Origin: Geomonas subterranea
GTDB lineage: Bacteria > Desulfobacterota > Desulfuromonadia > Geobacterales > Geobacteraceae
Length of the DNA: 64,000 nucleotides
Assembly: GCF_019063845.1 (NCBI RefSeq)
Contig: NZ_CP077683.1
Location: 1,550,001 to 1,614,000, forward strand
Direction: 5' to 3'
This document shows, piece by piece, positions 1 to 64,000 of the stretch (position 1 is the stretch's first letter; every line of letters begins with the position of its first letter). The translations under genes were made by a program, and so were the position numbers. Under the pieces are notes generated by a model. The model worked only from the letters and a program-made list of their open reading frames with translations. It was not told where the DNA came from and ran no database searches.

Positions 1-2
1 GC

Positions 3-233
3 GTCACCGTGCTCGGCCACTACCAGCGCGGCGGCGCGCCTTCGGTCTTCGACCGTCTTTTGGGGAGCCGCTTCGGCCATGCCGCCGTCGAGCACCTGCT
101 CGCGGGCGAAAAAGGGATGATGGTGGGGCTTTGCTGCGGCGAGATCTGCCTGACGTCGCTGGAAACCGTGGTCGTGAGCGAGAAGGCGCAGCAGGACGAG
201 TTGCACGACCTTTCCATGATCCTCGGGATCTAG
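3..233 (+). CDS. pfkA: 6-phosphofructokinase, C-terminal fragment (5' end outside window)
   Basis: The reading frame is open from the window edge and ends with TAG at 231-233, leaving the last 76 residues. The stretch [14 protein letters not shown] matches the GHxQRGGxPxxxDR segment of ATP-dependent phosphofructokinases, which lies near the substrate site and is followed by a short alpha/beta tail. The enzyme phosphorylates fructose 6-phosphate in cytosolic glycolysis. Only the tail is visible, so ATP or PPi dependence cannot be judged here. A bidirectional terminator follows at 346-379. Confidence 0.8.
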
Positions 234-274
234 ACCAGGCAGGGTGGCGAAACGGAAGCGATAACCGGCGAAAA

Positions 275-324
275 CATCCCTCACCCGCCCTTCGGGCACC
301 CTCTCCCAGGGGGAGAGGGGATGG
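275..324. repeat. dispersed intergenic palindrome, copy 1
   Basis: The segment has two arms, one around CCCTCACCC and GCCCTTCGGGC and one of the CCCTCTCCC/GGGAGAGGG type, and can fold into adjacent hairpins. Closely related copies lie at about 22913-22950, 32738-33065 (tandem), 36398-36431 and 55188-55230, always between genes. It is a REP-like non-coding element. Only its recurrence and symmetry are seen; any role in mRNA stability or termination is inferred. Confidence 0.8.
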
Positions 325-345
325 ACGGAAGATCCTGAAATAAAG

Positions 346-379
346 AGGCCGCGCACCGGTAGACCCGGGCGCGGCCTTT
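346..379. terminator. bidirectional intrinsic terminator
   Basis: AGGCCGCGC at 346-354 pairs with GCGCGGCCT at 369-377, giving a 9-bp GC-rich stem. It is followed by a short T run on the plus strand and by TCTTTATTT on the minus strand. It lies between the convergent phosphofructokinase and VOC genes and could end both transcripts. Confidence 0.7.
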
Positions 380-404
380 GACATTTGACAGGTTGTATCG
401 ACAA

Positions 405-785
405 TTACGGGCGGCAGTAGGTGATCGCGGTCAGGACTGCACCCTGCGGGTCCTGGAGCACGCAGAAACGACCGACACGCGGGATATCCGTCGGGGGAAC
501 CAGTACCCTGCCCCCCAGCTCCTCGGCCCTGGCGGCGGTCTGGTCCACATCGGTCACCGTCACGTACACCCCCCATCCGGGAGGTTTGCGGTGGCCGGGC
601 CCGGCCGCCGCTATCCCTGCGACCTCCCTGGCTCCGACCTTGATCAGGGTGTAGTCCACTTCCCCGTCCCAGCGCTCCATACTCCAGCCGAAAAGCCTGC
701 CGTAGAAGGACTGGGCGGCGGCGACGTCATCCGTCGTCAGTTCGAACCAGCTGAAAGCCCCCTGCTCCCTGAATCGATCGGTCAT
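405..785 (-). CDS. VOC (glyoxalase/bleomycin-resistance) family protein
   Basis: The 126-residue protein opens with GAFSWFELTTDD, then AQSFYGRLFGW, and closes with VLQDPQGAVLTAI, the paired beta-alpha-beta-beta-beta pattern of VOC proteins of the CFP32/27-kDa antigen type. The start at 785 is preferred over an upstream in-frame codon because GAGGAGG lies six bases before this ATG. Such proteins bind metal or small ligands, but the substrate cannot be told. It is a single gene, convergent with the phosphofructokinase gene. Confidence 0.8.
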   Translation of the reverse strand: MTDRFREQGAFSWFELTTDDVAAAQSFYGRLFGWSMERWDGEVDYTLIKVGAREVAGIAAAGPGHRKPPGWGVYVTVTDVDQTAARAEELGGRVLVPPTDIPRVGRFCVLQDPQGAVLTAITYCRP

Positions 786-853
786 CTGCAACCTCCTCAC
801 GCTCTGGATGAGCAAACGAGGAAAAGTATACTACCGATCGCATTTTTTTTCGT

Positions 854-1306
854 CTAGCGAAGACCGAAGCGGGAGAGAGCTATGCCGAGCCACTTGTTCA
901 GCACATGATCGCGGGACAAAAACCTCAGCGGCGGCGGCTTCCGTGTGCCGAGGGTGGCCAGCAGGGCCAGGATCTCCTCGCTCCCGCCGGCGGCCATCCC
1001 CTTTCTGAGGACATCCAGTGCCTGCGGCTTGTCACCCGCGACCTGGTACACACGCGCCAGATTCAGGTAGTGAACCGGATTGTCGGGCTCGAGATCCAGG
1101 GATGCCTGGCAAAGCTCCCGTCCCTTCTTCACCTGCCCCCGCTCCTTGGCGATGCACAGACCGAGGTAGGAGTGCAGCAACGGGTTGTCTTCCAGCTTCA
1201 GCGCGCGCTCCAGTTGGGCCAGGGCAGCCTGATACTCGCCGGCGGAAAAGGCGGTGAGGGCGCGGTGGAACAGCTTCTCTGCATCTTCCTGCGGCACAGG
1301 CTCCAT
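854..1306 (-). CDS. tetratricopeptide repeat protein
   Basis: The 150-residue protein has at least three TPR-like helical pairs, for example AFSAGEYQAALAQLERALKL, NPLLHSYLGLCIAKERG and NPVHYLNLARVYQVAGDKPQAL. It has no signal peptide or transmembrane segment, so it is probably cytosolic and serves in protein-protein contact. The C-terminal tail (residues about 115-150) is basic and not repeat-like. The partner is unknown. It lies 19 bases downstream of the HAD hydrolase gene on the same strand and may share its transcript. Confidence 0.8.
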   Translation of the reverse strand: MEPVPQEDAEKLFHRALTAFSAGEYQAALAQLERALKLEDNPLLHSYLGLCIAKERGQVKKGRELCQASLDLEPDNPVHYLNLARVYQVAGDKPQALDVLRKGMAAGGSEEILALLATLGTRKPPPLRFLSRDHVLNKWLGIALSRFGLR

Positions 1307-1325
1307 GGATACAACCCTCCGGTGT

Positions 1326-1946
1326 CTAAAGCAGTAACAGCAGATCCTGGTGTCTATCTATCTTCGTGGCGCAGTCGAGCTCGCCGCGGTAGGCAACGAA
1401 AGGGACTCCGGCCCCTTGGGCGGCGCGGCGGTCGACGTCCGAGTCCCCGACGAAAAGGGCCTCTTCCGGCGCGAGGCCGTACTGCTCCAGCACCTTGAAG
1501 AGCGGCTCCGGATGCGGCTTGGGGTTTTTGACCCGGCCGGCGGTCATGACGCAGCTGAAGTAACCGTCCAGCCCGAAGGAGGAGAGCAGGATATCCATGG
1601 AGCTCGCCCGGTTGGTGCAGACGGCCAGTTCCACCCTCCCCTTCAACGCGTCCAGGGTCTCGCGCAGCCCCTGTTCCATGACCATGAGCGGGAAGAGCTT
1701 GCGGTAGTCGATGCCGGCGGAAAAGGCGCGCACCTCGTCCATCCGGCTGTCGCCGGCGAAAAGGTATTCCAGCACGTCCCTGTTGCAGTGGGTGTGCAGG
1801 ATGCGCATGGTATCCAGGTCCGCCCGGTCGAGGGCGGGCTTGCCGAAGCGCTCCAGTATCAGGTGATAAAAGGCGTAGTTGGCCTCGAAGGAGTCGAACA
1901 ATACGCCGTCGCAATCGTAGATGACCGCCTTGATCTTTTGGCTCAA
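1326..1946 (-). CDS. HAD-family hydrolase (phosphoglycolate phosphatase-like)
   Basis: The 206-residue protein has the HAD motifs in order: YDCDGVLFDS with the nucleophilic and acid/base Asp near residues 10-12, VCTNRASS for motif II, a Lys in KNPKPHPEP for motif III and FVGDSDVDRRAA for motif IV. The helical cap between motifs I and II places it in the Gph/beta-phosphoglucomutase-like subfamily. The likely activity is hydrolysis of a small phosphate monoester in the cytosol. The exact substrate is not visible. Confidence 0.85.
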   Translation of the reverse strand: MSQKIKAVIYDCDGVLFDSFEANYAFYHLILERFGKPALDRADLDTMRILHTHCNRDVLEYLFAGDSRMDEVRAFSAGIDYRKLFPLMVMEQGLRETLDALKGRVELAVCTNRASSMDILLSSFGLDGYFSCVMTAGRVKNPKPHPEPLFKVLEQYGLAPEEALFVGDSDVDRRAAQGAGVPFVAYRGELDCATKIDRHQDLLLLL

Positions 1947-1971
1947 AACTCTATCTCCGCGGCGGCCTCAG

Positions 1972-2283
1972 CTAGGCCTCGGTGTCGCCGTCACGTCCCA
2001 TCCCTTCGAGGTATTCCTGCCACTCGATAGGGAGCATGTGCTTCTTCTTGTTGTTGCATTCCTTGCAGCAGGGGACCACGTTCCCCTTGGCGGACTTGCC
2101 GCCCCGGATCACGGGAACGATGTGGTCCATGGAGAGTTCGGCGGGAGGAAACTTCCCCTGGCACCAGTGGCAGACACCCTTGGCCAGGCGGTTTTTCCAC
2201 CACTGGCTGCGCCGCAGCTCGCGCGCCTTCTCACGCTCGCGCCTGACCTCCTCCTCGGAGACCTCGATGATAAAGTAATCCAC
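1972..2283 (-). CDS. small HNH endonuclease-family protein
   Basis: The 103-residue protein carries CHWCQGKF (Cys38 and Cys41), then MDHIVPVIRGG with the catalytic-type DH, and CCKECNNKKK with a second zinc pair. This is the compact HNH fold of the McrA-like group. The N-terminal 35 residues are charged and helical. Stand-alone HNH proteins of this size are common in bacterial chromosomes and their roles are mostly unknown. No restriction or methylase partner is adjacent. It sits in a housekeeping run between rnhA and a HAD hydrolase. Confidence 0.85.
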   Translation of the reverse strand: MDYFIIEVSEEEVRREREKARELRRSQWWKNRLAKGVCHWCQGKFPPAELSMDHIVPVIRGGKSAKGNVVPCCKECNNKKKHMLPIEWQEYLEGMGRDGDTEA

Positions 2284-2313
2284 TACACCCTCGTATCGCC
2301 GGGCCTACGCCCC

Positions 2314-2760
2314 TTACCTGCCCGCGCCGGCCCGGTAGCTGTCGATGGCCGCGCGCGCCAATTCGTCGCAGCGCTCGTTTTCCACGTGGCCGTTGTGGCC
2401 GCGCACCCAGACCCACGTGATCCGGTGCACCTTGGCCAGGGCCTGCAGTTTCTCCCAGAGGTCGCGGTTCACGACCGGCTCCTTCTTGGAGTTAACCCAT
2501 CCCCTTTTCACCCAGCCGGAGAGCCACTCGGTCATCCCCTTGGCCAGATACTGGGAGTCGGTGGTGACCACCACCTCGCAGGGGCGGGTCAGGGCCTCCA
2601 GCGCCTGGATCGCGGCGCTCATCTCCATCCGGTTGTTGGTGGTGTCGCCCTCGGCGCCGGAGAGTTCCTTCACCTTGTCGCCGTAGCGCAGGATGCTCCC
2701 CCAGCCGCCGACCCCGGGGTTGCCGCTGCAGGCGCCGTCGCAGAAGATCTCAACCCGCAT
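2314..2760 (-). CDS. rnhA: ribonuclease HI
   Basis: The 148-residue protein shows the four acidic catalytic residues of RNase HI: Asp8 in [11 protein letters not shown], Glu in [10 protein letters not shown], Asp in [12 protein letters not shown] and Asp in [11 protein letters not shown]. It also has the basic [13 protein letters not shown] handle. It degrades the RNA strand of RNA:DNA hybrids, in replication and R-loop removal. Its start overlaps the end of plsC by 11 bases, so the two are translationally coupled. Confidence 0.95.
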
Positions 2761-3400
2761 GCGGCCGTCCCCCCTGCTGCGGCAACTGCGCGGCGATGGC
2801 GTCCATGACGCGGTCCACGATCATCTGGTGAGTCTCCTTGCAGTCCTCGAGCTGGTACAGGTCGCTGAAGTCGAGCGGCGCTCCGAAAACAACGCCCCCT
2901 TCCAGCCCGACGCCCGGGAACTTCCAGCGGTTGATGCCGGTAAGCGTCGTGGGAATCACGTGCGGCCTGGTGTCATAGATGATCTTGCCCACGCCGCGGT
3001 TGCCCTTGCCGAGCACGCCGTCCTTGTGCCGGGTCCCCTCGGGGAAGAGCATCACCTTCTGGTCGGCCAAAAGTGTGTTGATCTGCTTGCCGGCGCGCAC
3101 GTCGCGGCCGCGGCGGACCGGGAAGGCCCCCCAGGAACGGTAGACGAGCCCCATGAGCCCGGCGAAGAGTTCCTCTTTCGCGGGGGCCCAGAGCATCTGC
3201 AGCGGATGGTGGCGGATGACGGCCCAGGGGAGGAACACGGTGTCGTAGGCGGAGATGTGGTTGGAGGCGATGAGGACCCCACCGGTGGCGGGGATGTGCT
3301 GGGCTCCCACGACGCGGAACCGGTTCAACAGTGAGGCGTAGCTGCCGATTACCCAGACGGAGAAAGTAACCCAGAAGCGGCGTAGCAGTGAAACCTTCAA
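2750..3400 (-). CDS. plsC: 1-acyl-sn-glycerol-3-phosphate acyltransferase
   Basis: The 216-residue protein has the acyltransferase signature NHISAYD (His48 and Asp53) and the [10 protein letters not shown] block that contacts the glycerol phosphate, followed by [10 protein letters not shown] hydrophobic N-terminal segment (residues about 9-25) would hold it at the inner membrane. It transfers an acyl group to lysophosphatidic acid to form phosphatidic acid. Its length is slightly below that of typical PlsC but all motifs are present. It overlaps rnhA downstream. Confidence 0.88.
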
Positions 3401-3488
3401 GAAGAAAACCTCTTCATCACGTGGATTTTATTGGAAGAAAGTTGATGTATAGCATGAATGGCGATCCCGGGGCAACCGTTTCCACGTT

Positions 3489-4871
3489 TTAGCTGGGGAG
3501 GGTGAAGTAGAAGGTCGCACCGCGGCCGGGCTCCCCCTTCCCCCAGACGCGCCCGTTGTGACGGCGCACGATGCGGCGTACGGTGGCGAGGCCGAGGCCG
3601 GTACCGGGGAAATCGCGGTAGGTATGCAGCCTCTTGAAGGGCTGGAAAAGCTGACCGGCCCGCGCGCTGTCGAAACCGGCCCCGTTGTCGCGAACGAACA
3701 CCGCTATCTCACCCTTTTCAGTGACCCGCGATCCGAGTTCGACCACAGGAGCCGCCACCTTGTTGCTGTATTTCCAGGCGTTGGACAGGAGGTTCTCCAG
3801 GACCACGCGCAAAAGCTGGGGGTCGCCGTACACATCGAGCCGCTCGGGGGCGATGAAGGAGACGGGGATTTCCGGTTGATCCTGGCGCAGCTGCGCCGCT
3901 ATCTCCTGCGCGGCGGGAACAAGGTCGAAGGTGGTGCAGGACAACTCGACCTCGGTGACGCGGCAGAGCACCATGAGCGAGTCGAGCAGCGCCTCCATCT
4001 GGATGCAGCCGTCATGGACCAGGTCGACGAAGAAACGGCCGTTATCGTCCAGTTGCTGGCGATACCCCCTGAGCTCCTGGGCTGAGCTGTACACCCTGGT
4101 GAGCGGGGCGCGCATGTCGTGTGAGATGGCATGGCAAAACGCCTCCAGCTCCTGGTTGACCTGCTGCAGTTCGGTGGTCTGGTGGGTAAGTACCGCGTTG
4201 AGAGCGGCGGTTTCCTGCTCGGCGAGCTTGCGGGCGGTGATGTCGCGGACGATCTCGATGCCGTAAAGGGGCTTTCCATCCTTTCCCTTCAGGGAGGAGC
4301 CGATCAACTCGACGTACCCCCCGGTGGCGGAGGCTTCCGGCCCCAGTTCGGCGCGATGAACTTTGCCGTCCTCGAAGGAGGCCAAAAGGTGGCACCCGGC
4401 GCAGGCCTGGCTCTCCTTGCGGTAGGCCTCGTAGCAGTAACGTCCGACATTGACGCCGGTCATGCGCTGGTGGGCGGGGTTTTGATAGAGTACCTTGAGA
4501 TCGGGGTCCTGGATGGAGACCGCCTCACCCAGGGCCTCGAAGATTCCCTCCATTTTGGCCCGCTCCCTTTGGGCCTCCTCAAGCGCCGCCTGCAGGGCCT
4601 TCTCGAGCGCGGCTTCGTTACGATGGGCGCGGCGGCTGTAGAGGAGCAGGCCGCAGACCAGAAAGAGCACCAGGGCGAAGTCCTCGTGGCTGTCCGAAGC
4701 GAGCAAAAAGTCGCTCAAGGGTCTCCCGCCAAAGAGCAGGTAGTCGATCAGGCCATCGAGAACCCAGAACAACAGGACGATTACCGCACCCAGGAGAATC
4801 TGAAAGAGAAAAGAGATGAATCCGGGTTCGGAGAGCTTGGCCCACCGGGCCATCCGCCGCGTTACGTCCAT
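3489..4871 (-). CDS. membrane PAS sensor histidine kinase
   Basis: The protein has about 460 residues: two hydrophobic segments near residues 20-50 and 65-85, a short coiled coil, one PAS domain, a HisKA domain with FCHAISHDMRAPL (phospho-acceptor His) and a HATPase domain with NLLSNAWKY, VRDNGAGFD and GTGLGLATVRRI. The PAS holds a Cys cluster (CYEAY and CAGCH), typical of PAS_4-type domains. The start at 4871 lies inside the end of amrS, giving a 10-base overlap; a longer frame starting at 4916 is possible but would overlap more. No response regulator is adjacent, so the output is unknown. Confidence 0.85.
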   Translation of the reverse strand: MDVTRRMARWAKLSEPGFISFLFQILLGAVIVLLFWVLDGLIDYLLFGGRPLSDFLLASDSHEDFALVLFLVCGLLLYSRRAHRNEAALEKALQAALEEAQRERAKMEGIFEALGEAVSIQDPDLKVLYQNPAHQRMTGVNVGRYCYEAYRKESQACAGCHLLASFEDGKVHRAELGPEASATGGYVELIGSSLKGKDGKPLYGIEIVRDITARKLAEQETAALNAVLTHQTTELQQVNQELEAFCHAISHDMRAPLTRVYSSAQELRGYRQQLDDNGRFFVDLVHDGCIQMEALLDSLMVLCRVTEVELSCTTFDLVPAAQEIAAQLRQDQPEIPVSFIAPERLDVYGDPQLLRVVLENLLSNAWKYSNKVAAPVVELGSRVTEKGEIAVFVRDNGAGFDSARAGQLFQPFKRLHTYRDFPGTGLGLATVRRIVRRHNGRVWGKGEPGRGATFYFTLPS

Positions 4872-5875
4872 ACACCCTCGATGACCGCCCCGCAGCCGGG
4901 ACAGGTTCCATTGCAAAGAAGATTCTTTTCCACGAGGTAGCCGAGCCTCTTAATTAGCAGGGAGCCACAGAAAGAGCAATAACTGTTTTCGCCCCCCTCG
5001 CCCGGAACATTCCCTTCGTAGACGAAACGAAGCCCCGCCTCCAGGCCGATACGCCTGGCACTCCGCAGGGTTTCCACCGGCGTGCGCGGCTGGTCGGTCA
5101 GCCGGTGGGTCGGATAGAACTGGGTCACGTGCCACGGCGTCTCCACCCCCACCTCGGAGGCGATGAAGCGGGCGAGATCGCGCAGCTCCGTCTCGGAATC
5201 GTTGCGGTTTGGTATCACCAGGGTGGTGAGCTCGACCCAGATACCGTGCCGCTTGTAGTCGCGGATGCAGTCCAGGACCTCGCCCAGCGCCGCCCCCACC
5301 ACCTCGCGGTAAAAGGATTCCGTGAAGCCCTTGAGGTCGATATTGGCGGCGTCGAGGTAGGGGGCGATGGCGGCCAGGGCCTCGCTGGTGATGTAGCCGT
5401 TGGTGACGAAGATGTTCTTGAGCCCGGCGGCCTTCGCCAACTGCGCGGTCTCGTAGGCGTACTCGAAGAAGATGGTCGGTTCGGTGTAGGTGTAGGCGAT
5501 GGAGCGGCACCCCGTCGCCAGCGCGCGCTCCACAACGGTGCGCGGCTCCACGAAGGTGCCGGAGCGCTCCACGCTCCCGGGATCGGGCTGGGCGATGGTG
5601 TAGTTCTGGCAGTGCAGGCACCGGAAATTGCAGCCGACGGTCGCCACCGAGTAGGAACGGCTCCCCGGCAGCAGGTGAAAGAGCGGCTTCTTCTCGATGG
5701 GGTCCACGTGCTCCGCGACCAGGTTGCCGTAGACCAGCGTGTAGAGCACGCCTTTACGGTTCTCACGGACCCGGCAGCGGCCGCGTTGCCCGGAACTGAT
5801 CAGGCAGCCGAAACGACACAGACCGCAGCGCACCCGCTCCCCGTCCAGCTTCTGGTAAAACAAGGCCTCTTTCAT
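4862..5875 (-). CDS. amrS: AmmeMemoRadiSam system radical SAM enzyme
   Basis: The 337-residue protein has an N-terminal Cys-rich part (CGLCRFGCLISSGQRGRCRVR) and then the radical SAM cluster motif CNFRCLHCQNY. It also has YTYTEPTIF, the IDLKG strand and a C-terminal FCG/CNGTCPGCG zinc-ribbon-like tail. This layout is that of AmrS (formerly annotated as a pyruvate formate-lyase activase-like protein), usually encoded with AmrA and AmrB, which are not in this window. The start at 5875 is chosen because GGAGGT lies five bases before it. The natural reaction of the AMMECR1/Memo/radical SAM set is still not well defined. Confidence 0.88.
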   Translation of the reverse strand: MKEALFYQKLDGERVRCGLCRFGCLISSGQRGRCRVRENRKGVLYTLVYGNLVAEHVDPIEKKPLFHLLPGSRSYSVATVGCNFRCLHCQNYTIAQPDPGSVERSGTFVEPRTVVERALATGCRSIAYTYTEPTIFFEYAYETAQLAKAAGLKNIFVTNGYITSEALAAIAPYLDAANIDLKGFTESFYREVVGAALGEVLDCIRDYKRHGIWVELTTLVIPNRNDSETELRDLARFIASEVGVETPWHVTQFYPTHRLTDQPRTPVETLRSARRIGLEAGLRFVYEGNVPGEGGENSYCSFCGSLLIKRLGYLVEKNLLCNGTCPGCGAVIEGVWT

Positions 5876-5894
5876 GCCGCACCTCCGATCCATC

Positions 5895-6258
5895 GGGACA
5901 GCAAATTAGCGAGCGCAAATATACCATTTGCCGAAAAAAATTTCCAGCGAAATTTTAGGGAGATGGAAGATTGCGCCAGATACCGTATACGCACTCCCAA
6001 ACCATTGTTCGACCAGTGCGGGAGTGATTTTTTTTTGCCGCAGGGGTCCCATCTTACGCAAAGGTCAACGTGATTCCGGCAAAAAAGCATACCTTTGTTT
6101 GATAGTCGGAAATAGGAAGAAAAATCGGAATGTTACAAAGCAAAGAGGCCTGCTGGATTACGCGAGCGGAGGAAATGTTTTAAAATCGAGGCTCAGGAAT
6201 GAACCGTGGCACAAAAGCTAAACTACTGTTTTAGGTGACTTTTTCGAAAAAATAGCAC
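5895..6258. other. AT-rich intergenic region
   Basis: This 360-base stretch lies between the divergent amrS and zinc-ribbon genes. It is clearly richer in A and T than its surroundings and contains no reading frame with a credible ribosome binding site. It must contain the amrS promoter, but no strong hexamer pair was recognised. The zinc-ribbon gene promoter lies at its right edge. Confidence 0.5.
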
Positions 6259-6286
6259 TTGACCAACTGGATACGTTCTATATATT
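6259..6286 (+). promoter_or_regulatory. sigma-70-type promoter of the zinc-ribbon gene
   Basis: TTGACC at 6259-6264 and TATATT at 6281-6286 are separated by 16 bases in an AT-rich setting. Transcription would begin near 6293. This rules out an in-frame TTG at 6285 as the start of the downstream gene, because it lies inside the -10 box. Confidence 0.65.
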
Positions 6287-6323
6287 GTCAAAATCAAAAT
6301 ACCGCCTGGGGAGAAAACAAAAC

Positions 6324-6476
6324 ATGAAATGCCCGCACTGTGACAACAAAGTAGGAATCGAGATCGACATGCATTCCGACGGCTACGCCAAGGACCTTCT
6401 GGAATGCACCTCCTGCGGTACCGTCTGGCTGGAGAAAGCCTCCCAGATCATCACCGTGAACAAACAGGCCGCCTAA
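6324..6476 (+). CDS. small zinc-ribbon protein
   Basis: The 50-residue protein begins MKCPHCDNKVG and has a second knuckle ECTSCGTVWLE, giving a CxxC-x(n)-CxxC zinc ribbon with the GTVW turn common in rubredoxin-like and TFIIS-like ribbons. The start at 6324 follows GGGGAG and a clear promoter at 6259-6286. It may bind nucleic acid or stabilise a partner, but nothing more can be said. A GC hairpin follows its stop. Confidence 0.75.
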   Translation: MKCPHCDNKVGIEIDMHSDGYAKDLLECTSCGTVWLEKASQIITVNKQAA

Positions 6477-6484
6477 ACGGGAAC

Positions 6485-6505
6485 GGGGGCGCCTCCGGCG
6501 CCCCC
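6485..6505. terminator. GC-rich hairpin between convergent genes
   Basis: GGGGGCGCC at 6485-6493 pairs perfectly with GGCGCCCCC at 6497-6505 around a three-base loop. It follows the zinc-ribbon stop and precedes the end of the convergent glycosyltransferase gene. The downstream T run is weak, so termination strength is uncertain. Confidence 0.5.
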
Positions 6506-6526
6506 CCTCCGCAGCTTTCGCCCCCG

Positions 6527-7669
6527 CTAGCCGAAAGAAACCTCAGGCACGCATCCTTCCCCGCTCCCGACCAGACCTGAAAAGAAGTCATCGTAGACCG
6601 GCGCCAGCCGCTCCCAGTCGTAGCGCGCTACGTGTCCGTCCAGCACCCCCCGCCCCTGACCGTTCCCCAGCAGCAGATTTCTCAACCGGTCCACAAGCGA
6701 CTCATCGTCCCGGTACAGCACCGCCTCGGAAGCCCCCTGCGGCACATGCTCCGGGTAGGCGAGCCGGTCCGGCAACAGCGCCTGGCAGCCGCAGTAGAGC
6801 GCCTGCACCACGCTGGCGCCGAAAAACTCCTGCCGCGAGGTCACCGGCAGGATATCCGCGCGCCACAGCCACTTCGCGTACTCGGCGAAGCTCTTCTGGT
6901 ACCCCCACTCCACCACGCGCGCGCCGAGCCGTTCCCGGGCCTGTTTGAACACGGGGGGGACCCGGCCGAAGGATTCCCCAAGCACCGCCACCCGGAACTC
7001 CACCCCCTCATCGGCAAGCCGGTACAGCGCCTCGAAAAAAGCGTCCGGCGCCTTGTCGTATTCCCAGCGATGGTTCCAAAGGAGCAGCGGTACGTCGTTC
7101 CCGGCCGGTTCGGCCGGCCGTGCTGGCTCGAGTTTCCGGAGGTCCAGTCCCAGCGGGAGCACGCGGCTCTTGGCGGCGATCAGCTCCACCGTGGAGACGT
7201 CGACGGCGTCAGGAAAACGCTTCAGAAACGCGGGAAGCTCGCCGAGGAAGGAATCCATGTGGTAGCGCGAGTTGAAGAGCACGGCGTCGGCGGCCAGAGC
7301 GCTCACGTAGTTGATGAAGGCGTAGTGGAGGTCGCGCTGTTCCCCGGGATCTGGATCGCCCGGGGACCAGGGATAGGTGAGCTGGTTCTCGTGGAAGTAG
7401 ATGGCGCTGCGGCAGCGGTCACTGAGCGGCCTGGTCAGCGCGAGGAAGGTGGTCAGGTCGAGCATGTCCGTGGCGAGGATGAGGTCGGGGCTCTTCCCCG
7501 CGGCCAGGAAGCGGGTGGCGAGGGTCACCGCGCCGCCGTGCATGCGCCATTTCCAGTTGCGGCCCGCCAGGGTGAAGAGTTCCACCTGGTGTCTGGAGTG
7601 GGCGGCGTACTCGGTGGCCCAGGCGGCGTGCGACCCGGTGCAATACGGCTCGACGAGGGCGATCTGCAT
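6527..7669 (-). CDS. tRNA-queuosine alpha-mannosyltransferase-like glycosyltransferase
   Basis: The 380-residue protein has an N-terminal domain with MQIALVEPYCTGSHAAW, GRNWKWRMHGGA and YFHENQLTYPW, the signature of the DUF3524/GTDC1 family, now linked to mannosylation of queuosine in tRNA(Asp). A C-terminal GT-B-like glycosyltransferase half follows (WNHRWEYDKAPDAFF; TSRQEFFGASVVQALYCG). The start at 7669 is supported by AGGAGC seven bases upstream. It is transcribed in the direction of the mre genes and starts 37 bases after the rodA stop, so it may be the last gene of that operon. The tRNA role is inferred from family resemblance. Confidence 0.75.
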   Translation of the reverse strand: MQIALVEPYCTGSHAAWATEYAAHSRHQVELFTLAGRNWKWRMHGGAVTLATRFLAAGKSPDLILATDMLDLTTFLALTRPLSDRCRSAIYFHENQLTYPWSPGDPDPGEQRDLHYAFINYVSALAADAVLFNSRYHMDSFLGELPAFLKRFPDAVDVSTVELIAAKSRVLPLGLDLRKLEPARPAEPAGNDVPLLLWNHRWEYDKAPDAFFEALYRLADEGVEFRVAVLGESFGRVPPVFKQARERLGARVVEWGYQKSFAEYAKWLWRADILPVTSRQEFFGASVVQALYCGCQALLPDRLAYPEHVPQGASEAVLYRDDESLVDRLRNLLLGNGQGRGVLDGHVARYDWERLAPVYDDFFSGLVGSGEGCVPEVSFG

Positions 7670-7706
7670 GTCGTGCGCTCCTAAAGAGGGAAGGACCGGG
7701 TGGCGG

Positions 7707-8807
7707 TCAGAACATGAAGCGGCGCATGCTGATGTTGAGCAGGATGCCAATCCCGACCATGGAGGTGACCATGGAGGTCCCCCCGTAGGAGAAGAAGGGA
7801 AGCGGCACCCCCACCACCGGCATCAGGCCGATCACCATCCCCATGTTGATGGCGATGTGCCAGAAGAGCATGGCGGTGACCCCGACGGCGAGCAGCGAGC
7901 CGAAACGGTCGTTGCAGCGCTTGGCGATCCCGAGTCCCCAGAGGATCAGGAACAGGTAGAGGGTGAGCATGAGCAGACACCCCAGAAAGCCCCATTCCTC
8001 GGCGAAGACGGAGAAGGCGAAGTCGGTGTGCTGCTCCGGGAGGAAGCGGAGCTGGGACTGGGTCCCCTGCATGAACCCCTTGCCGAAGGTGGCGCCGGAG
8101 CCGACCGCGATCTTGCTCTGGATGATGTGATAGCCGCTCCCCAGCGGGTCCAGGTCGGGGTTCAGGAAGTTGTAGATGCGCTTTTTCTGGTAATCGTGGA
8201 GCAGGAACTGCCAGGCGACCACCACGGTGGGGACGGCGGCGGCGAAGATGGTGGCGAGGGCGGTCCAGCGCACCCCGACGAACAGGAGCATGCTCCCGGC
8301 GATCAGCGACACCAGTATGGCGGTGCCGAGGTCGGGCTGTTTCATGATCAGCACGGCGGGTATCCCCAGAAGGAGCAGCGGCTGCAAAAGCTCCTTCAGG
8401 GTGAGCCCCTTGAAGACCGGGTAACGGCTGAAGAAGCGGGCGAAGGTCATGATGATGACGATCTTCATCGGCTCGGAGGGCTGCATGTTGAAGAAGCCCA
8501 GGTTGATCCAGCGGGTGGCCCCCATGCTGGTCTTGCCGGCGACAAGGACCAGCACCAGCAGGATCAGCACGCCGCCGTAGAGCCAGTAGGCGAAGTCCTC
8601 CAGCATATGGTAGTCGAGGCTGCAGACGGTAAGGCACAGCCCGAGTCCCGCCACGATCCAGTAGAGCTGTTTCAGGTAGTACGGGGTGCCGACGTCCCGG
8701 TAGGAGGACGATGCGCTGTATATGTTGATGACCCCGAAGGCGGTGATGAGGAGCACCACTCCCAATAGGGTCCAGTCGAAGTTGGTGAATAGCCGTCTAT
8801 CGAACAT
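7707..8807 (-). CDS. rodA: peptidoglycan glycosyltransferase RodA
   Basis: The 366-residue integral membrane protein has about ten hydrophobic segments and the SEDS hallmarks: the FAEEWGFLGCL block, GSGATFGKGFMQGTQ and the C-terminal PFFSYGGTSM. It polymerises lipid II into glycan strands during cell elongation, in complex with the transpeptidase encoded just upstream (mrdA). The gap to mrdA is 56 bases on the same strand, consistent with one operon. Length and motifs are normal for the family. Confidence 0.95.
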   Translation of the reverse strand: MFDRRLFTNFDWTLLGVVLLITAFGVINIYSASSSYRDVGTPYYLKQLYWIVAGLGLCLTVCSLDYHMLEDFAYWLYGGVLILLVLVLVAGKTSMGATRWINLGFFNMQPSEPMKIVIIMTFARFFSRYPVFKGLTLKELLQPLLLLGIPAVLIMKQPDLGTAILVSLIAGSMLLFVGVRWTALATIFAAAVPTVVVAWQFLLHDYQKKRIYNFLNPDLDPLGSGYHIIQSKIAVGSGATFGKGFMQGTQSQLRFLPEQHTDFAFSVFAEEWGFLGCLLMLTLYLFLILWGLGIAKRCNDRFGSLLAVGVTAMLFWHIAINMGMVIGLMPVVGVPLPFFSYGGTSMVTSMVGIGILLNISMRRFMF

Positions 8808-8863
8808 CTCTTCCTCGTTATCTCACGTACTCGCGGCGCCGGGGGCGGCCGCGTCGCGTCGGG

Positions 8864-10774
8864 TCATTGCTGCGGCTGCGCCGGCGGAGTGTCGGGCTCG
8901 GCCACCCCTTCGCCCCCCTCCTCTTCCTTGGGGACGGCCTTGGGAACCGGCTTTTTGATGACGCCCTTCCCTTCGAAGTAGGCACGCAGAATCTTTGCGG
9001 ATACCGGCGCCGCGGCGGAACCGCCGTGCTCGCCGTGCTCGACGATCACCGCGATGGCAATCTCGGGTTTTTCGTAGGGGGCGAAGGCCACGAACAGCGC
9101 GTGGTCCCGGAAGCGGTACGGCACACCTCCCTTGCTGTCGCGCAGCTTGACGACCTGGGACGAACCGGTTTTGCCTGCCACCTTGACCTCCCACAGCCGC
9201 GAACTGCCGCCGGTGCCGTGCGCCTCGTTGACGACGGCCAGGAGCCCTTCCTTGACGAAGCGGTAGGTCGCGGGTTTCAGGCCGGTCTTCCCCAACGTCT
9301 GCGGGGCGAAGTCCTGCAGCACCTTGCCGTCGGAGTCCACCACCCGCCTCACCAGGTGGGGGCGGTAGATGGTCCCCTCGTTGGCCACGGTGGCGATCAT
9401 GGAGGCAAGCTGCACCGGCGTGGTGAGCACGTACCCCTGCCCTATGCCGACGGGGAGCGTCTCGCCGGCGTACCACTTCTTGCCGAAGCGTTTGAGCTTC
9501 CACTCCTGGGTGGGGATGACCCCTCCCTTCTCGTTCTCGAGGCCTATGCCGAGCGGCGCTCCCAGGCCGAAGCGTTTGGCATACTTGGCGATCCGGTCGA
9601 CACCGAGGCGCTCGGCGAGCTTGTAGTAGTAGACGTCGCAGGACTCCCGAAGTGACTTCTTGAGATCGACCGTGCCGTGCCCTTTGTGATCCCAGCAGCG
9701 GAAAGTGGAGTTACCGAACTTGTAGGAACCGGAGCACTGGATCGTGGTGTGTTCGTCGATCAGCCCTTCCTCGAGTCCGGCGATGGCGGTGATGATCTTG
9801 AAGGTGGAACCCGGCGGGTACATCCCCTTCAGCGCCTTGTTCTCCAGCGGATGGCGCTCGTCGTCGAGGTACTTCTTCCAGATATCGGGCGGCATCCGGC
9901 CGGTGAAGAGGGCGGGGTCGAAGTCGGGGCTGGAGACGAAGGCGAGGATCTCGCCTGTGTTGACATCCATGGCCACGGCGGCGCCCGCCTGGTCTCCCAG
10001 CGCCTGCTCGGCGGCCTTCTGCATCTCCAGGTCGATGGTCAGCATCACGGTGTTGCCGACGCTGGAACCGGTCTCTGCGACGGTGCGCAGGAAGCGCCCC
10101 CGGGCGTCCACCTCGATCTGGCGGCCGCCGTCGGTGCCGTGCAGGTAGGACTCCCAGCTCCGCTCGATCCCGCTTTTGCCCACGTAGTCGCCCGCGTTGT
10201 AGTCGCGGTAGCGTTCCGAGCCGAGCTCGTCCTCGGAGACCTCTCCCAGGTAGCCGAGCAGGTGCGACGCGAGGGAGCCGTTGGCGTAGGCCCGGACCGG
10301 CTTCATCTCGATGTTGACCCCCGACAGGGCGAGACGGTTCTCCTCGAGAAATTCCATCTGGTCGCGGGAGATCCCGGAGGCGACCACCAGCGGGTAGTAC
10401 TTGGCCCTCCCCTGCCCCTTGTTCCACTTGGTCTCGATCTCCTTGCGGTCCAGGTTCAGGTAGCGGGACAGGTTGTCGATCAGCTGCTCCTTGTTCTTGA
10501 CGTCCTGCGGGATGACCGCGACCGAAAAGGAGGGGGTGTTGGAGACGAGCACCTTGCCGTTGCGGTCCAGGATGGCGCCGCGCGGCGCCGCCACCGGGAC
10601 GAAGCGGAGCCGGTTGTTCTCGGACTGGTCGATGAGGTCCTCGGCGCTGATCACCTGCAGGTACCAAAGCCTCGCCAGGAGCAGGAAGAAGACGGCGCAG
10701 GCGCCCAGCGACAGCCCGATGATGCGGCGGCCGCCCCCGTCGTCGTCGGGAAGGATGTTGTTGAGCGTCTTCAT
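8864..10774 (-). CDS. mrdA: penicillin-binding protein 2
   Basis: The 636-residue protein has one N-terminal transmembrane helix (residues about 20-42), the class B pedestal with APRGAILDRNGKVL and a transpeptidase domain with PGSTFKI (nucleophile Ser323) and GKTGSSQV (KTG box). The C-terminal 30 residues are rich in Pro, Lys and Glu and look disordered. It cross-links peptidoglycan in the rod complex with RodA. Its ATG overlaps the mreD stop in an ATGA arrangement, so the genes are translationally coupled. Confidence 0.95.
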   Translation of the reverse strand: MKTLNNILPDDDGGGRRIIGLSLGACAVFFLLLARLWYLQVISAEDLIDQSENNRLRFVPVAAPRGAILDRNGKVLVSNTPSFSVAVIPQDVKNKEQLIDNLSRYLNLDRKEIETKWNKGQGRAKYYPLVVASGISRDQMEFLEENRLALSGVNIEMKPVRAYANGSLASHLLGYLGEVSEDELGSERYRDYNAGDYVGKSGIERSWESYLHGTDGGRQIEVDARGRFLRTVAETGSSVGNTVMLTIDLEMQKAAEQALGDQAGAAVAMDVNTGEILAFVSSPDFDPALFTGRMPPDIWKKYLDDERHPLENKALKGMYPPGSTFKIITAIAGLEEGLIDEHTTIQCSGSYKFGNSTFRCWDHKGHGTVDLKKSLRESCDVYYYKLAERLGVDRIAKYAKRFGLGAPLGIGLENEKGGVIPTQEWKLKRFGKKWYAGETLPVGIGQGYVLTTPVQLASMIATVANEGTIYRPHLVRRVVDSDGKVLQDFAPQTLGKTGLKPATYRFVKEGLLAVVNEAHGTGGSSRLWEVKVAGKTGSSQVVKLRDSKGGVPYRFRDHALFVAFAPYEKPEIAIAVIVEHGEHGGSAAAPVSAKILRAYFEGKGVIKKPVPKAVPKEEEGGEGVAEPDTPPAQPQQ

Positions 10775-11253
10775 CGCGCCTCCTCGACCGGGAGCCTCAT
10801 CCCGAAAACCAGCGAGGCGATCAGCGCGTTGATCAGCGCCTGCGGCAAGAGCGCGGGCAAAAGCGAGGCGTAGAGGCCGTTGCCCACCGAGAAGACCAGT
10901 AGCAGCAAAAGGTTCAAAAGTGCACTCATGATGGTGGCGATAAAGACGACCAGTACGAACAGGGCGCGGTTGTCGGTGTAAAGCCTGTCGGCGAGTTCGG
11001 ACAACAGGGTGTAGATGCAGAGATAGGAGAAGGCGTGCAGCCCGAGGTAAATGCCGCTGAAGCTGTCCTGCAGAAGCCCCAGGGCGAATACGGTCACCCC
11101 GGCGAACCGGTGCGGCAGCTTGAGCCCCAGGTAGACCACCAGGATGATGATCAGGTTGGGCTGGAAGGGATCCAGAAGATACCTGGGGAGCAGCGTCATC
11201 TGCAGGACAAGCGCGGCGAGGAGCACAGCCGCTATTTTAAGAAAGGCGATCAC
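10771..11253 (-). CDS. mreD: rod shape-determining protein MreD
   Basis: The 160-residue, very hydrophobic protein has about five membrane segments and the MreD-like stretches FQPNLIIILVVYLGLK and GLLQDSFSGIYLGLHAFSYL. It is an inner-membrane part of the elongasome that joins MreC and the PBP2/RodA pair. It lies 24 bases after mreC and overlaps mrdA by four bases. Assignment rests on position, length and topology together. Confidence 0.9.
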   Translation of the reverse strand: MIAFLKIAAVLLAALVLQMTLLPRYLLDPFQPNLIIILVVYLGLKLPHRFAGVTVFALGLLQDSFSGIYLGLHAFSYLCIYTLLSELADRLYTDNRALFVLVVFIATIMSALLNLLLLLVFSVGNGLYASLLPALLPQALINALIASLVFGMRLPVEEAR

Positions 11254-11277
11254 TGGACGGACCCGTGTTGAATGACT

Positions 11278-12102
11278 CTACTCATCGCGCTGCCTGACCA
11301 GCACCAGCGCCTCTTCCAGCTTCCCGATGTTGACCAGCGGGCGCACCTCGATGGTCTGGAACACGCCGTACTCACCCTTTTTCACCATGGTGACCTCACC
11401 GATGGGAAGCCCCTTGGGGAAGACCCCGCCGATGCCGGAGCTGATCACGGTGTCGCCGACCTTGACGTCCTCGTCCTTCACGGTGAATTCCAGGGAGCAG
11501 CGCCCCCCCCCGGCGCCGCGCACCACCCCGCGGGCGCGGGAGCGCTGCACGATGGCGGCGATGGCGCTGGCGTGGTCGGTCAAGAGGAGCACCCGGGACG
11601 AATGCGGCGCCACCTTCACCAGGCGTCCGACCACCCCACCCGTGGCCACGACCGGCATCCCCTCGAGGAGGCCGTCGGCGCTGCCGCGATCGACCACGAG
11701 GGTCTTGAACCAGGCCGAGCTGTCCTCGCCGATGACTGAAACGGCCAGCGAGGGGATGGCGACGCTCTCCTTCAGGTCGAGGAGCTGCTTGAGCCGCATG
11801 TTGGCGGCGACCGCCTCGTTGTCGGCGATGATGCGCGCGTTGAGGCGCTTCACGCTCTTTCTCAGTTCGATGTTCTCGCGCCGCACGTCGATCAGGTCGA
11901 TGTAGTTGTTCCAGATGTCCCCGAAAAAGCCGCTCGCGCTGGCCGCGGAACCCGCAACGGGCGCGGTGATGCTCATCACCGTGCGCTCCACGGGGTTGGC
12001 GTGCTCCTTGTTCCTGAGGTTCATGGCGTAGGTCAGGAAGGCCGCCAGCAGGATCAGGGCGGTCATCAGGAAGCGCCGGTAGCGAATCAGAAAGTTTTTC
12101 AT
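11278..12102 (-). CDS. mreC: rod shape-determining protein MreC
   Basis: The 274-residue protein has an N-terminal membrane anchor (residues about 8-27), a coiled coil (about 60-105, with VRRENIELRKSVKRLNARI) and the beta-rich MreC core with VIGEDSSAWFKTLVVDRGS and DTVISSGIGGVFPKGLPIG. It scaffolds the elongation complex in the periplasm. I chose ATG at 12102, although GAGG is only three bases upstream, because the alternative GTG at 12129 lies inside a hairpin (12121-12139). mreB is not next to it in this window. Confidence 0.92.
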   Translation of the reverse strand: MKNFLIRYRRFLMTALILLAAFLTYAMNLRNKEHANPVERTVMSITAPVAGSAASASGFFGDIWNNYIDLIDVRRENIELRKSVKRLNARIIADNEAVAANMRLKQLLDLKESVAIPSLAVSVIGEDSSAWFKTLVVDRGSADGLLEGMPVVATGGVVGRLVKVAPHSSRVLLLTDHASAIAAIVQRSRARGVVRGAGGGRCSLEFTVKDEDVKVGDTVISSGIGGVFPKGLPIGEVTMVKKGEYGVFQTIEVRPLVNIGKLEEALVLVRQRDE

Positions 12103-12120
12103 CGGCCTCAAAAATGGTTT

Positions 12121-12139
12121 AGGGGGCACGGTGCCCCCT
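12121..12139. terminator. palindrome between rfbC-like gene and mreC
   Basis: AGGGGGCAC at 12121-12129 pairs with GTGCCCCCT at 12131-12139 around one base. On the minus strand it is followed by a short T-rich stretch just before mreC. It may attenuate or end the sugar-nucleotide transcript ahead of mreC. Confidence 0.45.
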
Positions 12140-12187
12140 ATCGGAAAATGTCGATTTCAGTCAATCGCGGGCTGCGGACAGCCGGCT

Positions 12188-12676
12188 TCAGTCCAGCTGG
12201 AAGGGGGAATCCGTCAGCTCCTCGTGGCGAATCTCGTCGACCGTCTCGCTCTTGCCTTGACCGGCGTAGAGCCGGTTGGGGGCGTTGAACACGATGCCGT
12301 TCTCGTTCCCTATGTTGCGGTACGCATGCACGACCCCGGGGGCGACCACCACCATGGCCGGGGCGTCCGCCCCCGCGTAGAACACCTGCTTCACCCCGAA
12401 GCTCGGAGAGCCGGGGCGGGTGTCCCAGAGGTAGACCTTGAAGTTGGAGGGCCCCAGGAAGCAGAAGTAGTCCGTCTGTTCGACGTGCTCGTGCGGGCCG
12501 CGGGCGACGCCCGGCTGGGTCATGGAGATGTAGGACATGACCGGCATGATCTCCGGCTCCAGCTCGTCGGAGCGGAACAGCTCGGTGAGCCATCCCCTCT
12601 CGTCGAGGAACTTCCTGAGCGGCCTGCTGGTTACGTCGTGGATGCGCCCCTTGGTGAACTGCTGAACTGCGCTCAT
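12188..12676 (-). CDS. RmlC/FdtA-like cupin (dTDP-sugar epimerase family)
   Basis: The 162-residue protein is shorter than typical RmlC but has the family layout: PLRKFLDERGWLTELFRSDEL, ISMTQPGVARGPHEH, FKVYLWDTRPGSPSFG and VVVAPGVVHAYRNIGNE. The canonical RGLHYQ around the catalytic His is RGPHEH here, so the chemistry may differ from 3,5-epimerisation. Its ATG directly abuts the rfbA stop codon, so it is translated with it and probably acts on a dTDP-sugar derived from the RfbA product. rfbB and rfbD are not in the window. Confidence 0.75.
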   Translation of the reverse strand: MSAVQQFTKGRIHDVTSRPLRKFLDERGWLTELFRSDELEPEIMPVMSYISMTQPGVARGPHEHVEQTDYFCFLGPSNFKVYLWDTRPGSPSFGVKQVFYAGADAPAMVVVAPGVVHAYRNIGNENGIVFNAPNRLYAGQGKSETVDEIRHEELTDSPFQLD

Positions 12677-13579
12677 CTAGTGGGTACCTCCGCCGCAAAG
12701 TTCGGTCTCGTTGTAAACCCGCAGCAGATAGTCGCGGTACGATGATTTCGGTGTTTCGTCTATGACCCTGGCCATCGCCTTGCAGTCCAGGTATCCCATG
12801 CGCAGGGCGATCTCCTCGAGACAGGCGATCTTCAGCCCCTGCCTCGCCTCCAGCGTCCCGATGAAGTGGGAGGCCTCCAGGAGGCTTTGGTGGGTGCCGG
12901 TGTCGAGCCAGGCGATGCCGCGCCCCAGGCGCTCGACCGTCAGCTCGCCGCGCCCCAGGTACTCCTTGTTGATGTCGGTGATCTCAAGCTCCCCGCGGGG
13001 CGACGGCTTGAGCGCCTTGGCGATCTCCACCACGCGCGAATCGTAGAGGTAGAGACCGGGAACCGCGTAGTTCGACTTCGGGGAGGTCGGCTTCTCGACG
13101 ATGTCGAGCACCCGGCCGTCCTTGTCGAAATCGACGACGCCGTAACGCTCGGGGTCCTGCACGTAGTAGCCGAAGATCTTGGCGCCGGTGCTAAACTGCG
13201 CGACCAGCCGGTCCAGCTCCATCTTGCCGTAAAAGATGTTGTCCCCAAGGATCAGGCAGACCGGGTCGCCGTTGATGAACTCCTCGCCGATGAGAAAGGC
13301 CTGGGCGATCCCCCTGGGCTCGGGTTGCACCGCGTAGCTCAGCCGGATGCCCCAGCGCGAGCCGTCCCCCAAAAGCGCCTGGAAGCGGGGTGTGTCCTGC
13401 GGGGTGGAGATGATGAGGATGTCCGAGATACCGGCCATCATCAGGGTCGCCAGCGGGTAGTAGATCATCGGCTTGTCGTACACCGGCTGCAACTGCTTGC
13501 TCGCCACCATGGTCAGCGGGTAGAGCCTGCTCCCGGCGCCGCCGGCCAGCAGTATTCCCTTCTTTATCCCTTGCGACAT
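12677..13579 (-). CDS. rfbA: glucose-1-phosphate thymidylyltransferase
   Basis: The 300-residue protein has the nucleotidyltransferase loop [16 protein letters not shown], the K in [38 protein letters not shown] with the metal-binding Asp and FVEKP-like [17 protein letters not shown]. It couples glucose 1-phosphate and dTTP to make dTDP-glucose for surface polysaccharide. A consensus-like promoter lies upstream at 13624-13652. The next gene abuts it without a gap. Confidence 0.95.
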
Positions 13580-13623
13580 AACACCCCTTCCAAAGCAGAA
13601 AAATCACAATAACAAAAGGTCTT

Positions 13624-13652
13624 TACTATCACACCGGCGTGCCTTGCGTCAA
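13624..13652 (-). promoter_or_regulatory. sigma-70-type promoter of rfbA
   Basis: On the minus strand, TTGACG (13652-13647) is followed 17 bases later by ATAGTA (13629-13624), about 45 bases before the rfbA ATG. GATAGT with a 16-base spacer is an equivalent reading of the -10 box. Confidence 0.45.
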
Positions 13653-13695
13653 ACAGATTATCCCCTGCGCAGGGAGCCTGCCGGGCCGGGCGCGC

Positions 13696-14070
13696 CTACA
13701 GCAACCGCGCCTTCACCCCCTCGTCGATGAAGCTCTCCTCGATGGCCTCCCTGACCCAGGACTCCTTGCAGCGGGAGAGGACCACGGCCGCCCCTTCGGC
13801 AACCGCCGGGATCTGGCTCCAGAGTGCGTTTCTGAGCGAGCGGAGCCGCCTGGGGTCCGGGTTCTTCACCCCGACCAGCTCGCGGCAGGAGCCGCACAAA
13901 AGCGCGAGGTTATCCTCGCTGGGCTCCTGGTCGGGCTGGTACTCCCAGAGGCGGAGCTCCTGGTCCCCTTCGCACCACTCGCAGCGAAACCCCGCCCTTT
14001 TGCTGATCGTCTTACCCAAGAGCTGCACCGCGGCCAGATGGTCCCGGTTCTGCTGCGCCCCTTTCGCCAT
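13696..14070 (-). CDS. PhnA-like zinc-binding protein
   Basis: The 124-residue protein has RAGFRCEWCEGDQELRLWEY and then LLCGSCRELV, the paired CxxC knuckles spaced as in the N-terminal zinc ribbon of PhnA-type proteins. The C-terminal half is helical and lacks further motifs. PhnA proteins have an unclear cytosolic role; the link to phosphonate use is historical. An HNH-like reading is possible but the DH pair is absent. It is a single gene. Confidence 0.6.
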   Translation of the reverse strand: MAKGAQQNRDHLAAVQLLGKTISKRAGFRCEWCEGDQELRLWEYQPDQEPSEDNLALLCGSCRELVGVKNPDPRRLRSLRNALWSQIPAVAEGAAVVLSRCKESWVREAIEESFIDEGVKARLL

Positions 14071-14270
14071 TAACGTCCCTCCTGTCGGTCAAACGGCCGG
14101 CGACCCGGCACTTGAGTGTAGCAGAATGGCTAACCAGATCAATACTTTTCTCCGCCGGCGGGTGCCGCGCCGCAACCAATTCTAACTGGACAGCGACCGC
14201 CAGTTGCGGGTAAAGTCTGGCGCCCGGCTGTAACGCCGAAGTGCAGCACCTCAACCGCAAAGGACCCAGC

Positions 14271-14966
14271 ATGAAACTCCCGCAGCCGCTCTACCAGGGA
14301 ACCCTGATCCGGCGCTATCAGCGCTTTCTCGCCGACGTCGAACTCGACGACGGCACCGTGGTCACCGCGCACACCCCCAACACCGGGAGCATGATGGGGT
14401 GCGCCCTCCCCGGCAACCGCGTCCTGCTCTCGGTCAGCGCCAATCCCGGGAGGAAGTACCCGCACAGCTGGGAGCTGGTGCAGGCCGACGGCGTCTGGGT
14501 GGGGATCAACACCATGCTCCCGAACCTCCTGGCCCGGGAGGCGATCCTCGACGGGACCATCTCCGAGCTCTCCGGCTACGACACGATCAGGATGGAGGTC
14601 CCCTACGGCACCGGGAGCAGGATCGACCTGCTGCTGTCCGGGGAGCGGGGCCTTTGCTACGTGGAAACCAAGAACGTCACCCTGGTGCGGGAGCGTTGCG
14701 CCCTCTTCCCCGACGCGGTGAGCGCGCGGGGGCAGAAGCACCTGCGGGAACTAATGGAGATGGTGCGCCAGGGACACCGCGCCGTGAACCTGTTTGTGGT
14801 GCAGCGTGGCGACGGGGACGCACTATCCCCCGCCGACGCCATCGATCCCGCCTACGGATCGACGTTGAGGGAGGCGGCGCGGGCGGGGGTGGAGCTCCTC
14901 GCCTACCAGGCGAGCGTGACCAGAAGCGAGGTGCGCCTAAGCCACCGGGTGCCCGTACTCTTGTAG
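14271..14966 (+). CDS. sfsA: DNA/RNA nuclease SfsA
   Basis: The 231-residue protein opens with LIRRYQRFLADVELDDG (OB-fold) and TAHTPNTGSMMGC, followed by a nuclease-type core with GTGSRIDLLL and CYVETKNVTL, where Asp and ExK form the metal site, and ends with DPAYG and LSHRVPVLL. The family was named sugar fermentation stimulation protein and has a nuclease fold. The start at 14271 follows AAAGGAC; an in-frame start at 14241 lacks a site. Confidence 0.93.
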   Translation: MKLPQPLYQGTLIRRYQRFLADVELDDGTVVTAHTPNTGSMMGCALPGNRVLLSVSANPGRKYPHSWELVQADGVWVGINTMLPNLLAREAILDGTISELSGYDTIRMEVPYGTGSRIDLLLSGERGLCYVETKNVTLVRERCALFPDAVSARGQKHLRELMEMVRQGHRAVNLFVVQRGDGDALSPADAIDPAYGSTLREAARAGVELLAYQASVTRSEVRLSHRVPVLL

Positions 14967-14970
14967 GTCG

Positions 14971-14998
14971 TTGACATCCTTGGGAAGGACGCTAAAGT
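14971..14998 (+). promoter_or_regulatory. promoter of the 15023 gene
   Basis: A perfect -35 box TTGACA at 14971-14976 is followed 16 bases later by TAAAGT at 14993-14998. It lies just after the sfsA stop and about 25 bases before the next start codon. Confidence 0.55.
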
Positions 14999-15022
14999 TA
15001 TAGGCGCTGCCCCGGGGGACCA

Positions 15023-15478
15023 ATGAGAACACCCAAACTCACCATCTTCGCCAAGCAGACCGGCGTCGAAATAGCTCCCAGCGAGAAGAAGCAAAACGGC
15101 AAACCCGAAGAGGGGCGCGTCGCCTTCCGCTTCTTCCGGCTCGCCACCGGCCAGTCCCACATCCGCTTCGTGGCGGAACCGTGCGAGGCCTTCGAGGTAT
15201 CCCGGAAGATCGCCGAGTTGCAGGGGACGGCGGGGAAAGCGACCTTCACCCACCGCTTCGAGTCGCCGCAAGGGGAAACCGTGACCAGACTCAACGTGGA
15301 GAGCTACCAGCGTAACGGCAAGAAAGGGTACGCCCTCTCCATCCAGCGCGGCGAGGAGAGCATCAACGTCCCGGCGCCGGAAGGGGAGTTCCTCTTCGCC
15401 GCCGAGTTTCTCAAGCAGCTCTCCGTGGCGCAGTCTTGGGTGGCATGGACGGAGCCGGAAGCCCACAGCCAGGAGTAG
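15023..15478 (+). CDS. conserved hypothetical protein
   Basis: The 151-residue protein has no signal peptide, no membrane segment and no motif I recognise. It is rich in beta-type stretches (RVAFRFFRLATGQSHIRFV, TRLNVESYQRNGKKGYALSI) and ends in an acidic tail. The upstream promoter (14971-14998) and GGGGGA ribosome site argue that it is real. It precedes an anti-sigma-type ATPase gene on the same strand after 91 bases, but a joint function is not evident. Confidence 0.6.
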   Translation: MRTPKLTIFAKQTGVEIAPSEKKQNGKPEEGRVAFRFFRLATGQSHIRFVAEPCEAFEVSRKIAELQGTAGKATFTHRFESPQGETVTRLNVESYQRNGKKGYALSIQRGEESINVPAPEGEFLFAAEFLKQLSVAQSWVAWTEPEAHSQE

Positions 15479-15569
15479 ACGAGACGCCCCGGAGGGGGAC
15501 GAAACCAGTGCCCGGCGAGGGGCATCGAAGCGGCGGCGACAGCCGGGCGACCGGCGAAAGCGGGACAGC

Positions 15570-16013
15570 GTGATCACTCAACCAAGGAAGACCCTCTATC
15601 TCAGCATCGAAAGCAGGCTCTGCGACGTGGCCCTGGTCGGGCACGCGGTGCGCGGCGTCTGCGCCTGCTCGCCGCTCAAGGAGGAAGCCTACGGCGAGAT
15701 GGAAGTCTGCGTGGTGGAGGCTCTCAACAACGCCATCACCCACGCCTACCGGCGCCAGGAGGGGTACCGCGTCGATACCGCCATCACCCTGCACCACGAC
15801 CGGATATCCTTCGAGGTTTCCGACGAGGGGAAGGCGATCGAGGAGTTCGCCCCGAGAAGCCTCGAATTCGACCCCGAGGTGATCGGCTCCATCCCCGAAA
15901 ACGGCATGGGGCTCTTCATCATCGAAACCCTCATGGACGAGGTCAGCTACAGCTCCAAAAACGGCAGAAACACCCTCTCCTTCTGCAGGTATTTCACCCA
16001 GCCCCAGGCCTAA
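15570..16013 (+). CDS. ATP-binding anti-sigma regulatory factor (RsbW/SpoIIAB-like)
   Basis: The 147-residue protein consists of one GHKL ATPase domain with VVEALNNAITHAYR (N box), VSDEGKAI (G1) and NGMGLFIIETLMDEV (G2). It has no membrane region or receiver. Such proteins are stand-alone Ser/Thr kinases that bind an anti-sigma antagonist or a sigma factor. The start is GTG. No STAS antagonist or PP2C phosphatase is next to it. Its stop overlaps the convergent SNF2 gene by four bases. Confidence 0.82.
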   Translation: MITQPRKTLYLSIESRLCDVALVGHAVRGVCACSPLKEEAYGEMEVCVVEALNNAITHAYRRQEGYRVDTAITLHHDRISFEVSDEGKAIEEFAPRSLEFDPEVIGSIPENGMGLFIIETLMDEVSYSSKNGRNTLSFCRYFTQPQA

Positions 16014-19000
16014 CCCCCCAGCAGGTACTCGAAGTCCTCCCGCCCGATCGCCACCGCGCCTTCGTTTTCCGCGTCATCCAGGAGCGCGCGGTACAGCTTC
16101 AGCTTGCGCTTTTTCAGCTCCATCATCTTCTCCTCGATCGAGTGCCGCATCAGTAGCCTGGTGATGGTGACCTGCCGCTTCTGCCCGATCCTGTGGGCGC
16201 GGTCCGACGCCTGGCTCTCCACCGCCGGGTTCCACCAGGGATCGAGATGGAAGACGTAGGAGGCGCGGGTGAGGTTGAGCCCCTTCCCCCCAGCCTTCAG
16301 GCTCAAAAGGAACACCCCAGGCTCGGTAGACTCCTGGAAGTTCTGAACCAGCTCCTTTCTGCGGGCAACCGGGGTGGAGCCGTCCAGGCGCGAGGAGACG
16401 ATGCCGCGCTGGGAAAGCCCCTGCTGCACGATGTCCAGAAACGAGGTGAACTGCGAGAACACCAGCACGCTGTGACCTTCAGCGAAGAGTTCATGCAGCT
16501 GGTCGACCAGGAACTCCACCTTGGGAGAGCGGTCGGCGGCGTCGGGGAGGATGAGCCGGGAGCAGAGGCAGATCTGGCGCAGCTTGAGGATGGCGGTAAG
16601 GGCTATGATGCGCGCCTGTCCCGCGGAGTTGGAGCTGTACGCCCGCGCCACCGTCTCCCGGACCTCGGTCACGGTACGGGCGTAGAGCGCCTTCTGCCTG
16701 GGGCTCATCTCCAGGTAGATGTCGGTTTCCACCTTGGGGGGGAGCTCGGCCGCAATCATGTCCTTGGAGCGCCTGAGGATGAACGGATGCGTGCGCCTGA
16801 TCAGCGTCTCCAGGAACTCCCCACCCTCGCGCCCCATCTGTCTGCGGAACTGCTCGTAGGACCCCAGAAGGCCGGGAAGGGCCAGGTCCATGACGGAGAA
16901 GTACTCCCCCAGGTGGTTTTCCACCGGGGTGCCGGTCAGGGTGACCTTGAACCTCCCCTTGAGCCTGCGCACCGCGCCCGTCGTCTCCGCGTGGATGTTC
17001 TTCACCGCCTGGGCCTCGTCGAAGACGATGACGTGAAAGGGGATCTTGCTCAGGATCTCGACATCGCGCTGGATGACGCCGTAGCTCGTGAGGACGATGT
17101 CGAAGCCGGAGAACTCGGCGCGGCGTCCCTGGCCGCGGTAGACGCCGACCTTGAGCGCGGGATAGAAACGGGCCAGCTCGCTCTCCCAGTTGAAGATCAG
17201 CGTCGGTGGGACCACCACCAGGTGCGGCACGTCGGCCGGGAGCTGCGCGGCGATCCCCCCCTCCTTCAGTCCGGCGAGGAGCGCAATGGCCTGGATGGTC
17301 TTGCCAAGCCCCATGTCGTCGGCGAGACAGGCGCCGAAGCGATGCTCGTACAAAAAGGCGAGCCAGCTGTAACCCTCGAGCTGGTAGTTGCGCAGGGTGG
17401 CCTTCAGCTCCGCCGGAGGCGAGCGCCGCGGGATGCTCTCGAACCGGGTCAGGCTCTCGAAGATCCGCTCGTCCTCCAGGGAAAGGAGCACCCGTACCCC
17501 GTTTCTTCTGAGTGTGATCCAGTCAAGGATCTGCAGGCGGGGCACCCGCACCACCTCGCGCTTGGCGTGGGGGGCGAAGAGCGCCAGGGTATTGCAGGTC
17601 ACCGGATCGAGCACGAACAGGGAATTCCCCCTGCGGAAGACGCCACCCCCCTGCAAAGCGTCCAGCAGTGCCGCCTCGTCCACCAGTTCACCGTCGGCGC
17701 GGATCTCGGGGCGCAGCTCGAACCAGTCGATGCTGGAGCGGGTGGCGTCCAGCGTGAAGGTCCAGGAGGCGGTCTGCAGGTCTTCCCCGGCCAGGGCCAG
17801 GGCGAAACCTTCGGCGGCGAGGGCGCTCTTCAGTTCCGAGAGCTGGCGCATCAGGGTCTTTCGTTCAACAGAAAAGCCCCCCGCCTCCCCGGCCTGCCAG
17901 AATACGTCGAAGCCCAGGTGCCCCGCCAGAAGCTCCAGCAGTCTCCCCTGGCGCTCGACGGCGACGGCCACCGAAAGCCATTCCCCCTCTTCCGAGAGCT
18001 GCAGCATCGTGGTCGGCCGCGACACCTCCTGGGTGAATTCCGTGATCACCGCGCGCGCCTCGGATTTCACCCCGCGTTTGTAGAACTCGGCCCCTTCCAG
18101 CGCCTGGCGCACCACCCGGTCCCGATCGCCCAGGGTGGCGGCTCCCAGCGCCGCGAAACAGGCCCTTATGATGGCCGCCACCCGTTTCTTCGCCTTGAGC
18201 GGCTGCGGGAATGACGCGCGTCCGGCGGCGTTGAAGAAACGGAAGGCCGTGGGGGAAAGGGGGAAGATGATTCCCCCGGCGACCCCCTCCGCGGCAAGCG
18301 ACGAGGGGTCGGAAAGGTCAACGATGTTCAGCCGGTAGCGCGGCTCCACCGGCGCGGGGAGAACCGGTGCGCCGGACCGGGAAACGACCACCCGGCGGGT
18401 GAGCTCTTCATCACTGCCGCCGCCGAGATCGAAGTGAACGGCGTTGAAGCCGGAGGCGGGGAACCGGAGCGTGCCGTCATCATCCGCAGACGGGACCACC
18501 CCCTGCTGTGCCAGCCGCTGGGCGAGAGCCGCGTGGAGGAGGGAGGCTGTATCGTCGACCTTCTGGATGACGCCGCGCGCGAGGTCGAAATAGTACCCCT
18601 GGTGGATGAAAGATTCCTCTCCCTCGAAGGTGGCGCCATCCTCCAGCGAGAGCCTGGCCGTGACCTCATCCTGGTGCAGGTCGAGGTGCAGCAACACCGT
18701 GCGCTGCAGCGACGGGTCGAAGTACAGCGGCAGCGGGGCGTTCGGGGCGAGGTACACGATGGGGAACCTGCCACGGAAACGGGAGAGGAATTCCTCGATA
18801 CAGCGGCCGCGCAGCGCCGAAGAGTTGAGCAACCGCAGGAACTCGCGGATCGAGGCGGGAAGCGCCACGTCGTACAGGGCGACAGGGACCTGGTCCAGCA
18901 TGAGGCGCATGCGCAGCGTCCCCTGCTGCCGGTCCAGCACCAGGGCATAGCCGCTCTCGGTCACCGGCGCCCCCTCCTCGTCCGGGGCGCACTGCACCGG

Positions 19001-19468
19001 CGCGGCGGCGAGGGTGGCGCGAATCCCCTGCAGGTAATCGTGGGGGAGTTGCAACATCGGAAAGGACGCGGGAGCGAGGGCTTTTTTCAGGGTGGCGAGG
19101 GCGGCGACCAGGTGGGGGCAACGGCCGTGGGGGCTCCAGGCGCCGCAGTCGCAGGCGCTGGAGAATTCGCCCTGTGCCAGGGAGAGAGAGACACGGCAGG
19201 AGACATCCGCATCGCGGAGCTCGACCTCGAGGACGTTGCCGTCCTTTTGCCAGCTCACCCCGCAGACAGGTTTCCTCTTGCACAGCTCGAAGCCGTTGAA
19301 GAGGTGCACCTTGTCCGCGAGCGCGTAGATACCCGCCGCAGGCATCTGGAAGAGGTGCCGCAGCAGGGGGATGCCCATGATGTCGATCAAGTCGTCTTCT
19401 CCCGGCAGGGTGAACAGTAACGGATCGTTCAAGTTAGCAGAAAGAGATGCCAAATACAACCACGCCAT
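16010..19468 (-). CDS. SNF2/RapA-type helicase with SWIM zinc finger
   Basis: The 1152-residue protein carries an N-terminal SWIM finger (CDCGAWSPHGRCPHLVAAL, residues about 95-113), a long non-catalytic middle, and a SNF2 ATPase in the C-terminal 480 residues with DDMGLGKTIQA (Walker A), DEAQAVKN (Walker B), LTGTPVEN, SLKAGGKGLNLT and DRAHRIGQKRQ. It should be a DNA- or nucleoprotein-translocating ATPase in the cytosol. This SWIM-SNF2 layout is widespread in bacteria and is not tied to one process. No nuclease or methylase partner is adjacent. Confidence 0.93.
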   Translation of the reverse strand: MAWLYLASLSANLNDPLLFTLPGEDDLIDIMGIPLLRHLFQMPAAGIYALADKVHLFNGFELCKRKPVCGVSWQKDGNVLEVELRDADVSCRVSLSLAQGEFSSACDCGAWSPHGRCPHLVAALATLKKALAPASFPMLQLPHDYLQGIRATLAAAPVQCAPDEEGAPVTESGYALVLDRQQGTLRMRLMLDQVPVALYDVALPASIREFLRLLNSSALRGRCIEEFLSRFRGRFPIVYLAPNAPLPLYFDPSLQRTVLLHLDLHQDEVTARLSLEDGATFEGEESFIHQGYYFDLARGVIQKVDDTASLLHAALAQRLAQQGVVPSADDDGTLRFPASGFNAVHFDLGGGSDEELTRRVVVSRSGAPVLPAPVEPRYRLNIVDLSDPSSLAAEGVAGGIIFPLSPTAFRFFNAAGRASFPQPLKAKKRVAAIIRACFAALGAATLGDRDRVVRQALEGAEFYKRGVKSEARAVITEFTQEVSRPTTMLQLSEEGEWLSVAVAVERQGRLLELLAGHLGFDVFWQAGEAGGFSVERKTLMRQLSELKSALAAEGFALALAGEDLQTASWTFTLDATRSSIDWFELRPEIRADGELVDEAALLDALQGGGVFRRGNSLFVLDPVTCNTLALFAPHAKREVVRVPRLQILDWITLRRNGVRVLLSLEDERIFESLTRFESIPRRSPPAELKATLRNYQLEGYSWLAFLYEHRFGACLADDMGLGKTIQAIALLAGLKEGGIAAQLPADVPHLVVVPPTLIFNWESELARFYPALKVGVYRGQGRRAEFSGFDIVLTSYGVIQRDVEILSKIPFHVIVFDEAQAVKNIHAETTGAVRRLKGRFKVTLTGTPVENHLGEYFSVMDLALPGLLGSYEQFRRQMGREGGEFLETLIRRTHPFILRRSKDMIAAELPPKVETDIYLEMSPRQKALYARTVTEVRETVARAYSSNSAGQARIIALTAILKLRQICLCSRLILPDAADRSPKVEFLVDQLHELFAEGHSVLVFSQFTSFLDIVQQGLSQRGIVSSRLDGSTPVARRKELVQNFQESTEPGVFLLSLKAGGKGLNLTRASYVFHLDPWWNPAVESQASDRAHRIGQKRQVTITRLLMRHSIEEKMMELKKRKLKLYRALLDDAENEGAVAIGREDFEYLLGG

Positions 19469-19599
19469 GTGCAGGAATCAACAAGGAGCCGCGCGAGCCG
19501 GCGCCGGGACCGGTACGAGGACGACGATTCGTATGGGCTGAGGGGGGTTATGGGAGCGGGGAGCGATGCGAAGAAGGAGCGGCGCGGGACAAAAAAAAT

Positions 19600-19625
19600 G
19601 GGGGACGGTCTCGAATCCGTCCCCC
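19600..19625. repeat. REP-like hairpin
   Basis: GGGGGACGG at 19600-19608 pairs with CCGTCCCCC at 19617-19625. The A-rich 5' flank resembles short palindromes that in many Geobacter-like genomes are linked to REP-associated transposases. No transposase is present here. Confidence 0.5.
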
Positions 19626-19644
19626 TAAAAAGGAGACCCAGGAG

Positions 19645-19680
19645 TGTGTTCCGGGGTGTTAATTAACAATATCGGACACA
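19645..19680. repeat. AT-centred palindrome near the end of nudC
   Basis: TGTTAATTAACA at 19657-19668 is a perfect 12-base palindrome nested in an imperfect outer repeat (TGTGTTCCG and CGGACACA). It could be an operator, or a relic of the mobile repeat next to it. No regulator is adjacent, so its role is open. Confidence 0.4.
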
Positions 19681-19705
19681 GATCCCGGGACTTTAATTAT
19701 TTTTT

Positions 19706-20557
19706 TCACCCGAGGGAGTCACCCAGGGCGAAGTTGTCGATGATCCAGCGGGCGATGCTCCGTTTTGGGGGAAGCGCCGGAGGCATGCGCTCCCTGGTGA
19801 ACCACCGGGCGTCCTCGAGTTCGTCCTCCTCGACGGCGATCTCGCCCGACTCGTAGCGCGCCACGAACCCGGCCATGAGCTGGCTGGGAAAGGGCCAGTT
19901 CTGGCTCCCCACGTAGCGGACGTCGCTCACCTTCAGCCCGGTCTCCTCGAACACCTCGCGCGCCACGCACTCCTCGAGTGACTCGCCGAAATCGACGAAA
20001 CCGGCGACAAGGCTGTAGCGCCCCTCCGCCCACTCCGGCTTGCGGGCCAGCAGGAATTCCTCTCCGCGCCTGATCAGCACTATCACGCAGGGATGGATAT
20101 GGGGATAATGCTCGTGGCCGCAGCCGCCGCAGCGCTTGCCCCAGGTGGGGGCGATGCGGGTCATGTCGCCGCTGCCGCAGCGCGAGCAGTGCCGGCTCAA
20201 CTTCTCCCAGTGGAGGATCTGCCGGGCGACCCCGTACAGGGTCGCCAACTGGTCGGGGAGCTCGGTCCAGGAGACGGCCTGCAGCCCCTGCGGCACGGCC
20301 TCATCCCTGGCGAGGGTGAAAACCCGCACCGGAGCGCCGTCCCACGCGCCGAAACGCAAGGCCCGACCGTCATCCGAGAGCGGTTCGGGAAGCTCGCCGC
20401 GGTGCAGATCCCCTTCCCGCAACAGGAGCGTGTCCCCCTGCAGCAGCACCCAGTATCCCGGGCCGTCCGCGGACGCGGCGTCGGGCTTCATCTGGGTGAA
20501 CCTGGTCCTGATGATCTCACCGTTGAACGGGAGGTTGACGGTCTCGGGGTATGACAT
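19706..20557 (-). CDS. nudC: NADH pyrophosphatase / decapping hydrolase NudC
   Basis: The 283-residue protein has a four-Cys zinc ribbon (CSRCGSGD and RCGGCGHEHYP), the Nudix box starting GFVDFGESLEECVAREVFEE and the NudC hallmark SQNWPFPSQLM after it. It hydrolyses NAD(H) and removes NAD caps from RNA in the cytosol. The hallmark reads SQNWPFP where many members have SQPWPFP, a mild variation. It is divergent from aguA. Confidence 0.93.
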   Translation of the reverse strand: MSYPETVNLPFNGEIIRTRFTQMKPDAASADGPGYWVLLQGDTLLLREGDLHRGELPEPLSDDGRALRFGAWDGAPVRVFTLARDEAVPQGLQAVSWTELPDQLATLYGVARQILHWEKLSRHCSRCGSGDMTRIAPTWGKRCGGCGHEHYPHIHPCVIVLIRRGEEFLLARKPEWAEGRYSLVAGFVDFGESLEECVAREVFEETGLKVSDVRYVGSQNWPFPSQLMAGFVARYESGEIAVEEDELEDARWFTRERMPPALPPKRSIARWIIDNFALGDSLG

Positions 20558-20653
20558 GCTTCGGCTCCTGTACCTGGCTTGTTGCTTGACTGGCGTGCAT
20601 CATACAGGAACCGTTCGAGGAAGCAATCCCCCTTTTCTTTCAAACCATTTAAC

Positions 20654-20682
20654 TTGATTGGCTTCGCGCGCTATGTTACTTT
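20654..20682 (+). promoter_or_regulatory. possible promoter of aguA
   Basis: TTGATT at 20654-20659 and TACTTT at 20677-20682 are 17 bases apart and lie about 50 bases before the GTG start. The -10 box is a weak match. Confidence 0.35.
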
Positions 20683-20732
20683 TTTCGTTCGCCAATACCC
20701 CGGCCGCGGCGCGGCCGAAAGCAGGAGATCAC

Positions 20733-21761
20733 GTGACTCAGAATAGGAGATTACCGGCGGAGTGGGAACTCCAGGACGGCGTGCTGATGGCATGGCCGCA
20801 CGAAGCCAGCGACTGGCTCCCCTACCTGGACCAGGTCCGGCCCGTCTTCGCCGCCATCGCAAGCACCATCAGCCAGTTCGAGAGAGTCGTGATAGCCGCC
20901 GACGATCCCGACCAGGTCCGCGAGGAGCTGCAGGCGGCGGGAGCCGACCTGGAACAGGTCAGGATCCTCCCGGTTGAAACCAACGACACCTGGGCCAGGG
21001 ACTTCGGCCCCATCACCGTGCTGGAGGAGGGCGCCGCGAGGCTGCTCAACTTCGGCTTCAACGGCTGGGGCCTCAAGTTCCCCTCCGACCTCGACAACCG
21101 CATCAACAAGACGCTGCAGGGACAGGGCGTATGGAACGCCCCGCTCGACACCGTCGGGCTGATCCTCGAGGGTGGGAGCATCGAGAGCGACGGCAAAGGG
21201 ACCATCCTCACCACCGAGGAGTGCCTGATGAACGACAACCGCAACCCGCACCTGACCCGCGAGGAGCTCGAGGAGGAGCTGCACGGCCTGTTCGGCAGCG
21301 ACCGGTTTCTGTGGCTCTCCAACGGGTACCTGGCCGGCGACGACACCGATTCCCACGTCGACACCCTGGCGCGCATCTGCCCCGACGACACCATCGCCTA
21401 CGTGCGCTGCGATGACCCGGAGGACGAGCATTACCCGGCCCTGAAGGCCATGGAGGAGGAGATCCTCGCCTTCCGCACCCGGGGCGGCCGGCCGTACCGC
21501 GCCATCCCCCTCCCCTGGCCGAGCGCGGTGTACGACGAGGAGGGGCAGAGGCTTCCGGCCACCTACGCCAACTTCCTGGTTATCAACGGCGCCGTGCTGG
21601 TGCCGACCTACCAGGACAAGAACGACGCCGCCGCGCTGGTCGCGGTAGGCGAGGCGTTCCCGGGATACGAGATCATCGGAATCGACTGTCTTCCGCTCAT
21701 CCTGCAGCACGGCTCGCTGCACTGCGTGACCATGCAGCTCCCCAAGGGGACGCTCAGGTAG
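20733..21761 (+). CDS. aguA: agmatine deiminase
   Basis: The 342-residue protein of the porphyromonas-type peptidyl-arginine deiminase fold shows WARDFGP, GLILEGGSIESDG, DSHVDTLARI (His) and the C-terminal nucleophile in LHCVTMQLP (Cys331). It converts agmatine to N-carbamoylputrescine and ammonia. The GTG start at 20733 has AGGAGA at proper spacing and gives a normal length, while an upstream in-frame ATG at 20658 has none. aguB follows, so putrescine synthesis from agmatine is encoded together. Confidence 0.95.
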   Translation: MTQNRRLPAEWELQDGVLMAWPHEASDWLPYLDQVRPVFAAIASTISQFERVVIAADDPDQVREELQAAGADLEQVRILPVETNDTWARDFGPITVLEEGAARLLNFGFNGWGLKFPSDLDNRINKTLQGQGVWNAPLDTVGLILEGGSIESDGKGTILTTEECLMNDNRNPHLTREELEEELHGLFGSDRFLWLSNGYLAGDDTDSHVDTLARICPDDTIAYVRCDDPEDEHYPALKAMEEEILAFRTRGGRPYRAIPLPWPSAVYDEEGQRLPATYANFLVINGAVLVPTYQDKNDAAALVAVGEAFPGYEIIGIDCLPLILQHGSLHCVTMQLPKGTLR

Positions 21762-21817
21762 GAGCGCGGCCGGTCGCACCCATTGCGCTGCCAGCCTGCC
21801 TGCGCAGGAGAAAAACC

Positions 21818-21958
21818 GGGCGAATGATTATTCGCCCCTACAGGTCGGTGTCGCACTCAGGTAGAGGGGAAGCAGGGCGAATATTATCCCCCCTACGAGC
21901 GCCAATGTTGCACCCGCCTCCCCACAGGACAACTGTAGGGGCGAATAATCATTCGCCC
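21818..21958. mobile_element. MITE-like element with 26-bp perfect inverted repeats
   Basis: The 26 bases at 21818-21843 are the exact reverse complement of those at 21933-21958. Each arm is itself a hairpin (GGGCGAAT and ATTCGCCC around four bases), and a decayed third copy lies at 21875-21898. The 141-base unit has no reading frame of its own and lies between aguA and aguB, so it would be transcribed with them. It looks like a non-autonomous mobile palindrome; the mobilising enzyme is not in the window. Confidence 0.8.
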
Positions 21959-22000
21959 CCCTCGACAGCAGCACCGGTAATTAAGGACGGAGAGAAGAAC

Positions 22001-22882
22001 ATGAACCAACTGAAAGTAGCCCTCGTACAGCAGGCCCTGAAGGCTGGGCGCGACCAGATGGTGGCCGCCACCATCGACAGGATCCGCGAGGCCGCCGCGC
22101 GGGGAGCGCGGCTCGTGGTGCTCCAGGAGCTGCACACCGGCAGCTACTTCTGCCAGACCGAGGACACCGCCTGCTTCGACGTCGCCGAGACCATCCCCGG
22201 CCCCTCCACCGAACAGTTCGGCGCCGTCGCCCGCGAACTCGGCATCGTCATCGTGACGTCGCTGTTCGAGCGCCGCGCGCCGGGGCTGTACCACAACACG
22301 GCGGTCGTGCTGGAGAAAGACGGCAGCATCGCCGGAAAGTACCGCAAGATGCACATCCCCGATGACCCGGCGTTCTACGAGAAGTTCTACTTCACTCCCG
22401 GCGACCTCGGTTTCGAGCCGGTCCAGACCTCGGTCGGCAAGCTGGGCGTCCTGGTCTGCTGGGACCAGTGGTATCCGGAAGCGGCGCGCCTGATGGCGCT
22501 TGCCGGCGCCGACCTCCTCATCTACCCGACCGCCATCGGCTGGGACCCGCGGGACGAGGCGGCCGAGCAGCAGCGCCAACTGGACGCCTGGGTCACCGTG
22601 CAGCGCGCCCATGCCGTCGCCAACGGCATCCCGGTGGTCAGCGTTAACCGCGTCGGCTTCGAGGCCGATCCGAGCGGCGCCGGCGCCGGCATCAAGTTCT
22701 GGGGCTCCAGCTTCGCGGCCGGCCCGCAGGGTGAATTCCTGGTTCGCGCCGGCGAGGAGGAGGAACTCCTGGTGGTCGATCTCGACATGCGCCGCAGCGA
22801 GGATGTGCGCCGCATCTGGCCGTTTTTGCGCGACCGCCGCATCGACGCTTACGGCGATCTGGTCAAACGCTACCGGGACTAG
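22001..22882 (+). CDS. aguB: N-carbamoylputrescine amidase
   Basis: The 293-residue nitrilase-superfamily protein has the triad Glu in VVLQELHTGSYF, Lys in YRKMHIPDDP and Cys153 in VLVCWDQWYPE. HIPDDPAFYEKFYF and the C-terminal DRRIDAYGDL are typical of carbamoylputrescine amidases. It releases putrescine, CO2 and ammonia from the AguA product. The start at 22001 follows GGAGAG; upstream in-frame codons lie within the mobile repeat. Confidence 0.95.
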   Translation: MNQLKVALVQQALKAGRDQMVAATIDRIREAAARGARLVVLQELHTGSYFCQTEDTACFDVAETIPGPSTEQFGAVARELGIVIVTSLFERRAPGLYHNTAVVLEKDGSIAGKYRKMHIPDDPAFYEKFYFTPGDLGFEPVQTSVGKLGVLVCWDQWYPEAARLMALAGADLLIYPTAIGWDPRDEAAEQQRQLDAWVTVQRAHAVANGIPVVSVNRVGFEADPSGAGAGIKFWGSSFAAGPQGEFLVRAGEEEELLVVDLDMRRSEDVRRIWPFLRDRRIDAYGDLVKRYRD

Positions 22883-22912
22883 CCGGGGGAACCACGTCCC
22901 CCGCCCTGTCTG

Positions 22913-23030
22913 CTCCCCTCGCCCGCCGGGAGAGGGGCCGGGGGTGAGGGCGCCGCACCAGGCGAGATGGTGCCATACGGCACCCCCCTCCCCTCCCTTC
23001 GCGCTCCCTCTCCCATCGGGAGGGAGCGCA
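22913..23030. repeat. dispersed intergenic palindrome, copy 2, with extra hairpin
   Basis: 22913-22950 matches the dispersed repeat (CTCCCCTC, GGGAGAGGGGCC, GGGTGAGGG). A second hairpin at about 23003-23029 pairs GCTCCCTCTCCC with GGGAGGGAGCGC. They fill the gap between aguB and the SNF2 gene. Confidence 0.7.
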
Positions 23031-23058
23031 TTTCCAACCGGCACGCAGAGGTCCATAG

Positions 23059-26000
23059 GTGACTCACCCCAGAACACCACACCCCCAGCCGCGTGACCTC
23101 CTGGCCCGCTGCACCCCTGAACAGTCGGCGCTGGTCCAGCTTCTCTCGGTCATCCACGCGCCTCTCTCCAAGCACGTACTGCTCAACATCATCAAAAAGA
23201 CCGGGCTTCCCGCACCTCCCGGACGAAGCTACACCGGCCTGGTCCTCGCCGAGATGCTAGAGGAGCTGAAGAACCAGAACCTGATCCGTCACAGCGGCGA
23301 AGGAATCTCCTGCTCCCCCGAGGTGGCGCACGCCGCCACGCTGCAGGCCATATGTGCCGGCCGCTTCGAAACGTTGGTCCACACCGTCCTCGCCGAGATC
23401 CCCATGGTCTCCAACTGGGGGAGCAACTTCTACCGGCTGTCGGCCCACGCCATGCGCGACGTGCGCATCGGCGTCTACCGCAAGGACGCCCGCGCCGCCC
23501 TGGAAGCGGCGGAGCGCTACCTGCGCCAGTTCCCCTACGAGGCCCAGCGCTGCCACCCCCTCGACGCGGCCTGCTTCCACCCCTTCGACGAGACCTGGTT
23601 CCGCTCCCTTCCCATGGCCTTGCAGGCGGCCGCCCTGGCGGCGCACCTGCTCTCGGCCCGGGGGGCGCTCACCCCCGCGCAGGAACCTTTCCAGGTGCTG
23701 GCGGACCTGGCGGCTCGCCCCGATGCCCCGCTGTTCCTGCTTGACCTCTATTGCCTGGAACTGTTATGGCGGGACCGCGCTGACGACGCCGAGGCCGCCG
23801 CGGCCGAGCGCTGCAGTTCGACCCAGATCGCCGTACTGGCCTGCTGTGCGCTGCAGCGTGGCCTCTACGACCGCTCCGTGGAGCTGTTCCGCGCCGCCCT
23901 GACCGCCCTGCGCAAGGAAACCGGGAAAAGAAAAGCGTACCTGGACGACGGCACCGGCCCCTTTTTCATCCTGGCCCTCCTCGCCACCGAGCACCCCAAA
24001 CACCTCGAAGAAGCGGCGGAACTGTGCGGCTTCATCGTCGCCAAGCGGGAGTGGCCCGACCAGGAGGTGTACCACGTCCTGCACGGCGTGATCGCGGAAC
24101 GGCAAGGCGGACGCAGCAGCAAGGAGTTACAGGAGGCGTCGCTGCAGCGCTCCCCGCAAAGTCCGCTGCACGCCCTGTTCCGGCTGATGGCGCTGTACTG
24201 GTGCGCCAGCGACAAACGCCCGGCGGAGGCGCGCAAGCTGGGCGCCCTGGTGCAGCGGCTGAAGGATGCCGGCCAGCTCTGGCTCGCCCGCGAGATCGAG
24301 CAGGCCGGCGCGGCGGAACCCTCCCCTGGCGCGGCGCCCTCGACTGCAGCGGCACGGATTCCTCTTTGTGACTCCCTCGCCCCGGTCGAGTCCTGGCAAA
24401 GTGCGATCTCCGCCCTCTTGCGCCTGAACGCCGACGACGCCGTCGACGCGGAAGGGCCGCAGTCGCGCCTGATCTGGCATTTCGAAGAGCTGCGCGGCTT
24501 CTTCCAGATCACCCCCAGGGAACAGAAGCAGGGGCCCAGCGGCAAGTGGAGCGCCGGACGCAACGTGTCGCTCAAGCGGCTGGTGGAAGAGACCGAGAGC
24601 CTCGATTATCTCACCCCGCAGGACCTGCTCATCTGCGGCTGCATCAAGAAGGAGCGCGGCACCGGCTACTACGGCCGCGAAAGCTACCAGCTGGACCAGG
24701 ACCAGGCGGTGCCGCTCATGATCGGTCACCCGCACGTTTACCTGGATGCCGCCGCGTCGGTGCGCCTGGAGCTGGTGCATGGCGAACCGGAACTGCAACT
24801 CACCACCCAGGGGGAGTTCCTGCAACTGCAGCTCTTCCCCCCTTTCCAGCAGGATCAAAAGCTCTACCTCCAGAAAGAGACGCCGACCCGCATCAAGGTT
24901 TACCAGGCCAAAAACGAGTACAAGAAGATCGCGGCCATCATCGGCGCCGGTCTCAGGGTGCCGGTACGGGCCAAGGACCAGGCACTGGCGGCGATCAACT
25001 CCCTGGCATCGGTTCTCACCGTCCACTCGGACGTCGGCATCGAATCGACCGGGCAGGTAAGCGGCGATGCCACCCCGCACTTCCACCTGCTTCCCTACCA
25101 GGCAGGGTTACGGCTGCAGATCCTGGTGCGCCCCTTCTCCGATGCCGGCCCCTACTTCCGCCCCGGCACCGGTGGCGAGACCGTCCTCGCCGAGGTCGAC
25201 GGGAAACGGCTGCAGTGCAAGCGGGACCTGAAGCTCGAGGAGGAGCGCGCCGCTGCTGCCCTCTCACCGTTGACCGCGCTGGCGGAGAGCGACGAGAACG
25301 AGGGAGAGTGGCTGGTCCCCGGGACCGAGAGCGCGCTGGAGCTCTTGCTGCAGTTGCAGTCGCTTGGGGAGACGATCCGGGTCTCCTGGCCGCAGGGGGC
25401 GCGCTTCAAGATAAAACAGACGGTTACCCCCGGACAGTGCAAGCTTTCCGTGAGACAGGCCAAGGACTATTTCGAGATCGAGGGAGAGGTGAAGATCAAC
25501 GAGGGGCTGGCGCTCGATCTGCGCCAGTTGGTGGATCTCGCCCGCAACGCGCAGGGACGTTTCGTGGAACTGGGCGACGGCGAATTCCTCGCCCTCTCCT
25601 CGCAACTGCGACGCTATCTGGACGACTTGACCGCCTGCGCGGACCCAAGCGGCGCCGCCTTCCGCTTCCATCCCCTCGCCTCGTCCCTGTTCGAGGATTT
25701 CACCGCAGCGGCGGGCGAATTCCAAGCCGACCGCTACTGGCGTGACCAGGTGCAACGGATACGCGAGACGGAATCGTTTCGGCCGCAGTTGCCGGCCACC
25801 TTGCAGGCGGAACTGCGCGGCTACCAGGTGGAGGGCTTCAACTGGCTCAACCGCCTTGCCTACTGGGGCGTGGGCGCCTGCCTCGCCGACGACATGGGGC
25901 TGGGAAAGACGGTCCAGGCGCTGGCCCAGATCCTCAGCATGGCGCCGCAAGGCCCATCCTTGGTGGTCGCGCCCACCTCGGTCTGCCTGAACTGGGACAG

Positions 26001-27192
26001 CGAGGCGGCGCGTTTCGCCCCCACGCTGAACTGCATCGTCTACGGCGGGCCCAAGCGATCCGAACTGCTGCAGGGGTTGCAGCCGCTGGACCTGGTCATC
26101 TGCAGCTACGGACTGCTGCAGCAGGACGCCGAGCTTTTGGAGGCGGTGCCTTGGCAGGCCGTCGTCCTGGACGAGGCACAGGCCATCAAGAACATGGCCA
26201 CCAAGAGGAGCCAGGCCGCCATGAAGCTCCAGGGGAGGTTCAAGATGGTGGCGACGGGAACGCCCATCGAGAACCACCTGGGGGAACTCTGGAACGTGTT
26301 CCGCTTCATCAACCCGGGGCTGCTCGGCTCGCTCAAACAGTTCAACGTGAGGTACGCCGCCCCCATCGAGAAAAGCGAGGACAAGAAGGCGCGCCAGCGC
26401 CTGAAGAGGCTGATCCAGCCTTTCATCCTGCGGCGTACCAAGAACCAGGTGCTCGAGGAGCTTCCCCCGAGAACCGAAATCACCATACCGGTGGAGCTCG
26501 GGATGGAGGAGGCCGCGCTCTACGAGGCGATCAGGAAGAGCGCCCTGGACAACCTGGCCGGCGTCGACAAGGTGGAAGGCAAAGGCGAACTGCACCTGAA
26601 GATCCTGGCCGAGATCATGAGGCTGCGCCGCGCCTGCTGCAACCCGCGCCTGGTGCTCCCGGACAGCGCGATACCGAGCTCGAAGCTGGCCGCCTTCGCC
26701 GGGATCGTCGACGAGTTGAGGGAGAACCGCCACAAGGCGCTGGTCTTCAGCCAGTTCGTGGGGCACCTGGAGATCATCCGCAACTACCTCGATCGCGCCG
26801 GCATCCCCTACCAGTACCTGGACGGCAGCACCCCGGCACCGGAGCGTAAAGTACGGGTGGACGCCTTCCAGTCCGGCGCGGGGGACCTCTTCCTGATCAG
26901 CCTGAAGGCCGGCGGCGTGGGGCTCAACCTTACCGCCGCCGACTACGTGATCCACATGGATCCCTGGTGGAACCCCGCAGTCGAGGACCAGGCGTCGGAC
27001 CGGGCCCACCGCATCGGACAGCAGCGCCCCGTGACCATCTACCGTCTGGTCGCCAAGGGGACCATCGAGGAGAAGATCGTCGCCCTGCACCAGCAAAAGC
27101 GCGGGCTCGCGGACAGCCTGCTCGATGAAAGCGATCTCTCCGGCAAGGTTAGTGTGGAGGAACTCCTCGCGCTGTTGCGGACCGGCTCCTAG
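23059..27192 (+). CDS. large SNF2-family helicase
   Basis: The 1377-residue protein has a helical, TPR-like N-terminal region of about 450 residues, a long middle part and a C-terminal SNF2 ATPase with DDMGLGKTVQA, VVLDEAQAIKN, VATGTPIEN, LKAGGVGLNLTAAD and SDRAHRIGQQRPV. No SWIM finger was seen, unlike the other SNF2 protein in this window, to which it is otherwise similar in the catalytic part. The GTG start has AGAGGT upstream. Its role is unknown; chromosome or nucleoprotein remodelling is the family expectation. Confidence 0.92.
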   Translation: MTHPRTPHPQPRDLLARCTPEQSALVQLLSVIHAPLSKHVLLNIIKKTGLPAPPGRSYTGLVLAEMLEELKNQNLIRHSGEGISCSPEVAHAATLQAICAGRFETLVHTVLAEIPMVSNWGSNFYRLSAHAMRDVRIGVYRKDARAALEAAERYLRQFPYEAQRCHPLDAACFHPFDETWFRSLPMALQAAALAAHLLSARGALTPAQEPFQVLADLAARPDAPLFLLDLYCLELLWRDRADDAEAAAAERCSSTQIAVLACCALQRGLYDRSVELFRAALTALRKETGKRKAYLDDGTGPFFILALLATEHPKHLEEAAELCGFIVAKREWPDQEVYHVLHGVIAERQGGRSSKELQEASLQRSPQSPLHALFRLMALYWCASDKRPAEARKLGALVQRLKDAGQLWLAREIEQAGAAEPSPGAAPSTAAARIPLCDSLAPVESWQSAISALLRLNADDAVDAEGPQSRLIWHFEELRGFFQITPREQKQGPSGKWSAGRNVSLKRLVEETESLDYLTPQDLLICGCIKKERGTGYYGRESYQLDQDQAVPLMIGHPHVYLDAAASVRLELVHGEPELQLTTQGEFLQLQLFPPFQQDQKLYLQKETPTRIKVYQAKNEYKKIAAIIGAGLRVPVRAKDQALAAINSLASVLTVHSDVGIESTGQVSGDATPHFHLLPYQAGLRLQILVRPFSDAGPYFRPGTGGETVLAEVDGKRLQCKRDLKLEEERAAAALSPLTALAESDENEGEWLVPGTESALELLLQLQSLGETIRVSWPQGARFKIKQTVTPGQCKLSVRQAKDYFEIEGEVKINEGLALDLRQLVDLARNAQGRFVELGDGEFLALSSQLRRYLDDLTACADPSGAAFRFHPLASSLFEDFTAAAGEFQADRYWRDQVQRIRETESFRPQLPATLQAELRGYQVEGFNWLNRLAYWGVGACLADDMGLGKTVQALAQILSMAPQGPSLVVAPTSVCLNWDSEAARFAPTLNCIVYGGPKRSELLQGLQPLDLVICSYGLLQQDAELLEAVPWQAVVLDEAQAIKNMATKRSQAAMKLQGRFKMVATGTPIENHLGELWNVFRFINPGLLGSLKQFNVRYAAPIEKSEDKKARQRLKRLIQPFILRRTKNQVLEELPPRTEITIPVELGMEEAALYEAIRKSALDNLAGVDKVEGKGELHLKILAEIMRLRRACCNPRLVLPDSAIPSSKLAAFAGIVDELRENRHKALVFSQFVGHLEIIRNYLDRAGIPYQYLDGSTPAPERKVRVDAFQSGAGDLFLISLKAGGVGLNLTAADYVIHMDPWWNPAVEDQASDRAHRIGQQRPVTIYRLVAKGTIEEKIVALHQQKRGLADSLLDESDLSGKVSVEELLALLRTGS

Positions 27193-27254
27193 CTCGTCGA
27201 CAACACCATGTCATCCCTTTCAGCATCCCTTCTTCCCATTCTCCCGCCATAGCA

Positions 27255-27260
27255 TATAAT
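27255..27260 (+). promoter_or_regulatory. -10 box of the GGDEF gene
   Basis: A perfect TATAAT lies about 40 bases before the GTG start of the diguanylate cyclase gene. The -35 region (about 27233-27238, TTCCCA) is poor, which suggests that an activator may be needed. Confidence 0.45.
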
Positions 27261-27297
27261 CATGATGTTCCCAATTTGACTCGGCACGAGGCACAAG

Positions 27298-28989
27298 GTG
27301 AGTTACCTCAACCACTCTCACAAACGTCTCAGAACCATCGACATCACGTTCTCGGCCGCATTGCTGCTGCTGACTGTGATGCTCTTTCTGTCATATTTCA
27401 TCAGGACCGAACTGGCCAAGACCAACGTGCTGACTCAGCATACCTACGACGTCATCATGGCCGTCGACAACCTGAACAATTCCATGCTTCAGGCCGAAAG
27501 CAGCAGGCGCGGTTATATTCTCACCGGAAACGTGCAACAGAAATCGCGCTGCGAGATTTTCGCCCAGAGCGCGCAGGAGAATCTGAGGGAAGTAAAGGAA
27601 CTGACCGTCGACAACCAGAGCCAGCAACGGCGGCTTGCCAGACTTGACGAACTGATGCAGCGCAAGATCGCCGTCTTCAAGCTCTCCATTTCCCACTACG
27701 ACAGAATGGGGTTCCGCGGCCCCGAGCAGGCCCAACTGACCGAAGAGGGAACGTCCCTCATGACCGCGGTCCGGACCGGGATCGACGAGATCAAGAGCCA
27801 CGAGAAGACCCTGCTGAGCGAGCGGCGCGCCCGCGAACGCACCACCCTCCTGATCCTGACCGTGGTGGTCCTCTCCGGTATCCTGATCGCCATCATCCTG
27901 CTGAGCCTCAGTTACTACATCGCGCGCCACGAATCACGCAGCCACATCATCGCCGCCGGACACCTGCAAGCTGCCAACAGGGACATCTCCGACCTGAGCA
28001 GCATGACGCAACTGCTGCAATCGTGCGCCGATTTCGAGGAGGCGCGCGGCATCCTCTCCTGCTACGGGGAGAAGTTCTTCCCCAAGGACCCCGGCGGGAT
28101 CTACTTGCTCAACCCGTCAAGGACGCTGATGACCGACGCGGCGACCTGGGGGGGGGCGGACCGCAAGCCGTTCAACCCTGACCAGTGCTGGGCCATGAGG
28201 CTCGGCCAGACCCACCTGAGCGCGGCTGCGTCTGACGTCCAGTGTCAGCATGTCGAGGTGGGTGGCTCGAGGGCGCACCTGTGCATCCCGCTGGCCGCGC
28301 ACCACGAGACGTTGGGGACGCTCTCTCTGGACCTTGGGCTACCGCAGGGAACGGACGAGGAGTTCCTGGAGAGAAAACGGCTGAAAGCCGGGGCGTTCGC
28401 GGAACAGGTGGCGTTGGCGGTCCGGAGCCTGCAACTGCGTGAACAGTTGCGCGAGCTTTCCATCCGCGACCCTCTGACAGGCCTGTTGAACAGGCGCCAC
28501 ATGGAAGAGTCGCTGCTGCGGGAGATCAGCCGCGCGACCAGGACCAGGCAGCCGCTCAGCGTGGTCATGCTGGACGTGGACCATTTCAAGAATTTCAACG
28601 ACACCTTCGGACACGAGGCGGGCGACCATGTGCTGAAGGAAGTTGGCCAGGTGCTGCAGAAAAACGTCCGCGACAGCGACATCGCCTGCCGCTTCGGAGG
28701 CGAGGAGTTCACCCTGATACTTCCCGAGGCGGACTGCGACACCGCCCTTGAGATCTGCAACCGCATCAGGAGTTCGGTCAAGGAGCTGCAGCTGGTCATG
28801 GGAAGACAGCACCTGGGGCACATCACCATCTCGGCCGGGATCTCGGTCTTCCCGTCCGACGGCGACACCATCCAACAGTTGCTCGCCACGGCGGACGAGG
28901 CGCTGTACGAGGCCAAGGAAAAGGGTCGCGACCGCGTCATAGGGAGCTGCACCGCGCTAAGCACCACCGAAACCGACTCAAAGACCTGA
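27298..28989 (+). CDS. membrane CHASE3-GAF-GGDEF diguanylate cyclase
   Basis: The 563-residue protein has an N-terminal transmembrane helix (about 15-38), a periplasmic CHASE3-like helix bundle with LNNSMLQAESSRRGYILTG, a second helix (about 182-207), a GAF-like domain (about 230-375) and a GGDEF domain with DPLTGLLNRRHME, LDVDHFKNFNDTFGHEAGD and the active-site RFGGEEF. No RxxD inhibitory site is evident. It should make a cyclic dinucleotide from GTP; in this lineage some GGDEF enzymes make cGAMP, and the signature alone does not decide. The start is GTG with GAGG upstream. Confidence 0.88.
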   Translation: MSYLNHSHKRLRTIDITFSAALLLLTVMLFLSYFIRTELAKTNVLTQHTYDVIMAVDNLNNSMLQAESSRRGYILTGNVQQKSRCEIFAQSAQENLREVKELTVDNQSQQRRLARLDELMQRKIAVFKLSISHYDRMGFRGPEQAQLTEEGTSLMTAVRTGIDEIKSHEKTLLSERRARERTTLLILTVVVLSGILIAIILLSLSYYIARHESRSHIIAAGHLQAANRDISDLSSMTQLLQSCADFEEARGILSCYGEKFFPKDPGGIYLLNPSRTLMTDAATWGGADRKPFNPDQCWAMRLGQTHLSAAASDVQCQHVEVGGSRAHLCIPLAAHHETLGTLSLDLGLPQGTDEEFLERKRLKAGAFAEQVALAVRSLQLREQLRELSIRDPLTGLLNRRHMEESLLREISRATRTRQPLSVVMLDVDHFKNFNDTFGHEAGDHVLKEVGQVLQKNVRDSDIACRFGGEEFTLILPEADCDTALEICNRIRSSVKELQLVMGRQHLGHITISAGISVFPSDGDTIQQLLATADEALYEAKEKGRDRVIGSCTALSTTETDSKT

Positions 28990-29028
28990 TCCCGCTTTCC
29001 AGCCCGGGCCAGCCCCTGCCGCACCAGG

Positions 29029-29118
29029 CATCACTCCCATCACTCCCATCACTCCCATCACTCCCATCACTCCCATCACTCCCATCACTCCCATCACTCC
29101 CATCACTCCCATCACTCC
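29029..29118. repeat. tandem repeat of a 9-base unit, ten copies
   Basis: CATCACTCC is repeated ten times head to tail without variation, followed by a partial unit. It lies in the intergenic space after the GGDEF gene. Copy number is likely unstable between strains. It has none of the spacer structure of a CRISPR array. Confidence 0.95.
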
Positions 29119-29152
29119 CATCGCCGTCAACTACCGCCCAACTAGCCAGCTA

Positions 29153-29188
29153 TTCTCATTGACTTTGAAGCAGCGACAGGTGTATTAA
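29153..29188 (+). promoter_or_regulatory. promoter with shared TTCTCATTGACTT element (site 1)
   Basis: TTCTCATTGACTT at 29153-29165 contains the -35 TTGACT (29159-29164); TATTAA at 29183-29188 is the -10, with an 18-base spacer. The same 13 bases occur at 36125-36137 and, on the minus strand, at 55025-55037. It would drive the lipoprotein gene and perhaps the MFS gene behind it. Confidence 0.6.
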
Positions 29189-29223
29189 GACCAAATTCTT
29201 AAGGCTGTCCCATGGAGGTTCTC

Positions 29224-29601
29224 ATGCGCATTCACCGTAAGGGAGCAGGTGCCACGGCCGTGCTCGTTGCCTGCACTGCGCTGGCGGGTTGTACATGCCG
29301 CCTGAAGGGCCCGCCCGCTACCGGCGCGCGCTACTACCGGACTCTCGGCTCTCTGCAATGCACCGGCGGCGGCAGCAGCCCGGCGGAACTTGCCCAGGAA
29401 CTGCGCAAGGCCGGCATCGCCGTCAACCGGACCGCCTGCGGCGTGGATGGCAGGATGCACGCGGCGGTGTGCGGCGCACCCGACGGGCGCATCGCCGTCT
29501 TCGAGATCCCGCCCGAACAGGCGGGTGCCGCGACGGCCCTCGGCCTGCAACCGCTCGCCACCCTCCCCGACGCCGCCGAGACTCCCTGCCCAGCGCCTTA
29601 A
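29224..29601 (+). CDS. small putative lipoprotein
   Basis: The 125-residue protein begins with a basic N-region and a hydrophobic stretch ending in the lipobox LAGC (Cys near residue 23), so it should be lipidated and placed in the envelope. The mature part has several Cys and small residues and no known domain. ATG 29224 is preceded by GGAGGT four bases upstream. It precedes an MFS transporter gene by 19 bases and probably shares its transcript. Confidence 0.7.
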   Translation: MRIHRKGAGATAVLVACTALAGCTCRLKGPPATGARYYRTLGSLQCTGGGSSPAELAQELRKAGIAVNRTACGVDGRMHAAVCGAPDGRIAVFEIPPEQAGAATALGLQPLATLPDAAETPCPAP

Positions 29602-29620
29602 TTCAACTCTGGAGACGAGC

Positions 29621-30868
29621 ATGACATCAACGAGCCAACATAGCGCAACTACGCTGCGGCAGGTGCTGGGCCTCCCGGTCATCGTGGCGGCGCTGGGGTA
29701 TTTTGTCGACATCTACGACCTGGTGCTGTTCAGCATCGTCCGGGTGCCGAGCCTGAAGGGGATCGGACTGGCCGGGCAGGAGCTGATCGACCAGGGGGTC
29801 TTCCTGCTCAACATGCAGATGGCCGGGATGCTTTTGGGGGGCATCCTCTGGGGGATCCTCGGTGACCGCAAGGGGCGGCTGAAGATCATGTTCGGGTCGA
29901 TCTTCATCTATTCGCTGGCGAACCTCGCCAACGCCACCGTGCACTCCATCGAGGCCTACGCCGCGCTCCGCTTCCTGGCGGGAGTCGGGCTGGCCGGAGA
30001 GCTCGGCGCCGGGATCACGCTGGTGTCCGAGGTGCTGCACCGCTCCATCAGGGGGTACGGCACCATGATCGTCGCCACGGTCGGCGTCTCAGGCGCGATC
30101 CTGGCCAACTTCGTGGCCAAGCAGTTCGACTGGCGCACCGCCTTCGTCATCGGCGGGGTGCTGGGGCTGATGCTCCTCGTGCTCAGGCTCAGCGTGGCCG
30201 AATCCGGGATGTTCAAGGGGATGGAATCCAGGGAGATGTCCAAGGGGAACTTCCTGGCCCTGTTCACCTCGCGCGACCGTTCCGGGCGCTTCCTGCACTC
30301 GATCCTCATCGGCCTCCCCTCCTGGTTCGTGGTCGGCGTGCTGATCACCTTCTCGCCGGAGTTCGCCAAGGTCCTCAACGTGCAGGGGAGCGTGAGCGCC
30401 GGCAACGCCGTCATGTACTGCTACCTGGGGCTCGTGGGGGGAGACCTGGCGAGCGGGGTCTTGAGCCAGCTCCTGCAAAGCCGTAAGAAGGTGGTTTTCC
30501 TGTTCCTGCTGATCACGGTCGCCGCCGTGGGGGTCTACTTCTCCGCCGCCGGGGTGAGCGCCGGCGTCTTTTACGCCATCTGCTGCCTGCTCGGCTTCGG
30601 CATCGGTTACTGGGCCATCTTCGTCACCGTCGCGGCGGAGCAGTTCGGCACCAACCTGCGCGCCACCGTCGCCACCTCGGTCCCCAATTTCGTGCGCGGC
30701 ATGACCATACCCATCACCATGCTGTTCCAGGTGGCGCGCAAGAGCCTCGGCATCGAAACCGGGGCCATCGTGGTCGGGGTCCTCACCCTGGTCATCGCGC
30801 TCTTCTCCCTGTCCCGGCTGCAGGAGACCTTCCACAAGGATCTCGACTACTTCGAGGAGTTCATCTGA
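29621..30868 (+). CDS. MFS transporter
   Basis: The 415-residue protein has about twelve membrane segments, with the loop 2-3 motif GILGDRKGRLKIMFG and an acidic residue in GYFVDIYDLVLFS of helix 1. The overall pattern resembles the sugar-phosphate/metabolite-H+ symporter (ShiA/KgtP) branch, giving likely proton-coupled uptake of an organic acid. The substrate cannot be read from sequence. The start follows GGAGACGAGC. Confidence 0.85.
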   Translation: MTSTSQHSATTLRQVLGLPVIVAALGYFVDIYDLVLFSIVRVPSLKGIGLAGQELIDQGVFLLNMQMAGMLLGGILWGILGDRKGRLKIMFGSIFIYSLANLANATVHSIEAYAALRFLAGVGLAGELGAGITLVSEVLHRSIRGYGTMIVATVGVSGAILANFVAKQFDWRTAFVIGGVLGLMLLVLRLSVAESGMFKGMESREMSKGNFLALFTSRDRSGRFLHSILIGLPSWFVVGVLITFSPEFAKVLNVQGSVSAGNAVMYCYLGLVGGDLASGVLSQLLQSRKKVVFLFLLITVAAVGVYFSAAGVSAGVFYAICCLLGFGIGYWAIFVTVAAEQFGTNLRATVATSVPNFVRGMTIPITMLFQVARKSLGIETGAIVVGVLTLVIALFSLSRLQETFHKDLDYFEEFI

Positions 30869-30900
30869 CCAAACCGGCGACACATCAGGGTGGACAGGGC

Positions 30901-31776
30901 ATGACCACAGACCAGAACCGGCACCTGCTGCGCACCTCCCTCGTCACGGCGATCGCCCCCTGCATCTGGGGAAGCACCTACATCGTGACCACCCAGTTGC
31001 TCCCCCCAAACCACCCGCTCACTGCGGCGTTGCTGCGCGTGCTCCCGATCGGTCTGATCATGATCGCCCTGCAGCGGCGCGCGCCGTGGGGGGAGTGGTG
31101 GGGGCGGCTGGTGTTTCTGGGGCTCTTGAACATCGGGGTGTTCCAGGCGCTGCTCTTCATCGCCGCCTACCGGCTTCCCGGCGGCGTGGCGGCCACCGTG
31201 ATCGCGACCCAGCCGTTGGCGGTCATCGTGCTCGCCAGACCGCTCCTGGGAAGCACCCCTACGCGGCTGGCCTGGATCGCTGCCGGCACCGGCGTGGTCG
31301 GCGTGGCCCTGCTGGTGCTCACCCCGGCCGCCCGGCTCGACGCCATCGGCCTCGCGGCGGCGTTTGCCGGGGCGGGGTGCATGGCCCTGGGCACGGTTCT
31401 CACCAAGCGGTGGGCGGCGACGCCCCTCCCCATAGCGGCCTTTACCGGCTGGCAGCTGGTCTTCGGCGGCCTGTTTCTGCTCCCCTTCGCGCTGTTCTTC
31501 GAGGAGCCCATCACCGGTCTCACCGTCAAAAACGTGATCGGCTACGCCTACCTGGGCATCTTCGGCACCGGCATCACCTACATGATTTTTTTCTGGGGGA
31601 TCCGGCGGCTGCAGCCGTCCGCCGTCTCGCTGCTGGGGTTGTTGAGCCCGGTGATGGCCACGGCCCTGGGTTTCCTGGTGCTGGGGCAGAGCCTCACGCC
31701 CCTGCAGATCGTTGGTGGGGTGCTGGTTTTGTGGAGTATCTGGGCGGGACAGCGGCCGGCGCCGGGGAGGCGCTAG
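30901..31776 (+). CDS. EamA/DMT-family transporter
   Basis: The 291-residue protein has ten predicted helices in two EamA repeats (residues about 10-140 and 150-285), with the typical WGSTYIV in helix 1 and LLGLLSPVMATALGFLVLGQ near the end. This fits inner-membrane export of amino acids or other small metabolites. It follows the MFS gene by 32 bases. Its stop codon shares CTAG with the stop of the convergent PfkB gene. Confidence 0.88.
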   Translation: MTTDQNRHLLRTSLVTAIAPCIWGSTYIVTTQLLPPNHPLTAALLRVLPIGLIMIALQRRAPWGEWWGRLVFLGLLNIGVFQALLFIAAYRLPGGVAATVIATQPLAVIVLARPLLGSTPTRLAWIAAGTGVVGVALLVLTPAARLDAIGLAAAFAGAGCMALGTVLTKRWAATPLPIAAFTGWQLVFGGLFLLPFALFFEEPITGLTVKNVIGYAYLGIFGTGITYMIFFWGIRRLQPSAVSLLGLLSPVMATALGFLVLGQSLTPLQIVGGVLVLWSIWAGQRPAPGRR

Positions 31777-32687
31777 CCTCGGGCGGCGATGAACGATTCC
31801 AGCTCCGCCAGGGTGGGGAGTGCGGCCCGGCCGCCGAGGGCGCGGGTGTTGAGGGCGCCCGCAGCGGAGGCGTAGCGGGCCGAATCCTCGAGGGAGAGTC
31901 CGCGGGCCACGGCGAAGAGAAAACCTCCATGGTAGGCGTCACCGGCGCCGGTGGTATCAACCACCCCCTCCATCTCATATGCGGGCTGATGGAACGCCTC
32001 GCCCCCGTATGAAAGGATGAAACTCCCCAGCGTCCCGGAAGTGACCGCGACCAGTTGCGGGCCGTAGCCAAGGAGCGCCTCGGCGGCCACTTCCGGCGAG
32101 GAATTCCCGGTGCAACTCGCGGCGTACTCCTGCGCGACGATGCAGATATCCACCAGAGGTAACAGCTCGCGGTGCTCCGGCCGGAACCTGTGCGAGCCCC
32201 CGTCGAAGGAGACCAGCACCCCGGCATCACGCGCAACCCGGGCAGCCGCCAGGCAGGCCTGCCAGTGCCGCCCGTTCAGGTGCAGGATCCTGGCAGACCG
32301 GATCATCGTCTCGTTCATCATGCGAGGGGAAAGTTCACCGGAGGATCCCGGCGCAAAGGCGATGGCGCGGGCACCGTCACCTTTCCGGACCAGTACGCTC
32401 GCCTGTGAAGATGTGCTTCCGGCGTCGATCACCATGCCCGCCGTGTCCACCCCTTCCGCGCCGAGCTCGGTCAGGATCATCCGGCCGATGAGGTCGCCGC
32501 CGACCAGGTCGAGCATCGCGGCGCGCGCCCCCAAGCGCGCCAGGGCGACCAGCGCGGTTGCCACCGGCCCTCCCCCCGCCAGTGCCGAGGCATGAGCCCG
32601 CTGCACCAGTTCCCCTCCCGGCAGTTCATCCACCACCATGAGCAGATCCATCGTGCAGACGCCCAGCCCGACCACGTCGTACTTCAT
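31773..32687 (-). CDS. PfkB-family carbohydrate kinase
   Basis: The 304-residue ribokinase-like protein has the N-terminal GGGPVATALVALARLGA and the C-terminal TTGAGDAYHGGFLFAVARG with the catalytic Asp. It should phosphorylate a sugar or nucleoside with ATP in the cytosol. The substrate is not clear from the motifs. ATG 32687 is preceded by GAGG. It overlaps the convergent EamA gene by four bases. Confidence 0.88.
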   Translation of the reverse strand: MKYDVVGLGVCTMDLLMVVDELPGGELVQRAHASALAGGGPVATALVALARLGARAAMLDLVGGDLIGRMILTELGAEGVDTAGMVIDAGSTSSQASVLVRKGDGARAIAFAPGSSGELSPRMMNETMIRSARILHLNGRHWQACLAAARVARDAGVLVSFDGGSHRFRPEHRELLPLVDICIVAQEYAASCTGNSSPEVAAEALLGYGPQLVAVTSGTLGSFILSYGGEAFHQPAYEMEGVVDTTGAGDAYHGGFLFAVARGLSLEDSARYASAAGALNTRALGGRAALPTLAELESFIAARG

Positions 32688-32737
32688 AACACCGCCTCTC
32701 GCAATGAGCCCATATTGCCCGTTACATCCCCTCTCCC

Positions 32738-33065
32738 GGTACATCCCCTCTCCCCCTGGGAGAGGGTGGCTAAAGGCCGGGTGAGGGGTGCTGCCCGCTG
32801 CTGTATCGTTGCCCATGGCAACGCCCTCCCCTTCCCCCGGTACCTCCCCTCTCCCCCTGGGAGAGGGTGGCCAAAGGCCGGGTGAGGGTGCTGCTCGCTG
32901 CTGTTACGTTGCCCGTGGCAAGGCCCTCACCCTCCCCCTCTCCCGGTACATCCCCTCTCCCTCTGGGAGAGGGTGGCCAAAGGCCGGGTGAGGGGTGCTG
33001 CCTGCTGCTGTATCGTTGCCAATGGCAAGGCCCTCACCCTGACCCTCTCCCAGGGGGAGAGGGGA
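32738..33065. repeat. tandem array of the dispersed palindrome (three units plus a part)
   Basis: Units begin near 32738, 32839 and 32945, each starting with GGTAC and containing CCCTCTCC...GGGAGAGGG, GGCCGGGTGAGGG and a GCTGCTGT...CGTTGCC...TGGCAA tail. The fourth unit keeps only the first arm in inverted form. Unit length is 101-106 bases. This shows the dispersed repeat expanding in place. Confidence 0.85.
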
Positions 33066-33113
33066 TGTGGGCGAAGGGTGTTGGCTGGCCAGTGTAAAAC
33101 GCCTGCCTCGGGA

Positions 33114-33575
33114 TCAGATGCAGAAATCGAGCACGTCTTCCTGCCGCGCGCCGGCCTCGTCGATCTTCCTCAGGACATCGGCGAGCGACGTCCCGTCCAG
33201 AATGCGCGCCATCTCGTCACGTACGTCCTTCATGACCAGCCTGATGCCGCAGGTCGCCTCGTTGCCGCACTCGGTGCACCTGGCGTAGGCCATTTCGCTA
33301 ACACAGGGGACCGGCGCCAGCGGGCCTTCCATGATCCTGATCGCCTGCCCGAAGGTTACCTTCTGCGGCGGCCGCCCCAGGTAGTACCCCCCGCCCCTCC
33401 CCTTCCGGCTCTGCAGGATGCCGCTGTTCTTAAGGTTGAGCAGGATATTTTCCAGGAACTTCTTGGGGATGTTTTCGTCCCGGGCCAGGTCCGCGATCAG
33501 AATCGGCCCCTGGTCGTACTTGCGCGCCAGGTAAATCAAGGCCTTGAGGCCGTATTTCGTTTTCTTGGATATCAT
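33114..33575 (-). CDS. Rrf2-family transcriptional regulator
   Basis: The 153-residue protein has a winged helix-turn-helix (MISKKTKYGLKALIYLA, PKKFLENILLNLKNSGIL, GRGGGYYL) followed by a Cys-bearing loop with PCVSEMAYARCTECGNEATC. Four Cys in that loop could hold an Fe-S cluster, as in IscR or NsrR, but the spacing differs from IscR. It lies 11 bases after the DASS symporter gene and probably responds to a redox or metabolite cue, perhaps controlling that operon. The start at 33575 has AGAGG upstream. Confidence 0.88.
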   Translation of the reverse strand: MISKKTKYGLKALIYLARKYDQGPILIADLARDENIPKKFLENILLNLKNSGILQSRKGRGGGYYLGRPPQKVTFGQAIRIMEGPLAPVPCVSEMAYARCTECGNEATCGIRLVMKDVRDEMARILDGTSLADVLRKIDEAGARQEDVLDFCI

Positions 33576-33586
33576 GCTTTCCTCTT

Positions 33587-35038
33587 TTATATCTTCAGCC
33601 CGAGCACGGGCCAGACGAACACCACGCTTCCCATGAACAGCAGCCACGAGATGGCCATGACCACGGCGCCGGCCACGATGATGTCGCGGCTTTTCAGGTA
33701 CCCAGAGGCATAGGCGATGGCGGTGGCCGGGGTCCCCATGGGGAGGCAGTAGGCAAGACCCGCCGGAAGCGCGATGGAGAGCGTCATCACCTTGGGGTCC
33801 ATCCCCGTGGTCTGGCACAGCCCCATCCCGACCGGCATCAGGATCGCGACCACCGCCGCGTGGCTGATGCACTCGGTGACCAGGATGGCCACCAGCGAGA
33901 TGACCGCAATCACGGCCAGCGGCGCGTGCGCGTGATCACCCATCCCTTTTTTCACCACCCACACCGCCGCGCCGGTCTTCTCCAGGGCGGAGGCGAGGGC
34001 GATGGTGCCGCCGTACATCAGGATGATGCCCCAGTTGACGTACTCCTCGATCATCTGCCAGGAAATGACCTTGAAGGTGAACAACGCGGCGGCCCCCAGG
34101 ATGGCGATGGCGGCGAGCCCGGTCTTCTCCCCCAGGAACATCCAGCACCCGACGGTGGCGATCATGACCAGGGCGGTGAGAATCTCGTCGTAGCTGATCT
34201 TCCCCATTTCCAGACGCTTGCCGTTGAGGAATTTAAGCCCCACTTCAACGTCGTCGATGTCGGGGGGAAAGAACCGGAGCAGGATGGCGAACCCGAGAAC
34301 CAGCAGCGGCAACACGATCATGCAGGCGGCGGTGGACCACTCGATGAAGGAGAAGTGAAGCCCGGTCGCCTCCCTGAGCAGCCCCGCCGCAAGCGGCGCC
34401 CGCGCCCCCCCCAGGAAGGTGGCGATGCCGCCGATGATGCACCCCCATGCCATGGACATGAACAGCAGGCGGCCGAAACTGCTCTTCCCCTTCTCCAGCC
34501 TCAAGGCGGTCGCCAGTTCGGTCACCACCGGGAACAGCATGGCCGCCACGGCGTGTTCGCTCATCACGAAGGAGAGAAAGGCGGACAACAGGAAGACCGT
34601 CAGGGCAAGCCGGGCCGGCGTCCTGCCGAACCTGGCCAGCATGGCGCGTGCGATGCGGGCAGAGATGCCGGTCGCGGTGAGGGCGGCGGCGAGGATGAAG
34701 GCGCCCAGGATGAAGAAGACCGACTCGTTGCCGAACATCGAGTAGGTTTTCTTGGCATCCATGATGCCCAGAAGCGGCAGCATCACCATGGAGAGGAGCG
34801 CGGTGACCGCGATGGGAAGAAGCCCCGAAATCCAGAAAAAAACGGTGGCCCCGAAAAGGACCAGCGAGCGGTACCCTTCGACGGAAAGCCCGTCGGGGGG
34901 CGTCAGGCGGATCAGGAAGCCGATCACCAGGGCGACGGCGGCCATCACCTGGTAACGCGCGGTGCGGTCCAGCACGATGAGCCACAGGGGACGGTTGTCG
35001 ATCTTTAGCGGTTTGTCCAGGAAATGCTTTGATTCCAT
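33587..35038 (-). CDS. DASS/SLC13-family anion:sodium symporter
   Basis: The 483-residue membrane protein has many hydrophobic segments and the DASS C-terminal signature LPMGTPATAIAYASGYLK. SEHAVAAMLFPV in the first half holds the helix hairpin region. It should import di- or tricarboxylates or sulfate with Na+. It is followed by an Rrf2 regulator gene 11 bases downstream on the same strand. Confidence 0.88.
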   Translation of the reverse strand: MESKHFLDKPLKIDNRPLWLIVLDRTARYQVMAAVALVIGFLIRLTPPDGLSVEGYRSLVLFGATVFFWISGLLPIAVTALLSMVMLPLLGIMDAKKTYSMFGNESVFFILGAFILAAALTATGISARIARAMLARFGRTPARLALTVFLLSAFLSFVMSEHAVAAMLFPVVTELATALRLEKGKSSFGRLLFMSMAWGCIIGGIATFLGGARAPLAAGLLREATGLHFSFIEWSTAACMIVLPLLVLGFAILLRFFPPDIDDVEVGLKFLNGKRLEMGKISYDEILTALVMIATVGCWMFLGEKTGLAAIAILGAAALFTFKVISWQMIEEYVNWGIILMYGGTIALASALEKTGAAVWVVKKGMGDHAHAPLAVIAVISLVAILVTECISHAAVVAILMPVGMGLCQTTGMDPKVMTLSIALPAGLAYCLPMGTPATAIAYASGYLKSRDIIVAGAVVMAISWLLFMGSVVFVWPVLGLKI

Positions 35039-35085
35039 CTGCGGCGGGTGCCCTCGTTGTTAGGCTTCAGTGACAAGGCCCCTAA

Positions 35086-35888
35086 TTAGAGGCCGGAAGA
35101 TTCGTATGATTCTGCCACTTCTTTCACGCGCAGCAAGCGCCTTAGATCGGAACTGGCCAAAAGCCTGCGGTCCTCGATGCTGTCGATGAAACCGCGCAGG
35201 ATTCCTTTGGGTGCGGCGGGCACGAAGGGGGAGATCAGAAAACCAGCGGCAGCAGCGGTTTGAGCACCACCCTGTTCTGCTGCCACCCACGCTGAAGGTG
35301 GTTGAAGATCCTGGTCAACTGCTCGGGCGGCACCCCCGCTGCTTCCTCGGAAAGCTCGACCAGCGGTACGATGTCCCGTTTGAGCAGGAGATCGATGCCT
35401 TCCACCGTGGACCCCGCCGGCTCACTCCCCGCGTCGAGCGACGATACGACGGACCACCGTGGGAAGACGGCACGTGCGTGATCCAGAGAACGCAGGCGAT
35501 CCTCCATCTGCCACCCGTGCCCGGCGGAGCGCGCGCGGTCACAGGCGTGCAGCGGGATGTCGACAATGTCGACACCGGCGGCGTAGGCACGCTGAACCAG
35601 GTTGAGAGAGGGGCAGAAATCCAGCCTCCCCACCAGGTGGGCGTTGAAGTTCTTCTTGATCATCCGGGCGAGGTTCTCGGCATTGGCAAATCTTTCCTCG
35701 TCGCCGAAGGTGAGGTGAAAGAGGGCTGCGTTGCTCTGAAAATGGCTATCGTAGAGCGTCTCTGCCGTTTGCCGTTCGGGGAGCTCCCCCCCCACGTAGA
35801 AGACGTTTTCCTCCCGCCGCAATTGGTCGTGCGAATATGGGGAGGTCCGGGCGACAAGTTCCCGTATTTTCTTCTGATCTATCCTCAT
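35086..35888 (-). pseudogene. frameshifted gene of unknown function
   Basis: The first frame (35888-35235) encodes 217 residues with no motif I can name, alpha/beta in character (HLVGRLDFCPSLNLVQRAYA, VDIVDIPLHACDRA). It stops just after LLPLVF. A second, -1 frame opens at the same place and reads on as LISPFVPAAPKGILRGFIDS to a stop at 35086. The switch lies at a run of four A on the plus strand (35239-35242); one extra base would join both into about 267 residues. It may be a true frameshift, a sequencing error or a programmed slip. It lies upstream of the symporter gene on the same strand. Confidence 0.55.
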
Positions 35889-36124
35889 GGGTGTTACAAC
35901 TCCCCCCGGCAGTAAATGAATACATCATGACGCTGTGCGATTTTAGCCACCATACGGAAACTAACCAAAACAGTCAACAAAAATCATGCCATTGCCCACC
36001 ATACTACTAGAGTAAAGAAAAGTTGAAGCGAATTCAGGCCATTACCCTCATTCAGCAGGTGAGATCCCTTTACATTCCCCCTACTCATCGGCCACACGGC
36101 GCCCGGCCTCAAGAGCTGAGGCCA

Positions 36125-36159
36125 TTCTCATTGACTTGCCGTCACGGACGCGCTATAGA
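36125..36159 (+). promoter_or_regulatory. promoter with shared TTCTCATTGACTT element (site 2)
   Basis: The element lies at 36125-36137 with -35 TTGACT (36131-36136). The -10 TATAGA at 36154-36159 follows a 17-base spacer, a close sigma-70 match. The next gene starts about 340 bases downstream, so the transcript has a long leader crossing the repeat, or it is a non-coding RNA. Confidence 0.65.
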
Positions 36160-36397
36160 AAGTGAGTCCCGGGTGAGCCGGAGCACATGGAAAGCAGGGC
36201 CGCGCCAGCTTTGTCCGGTCAGGATGCTGCAATGCCGCCCCCCCTCTCCCGGTCCGGGGGGAGAGCTGGCAACGGGCCGGTCATTTGCTATGGCAACTGG
36301 CCAGGCAACGCGGTGACAGCCCCCGTTGCGAAACGCGGAAAGGTTGTTATCCTCATTAACACCCCGGGTCGGCCAACCGCCGCCACGGCGCGCATAA

Positions 36398-36431
36398 TCC
36401 CCTCTCCCTCCGGGAGTGGGTCAGGGTGAGG
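36398..36431. repeat. dispersed intergenic palindrome, copy 4
   Basis: CCCCTCTCCCTCCGGGAG followed by GGGTCAGGGTGAGG matches the shorter form of the dispersed repeat. It lies in the leader of the VOC gene. Confidence 0.7.
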
Positions 36432-36506
36432 TTTCATATCCCTCCCTTGTCCGCAGGTCATCAATCCACTCCCGCCGCCGCAGAGCCGGCGGCCGACAAG
36501 GTCACC

Positions 36507-36944
36507 ATGATAACTCGCATCGATCATCTCAACATCGTGGTCCGCGACCTCGAAGCGGCCACCGCCTTCTTCGCGCTCCTCGGATTCACCCCCGGCATCA
36601 GTTCCCAGCTCGACACGGACTTCCTCGAGAAACTGACCGGTGTACGCTGCGCTGGGGGGAGGTTCACGGCCCTGCACCATCCCGGATCGGACCTTTCCAT
36701 CGAATTACTGCAATTCGATGCGGGCGGGGCCGCTGACGCCGGGACCGGCATCGCCAACCGGATCGGCCTGCGCCACCTGGCGTTCGCGGTGACCGACATC
36801 GAAGCCGAGGTGACGCGACTGCGCGACCATGGCGTCGAGTTCATCGGCGAGGTGCAGGTCTGGCAAAAGACAGGGAAGAAGCTGATCTACTTTCATGGGC
36901 CGGAAGGGATCCTGCTGGAGCTCGCCCAATATCCCACGCCGTAA
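36507..36944 (+). CDS. VOC-family protein (methylmalonyl-CoA epimerase-like)
   Basis: The 145-residue protein has two VOC repeats, with IDHLNIVVRDLEAATAFFALLGF at the start, LRHLAFAVTDIEAEVTRL in the middle and GPEGILLELAQYP at the end, which carry the usual metal ligands His and Glu. Lactoylglutathione lyase-like or epimerase-like activity is possible but the substrate is not set. ATG 36507 has AAGGT upstream. It precedes the DACNV gene by 29 bases. Confidence 0.8.
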   Translation: MITRIDHLNIVVRDLEAATAFFALLGFTPGISSQLDTDFLEKLTGVRCAGGRFTALHHPGSDLSIELLQFDAGGAADAGTGIANRIGLRHLAFAVTDIEAEVTRLRDHGVEFIGEVQVWQKTGKKLIYFHGPEGILLELAQYPTP

Positions 36945-36973
36945 CACACATAACACGAGGGCTGCCACCGGCC

Positions 36974-38296
36974 ATGCCGATCAAGAACAAGACCCCGCGC
37001 CATCTCGCCGAATTCGTCTGTGCCGAACTGCGCAAGCGCAAAGCCGCAGTGCCGGGCGACGAGATCATAGCCGAACTCATGGAGACCATGTACTACTCCA
37101 GCCTCCGCACCGAGGAGTCGGAGCCGGTGCTGTTCCACATGGTATTCCTCGACCCGAGCCAGCCCGACCCGAAGCCTCCGCGCAATCCCGCCCGGGACCG
37201 CTGGAGCTACATCCCGTTCGCCGACCCGATCCCCTTCACCGTCTCCAACGTGGTGAAGATCGCCAAATCCACCGACCTGCGCACCTCCTCCTTCGTGATC
37301 TGGCCCGACCAGCTGGGCCAGCTCTACATCTGGGGACTGGTCGACCAGCAAAACCGCTTCCACAAGTTCCTCAACCGCAGCGCCGAGGTCGAGGTCGAGC
37401 GCCCCGGCGTCTTCCAGGCGAGCGTGGAGGGGATCGGCATCATCGTGGTCTACATGCGCTACGAGAAGGTTGCGGAACTGAGGGTGAACGAGTTGATCCG
37501 CCACTCCCTCGACCTCTTCCGCGCGGGCCCGGTGCGGGACCTCCTCGCGTCCGGCATCGACCGTTTCCTCGAGGGGGTGCGCGGCCACATTCCGGACGAC
37601 ATCTATGAACGGCAGGGAGCCGGCGACGAGCTGCACGCCCAGCAGTGGATATCGGTCCTGTGCCGGATTCTGCTCCGGATCCAGAAGATCAAAAACGGCG
37701 GCGCCCTCCTGATTTCGCCGCGGATCACCCCGGACGACTTGAACGTAAAGTACGGCATCAACTACGACAGGCTCCCCACCTCGCTGCAGTCCAACGCGGT
37801 CACCAAGATCAAGTCGGATTACCTGGAGCAGCTCCTGCTCGGGCCCGGCGAATCCCGCCCGAAAGAACTGTCCACGGATCAGTTCCAGCAGTTGCGGCGC
37901 CTGGAAAAGGAACTGCGCGCCAACAAGAACGAGATCGACGGCGTGATCTGGTTCATCGCCCTGCTGACGCGGGTGGACGGTTTGGTGGTCATGGACCCCA
38001 ACCTGGTGGTGCGCGGCTACGGCGTCGAGATCAAGAATTGGCGGGAGCCGGACCAGGTCTTCATCGCCACGGACCGGATGGGGAGCGAAGCCAAGCTGCG
38101 CCCCGTCAGCTACAACCACTTCGGGACCCGGCACAGGTCGATGATGCGGTACTGCTGGCAGAACCCGGGCAGTCTCGGCTTCGTCATTTCCCAGGATGGC
38201 GAGGTACGCGTCATGACCATGCTGGGCGAACGTCTGGTGATGTGGGAAAACATCAAGCTCAAGTACTACAGCTACGCATCAAAGAAAAAGGGCTGA
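36974..38296 (+). CDS. DACNV sensor plus diadenylate-cyclase-like protein
   Basis: The 440-residue protein has an N-terminal region (about 1-280) of the DACNV sensor type and a C-terminal DisA_N/DAC-like domain. There the DGA motif reads DGLVVMD (Asp335) and the RHR motif reads GTRHRSM (Arg386-His387-Arg388), followed by LGFVISQDGEV. Active DAC enzymes make cyclic di-AMP from two ATP. The Asp, Gly and both Arg are kept but Ala of DGA is Leu, so activity is possible but not assured. No membrane segments are seen. It lies in a run with a VOC gene upstream and a MuiA-family gene 20 bases downstream. Confidence 0.75.
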   Translation: MPIKNKTPRHLAEFVCAELRKRKAAVPGDEIIAELMETMYYSSLRTEESEPVLFHMVFLDPSQPDPKPPRNPARDRWSYIPFADPIPFTVSNVVKIAKSTDLRTSSFVIWPDQLGQLYIWGLVDQQNRFHKFLNRSAEVEVERPGVFQASVEGIGIIVVYMRYEKVAELRVNELIRHSLDLFRAGPVRDLLASGIDRFLEGVRGHIPDDIYERQGAGDELHAQQWISVLCRILLRIQKIKNGGALLISPRITPDDLNVKYGINYDRLPTSLQSNAVTKIKSDYLEQLLLGPGESRPKELSTDQFQQLRRLEKELRANKNEIDGVIWFIALLTRVDGLVVMDPNLVVRGYGVEIKNWREPDQVFIATDRMGSEAKLRPVSYNHFGTRHRSMMRYCWQNPGSLGFVISQDGEVRVMTMLGERLVMWENIKLKYYSYASKKKG

Positions 38297-38316
38297 ACAA
38301 CAACGCCGAGGTACCC

Positions 38317-39978
38317 ATGAAAATCATGACTTTACCACTTTCCCTGTTGCTGCTCCTTGGCTCTTCGCTCGCGTTCGCGGCCGAGACCACCAGCCAGACC
38401 GCTTCGTCGCGGATCACCGCCGTGACGGTCTTTTCCGACAGCGCGCAGGTGACCCGCCGGGCGAGCATCCCCCTCAAGGCGGGCGCCAACCTGGTGACGC
38501 TCGAGAACATGCCCCAGCTCATGGCGGAGGAATCGCTGCGCGCCGAGGGGAGAGGGGCCGGGCGCGCCCGCATCGCGGGGATCACGGTCAAGAACGTCTT
38601 CCTCGATCGCAGCAAGGACCAGCGCGTGCGCGAACTCGAGGACGAGATCACCCGGCTGAACCGGAAGGTGGAAGGTATCGAGGCACGCCGCAAGGCCCTC
38701 TCTGCCCAGCGTGCCTTCGTGGACTCCATTCGCGTCGGCTGGGGGGAAAGGATCTCCAAGGAACTCTCCGCCGGCAAGCCCACCTCCGCCGAACTGAACG
38801 AGGCGGTGCGCTTCGTCGGTGACAACACCGGCAAGATCGAGGAGGAACTCTACGACGCGGAAGGGGCCAGGAAGCCGCTCCTGGAAAAGATCGCCGCGCT
38901 CAAGAAGGAGCTGGAGCAGTACCGTAGCGAGGCCATGAAGGAGGTGCGCTCGGTACAGGTGGCCATCGAGGCGGAGCGGGACATGAGGTTCGACCTCGAC
39001 CTGAGCTACCTCGTCCCCCAGGCGAGCTGGGTCCCCGCCTACGACGTGAGGCTCGCGCCGGACGGAAAGGACGCCGCCCTCACCTATCGCGCCCAGGTCT
39101 GGCAAAAGACCGGCGAGGACTGGCCGCAGGTGAAACTGACCCTCTCCACCGCGAGCCCAGCCTCCGGCGGCGGCGCACCCGAGCTCTCCCCCTGGCGCGT
39201 CTCATTTTTCGAGCCTCCGCGCCCCATGCCGTATTTAAGCCGCAGCAAAATGGAGATGGCGGCGCCCGCGGCCGCGCCTGCGCCCCCGGAAAAAGGCTAT
39301 GGTGCCGCCCCCGCCGAGGATCGCATGGAACCGGCGGGGTTCGTCCCCGCCGACGTCGCCCAGGGGCAGACCTCGGTCCAGTTCCAGGTGGCGCAGCCGA
39401 TGGACGTGCCAACCGACGGTACCCGTTCGGTCAGCGTCATCGCCTCCGAGACCGTTCCCGTCGCCGCCGAATATGTGACCGTGCCCAAGCTCTCCCCCCG
39501 GGTCTACCTGAAATCCACCGTGGTCAACCGCACCCCCTATCCGCTTCTGGCCGGGGAAGCCAGCATCTTCAACGACGCGACCTTCGTCGGTAAAAGCCAT
39601 TTGAAGACGGTCGCTTCCGGCGAGGAGTTCGACCTTTACTTCGGCAGTGACGACCAGGTGAAGGTGAAGCGCGAAGTGGCGCGGGTGAAGAAGAAAGGCG
39701 GCATCATCGGCGGCAGCAGCGTCACCTACCACGTCACCATGGAGCTTGAGAACTACAAGCAGCGCCCCGTGACCGTGTCCCTCAAGGACCAGCAGCCGCT
39801 GCCGGGGAACGCCGAGATCAAGGTCGCCGTTGAAGATGCCGCGCCCAAACCCGCCGAGACCAGGGAAGACGGGACCCTGGTGTGGAAGGTCGAACTGGCC
39901 CCGTCTGAGAAGAAGAGGGTTTCCTACGACCTGGTTATCGAATATCCCAAGGGGAGGGAGCTGGTCGGGCTCGAATAG
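38317..39978 (+). CDS. mucoidy inhibitor MuiA-family protein (DUF4140/DUF4139)
   Basis: The 553-residue protein begins with a signal peptide (to about residue 20, SSLAFA). An N-terminal beta domain with ITAVTVFSDSAQVTRRASIPL follows, then a long coiled coil (about 100-210) and a C-terminal beta domain with SYLVPQASWVPAYDVRL, LTYRAQVWQKTGEDW and VSYDLVIEYPKGREL. This is the DUF4140-DUF4139 layout. It is exported and its function is unknown. It follows the DAC-like gene closely. Confidence 0.85.
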   Translation: MKIMTLPLSLLLLLGSSLAFAAETTSQTASSRITAVTVFSDSAQVTRRASIPLKAGANLVTLENMPQLMAEESLRAEGRGAGRARIAGITVKNVFLDRSKDQRVRELEDEITRLNRKVEGIEARRKALSAQRAFVDSIRVGWGERISKELSAGKPTSAELNEAVRFVGDNTGKIEEELYDAEGARKPLLEKIAALKKELEQYRSEAMKEVRSVQVAIEAERDMRFDLDLSYLVPQASWVPAYDVRLAPDGKDAALTYRAQVWQKTGEDWPQVKLTLSTASPASGGGAPELSPWRVSFFEPPRPMPYLSRSKMEMAAPAAAPAPPEKGYGAAPAEDRMEPAGFVPADVAQGQTSVQFQVAQPMDVPTDGTRSVSVIASETVPVAAEYVTVPKLSPRVYLKSTVVNRTPYPLLAGEASIFNDATFVGKSHLKTVASGEEFDLYFGSDDQVKVKREVARVKKKGGIIGGSSVTYHVTMELENYKQRPVTVSLKDQQPLPGNAEIKVAVEDAAPKPAETREDGTLVWKVELAPSEKKRVSYDLVIEYPKGRELVGLE

Positions 39979-40024
39979 CCTCCCCTCCCCCCGGCAACCT
40001 CAAACGTGTTAGCAAAGGACCTGC

Positions 40025-43018
40025 ATGAAATCGTTATGCCTTGCCGTCGCTGCGCTGCTATGCCTCGTATCCGTCTCTCATGCCGCCCGAATTGACACCG
40101 CGTTCCGGTACTCGACCGTTGAAACACGACATTTCGCCATCCATTACCACCAGGGGCTCGAGGGGGTGGCCCGCAGGGCGGCCGGGATGGCCGAGGAGAT
40201 CCACGACAAGCTGACCCGGGAGTTCCAGTGGCACCCCGCCGGAAAGACCCAGGTGGTGCTGATCGACGACAGCGACTTCACCAACGGCCTCGCCATCACC
40301 ATCCCCTACAACACCATCTACCTCGAGGTGGTCCCCCCCACCCTCACCTCGACACTCGGAGAGTACGACGACTGGCTGAAGACGCTGTTCACCCACGAGT
40401 ACGCGCACATCGTTTCCGCCGACCCGGCGCGCGGCTACTCCAAGGTCACCCGCGCCATCTTCGGAAAGCCGCTCCCCTGGATGGACCCGCTCTCCGCACT
40501 CCTCTTTCTTTCGACGGCGCCTCCCAACACCTTCCTCCCCCGCTGGTGGCACGAAGGGATGGCGACCTGGGCGGAAACCAAGTACACCGGACAGGGACGC
40601 GGCAAGAGCAGTTACTACGACATGATCTTCCGCACCGCCGTCGCCGAGGACAACCTCCCCACCGTGGACCAGATCAACGGCGACGTGCCGGAATGGCCGT
40701 CCGGGCACTTCCCGTACATCTACGGCTACCGCCTGCAGCGCTATATCGCCGAAACCTACGGCGACGACGTTGCCGGGAAACTGACCCTGGGGCACGCGGG
40801 GCGCTTCCCCTACACCATCACCGGCCCGGCCAGGGCGAATTTCGGGGGGAAGAGCTACCGCGAGGTCTACCGGGACATGATCGCGTCGCTCAAGGACGAG
40901 CAGTCCCGGCGCGTCGCCGCCCTGGCCCTGCAACCCTTCACCCCGCTCTCCACCATCTACGACGCGGGGGAGAACCTGACGTCGCCGCGCTTCTCACCCG
41001 ATGGGAGCCGCATCGCCTTCTCCAGGCGCGACCCGCGCGACCACACCACGGTGATCGTCACCGACGTCTCCGGGAATAAGGTGGCCGAGTTCAGGCGTCA
41101 GCTGTCCGACGGCAGCCTGAGCTGGTCGCCTGACGGAAGGAGCATTTATTTCACCCAGGCCGAGGTGAACAGCGGCTTCAACCTGTACCAGGACCTCTAC
41201 GTCTACGATCTGGACCAGGGACGCAGCACCCGGCTTACCGAAGGGGAGCGGCTTGGCGATGTCCAGGTTTCCCCGGACGGCAAACACTTCGCCGCCGTTG
41301 CCAGCAGCCGCGGCAGCCAAAACATCGTCCTGATGGCCGCCGGAACTCCGGGAGGATACTCCCCCGCCGCCGCGATCACCTCCTACACCGAAGAGCGGGT
41401 CTCCGGGCCACGCTTCTCCCCCGATGGTCGCAGCATCTGCTACGTCCTCACCGACAACGCCGGAACCAGCAGCTTAAGGATCTACGACCTCGCCACGAAG
41501 ACCGACACCCCCCTCCTCAGCGCGGGCAGCACCCTCGCCTACCCCGCCTGGGCCCCGGACGCATCGATCATCTACTACGTGTCCGACGAAACCGGCGTCT
41601 TCAACGTCTTCGCCTACGACCTGCGCGACCGGAAGAGTTACCAGGTGAGCCACCTTCTTTCCGGCGCGCTGCAGCCAGACCCTGCACCGGACGGGAGCCG
41701 CCTGCTGGTGGCGAAGTACACCTCGCGCGGCTTCAAGATCGCCCAATTGGGGGTGGACCGCGCCCAGTGGCGCGAGCGGCGCGGTCCCGCGCTGCCGCTC
41801 ACCCGCACCCTTCCGGCAGCAGTGGGGCAGCCAGCCGGCGCGTCTTCAGCACAACCGGTGCCCTCCCCCGCTCCCGCAGCCGGCGCGCTGTCGCTTGATA
41901 GGCCGTCCCAGACCTCCCAGGGGGGCCAGGTTTCCACCCCCGCCCCCTACAACGCCCTCGACACGCTGGCGCCCCGCTTCTGGCTCCCCCGCATCTACGC
42001 CGATGGTCCCGACGGCATCGTGCTCGGTGCCTTCACCGCCGGCGCCGACGCTGTCGGCTATCACAGCTATGCCCTGAGCGCCGCCTACAGCAGCGAACGC
42101 AAGAGGGGGTACTACAGCCTCCTTTACAACAACGACTCCTTTTACCCGACCCTGACCCTGCGGGCCCACGCCGAGCCCTTCCTGTACGCGGACCTCTACC
42201 AGAACGGCAACGACTACTGGGAGTTGAACCGCGGCGTCTCCCTGCAAGCCTCCATCCCGATCAACCGGCTCGAGTCCCACTACCGCCTGCTGGCAGGCTA
42301 CGAGATCGTGGACCAGGAGGCGCTCACCCCCCTGCGGCCCGACGGCACCCTCTACGGCGTCCCCGTCTTCCAGGGGCGCCGGGACAACCTCTTCGCGGGT
42401 ATTGACTTCGACAACGTGCTCAAGTACCCCTACTCGGTGAGCTCGGAGGAGGGAAGGAGGATCTCGCTCCTGTACCGTCACTACGCGCGCGACCTCGGAA
42501 GCGACATCAACCTCTCCGAGTACAGCGCCACCTACCAGGAGTACCTGCGGCTCCCCCTGAAGACACCCCGGCACCAGGTGGTCTATCTGCGCTTTTCGGG
42601 CGCTCTCGCAGATGGCGACCTGCAGTTCGGCCAGCAGGCCTTCCAGATGGGGGGGCCACCTTCCGACCTGAACAAGTTCCCCCTGCGCGGCTACCCGGTC
42701 CGCTCCATGGCCGGGAAATACGTCGCCACCGGAACCCTGGAGTACCGGTCTCCCATCATGTACCCGCTGCACGGTATCGGCACCGTCCCCGCCTTCGCCG
42801 AGAAACTCCACGGCGCGCTCTTCGTCGATGCCGGCCAGGTGTGGGATGACCACAGGTCCTTCCATGGCGACGAGACCCGCGTCGGCGCCGGCGTGGAGCT
42901 GCGCGCCGACGTGACCCTGGGGTACTGGGTCAAGGTCACCCCGGCTCTCGGATTCGCCCACGGCTTCAACAAAGGGGGGGAAGATCAGATATACTTCACG
43001 CTGTACCTCGGCCTCTAG
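40025..43018 (+). CDS. outer-membrane fusion: HExxH metallopeptidase, TolB-like propeller, BamA-like barrel
   Basis: The 997-residue protein has a signal peptide (about 1-20), a gluzincin-type peptidase domain with FTHEYAHIV (His124, Glu125, His128) and the third ligand in RWWHEGMATWAE (Glu177). At least six TolB/WD40-like repeats follow (about 310-570; each has SPDG or APDG), then a Pro-rich linker (about 600-640) and a C-terminal BamA/Omp85-like barrel to the end (IYFTLYLGL). It probably sits in the outer membrane with the peptidase and propeller in the periplasm. It is a single gene, 47 bases after the MuiA-family gene. Confidence 0.8.
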   Translation: MKSLCLAVAALLCLVSVSHAARIDTAFRYSTVETRHFAIHYHQGLEGVARRAAGMAEEIHDKLTREFQWHPAGKTQVVLIDDSDFTNGLAITIPYNTIYLEVVPPTLTSTLGEYDDWLKTLFTHEYAHIVSADPARGYSKVTRAIFGKPLPWMDPLSALLFLSTAPPNTFLPRWWHEGMATWAETKYTGQGRGKSSYYDMIFRTAVAEDNLPTVDQINGDVPEWPSGHFPYIYGYRLQRYIAETYGDDVAGKLTLGHAGRFPYTITGPARANFGGKSYREVYRDMIASLKDEQSRRVAALALQPFTPLSTIYDAGENLTSPRFSPDGSRIAFSRRDPRDHTTVIVTDVSGNKVAEFRRQLSDGSLSWSPDGRSIYFTQAEVNSGFNLYQDLYVYDLDQGRSTRLTEGERLGDVQVSPDGKHFAAVASSRGSQNIVLMAAGTPGGYSPAAAITSYTEERVSGPRFSPDGRSICYVLTDNAGTSSLRIYDLATKTDTPLLSAGSTLAYPAWAPDASIIYYVSDETGVFNVFAYDLRDRKSYQVSHLLSGALQPDPAPDGSRLLVAKYTSRGFKIAQLGVDRAQWRERRGPALPLTRTLPAAVGQPAGASSAQPVPSPAPAAGALSLDRPSQTSQGGQVSTPAPYNALDTLAPRFWLPRIYADGPDGIVLGAFTAGADAVGYHSYALSAAYSSERKRGYYSLLYNNDSFYPTLTLRAHAEPFLYADLYQNGNDYWELNRGVSLQASIPINRLESHYRLLAGYEIVDQEALTPLRPDGTLYGVPVFQGRRDNLFAGIDFDNVLKYPYSVSSEEGRRISLLYRHYARDLGSDINLSEYSATYQEYLRLPLKTPRHQVVYLRFSGALADGDLQFGQQAFQMGGPPSDLNKFPLRGYPVRSMAGKYVATGTLEYRSPIMYPLHGIGTVPAFAEKLHGALFVDAGQVWDDHRSFHGDETRVGAGVELRADVTLGYWVKVTPALGFAHGFNKGGEDQIYFTLYLGL

Positions 43019-43075
43019 CGGCGCTTCCGCCCGTCGAGCCCGGGGAAGACAAGGCCAATACGAAAGGAGAGGCTC

Positions 43076-43678
43076 ATGAGGATCATAGTGATAGGAGCGA
43101 CAGGGACCATTGGCAAGGCCGTGGCGAAACAGCTGGCAACCGAGCACGAGGTGATCAAGGTCGCCTCCAAAAGCGGCGATCACCGGGTCGACATGTCCAG
43201 CAAGGACTCCATAGAGAACATGTTCCGCGAGGTCGGGCCGTTCGACGCACTGGCCTGCGCCGCAGGGGTGGCCCGCTTCGCTCCCCTGGCGGAACTCTCC
43301 GACGAGGACTTCCAGACCGGCCTCTTCGGAAAACTTATGGGACAGGTGAACCTGGTCCGGGTGGGAATGAACTACATCAACGACAACGGCTCCTTCACCC
43401 TCACGAGCGGCGTCTTGAGCCATCAGCCCATGCCGGGGAGCGCCTCGATCAGCATGGTCAACGCCGGGCTGGAAGGGTTCGTGCGGGCCGCGGCGCTTGA
43501 GTTGCCGCGCGGCATCAGGATCAACGTGGTGAGTCCCCCGTGGGTGAAGGAAACCCTGGAAGCGTTGGGGATGGACAGCTCTGGTGGTATGCCCGCCCAG
43601 CAGGTAGCCCAGGCGTATTGGGCCAGCATACACGGCACGCGCAGCGGCGTCGTCATCAACGCCAAAGATTTCGCATAA
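43076..43678 (+). CDS. short-chain dehydrogenase/reductase without the YxxxK motif
   Basis: The 200-residue Rossmann protein has the cofactor loop VIGATGTIGKAVAKQL and a Ser in FTLTSGVLS, but the usual catalytic YxxxK is replaced by SISMVNAG, keeping only the following helix. INVVSPPWVKET is typical of the family. It may bind NADPH and act by a different mechanism, as in a known small subgroup of short SDRs. A strong terminator follows. Confidence 0.8.
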   Translation: MRIIVIGATGTIGKAVAKQLATEHEVIKVASKSGDHRVDMSSKDSIENMFREVGPFDALACAAGVARFAPLAELSDEDFQTGLFGKLMGQVNLVRVGMNYINDNGSFTLTSGVLSHQPMPGSASISMVNAGLEGFVRAAALELPRGIRINVVSPPWVKETLEALGMDSSGGMPAQQVAQAYWASIHGTRSGVVINAKDFA

Positions 43679-43709
43679 CCTCTCCGGCCTGTGCCGGAGT
43701 CCCGCGCAT

Positions 43710-43747
43710 AACGGCCGCTCCCCCACGGGACGCGGCCGTTTTCATTT
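43710..43747 (+). terminator. intrinsic terminator after the SDR gene
   Basis: AACGGCCGC at 43710-43718 pairs with GCGGCCGTT at 43732-43740, followed by TTTTCATTT. The stem is 9 bp and GC-rich, with a good T tail. Confidence 0.8.
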
Positions 43748-43828
43748 ACGCAAGGAACCCGCAGTTACGCCAGCGCCCCGCGAGCCACCGGAGAGGGACC
43801 GGCGGTCCGGGGCGTGCAGGACCTTCTG

Positions 43829-44350
43829 TCAGGATGCGGACTTCTCCACCGGTTTTGGTTTGTTCTTTTCGTGCAGGTACCTGTGCAATTCCTCCAGGGT
43901 CGCCGCTTTCCCCAGTTGAGCGAGCATCTCCTGCTGGTCTATGGTGTTAAGCTTCTTCACCAAGGCAGCCTCGATATGCCCCCCCACGTGCACCGTGTTG
44001 TCCACAGCCTGGGGAGGCTTCTCCCCCCGGTCCCCCACTATGTAGAAGAACTTCAGATAGGGGTTGAAGCGGATCGCTTCGGGAAGCACCACGCGCAGCA
44101 TCTCGAGCGGGACGTTCTTCCCGATCCACACCCCGCAATTGCTCTGCTGGTCGGTCACCCACATGTTCTTCGGGGGGATCACCGTGCTGTACCCTTTCCC
44201 CTGCAGCACGGAGACGAAATCCCTGCTGTTGCCGACATCGGCGACCTCCACCGTGTAGCCGGTGTCGGCGGCTGCCCGGGACAGGGACGAAGCGGCGCAG
44301 ATCAAGGCGACCGCCATGACAAGACAGAGACGAGCAGCAAATCGGGACAT
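43829..44350 (-). CDS. exported hypothetical protein
   Basis: The 173-residue protein has a signal peptide ending near AASSLSRAAA. The mature part has no recognised domain; FFYIVGDRGEKPPQAVDNTVHVGG is a conserved-looking stretch. The second of two adjacent ATG codons (44350) has the better spacing to GGGAGG. It lies 157 bases downstream of the decaheme cytochrome gene on the same strand and could be a periplasmic partner. A GC hairpin without a T run lies between them at about 44452-44478. Confidence 0.7.
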   Translation of the reverse strand: MSRFAARLCLVMAVALICAASSLSRAAADTGYTVEVADVGNSRDFVSVLQGKGYSTVIPPKNMWVTDQQSNCGVWIGKNVPLEMLRVVLPEAIRFNPYLKFFYIVGDRGEKPPQAVDNTVHVGGHIEAALVKKLNTIDQQEMLAQLGKAATLEELHRYLHEKNKPKPVEKSAS

Positions 44351-44506
44351 CATTTCCTCCCTTTACCGGGTAATCGGACAACTGACGCGTCCCCCCTGCA
44401 GTCAGGGCAGAAGGCGAGTTCGCTACGGCTTTCACCGCGCGCTGCAAGAAGTGGCGGGCGCCCCTTGGGAGCGCCCACCTTCGTTGAATCATTCCAGGAA
44501 CCTGGA

Positions 44507-46336
44507 TTACCTCGGCATGGTGAGCCCCTTCTCCGGACGGGAGAAGGAGTGGCACCAGGAGCAGTCGTTGCCGCGGGTGTCCACGTGGCGGCCATGGAAG
44601 GATACATAGTCGCCGGAGTAGGTCTTGACCACGTGGCACTGACCGCAGACGACAGATTGGGCTGCCTTCAGGGCGTAACCCATGTTGGTGGTCAGCTTGA
44701 GCTGGGTGGCGCTGGCGTTGGGGTGGCAGGCCGCGCAGGCAAGCACGTTGCCGGTTGCCGGCGGGACCTGGTGGTTCAGCGCCTGCAGTTCGTCGGTGAT
44801 CACGGTGGTGTACGCGGTGGTGCTCGGGATGCCCATGTAGGTCATGCCGTCCTTGACCGCCTGATCGTAGTTACCGGTCGCGAAGAAGGTCGAGGTGGAG
44901 ATGGTCACCACTTTGCCGTTCACCAGCGCCTGGTTGGCGGTCTTGTACTTGAAGGGGTAGAGCTTGGTCCCGGCAGGATCGGTGATGGCGCCGACCGGGC
45001 GGGAGATCTTGTACGCGTTGGTGGCCGGGTCGAGGACGGCCGCGTTGAAGGCGTTGTTGCCCCAGCTGGTGCCGTTCCAGAAGGCGTATTTGGGGATCAG
45101 GTCGTTGGCCTTGGTCGGCATCGGCTCGTAGCGGGAAAGCGTTGCGTTCCACTCAGCCACCTGCCAGTTGCGGTTGGTCTCGGTGGCTTCGGTGTTGGCG
45201 GTGTCGTTAGCGTTCTTGCCGTACTTATTGATGTGGCAAGCCTGGCATGCGACGCGGGAGATGTGGTCATTGACGGCCGCAGTGACGTGGCCGGTCACGC
45301 CGGTCTTGGTCGGGTGGCAGGCGGTGGTGGAGCAGGTCACCTCGGCGGTGCTGTCCTCGGGGCGCAGGTCGGAGCCGCGGCCGGCGACGCGATGGCCCAC
45401 GAAGCTGTGGCACCCCTGGCACTGGATGTTGCCGCCGCTCCCCATGGCCATGTGCGTGTCGTACAGGACGTCGGAGGTGGTGCCGGAAGCGAGAGCGATG
45501 TCGCCCCGTTTGACGGCGTCGCCGCCGCCCGCCTTGGCATGACAGCCCAGGCAGTTCTTGCGGGTCGGTTTCTGTCCCGCCTTCTGGACCACGAGGTTCA
45601 TGTCGAGACCGGCGGCCGGCTCGAACAGGCCGGTGGTGGCGTTACGCACGCGGTTGTAGGGAGCGTTGGTGGCATCGGCATGGCACATGAGGCAGTCGAT
45701 GGAAGCGAGTTGTGCGGAAGTCGGGTTGCTGGTGGCTACCGGTTTGGCACCGGTGCCGGCGTGGCAGGCGCCACAGGGGCCCCAGTTGCCCTGGATGTTG
45801 ATGCAGTATGCGTTCAGCGCGGACGAACCGTCGGTAGCGTCCATTTTACCCTGGGTCGCAGGCCCGGTGGTCATCTCGGCAGCGGAGCCTCTCCACTGGT
45901 AGTGCACGCCCTGGTACATGGCCTGCGCCTGGCTGGTGTGGCAGGAGGAGCACATGGCGTAGCCGGTCCAGGTCAGGGTGGCATGGGTGGAGGTGCCGCC
46001 ACCGGAGATGGTGTAGGTCTGGGACTTCACGGTCTCCAGGTTGCCGGCGGTGTCCTTCGAGAAATACTTCAACGTCTTGGTGGTGCTGAAGGTGAGGGGG
46101 GCGCTGTACACGGTCGAACTGGTGGTCGGGGTGGAGCCGTCCGTCGTGTAGTAGGTGGTTGCCGGTTCGTTGACCGAAAGGGTCACGGTGACCGCGCTGG
46201 TGAAGGTCCCCCCCAGGGGTGAAGCGGTGGTCGTCGGAGCGGTTCTGTCCGCGACCGGTTTGCCCGCCATCGCTACCGGCACGCCAAGTGCCAGGAGCAT
46301 GGCGAGGCAGGTGAGTGCTACCAACAGTTTTTTCAT
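44507..46336 (-). CDS. secreted decaheme c-type cytochrome with chitobiase-like domain
   Basis: The 609-residue protein has a signal peptide (cut near AMA-GKP), a chitobiase C-terminal-like beta domain (about 30-105, with YYTTDGSTPTTSSTVY), then nine CXXCH heme sites (CSSCH, CGACH, CLMCH, CLGCH, CQGCH, CQACH, CAACH, CGQCH, CSWCH) and one CX4CH (CSTTACH). Many further His can act as distal ligands. It likely carries electrons across the periplasm or outside the cell in metal reduction. The ribosome site AGGAGG precedes ATG 46336. A structured leader lies upstream. Confidence 0.92.
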   Translation of the reverse strand: MKKLLVALTCLAMLLALGVPVAMAGKPVADRTAPTTTASPLGGTFTSAVTVTLSVNEPATTYYTTDGSTPTTSSTVYSAPLTFSTTKTLKYFSKDTAGNLETVKSQTYTISGGGTSTHATLTWTGYAMCSSCHTSQAQAMYQGVHYQWRGSAAEMTTGPATQGKMDATDGSSALNAYCINIQGNWGPCGACHAGTGAKPVATSNPTSAQLASIDCLMCHADATNAPYNRVRNATTGLFEPAAGLDMNLVVQKAGQKPTRKNCLGCHAKAGGGDAVKRGDIALASGTTSDVLYDTHMAMGSGGNIQCQGCHSFVGHRVAGRGSDLRPEDSTAEVTCSTTACHPTKTGVTGHVTAAVNDHISRVACQACHINKYGKNANDTANTEATETNRNWQVAEWNATLSRYEPMPTKANDLIPKYAFWNGTSWGNNAFNAAVLDPATNAYKISRPVGAITDPAGTKLYPFKYKTANQALVNGKVVTISTSTFFATGNYDQAVKDGMTYMGIPSTTAYTTVITDELQALNHQVPPATGNVLACAACHPNASATQLKLTTNMGYALKAAQSVVCGQCHVVKTYSGDYVSFHGRHVDTRGNDCSWCHSFSRPEKGLTMPR

Positions 46337-46385
46337 CTTTCCTACCTCCTTTGAGTGATGCTGAGGGAAATATCCCACCCATTGG

Positions 46386-46483
46386 GGTAAACCACTCAGC
46401 TTGAAAACGGTCCGCAGCCTCAGGGGTTCATGGAACTGGCAGGAACACCTTTCTATTTCGGCTGTGATCTCCAGTGGTTAACC
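46386..46483 (-). ncRNA. putative structured leader of the decaheme cytochrome mRNA
   Basis: Read on the minus strand, GGTTAACCACT (46483-46473) pairs with AGTGGTTTACC (46396-46386), 10 of 11. CAGCC (46464-46460) pairs with GGCTG (46419-46415), and AGGTGTTC (46450-46443) pairs with GAACCCCT (46429-46422), 7 of 8, around a 13-base loop. The three stems nest without conflict and end about 50 bases before the start codon. It lacks the conserved bases of the GEMM (c-di-GMP/cGAMP) class. It may be an undescribed riboswitch, a protein-binding leader or a chance fold. Confidence 0.5.
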
Positions 46484-46763
46484 GTTACCATCCCGCCCCG
46501 CCGGGCTGAACTCCGACCGGACTGGTGGGCAGTTACCCCCAATATGAGCATCATCCGTTCCACTCAAAAATCTCAGTTTCTGCATGTAAAATAAAAAATC
46601 CACCCCCGGTCATGAGGATGGATTCAGTAGAAATCATTCAAAGCCACATCGTTAGGTATATTATTAACGACGGCCAGACGCACCTATTCACGCATAAACA
46701 ATGCGAAAATAAAATAAGAATAAATTATTTTAATGGCAGCAACACTTATAACATGTGGGGCAT
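46484..46763. other. intergenic region with AT-rich half
   Basis: This holds the likely cytochrome promoter region on the minus strand. The half toward 46763 is distinctly AT-rich and has no reading frame with support. A hairpin-like AATCC/GGATT pair lies at about 46597-46625. A weak TTGAGT (minus, about 46569-46564) with TATTGG 17 bases on is the only promoter-like pair noted. Confidence 0.4.
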
Positions 46764-48758
46764 TTAACGCTCCAGCACCTCCCTCACCTTGCGCAAAAGC
46801 TCCATCGGCTGCACAGGCTTCATGATCAGTTCTACCCCTTCCTGCATCCCCCGGCTCTGGATGAAGTCCGCGGTATATCCGGAGGTGAAGAGCACCTTCG
46901 CACCGGGCTGGATCTTCTTGATCTCCGCATACGCCTCTATCCCGTTCTTACGGGGCATGATGATGTCCATCAGCACCAGCTCTATCCCCTCCTGCTGGGT
47001 TTGGAACCGCTGCACGACCTCCTCGCCGTCTTCCGCCAGGATAACCTGGTAGCCGTGCCTGGACAGCACCATGTCCACCAGGCTGCGCACGCTGGGGTCA
47101 TCTTCGGCGACCAGTATGGTCTCCGTGCCGTGCCGGGGCAGAGGCTGCGACGCGAGGGCCGGTTCCAGCGCGTCAGCTCCCTCGATCAGCGGAAGTTCTA
47201 TGGTGAACACCGTCCCCTCGCCCGGCTTGCTGCTGACCCTTATGTTCCCCTTGTGCTGCTGTACGATGCCGTACACGATCGCCATGCCGAGCCCGGTTCC
47301 CTTCCCCACCTCTTTGGTGGTGAAGAACGGCTCGAAGATCCTGCGGCTGGTATCCTCGTCCATCCCCTCCCCGGTGTCGGCGACGATGATGACCGCGCGG
47401 GGGCCGGCGGCTTCGCCATGTCCGTGACCGGTTCCATCGCGCAGACCGGTGGCGATGGTGATGGCGCCCCCTCCAGGCATGGCGTCGCGCGCGTTGGCCG
47501 CGAGGTTTATGAGGACCTGCTCGATCTGGGCGAGATCGACCTGCACCGGCAGCGGCTCCGGGAGGATCTCGGTCTTGAGCTGTATGTCCTCGCCGATGAC
47601 GCGCCCCAAGAACTGCTGGACGCGGCGCACGATGTCGCCAAGGTCGCAGCGCTGCTGGCTCATGGCCTGCTTGCGGCTGAAGGCGAGCAGTCCCCGGGTC
47701 AACTGCGCGGCGCGTTCGGCGGCGGCCGCTATCTGGTCGGCCAACCCGTACTGCGCGCTCTCGGAGGTGAGATCCATTTTGAGGATGTTGGCGTAGCCGG
47801 CGATAACGGTGAGGACGTTGTTGAAATCATGGGCGACCCCACCCGCCAGCTGCCCGATCGCCTCCATCTTCTGGGCCTGGCGCAGCTGCTCCTCCATCAG
47901 TTGCCGTTCGGTGATGTCCGTTATGGCTCCCGACATCCGCACCGGCTTCCCGGCGCCATCCCACTCCGCCTGTCCGCGGCAGCGCACGCGGAGGTACTCC
48001 CCTCCCCGGGTCCTGAGCCTCAGTTCCAGGTCGAAGGGGGTCTGGCCGAGAAAGTGCGCGTTGAGGGAGTCCTGCACGTGGAGAAGGTCGTCGGGGTGCA
48101 CCCTGGAAAAGAAGCTGTCCGGGCGGTTTGCCAGTTCGTCGTCGGCGAAACCCAGGAGCTCCTTCCAGCGGGGTGAGTAGTAATAGTCGTCGCTCACCAG
48201 GTCCCAGTCCCACAAACCGTCGCTCGTGCCGCGCACGGCGCGCGAATAGCGGGCCTCGTTCTCCACCAGCCGCTCCAGGTTCTCCTGCAGTTCCAGGTTC
48301 GCCTGGGAGAGCTGCGAGGTGCGTCGCTGCACCAGCGCCTCGAGGGAATCGCGTTCCTGGCGCAGGGCGTCCTCGGAGCGCTTGATCCGGACCATCGCCC
48401 TGATCTGGGCCACCAGTTCCGCCTCGTCGAAGGGCTTGGAGAGGAAGGCGTCGGCCCCGCACTCGAGCCCCATGACGCGGCAGGCGGAGTCGCTTCTGTG
48501 GGCGGTGACCAGGATGACCGGGATGTGCTGGGTCGCGGGGGACGCCTTCAGGCGCCGCGTCGCCTCGAAACCGTCCATTCCCGGCATCTGGATGTCGAGC
48601 AGGATGGAGTCGGGAGCCTCCATCCCGGCCCGGCGTATGCCGTCCTGCGCGGACTGCGAGGTGATCAGCTGAGCCTCGGGCAAAAAGGTCTTCAGCAGCG
48701 CGCTCAGGGTGAGAAGGTTATCCTGGTTGTCGTCGATGGCGAGAAGCTTCATGCTCAC
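46764..48758 (-). CDS. hybrid kinase: REC-PAS-HisKA-HATPase-REC
   Basis: The 664-residue protein has an N-terminal receiver ([14 protein letters not shown]; Asp in [15 protein letters not shown]), a coiled coil, a PAS domain with PAC (residues about 165-285), HisKA with [18 protein letters not shown], a HATPase ([29 protein letters not shown]) and a C-terminal receiver with [11 protein letters not shown]. It has no membrane segment, so it is cytosolic and takes its signal through the first receiver. It lies 33 bases after the four-receiver kinase and is probably phosphorylated by it. Confidence 0.9.
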
Positions 48759-48791
48759 TGGGTCCTTTCAGGATGTCTGCGACAGCGCGTT

Positions 48792-51700
48792 CTAGGCCGG
48801 GGTGGTGCCCTGCGGAGCCACGAAGCCCGCCACCAGCTCCTGGAGTTCCTCGGGCTGGTAAGGTTTTGAGAGGTAGGCAGCGCACCCGGCCGCCAGCACC
48901 TTCTCACGGTCGCCAGCCATGGCGCTCGCCGTCAGCGCCACCACCGGGATCGCGGCCGTGGCCGGGTCCTCCTTGAGCCTTTGCAGGACCGCGAACCCGT
49001 CCAGCACCGGCAGGTGCATGTCCAGAAGGATCAGAGACGGCGCGGAACTTCTGGCGGCGTCGAGCCCAGCCGCTCCGTCGCACGCCTCGATGACCCGGTA
49101 GCGCCCGCCGAGGGCGGCCTTCAGCGTGACCAGGTTGTCCGGGTTGTCCTCCACCACCAGCAGGGAACCGTCCCCCTCCCACGCGGCCGGCGGCGTCAGG
49201 GTGGCGGGGGCTGCGCTCGCGCTTGGTGGGCGGAACAGGCTCACGCTCCCCAGCATCTCGTAGACCCGCTGCAAGAGGTCCTGGAGCTCCACGTCCCCCT
49301 TCTGCACCAGCTGGTGAACCTTCAAATCCCTGAGCCGGTCGAACTCACCCGGCGAGAGCGTCTTGGCCGTCATCACCATCACCGGCACGCCGGCGGTGAG
49401 GCTGCTGGCACGGACCGCCTCCAGCACCTGGAAACCGTCCACCTCCGGCATCATCAGGTCGAGCACGATACCGTCGGGGACGTGGGACTTCAGATAGGTG
49501 AGCGCGTATCTGCCGCCGGAAACCGCGTCGACGCGATATCCGGCCGATTCGAGGGCAAAGCGAAGCTGCACCGTGGCCGCCTCGCTGTCCTCGACGATCA
49601 GGATTCTCGCCCCCTGGCTCTCCTCGCGCCCGGGGAGCCGCCACCCCAGCCGCTCCAGGCTCCCCACCAGTTCATCGAGGACCTTCCGGCGCTCCATGCC
49701 GTTTTTGGAGATAATGGCGCTCACCCCGCTGGAGAGCCGCTGCAACTCGGCGTGGGTGAGTTCCTTCGAGGTGATCACCACCACCGGGATGTCCGCCGTG
49801 AGGGAGTTCGACCTAAGCCGGTCGAGCACGGCGGCGCCGTCCATCCCCGGCATGAGGAGATCCAGCGTGATCAGGTCGGGGTGATCCGAAACGGCAAGCT
49901 CGAGCGCCTCCGGGCCGCTTTCCGCCAGGAGCACGTCGAGCCCCTTCTCCTTGAACAGGGAGGCCAGGAAGCAGCGATCGTACTCGTTGTCGTCGACGAC
50001 CAGCACCAGCCGGCATCCCGCACCGGTCAACCGCGCGAACGCCTCCATGAGCTGATGCTGGCCGACCGGCTTGCTGATCACCCCGACCGCCCCGAGCGCG
50101 ATGCCGGTGGCGCGGTCCTCGGAGAGGGAGATGATCATAACCGGTATATCGGCGGTTTCGGGATGTTCCTTGAGCTCCCTCATGACCTCCCACCCGTCCA
50201 TCTCGGGCATCATGATGTCCAGGGTGATGGCGAAGGGGCGGTTGGCGCGGGCGAGCCGCAGCGCGTCCGGGCCGTTGAGTGCGCTCAGTGTGCCATAGCC
50301 GGCCTGGCTCAGGTGGGTTGTGATAAGGGAGACGGCCTCCGGGTCATCATCGACAACGAGCACCGATCTTCCCGGAACCTGCACCGCCGCTGCTCCCGGT
50401 CCCGGTCCCGGCGCCGCTCCCGGCGCAAATCCGGCTCCCCGTGGCGCCCGCTCCCCCAGCGCCTGCGCCACGGGGAGAACTTGCTCCCTCGCGCCAGCGG
50501 CCTTGCCGCAGTCCAGGGGGAGGCGCAGGGTGAATACCGAGCCCCGGCCCAGCTCGCTGCTGACCGCCACATCACCTCCAAGGAGGAGGGCGCTCTTCTT
50601 GACTATGGCGAGCCCCAGCCCCGTCCCCTCGTAGGAGCGGGAGGTGGAGCCGTCGGCCTGGCGGAACTCGTGGAAGATACTCTCCAGGTACTGCGGCGCG
50701 ATGCCGATCCCCGTGTCCGCCACCTCGAAGACCAGTTCCTGCGCCTGCACTTCCAGCCGCACGGTAACCGCCCCCTGCGCCGTGAATTTGACCGCGTTCC
50801 CCACCAGGTTCTGCAGCATCTGGCGCAGCTTCTTCACGTCGATCAGCATGCGAGGAACCGTCGCCGGTGCCGAGAACGACAGAGCAATCCCCTTCTCCCG
50901 GGCCAGCACCTCGAGGCCGTCCACGACCTCTGCTGCAACCTTCGCCGGGTCCACCGACTCCATGAAGAGGTCCTGGCGCCCCGACTCGATCTTGGCCAGG
51001 TCCAGGATGTCGTTGATCAGGGAAAGGAGATGCTTGCCGTTTCTCTCGATGATGCCCAGGTACCCCCGCTCCTCCTCGGTCAGCCGGTCGCCCCCCTGTA
51101 TCGCCAGTACGCGGGAGAGGGCCAGAACGGAATTGAGGGGGGTGCGCAGCTCGTGGCTCATGTTGGAGAGAAACTCGCTCTTCAGGCGGGTCGCCTCCTC
51201 GAGGAGCTGCTTTTGCTGGTCCAGGACGCGGTTGCGGCGGGCCAGTTCGTCGGACTGGTGGGCAAGCTCGGTGGACTGCTGCACCAGTTCCTCGGACTGC
51301 TGCACCAGCTCGGCGTTCTTGACCGCGAGCTCGGACGCGAGCCGGCGCACATCCTCGGCCGCCAGCACCCTGGAGTATGCGGACCCCAGCTGCACCCGGA
51401 CCATCTCCAGCGTGTCGTGCACCCAAAGCGGAAAAGGGTGCTCCGATGCCAGCGACACGAAGGCGCGCAGCTCACCGTCCGCCTCGACCGGTACGGTAAC
51501 CACCTCGGCGGGAGCTATCTCGCCAAACGGGGTGACAAAGCGCAGCCCCTCCCCCGCCATGCCGGGGGCGAAGCGGGAGATGCCGCGCGAGGTAAGGAGA
51601 ATCCCCAATTCCCCCTCGAGCCGGGAACGGCTGTAGCGCTGCATGCGGCCGGAGTCGGCGCCGATGGCGTGGGCGGGGACGAAGTGATCCTCGCCGTCCT

Positions 51701-52943
51701 CAACGAAGGCCGTGGCCATCCTGGCTCCGGTCACTTCCACGAAGGCCGGGAGCAGCTTTTTGAAAAAGTCGTCCAGGCTCACCGCGTCGACCAGTCGCTC
51801 GGAGAGCCGCGCCACACCCTGCTTCGCCGCCATCTTAAGCTGCAGGGTGTCCGCCATGGCGTTGAAGGAGCCGGCCAGTGATATCTGCTCCAGGGTCCCT
51901 TCCGGTGCGAGCCGCGCCTCGTAGTGACCGGCACCGAGCTCGGTGGCGGCTTCGGAGAGCTTCACCAGGGGCGCGCTGATGCCACGCGCAAGCCTCAAGG
52001 CGAAGACCCAGGCGAGCAGCGAGATGAGGGCGGCCATGCCGTAGGTGAGGTAGAGCGCCTGCCTGATCGGGGCGAACACCTCCGCCGAATCCTGCTTGCA
52101 TACCAGTCCCCACCCGGTTCGCGGGATGTGGGAGTAGGCGGAAAGAACGCTGGCGCCGCGGTAGTCGACGGTCTGGGCTATTCCGCTTTGACCGCCAGCC
52201 GCGAGCAGCGCGGGTTTACCCGTGAGCTTCACCTTGAGCACCGCGTTGGGGAGGCCGCGCAACTCGAGAAGGGGGCGCACGTTCCGGTCCACCAGCACCA
52301 CCTCTCCGGTTTTGCCCATCCCGGTGCTGTTCTCCAGCATGACGGAGAGGAGTTTGCGCAGGTTGTACCGCACCACCACCGCGGCCCTGCCTGCACCTCC
52401 GCTTCCCCCCTTCACCGGCGCGGCCAGGTCCAGGCTGGCGTTCCCCTCGGCGCCAAAGAGGTATGCCTCACCGATGACCGGCGCGGCGTCGTTCAGGGCG
52501 GTGACCACCATCTCGGGCCTCGCGATCCGGTTCCCTCTCCTCCCCTGGTCGGTGCTGAGCAGGATGGTGCCGTTTTCCGCGACGATGGAAACATCGGCTG
52601 CCGATTCGAACTCGTCGCGGTAGCCGCGCAGCAGCTGCAGACCATCCGTGGCGGACGCGCCGGACCATTCAGCCGGGGTGGCCGCCAGCGACCGCGCCGC
52701 GAGCTGCACCGACTTCCCCGACCCGAGCGTGGAGACGTCGCTCATCAGGTTGTCCAGCGTGGCGTTGATCTGGTCCTGGCGCAGCGCCGTGACCGCCGAG
52801 AGCTTGTCCAGCATCAGCGACCGGGCCAGTTGCACCCGCTGGAAGTAGATGGCCGTGGTGAGAACCGCCAGGGGGACCAGGCAGATCGTGGTGAACCAGA
52901 AAGCCAGACGCCCCTTCAACGTCGGCAAAAGCTTCAATTTCAT
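48792..52943 (-). CDS. membrane hybrid kinase with four C-terminal receivers
   Basis: The 1383-residue protein has a transmembrane helix (about 12-32), a Cache-like periplasmic domain, a second helix (about 295-315), HAMP, a GAF-like domain (about 380-525) and a Gln/Glu-rich coiled coil. HisKA (NMSHELRTPLNSVL) and HATPase (GNAVKF, VADTGIGI, GTGLGLAIV) follow, then receivers at about 870-985, 990-1105, 1125-1240 and 1257-1380, each with the phospho-acceptor Asp (TLDIMMPEMDG, TLDLLMPGMDG, VLDLMMPEVDG, LLDMHLPVLDG). Its ATG overlaps the substrate-binding gene by four bases (ATGA). Confidence 0.9.
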   Translation of the reverse strand: MKLKLLPTLKGRLAFWFTTICLVPLAVLTTAIYFQRVQLARSLMLDKLSAVTALRQDQINATLDNLMSDVSTLGSGKSVQLAARSLAATPAEWSGASATDGLQLLRGYRDEFESAADVSIVAENGTILLSTDQGRRGNRIARPEMVVTALNDAAPVIGEAYLFGAEGNASLDLAAPVKGGSGGAGRAAVVVRYNLRKLLSVMLENSTGMGKTGEVVLVDRNVRPLLELRGLPNAVLKVKLTGKPALLAAGGQSGIAQTVDYRGASVLSAYSHIPRTGWGLVCKQDSAEVFAPIRQALYLTYGMAALISLLAWVFALRLARGISAPLVKLSEAATELGAGHYEARLAPEGTLEQISLAGSFNAMADTLQLKMAAKQGVARLSERLVDAVSLDDFFKKLLPAFVEVTGARMATAFVEDGEDHFVPAHAIGADSGRMQRYSRSRLEGELGILLTSRGISRFAPGMAGEGLRFVTPFGEIAPAEVVTVPVEADGELRAFVSLASEHPFPLWVHDTLEMVRVQLGSAYSRVLAAEDVRRLASELAVKNAELVQQSEELVQQSTELAHQSDELARRNRVLDQQKQLLEEATRLKSEFLSNMSHELRTPLNSVLALSRVLAIQGGDRLTEEERGYLGIIERNGKHLLSLINDILDLAKIESGRQDLFMESVDPAKVAAEVVDGLEVLAREKGIALSFSAPATVPRMLIDVKKLRQMLQNLVGNAVKFTAQGAVTVRLEVQAQELVFEVADTGIGIAPQYLESIFHEFRQADGSTSRSYEGTGLGLAIVKKSALLLGGDVAVSSELGRGSVFTLRLPLDCGKAAGAREQVLPVAQALGERAPRGAGFAPGAAPGPGPGAAAVQVPGRSVLVVDDDPEAVSLITTHLSQAGYGTLSALNGPDALRLARANRPFAITLDIMMPEMDGWEVMRELKEHPETADIPVMIISLSEDRATGIALGAVGVISKPVGQHQLMEAFARLTGAGCRLVLVVDDNEYDRCFLASLFKEKGLDVLLAESGPEALELAVSDHPDLITLDLLMPGMDGAAVLDRLRSNSLTADIPVVVITSKELTHAELQRLSSGVSAIISKNGMERRKVLDELVGSLERLGWRLPGREESQGARILIVEDSEAATVQLRFALESAGYRVDAVSGGRYALTYLKSHVPDGIVLDLMMPEVDGFQVLEAVRASSLTAGVPVMVMTAKTLSPGEFDRLRDLKVHQLVQKGDVELQDLLQRVYEMLGSVSLFRPPSASAAPATLTPPAAWEGDGSLLVVEDNPDNLVTLKAALGGRYRVIEACDGAAGLDAARSSAPSLILLDMHLPVLDGFAVLQRLKEDPATAAIPVVALTASAMAGDREKVLAAGCAAYLSKPYQPEELQELVAGFVAPQGTTPA

Positions 52944-54073
52944 TTAGCACCGTCCGATGGGTCAGAGTTGCGGTAGTCGAAGCGTTGCAGGGCCAGCGTG
53001 TCCCCCTCGGCCATGACCTGCCGCATCATGTCAATGTCAAAAGAGTCGCGCACCTTGGCCCACGGCGTCGCCTCAGGGATCTTGCCGGTACGCTTCAGGA
53101 AGGTGAACTTCTTGTAGAGCAGCCCCTCCTCGTTCAGGAGCGCAGCCGGGATGCGCGGCGCTCCGGGGACGTTGAGGAGGTCGTTGCGGATGATGGTGGT
53201 CATCGCCCGCCTGGTCACCTGGTATGGCGCCCCCTGCAGCCTCGCGGCCGACCCGGCGGTCCAGCCGGCGGCCTGCTCCAACTCCTTGGGTACGCGCATC
53301 CGCGCGCAGGCGCGCGCCACGGCGGCGGCGACCTCCCGGGCACGCCCGGGGTGGGACCGGACGAAGTCCCGGCGCAGGCAGAGGAAGCCGTAGCTCACCC
53401 CCTTGTGCACCAGGTGGTATTCGGGGTGCGCGGCAATGGCCAGGGTCGGCGTCGGTTCCCACGCGGCGAAGGCGTCTATCTTCCCCTCCGCGAGCGCCTG
53501 GGGCATCCCGCTCACCTCCATCGGTACCAGCTCGATGTCCTTTTCGGTCAGCCCCTCGTTTTGCAGCGCGCTCAACAGCGTGAAATGGGCGGCCGACCCC
53601 ACGCCGGTTGCGATCCGTTTACCCTTGAGGTCCCGCACCAGCATAGGCTTTTTGGAAACGATGCTGGCCGCGCCCTCCTTCAGCAGCGCGACACAGACGA
53701 ATTCGCCGGTGGCGGCAGCGGTCAGGGCCGGCATGTCCGCGAAGATCCCCCCTTGCAGCTTGCCCGAGGAGAGAAACCCGGCGATGTCCTTCCCCTTGAA
53801 GAAAGGATGAATCCTGACCGAACACCCCCTCTCGGCAAGCCGGGAGGCGAGGATGGAGTCGCGGGAGAGGAGTTCCGCCACCGCCCCTTCCGGCAGGGTG
53901 AGCGGCTGTGAACCGAGGTCGATCACCTCCTCGCCGCCGAAACTGTAGCCTGCGTAGCGCTGCGCGGCGGCCCCTTCCTTGGCGGCTTGTGCGTTATTTT
54001 CCTTGCGGGAACACCCGAACAGGAAAAAGGAGATCAGCAGGGTTGTCGCCAGGCATCTCACCACGCTACGCAT
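52940..54073 (-). CDS. ABC-type substrate-binding lipoprotein (SsuA/NMT1-like)
   Basis: The 377-residue protein has a signal sequence with lipobox LFGC and a type II periplasmic binding fold with GGIFADMPALTAAATGEF, LKGKRIATGVGSAAHFTLLSAL and ALAEGKIDAFAAWEPTPTLA, the layout of taurine/nitrate/thiamine-precursor binding proteins. No permease or ATPase gene is adjacent; instead it is overlapped by the kinase gene (4 bases) and the cheR gene (1 base). It therefore likely serves as a sensor subunit that presents ligand to the kinase. The start at 54073 follows GGGAGG. Confidence 0.85.
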   Translation of the reverse strand: MRSVVRCLATTLLISFFLFGCSRKENNAQAAKEGAAAQRYAGYSFGGEEVIDLGSQPLTLPEGAVAELLSRDSILASRLAERGCSVRIHPFFKGKDIAGFLSSGKLQGGIFADMPALTAAATGEFVCVALLKEGAASIVSKKPMLVRDLKGKRIATGVGSAAHFTLLSALQNEGLTEKDIELVPMEVSGMPQALAEGKIDAFAAWEPTPTLAIAAHPEYHLVHKGVSYGFLCLRRDFVRSHPGRAREVAAAVARACARMRVPKELEQAAGWTAGSAARLQGAPYQVTRRAMTTIIRNDLLNVPGAPRIPAALLNEEGLLYKKFTFLKRTGKIPEATPWAKVRDSFDIDMMRQVMAEGDTLALQRFDYRNSDPSDGAK

Positions 54074-54909
54074 CAGGCCCTCCCGGTCTGCAGCTTGCGG
54101 TACAGGTTGCCGCATTCGAAGATCCGCGCCAGGTGCGCGTGGTAGCGATCAGGCACGGCTTCGGCCTTTCCCAGGAGCAGGACGCCGCCCGGGTTCAGGG
54201 CGCGGAACAGGTTGTCGAACACCCTCAGGTACGCCTGCGGGTCGAGGTACATGAGAAAATTGCGGCAGGAGATGAGATCGAATCCCCCGAACAACGATTC
54301 GGGCGGGGCGTAGGTATTGGGGTCGAGGAGGTCATGGCGGCAGTAGCTGATCATGGAGAGGATCTTCGGCGAGACGCGGTACCCACTCCCCTCGGGCGTG
54401 AAGTAGGCGCCGAGTTGCCGCAGGGTGACCCCCCCCAGGCTTCCCGGCGCATAGTATCCGGCACGCCCAATCTCCAGCGCATCCTCGGCCACGTCGGTGG
54501 CGAAGATCTGTACCGTGGGGCAGACCTCGAGCAGTTGCATGGTTTCGTCGATGACGATGGCGAGTGAGCAGGCTTCCTCTCCGCCGGCGCAGGCAGCGGA
54601 CCAGCAGCGCAGGAACCCGCCCTGCGACTGGGTGGAGCTGAGGCTCGTCATGATCTGCGACCTGAGCAGTTCGAACTGGAGCGGGTCCCTGAAGAAGCTG
54701 CTGAACCTGATGCGCAGCATGCGTGCCAGGCAGGCGGGCTCGCCGGGGTCGTGCCGCAGGAACTGGTGGTACTCCGTCTGACCTGGAAGACGAAGCTGTT
54801 TCACCCGTTCGGCGATGCGTTTTTCGGCAAGGGATTGGGAATAGGACTGGAAATCTTCCCCGAAATAATCGGTGAGAAAACTCAGTATTTCGACTACCGG
54901 CTCACCCAA
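54073..54909 (-). CDS. cheR: CheR-type protein-glutamate methyltransferase
   Basis: The 278-residue protein has an N-terminal helical domain (FLTDYFGEDFQ, RIAERVKQLRL), then RFSSFFRDPLQFELL, the SAM-binding WSAACAGGEEACSLA and the ISCRNFLMYLD motif. It should methylate glutamates on a chemoreceptor, but no receptor, cheB, cheA or cheW gene is in the window. It is the first gene of a minus-strand operon whose promoter lies at about 55004-55037. Its stop TGA shares one base with the next start. Confidence 0.88.
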   Translation of the reverse strand: MGEPVVEILSFLTDYFGEDFQSYSQSLAEKRIAERVKQLRLPGQTEYHQFLRHDPGEPACLARMLRIRFSSFFRDPLQFELLRSQIMTSLSSTQSQGGFLRCWSAACAGGEEACSLAIVIDETMQLLEVCPTVQIFATDVAEDALEIGRAGYYAPGSLGGVTLRQLGAYFTPEGSGYRVSPKILSMISYCRHDLLDPNTYAPPESLFGGFDLISCRNFLMYLDPQAYLRVFDNLFRALNPGGVLLLGKAEAVPDRYHAHLARIFECGNLYRKLQTGRA

Positions 54910-55003
54910 GCAGGCCCTCCAGGAAGGTGCTGAACCTCAAATGCCACATTGAACTGGTCGGCATAGTCCCAGAGAACTTGAGGCTCATAATAGGCAAATT
55001 CCA

Positions 55004-55037
55004 ATTACACCTTTTCACTATCTTAAGTCAATGAGAA
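55004..55037 (-). promoter_or_regulatory. promoter with shared TTCTCATTGACTT element (site 3)
   Basis: On the minus strand the element runs 55037-55025 with -35 TTGACT (55031-55026). TGTAAT (55009-55004) follows after 16 bases. It lies about 95 bases before the cheR start and faces it. Confidence 0.6.
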
Positions 55038-55085
55038 ACAGCTTTTCAAATCGAAACATAAATATAAGATTTGTAAACATTTATA

Positions 55086-55183
55086 ATAGGCGGAGCCGTT
55101 GTCAGTGACCTGATAGGAGGAGCGGCGTCAGTGACATAATAGGCGAAGCCGTTGTCAGTGACACAATGCGCGGAGCGTCAGAG
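55086..55183. repeat. 27-base degenerate tandem repeat
   Basis: ATAGG(C/A)G(G/A)AGC...GTCAGTGAC recurs at 55086, 55113 and 55139, with a partial fourth copy from 55166. Units differ at several bases. Confidence 0.7.
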
Positions 55184-55187
55184 TATT

Positions 55188-55230
55188 CCCCTCTCCCTAT
55201 GGGAGAGGGTGCCCGGAGGGCGGGTGAGGG
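55188..55230. repeat. dispersed intergenic palindrome, copy 5
   Basis: CCCCTCTCCCTATGGGAGAG is followed by GGTGCCCGGAGGGCGGGTGAGGG. Both hairpins of the family are present. Confidence 0.75.
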
Positions 55231-55345
55231 AAAGAGGGAAAGAAGGAAAAAGGGAGAGGTCGGGATCCGCGGTGGGAATCACGGCACGATCAGGAAGGAT
55301 GAGGATACGGCGCAAGCGCCCACGCGGCGGGCGGAGTGCGCCGAA

Positions 55346-55564
55346 TCAATCTTCTTCGGGGCACCGGGCGAAGCGGGGCACCGGTTTGCCGTCCACGAGG
55401 ACGGTCTCCATGAACATCGCCTCGGGGCGCACCCAGAGTCCCCCCTCGCCGTAGAGCGGGCGATACACGACCATGGCCTCATCGGTCTCGCTATGCCTGG
55501 CCGTGCCGATGACCTGGTAGTAATTCCCTTTGTAGTGACGGTAGCGTCCCGGTGCTACGGCCAT
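55346..55564 (-). CDS. DUF1653 protein
   Basis: The 72-residue protein matches the DUF1653 pattern: GRYRHYKGNYYQVIG, ARHSETDEAMVVYRPLYG, LWVRPEAMFMETV. Its function is unknown; the small beta-rich domain is common in bacteria and phages. It lies 20 bases after the glycyl radical enzyme gene on the same strand and may be cotranscribed. Confidence 0.88.
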   Translation of the reverse strand: MAVAPGRYRHYKGNYYQVIGTARHSETDEAMVVYRPLYGEGGLWVRPEAMFMETVLVDGKPVPRFARCPEED

Positions 55565-55584
55565 GTGTTCCCTCCTGTAAGTTC

Positions 55585-57945
55585 CTAGAACGTGCTGTGC
55601 TCGGTCCTGGTGATGATCTCGTCCTGCAGCTCCGGCGAGAGGTCGCAGAAGTAATCGCTGTACCCGGCGACGCGCACGATGAGGTCGCGGTGCTCCGAGG
55701 GGTTTGCTTGCGCCTTCTTCAGGGTGTCCACGTTGACCACGTTGAACTGCACGTGGTGCCCGTCCATGCGGAAATAGCTCCGCACCAGGCTTGCCACGCC
55801 GTCGAGGCCGCTAGCCTGCGCGAGGAGCGTCGGGGAGAACTTGAGGTTCAACAGCGTGCCACCGCTTCTGATATGATCCATCTTTCCCGCCGAGCGGATC
55901 ACGGCGGTCGGGCCGCCGCGGTCAGCCCCCTGCACCGGTGAGATTCCCTCCGAGAGCGGCGTCCCGCGCTTGCGCCCGTCCGGGGTGGCGCCGGTGACGG
56001 AGCCGAAGTAGACGTGGCAGGTGGTGGGGAGCATCTCGATGCGGTACACGCCGTTCTTGGTGTTGGGTCTTCCGTCAACCTCCTGGAAGAAGGCGTCGAA
56101 CACCTGCCGCATCAGGTCGTCGGCGTAGTCGTCGTCGTTGCCGTACTTGTGGGTCTTGTTCCACAGGCGTTGCCTGAGCGGTTCGTCGCCGGAGAAATCG
56201 GCGTCGAGCTTGGCCACCAGTTCCGGGAGTGAGAGGGTAGCGCGCTCGAAGACGTGGTCCTTGATGGCCGACAGCGCGTCGGTGATGCTCCCGATGCCCA
56301 CCCCCTGGATGAAGCTGTTGTTGTAGCGTGCCCCCCCGGCGTTGTAGTCCACGCCCCGGCTGATGCAGTCATCGGTCAGGACCGACAGGAAGGGAGCCGG
56401 CATCTGGGAGGCGTAGATCATCTCTATGAGGCGGTTCCCCCGGATCTTGATGTCCAGAAAGTGGGAGAGTTGGGAGCGGAACGCCTCGAAAAGTTCATCG
56501 AAGCTGTTAAAGCTCTCCGCACTCCCCGTCTTGGGTCCCAATTGCACCCCGGTCAGCGGGTCCACGCCGTCGTGCAGGGCAAGCTCCAGCATCTTCACCA
56601 GGTTGAAGTAGCCGGTGAGGATGTAGGCCTCCTTGCCGAAGGCGCCCACCTCGACGCAGCCGCTGCAGCCGCCGGCGCGGGCATCGACAAGCGTTTTCCC
56701 CTGGCGCAGCTGCTCCTCCACCACGGCGTCGGCGTTGAAGATGGAGGGGAAGCCGTACCCGTTACGCACCACCTGCAGGGTATGCTTCAAGAAGACGTCC
56801 GGGGACTTGCGCGACAGCTGGACGTTGCTGGAGGGCTGCAGCAGGTGCATGTCGTCGATCACGTCCAGAAGCAGGTGCGATACCTCGTTGGAGCCGTCGG
56901 AGCCGTCCGGCAGCAGCCCCCCCAGGTTGATGTTTGCGAAGTCGGTGTAGGTGCCGCTTTCCGCCGCGGTCACCCCCACCTTGGGGGGCGATGGGTGGTT
57001 GTTGAACTTGACGAAGAAGCATTCGAGCAGCTCGCGGGCACCTTCCCTGGTGAGCGTCCCCTTGTTCAGTTCGGTCTGGTAGAAAGGGAACAGGTGCTGG
57101 TCCAGGTGTCCCGGGCTGAAGGCGTCCCAGCCGTTCAGCTCCGTGATCACCGCCAGGTGGCAGAACCAGTAGGACTGCAGCGCCTCCCAGAAGTCCCCGG
57201 GAGCGTGCGCCGGCACCCAGCGGCAGTTGGCGGCGATCTTCAGGAGTTCCTGCTTGCGCACAGGATCCGTGCAGGCTGCGGCCATGCTCTCCGCGAGTTT
57301 CGCGTGACGCTCGGCGAAGAGGATCACGGCGTCGCAGGAGATGTCCATCGCGGTCAGTTGCTCGCGGCGCGCCCAGGCGCCGGCGTCGGAGGCGAAATCG
57401 AGTGCCTCGATGGCCTGTGCGATCTCCTTCTTGAAGTCGAGGAGCCCCTTTCGGTAGATCTTGTCGTCCAGCACCGTGTGCCCGGGGGCGCGCTGCTCCA
57501 TGAACTCGGTGAAGATGCCGTAGCTGTAGGCCTGGTGCCACTCCGCGGGGAGGGCGCCGAAGATCTTGTCGCGCAGGCTGCGGGTGCCCCAGTACGGGAT
57601 CACCGTCTCCTGGTAGGCCTTGAGGCAGGCGTCGTCAACGCGGTAGGAGGTCAATTCGCGCGAGTTGAGGATGCGCAGGTCCTCGACGGAATGACAGGTC
57701 AGCTCCGGGTAGGTCGAAACCAGCTTCGGAGCCGGCCCCCTCTCCCCGACCACCAGTTCGCCTTCCCCGATGTAGATGGTCTTCTTCTCGCACAGGTAGA
57801 GAAAGGAGTTGGCCCGCATGACCGGGACCGACCAGCGCCCTTCGTTTTCGCGGTAAAACTCGGTGAGCAGCAGCGCGCGTTCCGCGGAGATGGCGGGCTC
57901 GGCGGTAAGGCTTTCCTGGCGCAGTCGTTGTGTCCGTGCGTTCAT
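55585..57945 (-). CDS. hypD: glycyl radical enzyme, hydroxyproline dehydratase (HypD)-like
   Basis: The 786-residue protein has the C-terminal glycyl radical loop RVAGYSDYF (Gly761) and the active-site loop GGCSGCVEVG (Cys430, Glu432), so it is a dehydratase-type member and not a pyruvate formate-lyase with a CC pair. FTEFMEQRAPGHTV, ELNGWDAFSPGHLDQH and MLPTTCHVYFG match what I recall of trans-4-hydroxy-L-proline dehydratases. These remove water from hydroxyproline to give pyrroline-5-carboxylate. No proC-like reductase is in the window. It abuts its activase gene directly. Substrate is inferred. Confidence 0.75.
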   Translation of the reverse strand: MNARTQRLRQESLTAEPAISAERALLLTEFYRENEGRWSVPVMRANSFLYLCEKKTIYIGEGELVVGERGPAPKLVSTYPELTCHSVEDLRILNSRELTSYRVDDACLKAYQETVIPYWGTRSLRDKIFGALPAEWHQAYSYGIFTEFMEQRAPGHTVLDDKIYRKGLLDFKKEIAQAIEALDFASDAGAWARREQLTAMDISCDAVILFAERHAKLAESMAAACTDPVRKQELLKIAANCRWVPAHAPGDFWEALQSYWFCHLAVITELNGWDAFSPGHLDQHLFPFYQTELNKGTLTREGARELLECFFVKFNNHPSPPKVGVTAAESGTYTDFANINLGGLLPDGSDGSNEVSHLLLDVIDDMHLLQPSSNVQLSRKSPDVFLKHTLQVVRNGYGFPSIFNADAVVEEQLRQGKTLVDARAGGCSGCVEVGAFGKEAYILTGYFNLVKMLELALHDGVDPLTGVQLGPKTGSAESFNSFDELFEAFRSQLSHFLDIKIRGNRLIEMIYASQMPAPFLSVLTDDCISRGVDYNAGGARYNNSFIQGVGIGSITDALSAIKDHVFERATLSLPELVAKLDADFSGDEPLRQRLWNKTHKYGNDDDYADDLMRQVFDAFFQEVDGRPNTKNGVYRIEMLPTTCHVYFGSVTGATPDGRKRGTPLSEGISPVQGADRGGPTAVIRSAGKMDHIRSGGTLLNLKFSPTLLAQASGLDGVASLVRSYFRMDGHHVQFNVVNVDTLKKAQANPSEHRDLIVRVAGYSDYFCDLSPELQDEIITRTEHSTF

Positions 57946-58836
57946 CTATGCTCCCCCTCCTATCTGCGTGTCCAATCCCCGGGCTGTGAACAGCCGGGCG
58001 AAATCTTCCATGGTTTCCCGTGCGGGAGTCCGCGCCGCCACGGCCTCGGCGGCCGATTCCTTCCCAAGGCGCGCGGGCTTCGCGGTCCAGCTGCCGTGGT
58101 AGGGGAGGAGCCAGACCTGGCGCACTCCGGCGGCACGTGCGGCGAGGCCGGCCAGCGCCTCCATCTCTTCGGTCGTATCGTTGAAGCCCGGGACAACCGG
58201 GATCCGGATCCAGATGTTGCGGTGCACACGCCCCAACTGCTCAAGGTTGTCGAGGATGAGCCCGTTGCCCACGCCGGTCCCCTGATGGTGCAGGGTGTCG
58301 CTTGCGCACTTTAAATCGAAGAGGAAGAGGTCCACCAGCGGGGCGAGATCGAGCAGCGTCTCGGTCGGGCAGAGAGCGGCCGTATCGACGGCGGTGTGGA
58401 TGCCCTGGGCGCGGCAGGCGTTCAAGAGAGTTTTCAGGAAGGCCGGTTGGCAGAGAGGTTCACCGCCCGAGAAGGTAGCCCCGCCGCCGGAATCCTCGAA
58501 AAACATGCGGTCCTTGAGGATGTTGTGCAGCACCTGTTCCGCAGTCATTTCCGAACCGAGGAGTTCGCGTGCCCCGGTTGGGCAGGCCTCCGCGCAGTCC
58601 CCGCAGGCCCGGCAGGCCTCCCTTGGCTGCAGTCCCTCGTGGCAGGCCAACAGGCAGGCGTCGCAGGAGATGCAGCGGTTCTGCGACCAGGCCGTTTGAG
58701 GAGAGGAAGTTTGGCTTTCCGGGTTATGGCACCACCAGCAGCGCGCCGGGCACCCCTTGAGAAAGACCGTAGTGCGAATCCCCGGCCCGTCGTGCAGCGA
58801 GTAGCGTTGCACGTTGAAGACGATGCCGCTATCCAT
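57946..58836 (-). CDS. glycyl radical enzyme activase (radical SAM)
   Basis: The 296-residue protein has the activase cluster CPARCWWCHNPES (Cys29, Cys33, Cys36). Two ferredoxin-like clusters follow in an insert (CISCDACLLAC and CRACGDCAEACP), as in activases of dehydratase-type glycyl radical enzymes, and then FSGGEPLCQP and DLFLFDLK. It installs the glycyl radical on the enzyme encoded immediately after it. The stop codon and the next ATG touch. Confidence 0.93.
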   Translation of the reverse strand: MDSGIVFNVQRYSLHDGPGIRTTVFLKGCPARCWWCHNPESQTSSPQTAWSQNRCISCDACLLACHEGLQPREACRACGDCAEACPTGARELLGSEMTAEQVLHNILKDRMFFEDSGGGATFSGGEPLCQPAFLKTLLNACRAQGIHTAVDTAALCPTETLLDLAPLVDLFLFDLKCASDTLHHQGTGVGNGLILDNLEQLGRVHRNIWIRIPVVPGFNDTTEEMEALAGLAARAAGVRQVWLLPYHGSWTAKPARLGKESAAEAVAARTPARETMEDFARLFTARGLDTQIGGGA

Positions 58837-58925
58837 GTCGCGTAATTCCCCTGCGTCCCATGGTTGGGTTACAACTCCGAGCCCCGGTTTTCATCCCCTT
58901 TATCCCTTTCATCCCTGTGAATCCC

Positions 58926-59876
58926 CTACACCACCCTGATCATGAACTCCGGGCATGCCGCCCCGCAGTACCCGCAGAGGATGCACTCCGCGTCGTCGAC
59001 CTTGGCCTTGCCATCCACCAGCGCCAGTGCGTTGTTGGTGCAGGCCGGCACGCAGGCGCCGCACCCCTTGCAGAAGGCCTCCATGATGGTGAGCTTGCGC
59101 CGCCTCCCCTCGAGGGTGGTCCAAAGCGCCGCGTCGGCGCGCCCCTCCTGGAAGAGCGCCAGGTTGCCGTCAATCTCGGCCTCCGAGAGCATCCCAAGGG
59201 CGATGCCGTGAACCCCCTGGAGCCCCAGCACGAAACGGAGGCTTTCCCGGGCCGAGGAGATGAGGTTCCCCCCAGCGAGCGCCTTCATCGCGTACACCCC
59301 CTTCCCCGCCGCGGCGCAGGCCGCGATGGCGGCGGCCATCTCCTCACGGGTGCCATCGATGATCCCCATGCCGGTCCGGTTGATGAGCGGATGCACCACC
59401 TCGATCTCCGGGTGCAGCACCGACTTCTTCATGGCACTGACGAAATGCGAGGAGAGCCCGACGTGTGCGATCTTCCCCTCCTCCTTCATCCGGACCAGCG
59501 CCTCGATCACCTCGGGGCGCTCCACGAACGGGTCGGCCACCCGGGCGCCGTGCAGGTGCACGATGTCCAGCCGCTCCACCCCCAGTTCGGTCAGCGCCCT
59601 TTCCACGTGCCCGCGTGCGGCCTGCGCCGTGTTGGCGTGCGTCTTCGAGGCGAGCAGCACCTCTCCGTCGAAGCCCGTCAGTGCGGCGCGGATGTGCGGA
59701 TAGGTCTGGTACAGTTCGGCGGTGTCCAGGAGGTTCACGCCGCGCTCCAGCGCATAGCGGATCAGGCGTCCCCCCTGTTCAGGGGAAAGCGAGGCCTGCA
59801 GGGGACCAAGCGGAAGGGTGCCGAAAACGAGGGGATTGATGCTGAGGCCGGTACAACCGAGTGCGACTGTCTTCAT
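58926..59876 (-). CDS. aldo/keto reductase with C-terminal 2x[4Fe-4S] domain
   Basis: The 316-residue protein has an AKR barrel with LLDTAELYQTYPH (catalytic Tyr), LASKTHANT (Lys), IVHLHGAR (His) and IALGMLSEAEIDGN. A bacterial ferredoxin module follows at about 265-312 (CKGCGACVPAC and CILCGYCGAACPEF). The fusion suggests electron exchange with ferredoxin, not only NADPH. It lies 89 bases upstream of the activase gene on the same strand and may be part of the glycyl radical cluster. Confidence 0.9.
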   Translation of the reverse strand: MKTVALGCTGLSINPLVFGTLPLGPLQASLSPEQGGRLIRYALERGVNLLDTAELYQTYPHIRAALTGFDGEVLLASKTHANTAQAARGHVERALTELGVERLDIVHLHGARVADPFVERPEVIEALVRMKEEGKIAHVGLSSHFVSAMKKSVLHPEIEVVHPLINRTGMGIIDGTREEMAAAIAACAAAGKGVYAMKALAGGNLISSARESLRFVLGLQGVHGIALGMLSEAEIDGNLALFQEGRADAALWTTLEGRRRKLTIMEAFCKGCGACVPACTNNALALVDGKAKVDDAECILCGYCGAACPEFMIRVV

Positions 59877-59894
59877 GTAATTCCTGTTCCGGGG

Positions 59895-60098
59895 TCAGTA
59901 ATGGGGCGGAGGCTCTTCTTCGGAGGGAAGCCTGTTTTCGGAAGCGCTCAGGCCGCGCAGGTGTTCCTTGATGATTCTAAGTTCCTTGCTGAGCTGGTCG
60001 ATGAGAGCCTGGTGCCCCGTAACGACCTCGTTCAGTTGATCGATGATGTGACCCTGGTGCATGATCAGCATCTCCATGTCAGTCAGACGCTGTTCCAT
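59895..60098 (-). CDS. slyX: SlyX protein
   Basis: The 67-residue coiled-coil protein begins MEQRLTDMEMLIMHQGHIID and ends with the family's PPPHY. Its function is unknown. The start at 60098 follows AAGGAG. The gene lies 18 bases upstream of the aldo/keto reductase gene on the same strand, so it may be the first gene of that run. Confidence 0.88.
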   Translation of the reverse strand: MEQRLTDMEMLIMHQGHIIDQLNEVVTGHQALIDQLSKELRIIKEHLRGLSASENRLPSEEEPPPHY

Positions 60099-60248
60099 AG
60101 TGAGCTCCTTGTGGTGCGGTTGTGAAGCAGGCAAAAGTTTAACCTGATTCAGTGCGATAGCCAAGATAAAAAACTTCAAAAACCGGACGGATTCTGATAA
60201 TTTCGCTGACGCTTTGAGCACGTGAAGTGCACGGCACTGGAGGTAGCG

Positions 60249-60917
60249 ATGCAGGAAACACCGAAGTCGAGCAGCGAGCGTCACATCGAGGCCATCATGC
60301 AGCACCTGGAGCCGGGGAGCGACCGGTACGAGGTGCTGGACAAGGCCAAGCGGTTCAAGTCGTCGTGGGTCGAACTGGGCGAGAAGCTGCTGGACGTCAG
60401 CAAGAGGGGGCGTTTTCGCGAGTGGGGTTACGGGACCTTCGAGGAGTACTGCGTTCAGGAGATACGCATCAAGCGCGGCACCGCCGAGAAGCTCACCATG
60501 GCCTACCGTTTCATGGAGAAGGAAGAGCCGCAGCTGCTGGACCGGCGCGAGGAGTTGCGCCCCCTCCCCGACTTCAGGTCGATAGACCTGTTGCGCCAGG
60601 CCAAGGAAGAGAAGGGATTTTCCGCCGAAGAGTACGGTGATCTGAGAAAGCGCGTGGTGGAGGACGAGAAGAGTCACCCCACCGTGTTGAAGAAGTTCAA
60701 GGAAGTAGCCGCGCTGCGTGAAGAGCCAAACCCGTTGGTGCCGTTGAAGGCCGCCGTCTCAGCCGCGAAAAGGTTGGACAACGCCTTGCGTCTTTTGGAG
60801 GGGGTACCGCAGGTCTATGTGCAGCAGGTGACCGAGCTGTTGAACCACCTGGAGCAGGACCTGAACGCCCGCGATACCGGAGCCGAAACCGAAGCCGGCA
60901 ACCTGCGCGAGATCTGA
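60249..60917 (+). CDS. conserved hypothetical protein
   Basis: The 222-residue helical protein has the stretch KRGRFREWGYGTFEEYCVQE followed by RGTAEKLTMAYRFMEKE, a pattern like a helix-turn-helix in phage-type DNA-binding proteins, but I cannot name the family. It has no signal peptide or membrane part. The start at 60249 has GGAGGT at four bases. It is divergent from slyX and convergent with the TSUP gene. Confidence 0.7.
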   Translation: MQETPKSSSERHIEAIMQHLEPGSDRYEVLDKAKRFKSSWVELGEKLLDVSKRGRFREWGYGTFEEYCVQEIRIKRGTAEKLTMAYRFMEKEEPQLLDRREELRPLPDFRSIDLLRQAKEEKGFSAEEYGDLRKRVVEDEKSHPTVLKKFKEVAALREEPNPLVPLKAAVSAAKRLDNALRLLEGVPQVYVQQVTELLNHLEQDLNARDTGAETEAGNLREI

Positions 60918-61077
60918 CCGCAGGCACCCCTGCCTGACGTTTCCCTGCAGCGGTTTTCCGGGTTCTCCGTCCCCCGGGTCCACCGCGTCCACCGGGTCCA
61001 TGTGATCCACCAGCCGTAGCGTCCGGCCGCGGACTTGCCGGCTCCGCCGCCCTGTACACCGGGGGTCGCAGCCGGCG

Positions 61078-61836
61078 TTACCGGTAGCTGTCCCAGAACA
61101 GCTTCGCCGTCACCGCCAGCACCGAGCAGATGAACACCGGCCTCACGAACCGGGTCCCCTTGTGAATCACGAGCCTCGCGCCGATGCGCGCGCCGGCCGC
61201 CTGTCCCACCCCCATCAGCAGCCCCGCCCCGAGGAGCACGTGGCCGCCGGCCACGAATACCACCAGCGACACGATGTTGCTCACGAAGTTGAAGAGCTTG
61301 GTGTATCCGGTCCCCTTGCGCATGTCGAAGCCCAGCCCCAGCATGATAGCGATCACCCAGAAGGAGCCGGTCCCCGGCCCGAGGAATCCGTCGTAGAAGC
61401 CGAGCCCCAGTCCGGCCACCCCGTAAAAGAGCCTGCGTGGCAGTCGCGGGTGCACCTCCTGCGCTCCGAGCCTCGGCGTGAAGATGGTGTAGCAGAGTAT
61501 GGCGAGCAAAAGAAACGGGATGCACCTCTTCAAAAAGCCAGGATCGATCTGCTGGACCGTGTAGGAGCCGAGGATGGCGCCTATGGCGGTCCAGATCACC
61601 CCCGGGAGAGCGTCGCGCAGGTTGACCGTGCCCGCCTTGACGAAGTGCGCCATGGCGCTGCAGGAGCCGAAACTGGCCTGGAGCTTGTTGGTGCCGAGCG
61701 CTGCCTGCGGCGGGAGCCCGATACCGAGCAGCACCGGGATGGTGATGAGGCCGCCACCGCCGGCGATGGCGTCGATGAGGCCGGCAACCGCGCCGGCAAG
61801 GAACAGGACGGGAAAAAGAACCGGTGAAATCTCCAT
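61078..61836 (-). CDS. TSUP-family (TauE/SafE) transporter
   Basis: The 252-residue protein has about eight membrane segments in two repeats, with GLIDAIAGGGGLITIPVLL in the first and GLGLGFYDGFLGPGTGSFW in the second, the signature of TauE/SafE exporters. It probably moves sulfite, sulfoacetate or a related organosulfur anion. It lies three bases after the next hypothetical gene and is likely cotranscribed. Confidence 0.92.
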   Translation of the reverse strand: MEISPVLFPVLFLAGAVAGLIDAIAGGGGLITIPVLLGIGLPPQAALGTNKLQASFGSCSAMAHFVKAGTVNLRDALPGVIWTAIGAILGSYTVQQIDPGFLKRCIPFLLLAILCYTIFTPRLGAQEVHPRLPRRLFYGVAGLGLGFYDGFLGPGTGSFWVIAIMLGLGFDMRKGTGYTKLFNFVSNIVSLVVFVAGGHVLLGAGLLMGVGQAAGARIGARLVIHKGTRFVRPVFICSVLAVTAKLFWDSYR

Positions 61837-61839
61837 GAA

Positions 61840-63966
61840 CTAGCTGTCACTCCCCCGCCTGCCGTGGTTGCGCTTGCGGTATGCCGCCAAACTCTGTCGT
61901 GCTATCGATACTGCCAACGGAATCTCCTTCAGTGCGATCGTTTCATCGGCGACGGCCTGCGCCACGTGGTACATCCGCTGCCAGGGGATGGGCGCCTCCC
62001 TGCCCGCCACCTTGAGCCAGAGCGTTTCCAGCACCAGCCGCAGCGACAGCTCCGGGCGCAACTGCTCCAGAACCTGGTCGCACAGCCGCTCCACCGCAGT
62101 CACCCCCTTCGCAGGGCCGCTGCCGCCGCCAGCCGCCTCCATGGCGCTCTCAACCGCGCTCCCCTCCACTTTCCACGACCCGAACAGGGCGCGGTAGCGG
62201 TGCCACCCTCCCGACTCCGCCAGGGCCATGACCTCCGCGCCGGGACCATCGCCGGGAGCGCATTCCGCGGCCGCCTCCTCGCCCAACTGCCGCAGCGTCC
62301 CGACGGGGTCAGGCTCACATCCCTTCCAATGGTCGCGCCCCAGCAGCTCGGCCGCACGCACCAGCCAGTGTCCGGGCACCCTCCCCCGTTCCATCCCGGC
62401 CGCGATGGCCATTCCCAGGCGCAGGTCGAGGTATTCCCCGGTCGACGGCAGGCAGCAGCGCTGGCTGCGGGCGGCCCGAATGAAGTCCTCCCTGTCCCTG
62501 CGCGTCTCAAGCCGGACCACCGTGCAGTCGACGATGCCCCTTTCCTGCTGCAGCACGAAGGTGCAGCCGGCATACGCCTCATGGTCCGGGACGATCACAT
62601 GGAAGACCTGCCCCCCGGTTCCGTCCAGGCAGCTGGCGTACACGCTCTCGTCACCGGGCGGATCGAGGTGGGCGCACGCAACGCGCGCCCTGCGCGCGTT
62701 GCTTATGGTCTGGTCGACGATGCTGCGGGCCGGCTCGGGAAACCAGTTGCGCGCCATGATCAGGCGGCGCAGCGTGTTCGGCGTGAGGGTGGCGGCCGCA
62801 ACCGACACCAGCATCCGTGCAGCCTCCCGGGACAGTTCCGGATCGGGATCGAAGATGAGCAGCGCGGCTATCTCGCGCAGGAAGGGGGCGTCGGCGGTCA
62901 GGAGCTCCCAAGTCAGCCCGGGCCTCAGTTCCGGGTCGTTTGCCGCGAAGAGTACGAGAATCTCCTGGGCTCCGGCAAAGGGGCAAGTCACTCCCGCCGA
63001 GGCGAAATGCCTGAGAATACCGGCGAGGAATTCTTCCCCCGAGGCGGCGGCCACCTCCAGGGGGGACTCCTTGCCTCCCTCCCCTGACCGGCATATCGCC
63101 TGCAGCTCGGGGATAAGCTTGACGCGAGCGCGGACCAGGATGTCCTTCACCGAAAGGCGCAGCTCCATGCCGCTCTTCTCCCGGTACACCCGCAGCGCGA
63201 GGGCGCTTTGCAACCGCTGCATCTGCTGCCTCGCTCCGATGCGCCCCCCCGCCGTTTCGACCTCGTAGAACTCGAGGGTGAGGGAAAGTATCCTCAACGC
63301 GGCCGAGAGCCTGTCGTGATCGGCCTCCTGGGCGCGACCAAACGACGCCAGCAGGGCGGCCAGCTCCTCCACCGCGAGGGGATCGGCCAGCAGGTGACGG
63401 TGCAGCTCATCCTGCAGGGGCAAAAGGATGGAGACCGGAGCGCTCACCCCGGCCCGGGCGTACAGATCCACCAGGCGCATGGTGCCGGTCGGCTCTCCCT
63501 GCGTGGCGGCTGGGGGGGGCGGACAACAGGGGGTGCAACCGTGACGGACGGATTCGTTCAGCACGCTCTCCAGGTCCGGGGCGGGCATGGCACGATAGAA
63601 AAGGTCGCCGGGAAGCGGAAAAGACCTCCCCTGGTAGGGGGAGCCATCGATCAACTCCCGCACCTCGCCGTAGCGCTGGTACATGCGCGCCACCCACTCC
63701 GGGCGCGAGTTGAGGGTATGTACGCAAAAATCGAGGAGTTCGGGGGCGTAGGGAACCTGGTAGCTGGAGCCGTCCAGGTAGGGGCCTGAGAAGGGGCCGT
63801 CGCCGTCGAAACCAAGGCAGATCATCGCCTTCTGCCTCTGCTTCTGGTCCAGCACCAAAAAGGTAACCCGGCGGCAGTCGCATCCGGGGCTCGTGCAGTA
63901 ACATTCGACGAAGGCGTAGCTCCCCCTGGGGATGCCGCCGCTGCGCGCGTGCAGTTCCAGGGTCAT
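61840..63966 (-). CDS. large hypothetical protein with Cys-rich N terminus
   Basis: The 708-residue protein has CYCTSPGCDCRRVTF (Cys22, 24, 29, 31) near its start, a second Cys group (GCTPCCPP, about 140-150) and a long helical, HEAT-like middle (LREIAALLIFDPDPELSREA). Its C-terminal third ends in a basic tail. I do not recognise a family. The N-terminal Cys group could bind zinc. The frame is open to the window edge, so the true start may lie beyond 63966. It precedes the TSUP gene by three bases. Confidence 0.7.
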   Translation of the reverse strand: MTLELHARSGGIPRGSYAFVECYCTSPGCDCRRVTFLVLDQKQRQKAMICLGFDGDGPFSGPYLDGSSYQVPYAPELLDFCVHTLNSRPEWVARMYQRYGEVRELIDGSPYQGRSFPLPGDLFYRAMPAPDLESVLNESVRHGCTPCCPPPPAATQGEPTGTMRLVDLYARAGVSAPVSILLPLQDELHRHLLADPLAVEELAALLASFGRAQEADHDRLSAALRILSLTLEFYEVETAGGRIGARQQMQRLQSALALRVYREKSGMELRLSVKDILVRARVKLIPELQAICRSGEGGKESPLEVAAASGEEFLAGILRHFASAGVTCPFAGAQEILVLFAANDPELRPGLTWELLTADAPFLREIAALLIFDPDPELSREAARMLVSVAAATLTPNTLRRLIMARNWFPEPARSIVDQTISNARRARVACAHLDPPGDESVYASCLDGTGGQVFHVIVPDHEAYAGCTFVLQQERGIVDCTVVRLETRRDREDFIRAARSQRCCLPSTGEYLDLRLGMAIAAGMERGRVPGHWLVRAAELLGRDHWKGCEPDPVGTLRQLGEEAAAECAPGDGPGAEVMALAESGGWHRYRALFGSWKVEGSAVESAMEAAGGGSGPAKGVTAVERLCDQVLEQLRPELSLRLVLETLWLKVAGREAPIPWQRMYHVAQAVADETIALKEIPLAVSIARQSLAAYRKRNHGRRGSDS

Positions 63967-64000
63967 GGTGGCCCCGGCTGCGCCCGGAAAGATCTGGTGG

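Follow-up and report, generated by a model that had tools for sequence, protein, structure and literature searches.

A CheR-type methyltransferase gene and a binding lipoprotein gene linked to a hybrid histidine kinase in Geomonas subterranea

A stretch of 64,000 nucleotides from the soil bacterium Geomonas subterranea (RefSeq assembly GCF_019063845.1, contig NZ_CP077683.1, positions 1,550,001 to 1,614,000; hereafter the window, in whose numbering coordinates are given) carries four tightly spaced genes on the minus strand. They are, in order of transcription, cheR, the gene of a substrate-binding lipoprotein, a membrane hybrid kinase gene (HK1) and a second kinase gene (HK2). What are a chemotaxis-type methyltransferase and a transport-type binding protein doing beside two histidine kinases? 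The answer towards which we lean is that CheR would methylate a coiled coil of HK1, the lipoprotein would present a ligand to the dCache sensor of HK1, and HK1 would phosphorylate the first receiver of HK2. Judged by titles and abstract openings, none of the open PMC papers listed by literature searches (of which one ranked 300 of 11,377) described a cheR-binding protein-kinase operon.

Gene order, products and transcription signals

All features described below lie on the minus strand. The cheR gene (54073..54909) begins with a TTG codon immediately preceded by GGAGG and encodes a protein of 278 aa, which matched PF01739 at 138.7 bits and CheR_N at 29.2 bits (cut-off 27 in both cases). Its best solved relatives were CheR structures (5xly, E=7e-25) and, together with its conserved adjacency, these matches make it the proposed modifier of HK1. 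The lipoprotein (52940..54073, 377 aa, lipobox LFGC) was given the ATG at 54073 as its start, although the mechanical open reading frame begins earlier, at 54115; with this start, the 1-base overlap with cheR in the original prediction holds. The predicted overlap of 4 bases between the lipoprotein stop and the HK1 start (common bases 52940-52943) and the 33-base gap between the end of HK1 (48792) and the GTG start of HK2 (48758) were also borne out, HK2 having an alternative start at ATG 48752.

HK1 (48792..52943) is a hybrid kinase of 1383 aa with the order TM-dCache-TM-HAMP-GAF-coil-HisKA-HATPase-REC x4. Pfam matched dCache_1, HAMP, HisKA, HATPase and four REC domains, the dCache_1 match (42.5 bits) being below the 45-bit cut-off, while the GAF domain was assigned from a homologue, L151, in which Pfam detects it. 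H597, the N-box and G1 were present. The model of the periplasmic sensor (residues about 41-290, 52074..52823; pLDDT 85.4) resembled the PscC dCache domain 6mni (Foldseek, TMt 0.77; VIA, Z 20.1, rmsd 3.0, 243 aligned) and DctB 3by9 (Z 19.0), and this structure prediction supports the Cache assignment. The four receivers (four Response_reg stretches, residues 858-1383, 48795..50372) each contained an Asp, two found via a motif search and two by eye. Pfam reported no HPt domain in HK1; hence, a relay within the operon would run from REC to REC without a His intermediate, which counts against the preferred reading.

HK2 (46764..48758) is a soluble kinase of 664 aa matched by Pfam as REC-PAS-HisKA-HATPase-REC. 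Its N-terminal receiver (48384..48758) was 42-63% identical across distant loci, and it was better conserved than the following kinase in G088, G614, G550 and G123, but not in G586 and G058. This conservation makes it the proposed target of HK1.

A single promoter had been predicted for the four genes. Two sigma70-like matches were located 5' of cheR (55020..55164, at 55164-55136 and 55049-55020) and none on the minus strand within the four genes, which supports that claim only in part; these sites are consensus matches only, 4 being found over both strands of 9.5 kb against 0.9 expected. A terminator-like hairpin with a T run follows HK2 (46596..46625), but with 3 such sites in the region against 5.3 expected their number is not above chance, and the hairpin carries no weight as evidence. 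We infer that the four genes form one transcript. A comparison of 16 upstream regions, each of 420 bases, brought out no promoter element common to them, and the core of a 42-nt repeat 5' of cheR, GTCACTGAC, was present among them in this genome only. A 27-base pattern taken from this repeat occurred at a single place in the genome, 5' of cheR. Additionally, an upstream gene resembling trans-4-hydroxyproline dehydratase was considered as a clue to the ligand and rejected, since it adjoins 14 of 15 genus operons (not that of G045) and likelier reflects genus synteny.

A conserved core and an added lipoprotein

The gene order, whose conservation in relatives had been proposed as a check, was the same in 14/14 genus genomes with the lipoprotein, this genome included, so chance is excluded for the four-gene layout. 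In G045 the four genes kept this order in a different neighbourhood. The search was extended to 277 genomes of the class with the kinase alone (HK1 residues 1-648, cut-off 1e-40), and matches were obtained in at least 27 of them; four candidates were scored per genome, so further matches are possible. The cheR gene was found directly 5' of HK1, or of the lipoprotein preceding HK1, in 26/26 readable loci (G602 was dropped, its contig beginning inside the kinase). The next gene downstream was a REC-kinase gene with an HK2-like N-terminal receiver in 23 of the 24 loci readable on that side (G577, G541 and G110 were dropped at contig ends). In 14 of the 26 loci an intact lipoprotein gene separated cheR from HK1; in two it was reduced to an in-frame remnant, and ten lacked it. 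The two remnants belong to G032 and G088, which lost most of the lipoprotein and kept cheR, HK1 and HK2. The class search thus splits the layout into a core, cheR-HK1-REC-kinase, and an add-on, the lipoprotein.

The lipoprotein matched NMT1 at 40.6 bits (cut-off 20.5), and its predicted structure (pLDDT 89.8) aligned with SsuA 2x26 over 278 residues (Z 27.2, rmsd 2.5). Sequence family and predicted fold (Z 24-27) therefore liken it to the SsuA/TauA/NrtA binding proteins of ABC transporters, to whose solved members it is 15-22% identical. Unlike these, it has no permease or ATPase gene adjacent, the relatives examined are linked to kinases, and it bears a C-terminal extension with an FDY tail, which was kept in both natural deletions. 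A lipobox-like C was present in 14/14 orthologues.

The lipoprotein may instead not be a partner of HK1 at all, but a scavenger for a transporter encoded elsewhere or a bystander, with the HK1 dCache domain binding its own ligand directly, as many dCache domains do, including solved examples among the Foldseek matches. Its loss from the two remnant loci with the other three genes kept, which we count against our preferred reading, and its absence from ten loci fit such a role. The same holds for a published case: sensor kinase genes are known to occur with sbp genes as neighbours, and in P. aeruginosa no binding was seen for AgtB and PA0602 with AgtS, nor for PA4985 with AruS (PMC11113362), which likewise counts against the preferred reading. 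As had been predicted, no ABC transporter genes adjoin the lipoprotein: none of the 19 PF00528 permease matches of the genome fell in the window, those nearest to it being at 1,484 and 1,759 kb. A cognate transporter elsewhere had been named as evidence against the original prediction, a point answered only in part: at least one SsuABC-like locus does exist in the genome, which fits a scavenging role, though it has a separate binding protein of its own (28-31% identical to the lipoprotein).

The relatives of the lipoprotein speak against a bystander. Of 23 distant loci found, 17 were examined, one of them in Nitrospirota, and in 17/17 a sensor kinase, or a cut sensor half, lay directly downstream. 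In this genome, four of five matches to the binding-protein family were kinase-linked, one of them (weak, E=8.6e-4) lying within a kinase protein, L085. A search of the phylum with the binding-protein alignment gave matches in 3/395 sampled genomes at 1e-30, this genome among them; the other two adjoined ABC permease and ATPase genes, as read by eye, so that sample does not show a wide spread inside the phylum. On balance, a lipoprotein unconnected to HK1 seems distinctly unlikely to us.

A related arrangement is known from LuxP-LuxQ and similar binding-protein/kinase pairs, in which the gene of a periplasmic binding protein adjoins that of a kinase whose periplasmic domain is of the tandem-PAS/dCache type. 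LuxP has a fold of the ribose-binding type. The present locus is similar in having a binding protein gene beside a kinase gene without a transporter, the periplasmic domain of HK1 being predicted as dCache-type. It differs in the SsuA/TauA/NrtA-type fold predicted for the lipoprotein, whose docking on the kinase is our proposal.

CheR and the glutamate ladder of the HK1 coil

Methylation glutamates in Tar and Tsr are spaced at 7 residues. The GAF and HisKA domains of HK1 are joined by a coil, the signalling helix (residues 536-590, 51174..51338), which carries Glu545, Glu552, Glu559 and Glu566 in heptad register and is the predicted methylation region. The enzyme family and this spacing are thus shared with CheR-MCP adaptation, whereas no MCP, CheA, CheW or CheB was found alongside and the coil is part of a histidine kinase. 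No exact match to the MCP methylation-site consensus was seen by eye in the coil.

Glu was present at the positions of E552, E559 and E566 in 25/25 readable CheR-linked kinases (a count leaving out L016, G602 and G541). Among kinases of this genome (30 fetched of 123 matches, seven dropped for want of the motif), HK1 was the only one of 23 readable proteins with the three-Glu ladder; two others had four Glu in a row at heptad positions, though in a different register, and no CheR nearby. The coil was better conserved than the GAF and Cache domains, both in 8 sequences (0.82 vs 0.57 and 0.56) and in 11 (0.50 vs 0.33 and 0.30). In L016, a relative without CheR, two of the three core Glu were kept. 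The 25 ladder kinases form one related group, so common descent, and not a role with CheR, may account for the ladder. This, the L016 sequence and the two Glu runs in the other register count against the preferred reading.

CheR might instead have HK2 or some distant chemoreceptor as its substrate, its adjacency to HK1 being a regulatory convenience. CheR enzymes usually act on MCPs, and the genome had 13 CheR matches, several of which, inspected by eye, had CheD- or CheB-like genes alongside; it therefore probably has chemotaxis receptors to offer. The company of CheR and HK1 at every readable locus across the class speaks against such a target. Furthermore, BLAST (1e-5, single order-own references) detected no CheB, CheD, MCP, CheA or CheW in the window, in line with the prediction of no receptor or other che gene, nor at the 24 other HK1 loci searched. 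This search covered 27 fetched loci (the 24 HK1 loci, L155 and two repeats), with L194 and L195 left out and some contigs short; of the 26 readable loci, 25 were thus searched, the window included, and MCP, CheA, CheW and CheB were found in none of them. At L155, outside the 27 class loci, CheD adjoins CheR and a ladder kinase. No demethylase was found near the operon, which counts against the preferred reading. With a precedent in B. cereus, where a CheR-type enzyme, RsbM, methylates the signalling helix of the hybrid kinase RsbK, a kinase of the same domain order (PMC4574943), a distant target for CheR appears quite improbable.

CheR-type methylation of such a kinase coil is likewise covered by PMC12848376. 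The option of a CheR that methylates the kinase, raised in the original prediction, thus has a precedent from experiment. That prediction could not name the layout, yet its core of CheR with HAMP-GAF-coil-kinase-REC matches RsbM-RsbK as described in these two papers.

Could the locus then be a plain RsbK-RsbM system, in which the lipoprotein, the four receivers and the second kinase mean nothing new? RsbM, RsbK and RsbY (BC1007, BC1008 and BC1006; PMC3788345, PMC4574943) likewise comprise a CheR-type gene beside a membrane hybrid kinase, with a separate REC protein encoded nearby, and the likeness of HK1 to RsbK rests on the cytoplasmic order HAMP-GAF-coil-HK-CA-REC as well as on the gene pairing. 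RsbK-like kinases numbered 127 in 10 phyla (PMC4574943). RsbK has a CHASE3 sensor and one REC, whereas HK1 has a predicted dCache sensor, with no CHASE3 among its Pfam matches, and four RECs. Output in the B. cereus system runs through RsbY, a REC-PP2C phosphatase for sigma B, in place of which the adjoining gene here encodes HK2, REC-PAS-HK-REC; the RsbM-RsbK unit lacks a binding protein, while a ligand-binding lipoprotein is inserted here. Neither an RsbM nor an RsbK family was among the best 25 of 159 NCBIfam families for HK1. With these differences, we consider a plain RsbK-RsbM system unlikely.

Proposed signal path and its meaning

In the reading we prefer, HK1 would sense through its periplasmic dCache domain, on or near which the lipid-anchored SsuA-like protein, loaded with a small and probably anionic ligand, would dock. 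Docking would alter the conformation of the HAMP-GAF-coil-HisKA region, and the dedicated CheR would methylate the heptad-ladder glutamates of the coil and thereby reset the output of the kinase, in the manner of RsbM acting on RsbK. HK1 would autophosphorylate on H597; from there phosphate would reach the four receivers of HK1 itself and the N-terminal receiver of HK2, and the kinase half of HK2 would carry the output onward.

A bolder extension, rather doubtful in our view, is that a histidine kinase here has been coupled directly to a complete chemoreceptor-style sensor, from periplasmic ligand delivery through dCache and HAMP to a methyl-accepting coil with heptad Glu, and that its dedicated CheR provides sensory adaptation or memory outside chemotaxis. 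The lipoprotein gene would have been inserted exactly at the cheR/kinase junction in this lineage, and its FDY tail may be a kinase-docking element.

In the literature found, CheR-type methylation of a histidine kinase was shown for one system, B. cereus RsbK. Judging from the present locus, a histidine kinase may itself be a direct target of chemotaxis-style adaptation. The cheR-kinase pair at every readable class locus, together with the strict Glu ladder, makes the generality of methylation-based adaptation in some two-component systems testable, and the natural series of loci with the lipoprotein intact, internally deleted or missing offers comparisons for the contribution of a binding protein to a dCache kinase.

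Conservation of the four-gene unit

The cheR, lipoprotein, HK1 and HK2 genes occupied 54909-46764 on the minus strand; the first two junctions were overlaps, of 1 and 4 bases, and the third was a 33-base gap. The genome is a single contig of 4.99 Mb, and those of its close relatives that carry names belong to Geomonas. The products were annotated with Pfam as CheR, an NMT1-family lipoprotein, the hybrid kinase HK1 (dCache-HAMP-GAF-coil-HisKA-HATPase-REC4) and the kinase HK2 (REC-PAS-HisKA-HATPase-REC); the GAF of HK1 had no Pfam call and was assigned through a homologue (L151) in which Pfam calls it. A single promoter for the unit, as originally predicted, is likely rather than proved, because two sigma70-like matches were present upstream of cheR and the terminator-like site 3' of HK2 was not above chance (3 such sites found vs. 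5.3 expected). Also upstream of cheR, a pair of 42-nt direct repeats, 83% alike with a spacing of 53, was observed at 55083-55177; a 27-base pattern taken from them matched nowhere else in the genome with up to 2 mismatches allowed, and their core, GTCACTGAC, was not found in the 15 other upstream regions compared.

A lipoprotein search across the taxonomic order (141 genomes) found a close orthologue (55–82% identity to the window protein) in 14 of the 19 genomes of the genus, Geomonas subterranea counted, and the order cheR, lipoprotein, HK1, HK2 was kept in all 13 others carrying it. Hence, the overlapping unit proposed in the original prediction was confirmed as real and conserved. The order and class searches detected no lipoprotein orthologue in G036, G042, G043 and G044, and no HK1 match at 1e-40 there either. 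The flanking genes in G045 differed from those elsewhere, and therefore the four genes stay together at another genomic place.

Regarding the neighbouring genes, a glycyl-radical enzyme (trans-4-hydroxy-L-proline dehydratase NCBIfam model, 1246.6 vs. a cut-off of 1100) and an activase scoring under its model's cut-off were encoded at 55585-58836, and both genes lay upstream of the unit in 14 of 15 genus operons. Downstream of HK2, at 44507-46336, an octaheme-cytochrome-like protein with an N-terminal chitobiase-C/Fn3-associated domain matched a tetrathionate reductase family model below cut-off; its gene was not at the corresponding place in G028, G031, G032, G040 and G045.

The CheR-kinase core and the inserted lipoprotein

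HK1 residues 1–648 alone were searched in 277 genomes of the class, scoring 4 candidates per genome; at least 27 matched at 1e-40, and all 27 neighbourhoods were read. In all 26 readable loci the cheR gene immediately preceded HK1 or, where one was present, the lipoprotein or remnant in front of HK1. G602 was left out because its contig starts within the kinase; CheR was seen only as a partial ORF of 124 aa in G541 and as a C-terminus before the contig edge in G646. The lipoprotein separated the two genes in 14 of these loci and a remnant did so in 2 others; the remaining 10 had neither, and their cheR and kinase ORFs overlapped or sat 3–75 bases apart. An HK2-related receiver opened the next downstream gene in 23 of 24 readable loci (contigs end in G577, G541 and G110) and was found in the second downstream gene in G646. 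This receiver was better conserved than the kinase behind it in G088, G614, G550 and G123 (49–63% vs. 32–39%), but not in G586 (42% vs. 45%) or G058 (53% vs. 52%).

The lipoprotein of G032 was reduced to a 67-codon ORF (L071, about 8240-8480) keeping the signal peptide, the lipobox and roughly 45 C-terminal residues that include the FDY tail; compared with the near twin G031, a 945-base stretch was gone in frame. The remnant in G088, from another family, was likewise an in-frame reduction, to a 35-codon ORF retaining the FDY tail (L147, about 8400-8510), and both remnants overlapped the HK1 start by ATGA. Assuming that the deletions are real and not assembly errors, an in-frame remnant could preserve translational coupling or the tail itself, and a mini-lipoprotein may still be produced in G032. 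In a maximum-likelihood tree of 34 kinases, the binding-protein-linked kinases of the clade grouped with L016, a CheR-less Desulfobacteraceae kinase, with moderate support (86/94), and eight other binding-protein-linked kinases formed a separate group (100/100). This grouping fits a history of one binding-protein gain, two later deletions and one cheR loss.

Linkage of the binding-protein family to kinases

The lipoprotein model (pLDDT 89.8) adopted the SsuA/TauA/NrtA fold, superposing on SsuA 2x26 with Z 27.2 and rmsd 2.5 over 278 residues, and TauA and SsuA were among its sequence profile matches. The last ~20 residues fell outside the matched model range (27–338) and included a tail with a Tyr that was invariant in the 15 aligned relatives. 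Distant relatives were examined at 17 of the 23 loci found at about 1e-37 or better: a sensor kinase lay directly 3' in all 17, split into two ORFs in L072 and L020 and visible only as its sensor half before the contig end in L014, and CheR was not found among the ORFs called there. Of the five family matches in the Geomonas subterranea genome, four were also linked to kinases, including a weak match (E=8.6e-4) that lay within a kinase protein, and the fifth belonged to an SsuABC-like transporter (L149). Remoter relatives (25–27%) in G223 and G151 adjoined ABC permease and ATPase genes, as read by eye. The 17 distant loci and the four matches from the same genome therefore indicated that the link of this family to kinases is real. 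From this gene linkage, the lipoprotein is a putative binding partner of HK1; the products of some sbp/kinase neighbours are reported to show no binding (PMC11113362).

Additionally, the weak match (L085, 2555-5698; G000:C1, about 2222.6–2225.7 kb) was one 1047-aa protein joining the family stretch to kinase and receiver domains. A second SBP-kinase pair of this genome (L072, 6157-10120; G000:C1, about 3812.2–3816.1 kb) had kinase ORFs of 473 and 493 aa, the kinase being a single ORF in L079 (965 aa) and L086 (945 aa). At L076, L077, L078, L080 and L083 a tandem pair of SBP genes preceded one Cache kinase, possibly as paired binding proteins serving one sensor.

The HK1 coil and the RsbM-RsbK precedent

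The sensor of HK1 had no solved relative at 0.1 by sequence profile alone; the best structural chains for the model of residues 1–330 (pLDDT 85.4) included kinase and chemoreceptor dCache domains (6mni, TMt 0.77; Z about 20). Residues 536–590, between GAF and HisKA, formed a heptad coil whose conservation exceeded that of GAF and Cache among 8 sequences (0.82 vs. 0.57 and 0.56; HisKA higher, 0.90) and among 11 (0.50 vs. 0.33 and 0.30; HisKA 0.71). In the 25 readable CheR-linked kinases, Glu was found at -39, -32 and -25 before FLSN in all (E552, E559 and E566 in HK1) and at -46 in 22 (E545), with Gln at -35 in all (Q556) and at -28 in 24 (Q563). The methylation sites of chemoreceptors such as Tar also lie 7 residues apart.

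As a control, the best 30 of the 123 HisKA matches in the Geomonas subterranea genome were inspected, 23 being readable and 7 lacking the motif. Three Glu in this register occurred in HK1 only; with the register ignored, the heptad run of Glu was five in HK1 and four in two other kinases. The CheR-less L016 kept two of the three Glu, with Gln at the third. Since all 25 ladder kinases come from one related group, shared descent would be a sufficient cause of the ladder. Outside the 27 matches, a ladder kinase with two RECs was seen at L155 (G111:C62, 1199-7984, minus strand) between two receptor-modifying enzymes, CheR on one side and on the other a fusion of a CheD-like domain with some 300 additional residues, followed by a REC-kinase; no MCP was found within this locus.

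The layout, which the original prediction could not name, had a closer precedent in RsbM-RsbK. The B. cereus kinase RsbK (CHASE3-HAMP-GAF-helix-HK-CA-REC) is reported to be methylated on its signalling helix, and repressed, by RsbM, and RsbK-like kinases to occur across 10 phyla (PMC4574943); BC1007, adjoining rsbK, carries a cheR annotation (PMC3788345), and a genomic RsbK-CheR association is reported (PMC12848376). HK1 resembles RsbK in its pairing with CheR and in its cytoplasmic domain order, and by this analogy the two proteins may act like RsbM-RsbK, in which case CheR would methylate the HK1 coil as RsbM does the RsbK helix. Nevertheless, HK1 has a different sensor and more receivers, is followed by a kinase and not by a phosphatase, and has a lipoprotein inserted in its unit. 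HK1-CheR was not classed as a member of the RsbM-RsbK system because two defining features were absent from it and methylation is a prediction. The parts of the four-gene unit are thus of known kinds and what is new is their combination; proof that CheR methylates HK1 would raise the standing of this finding.
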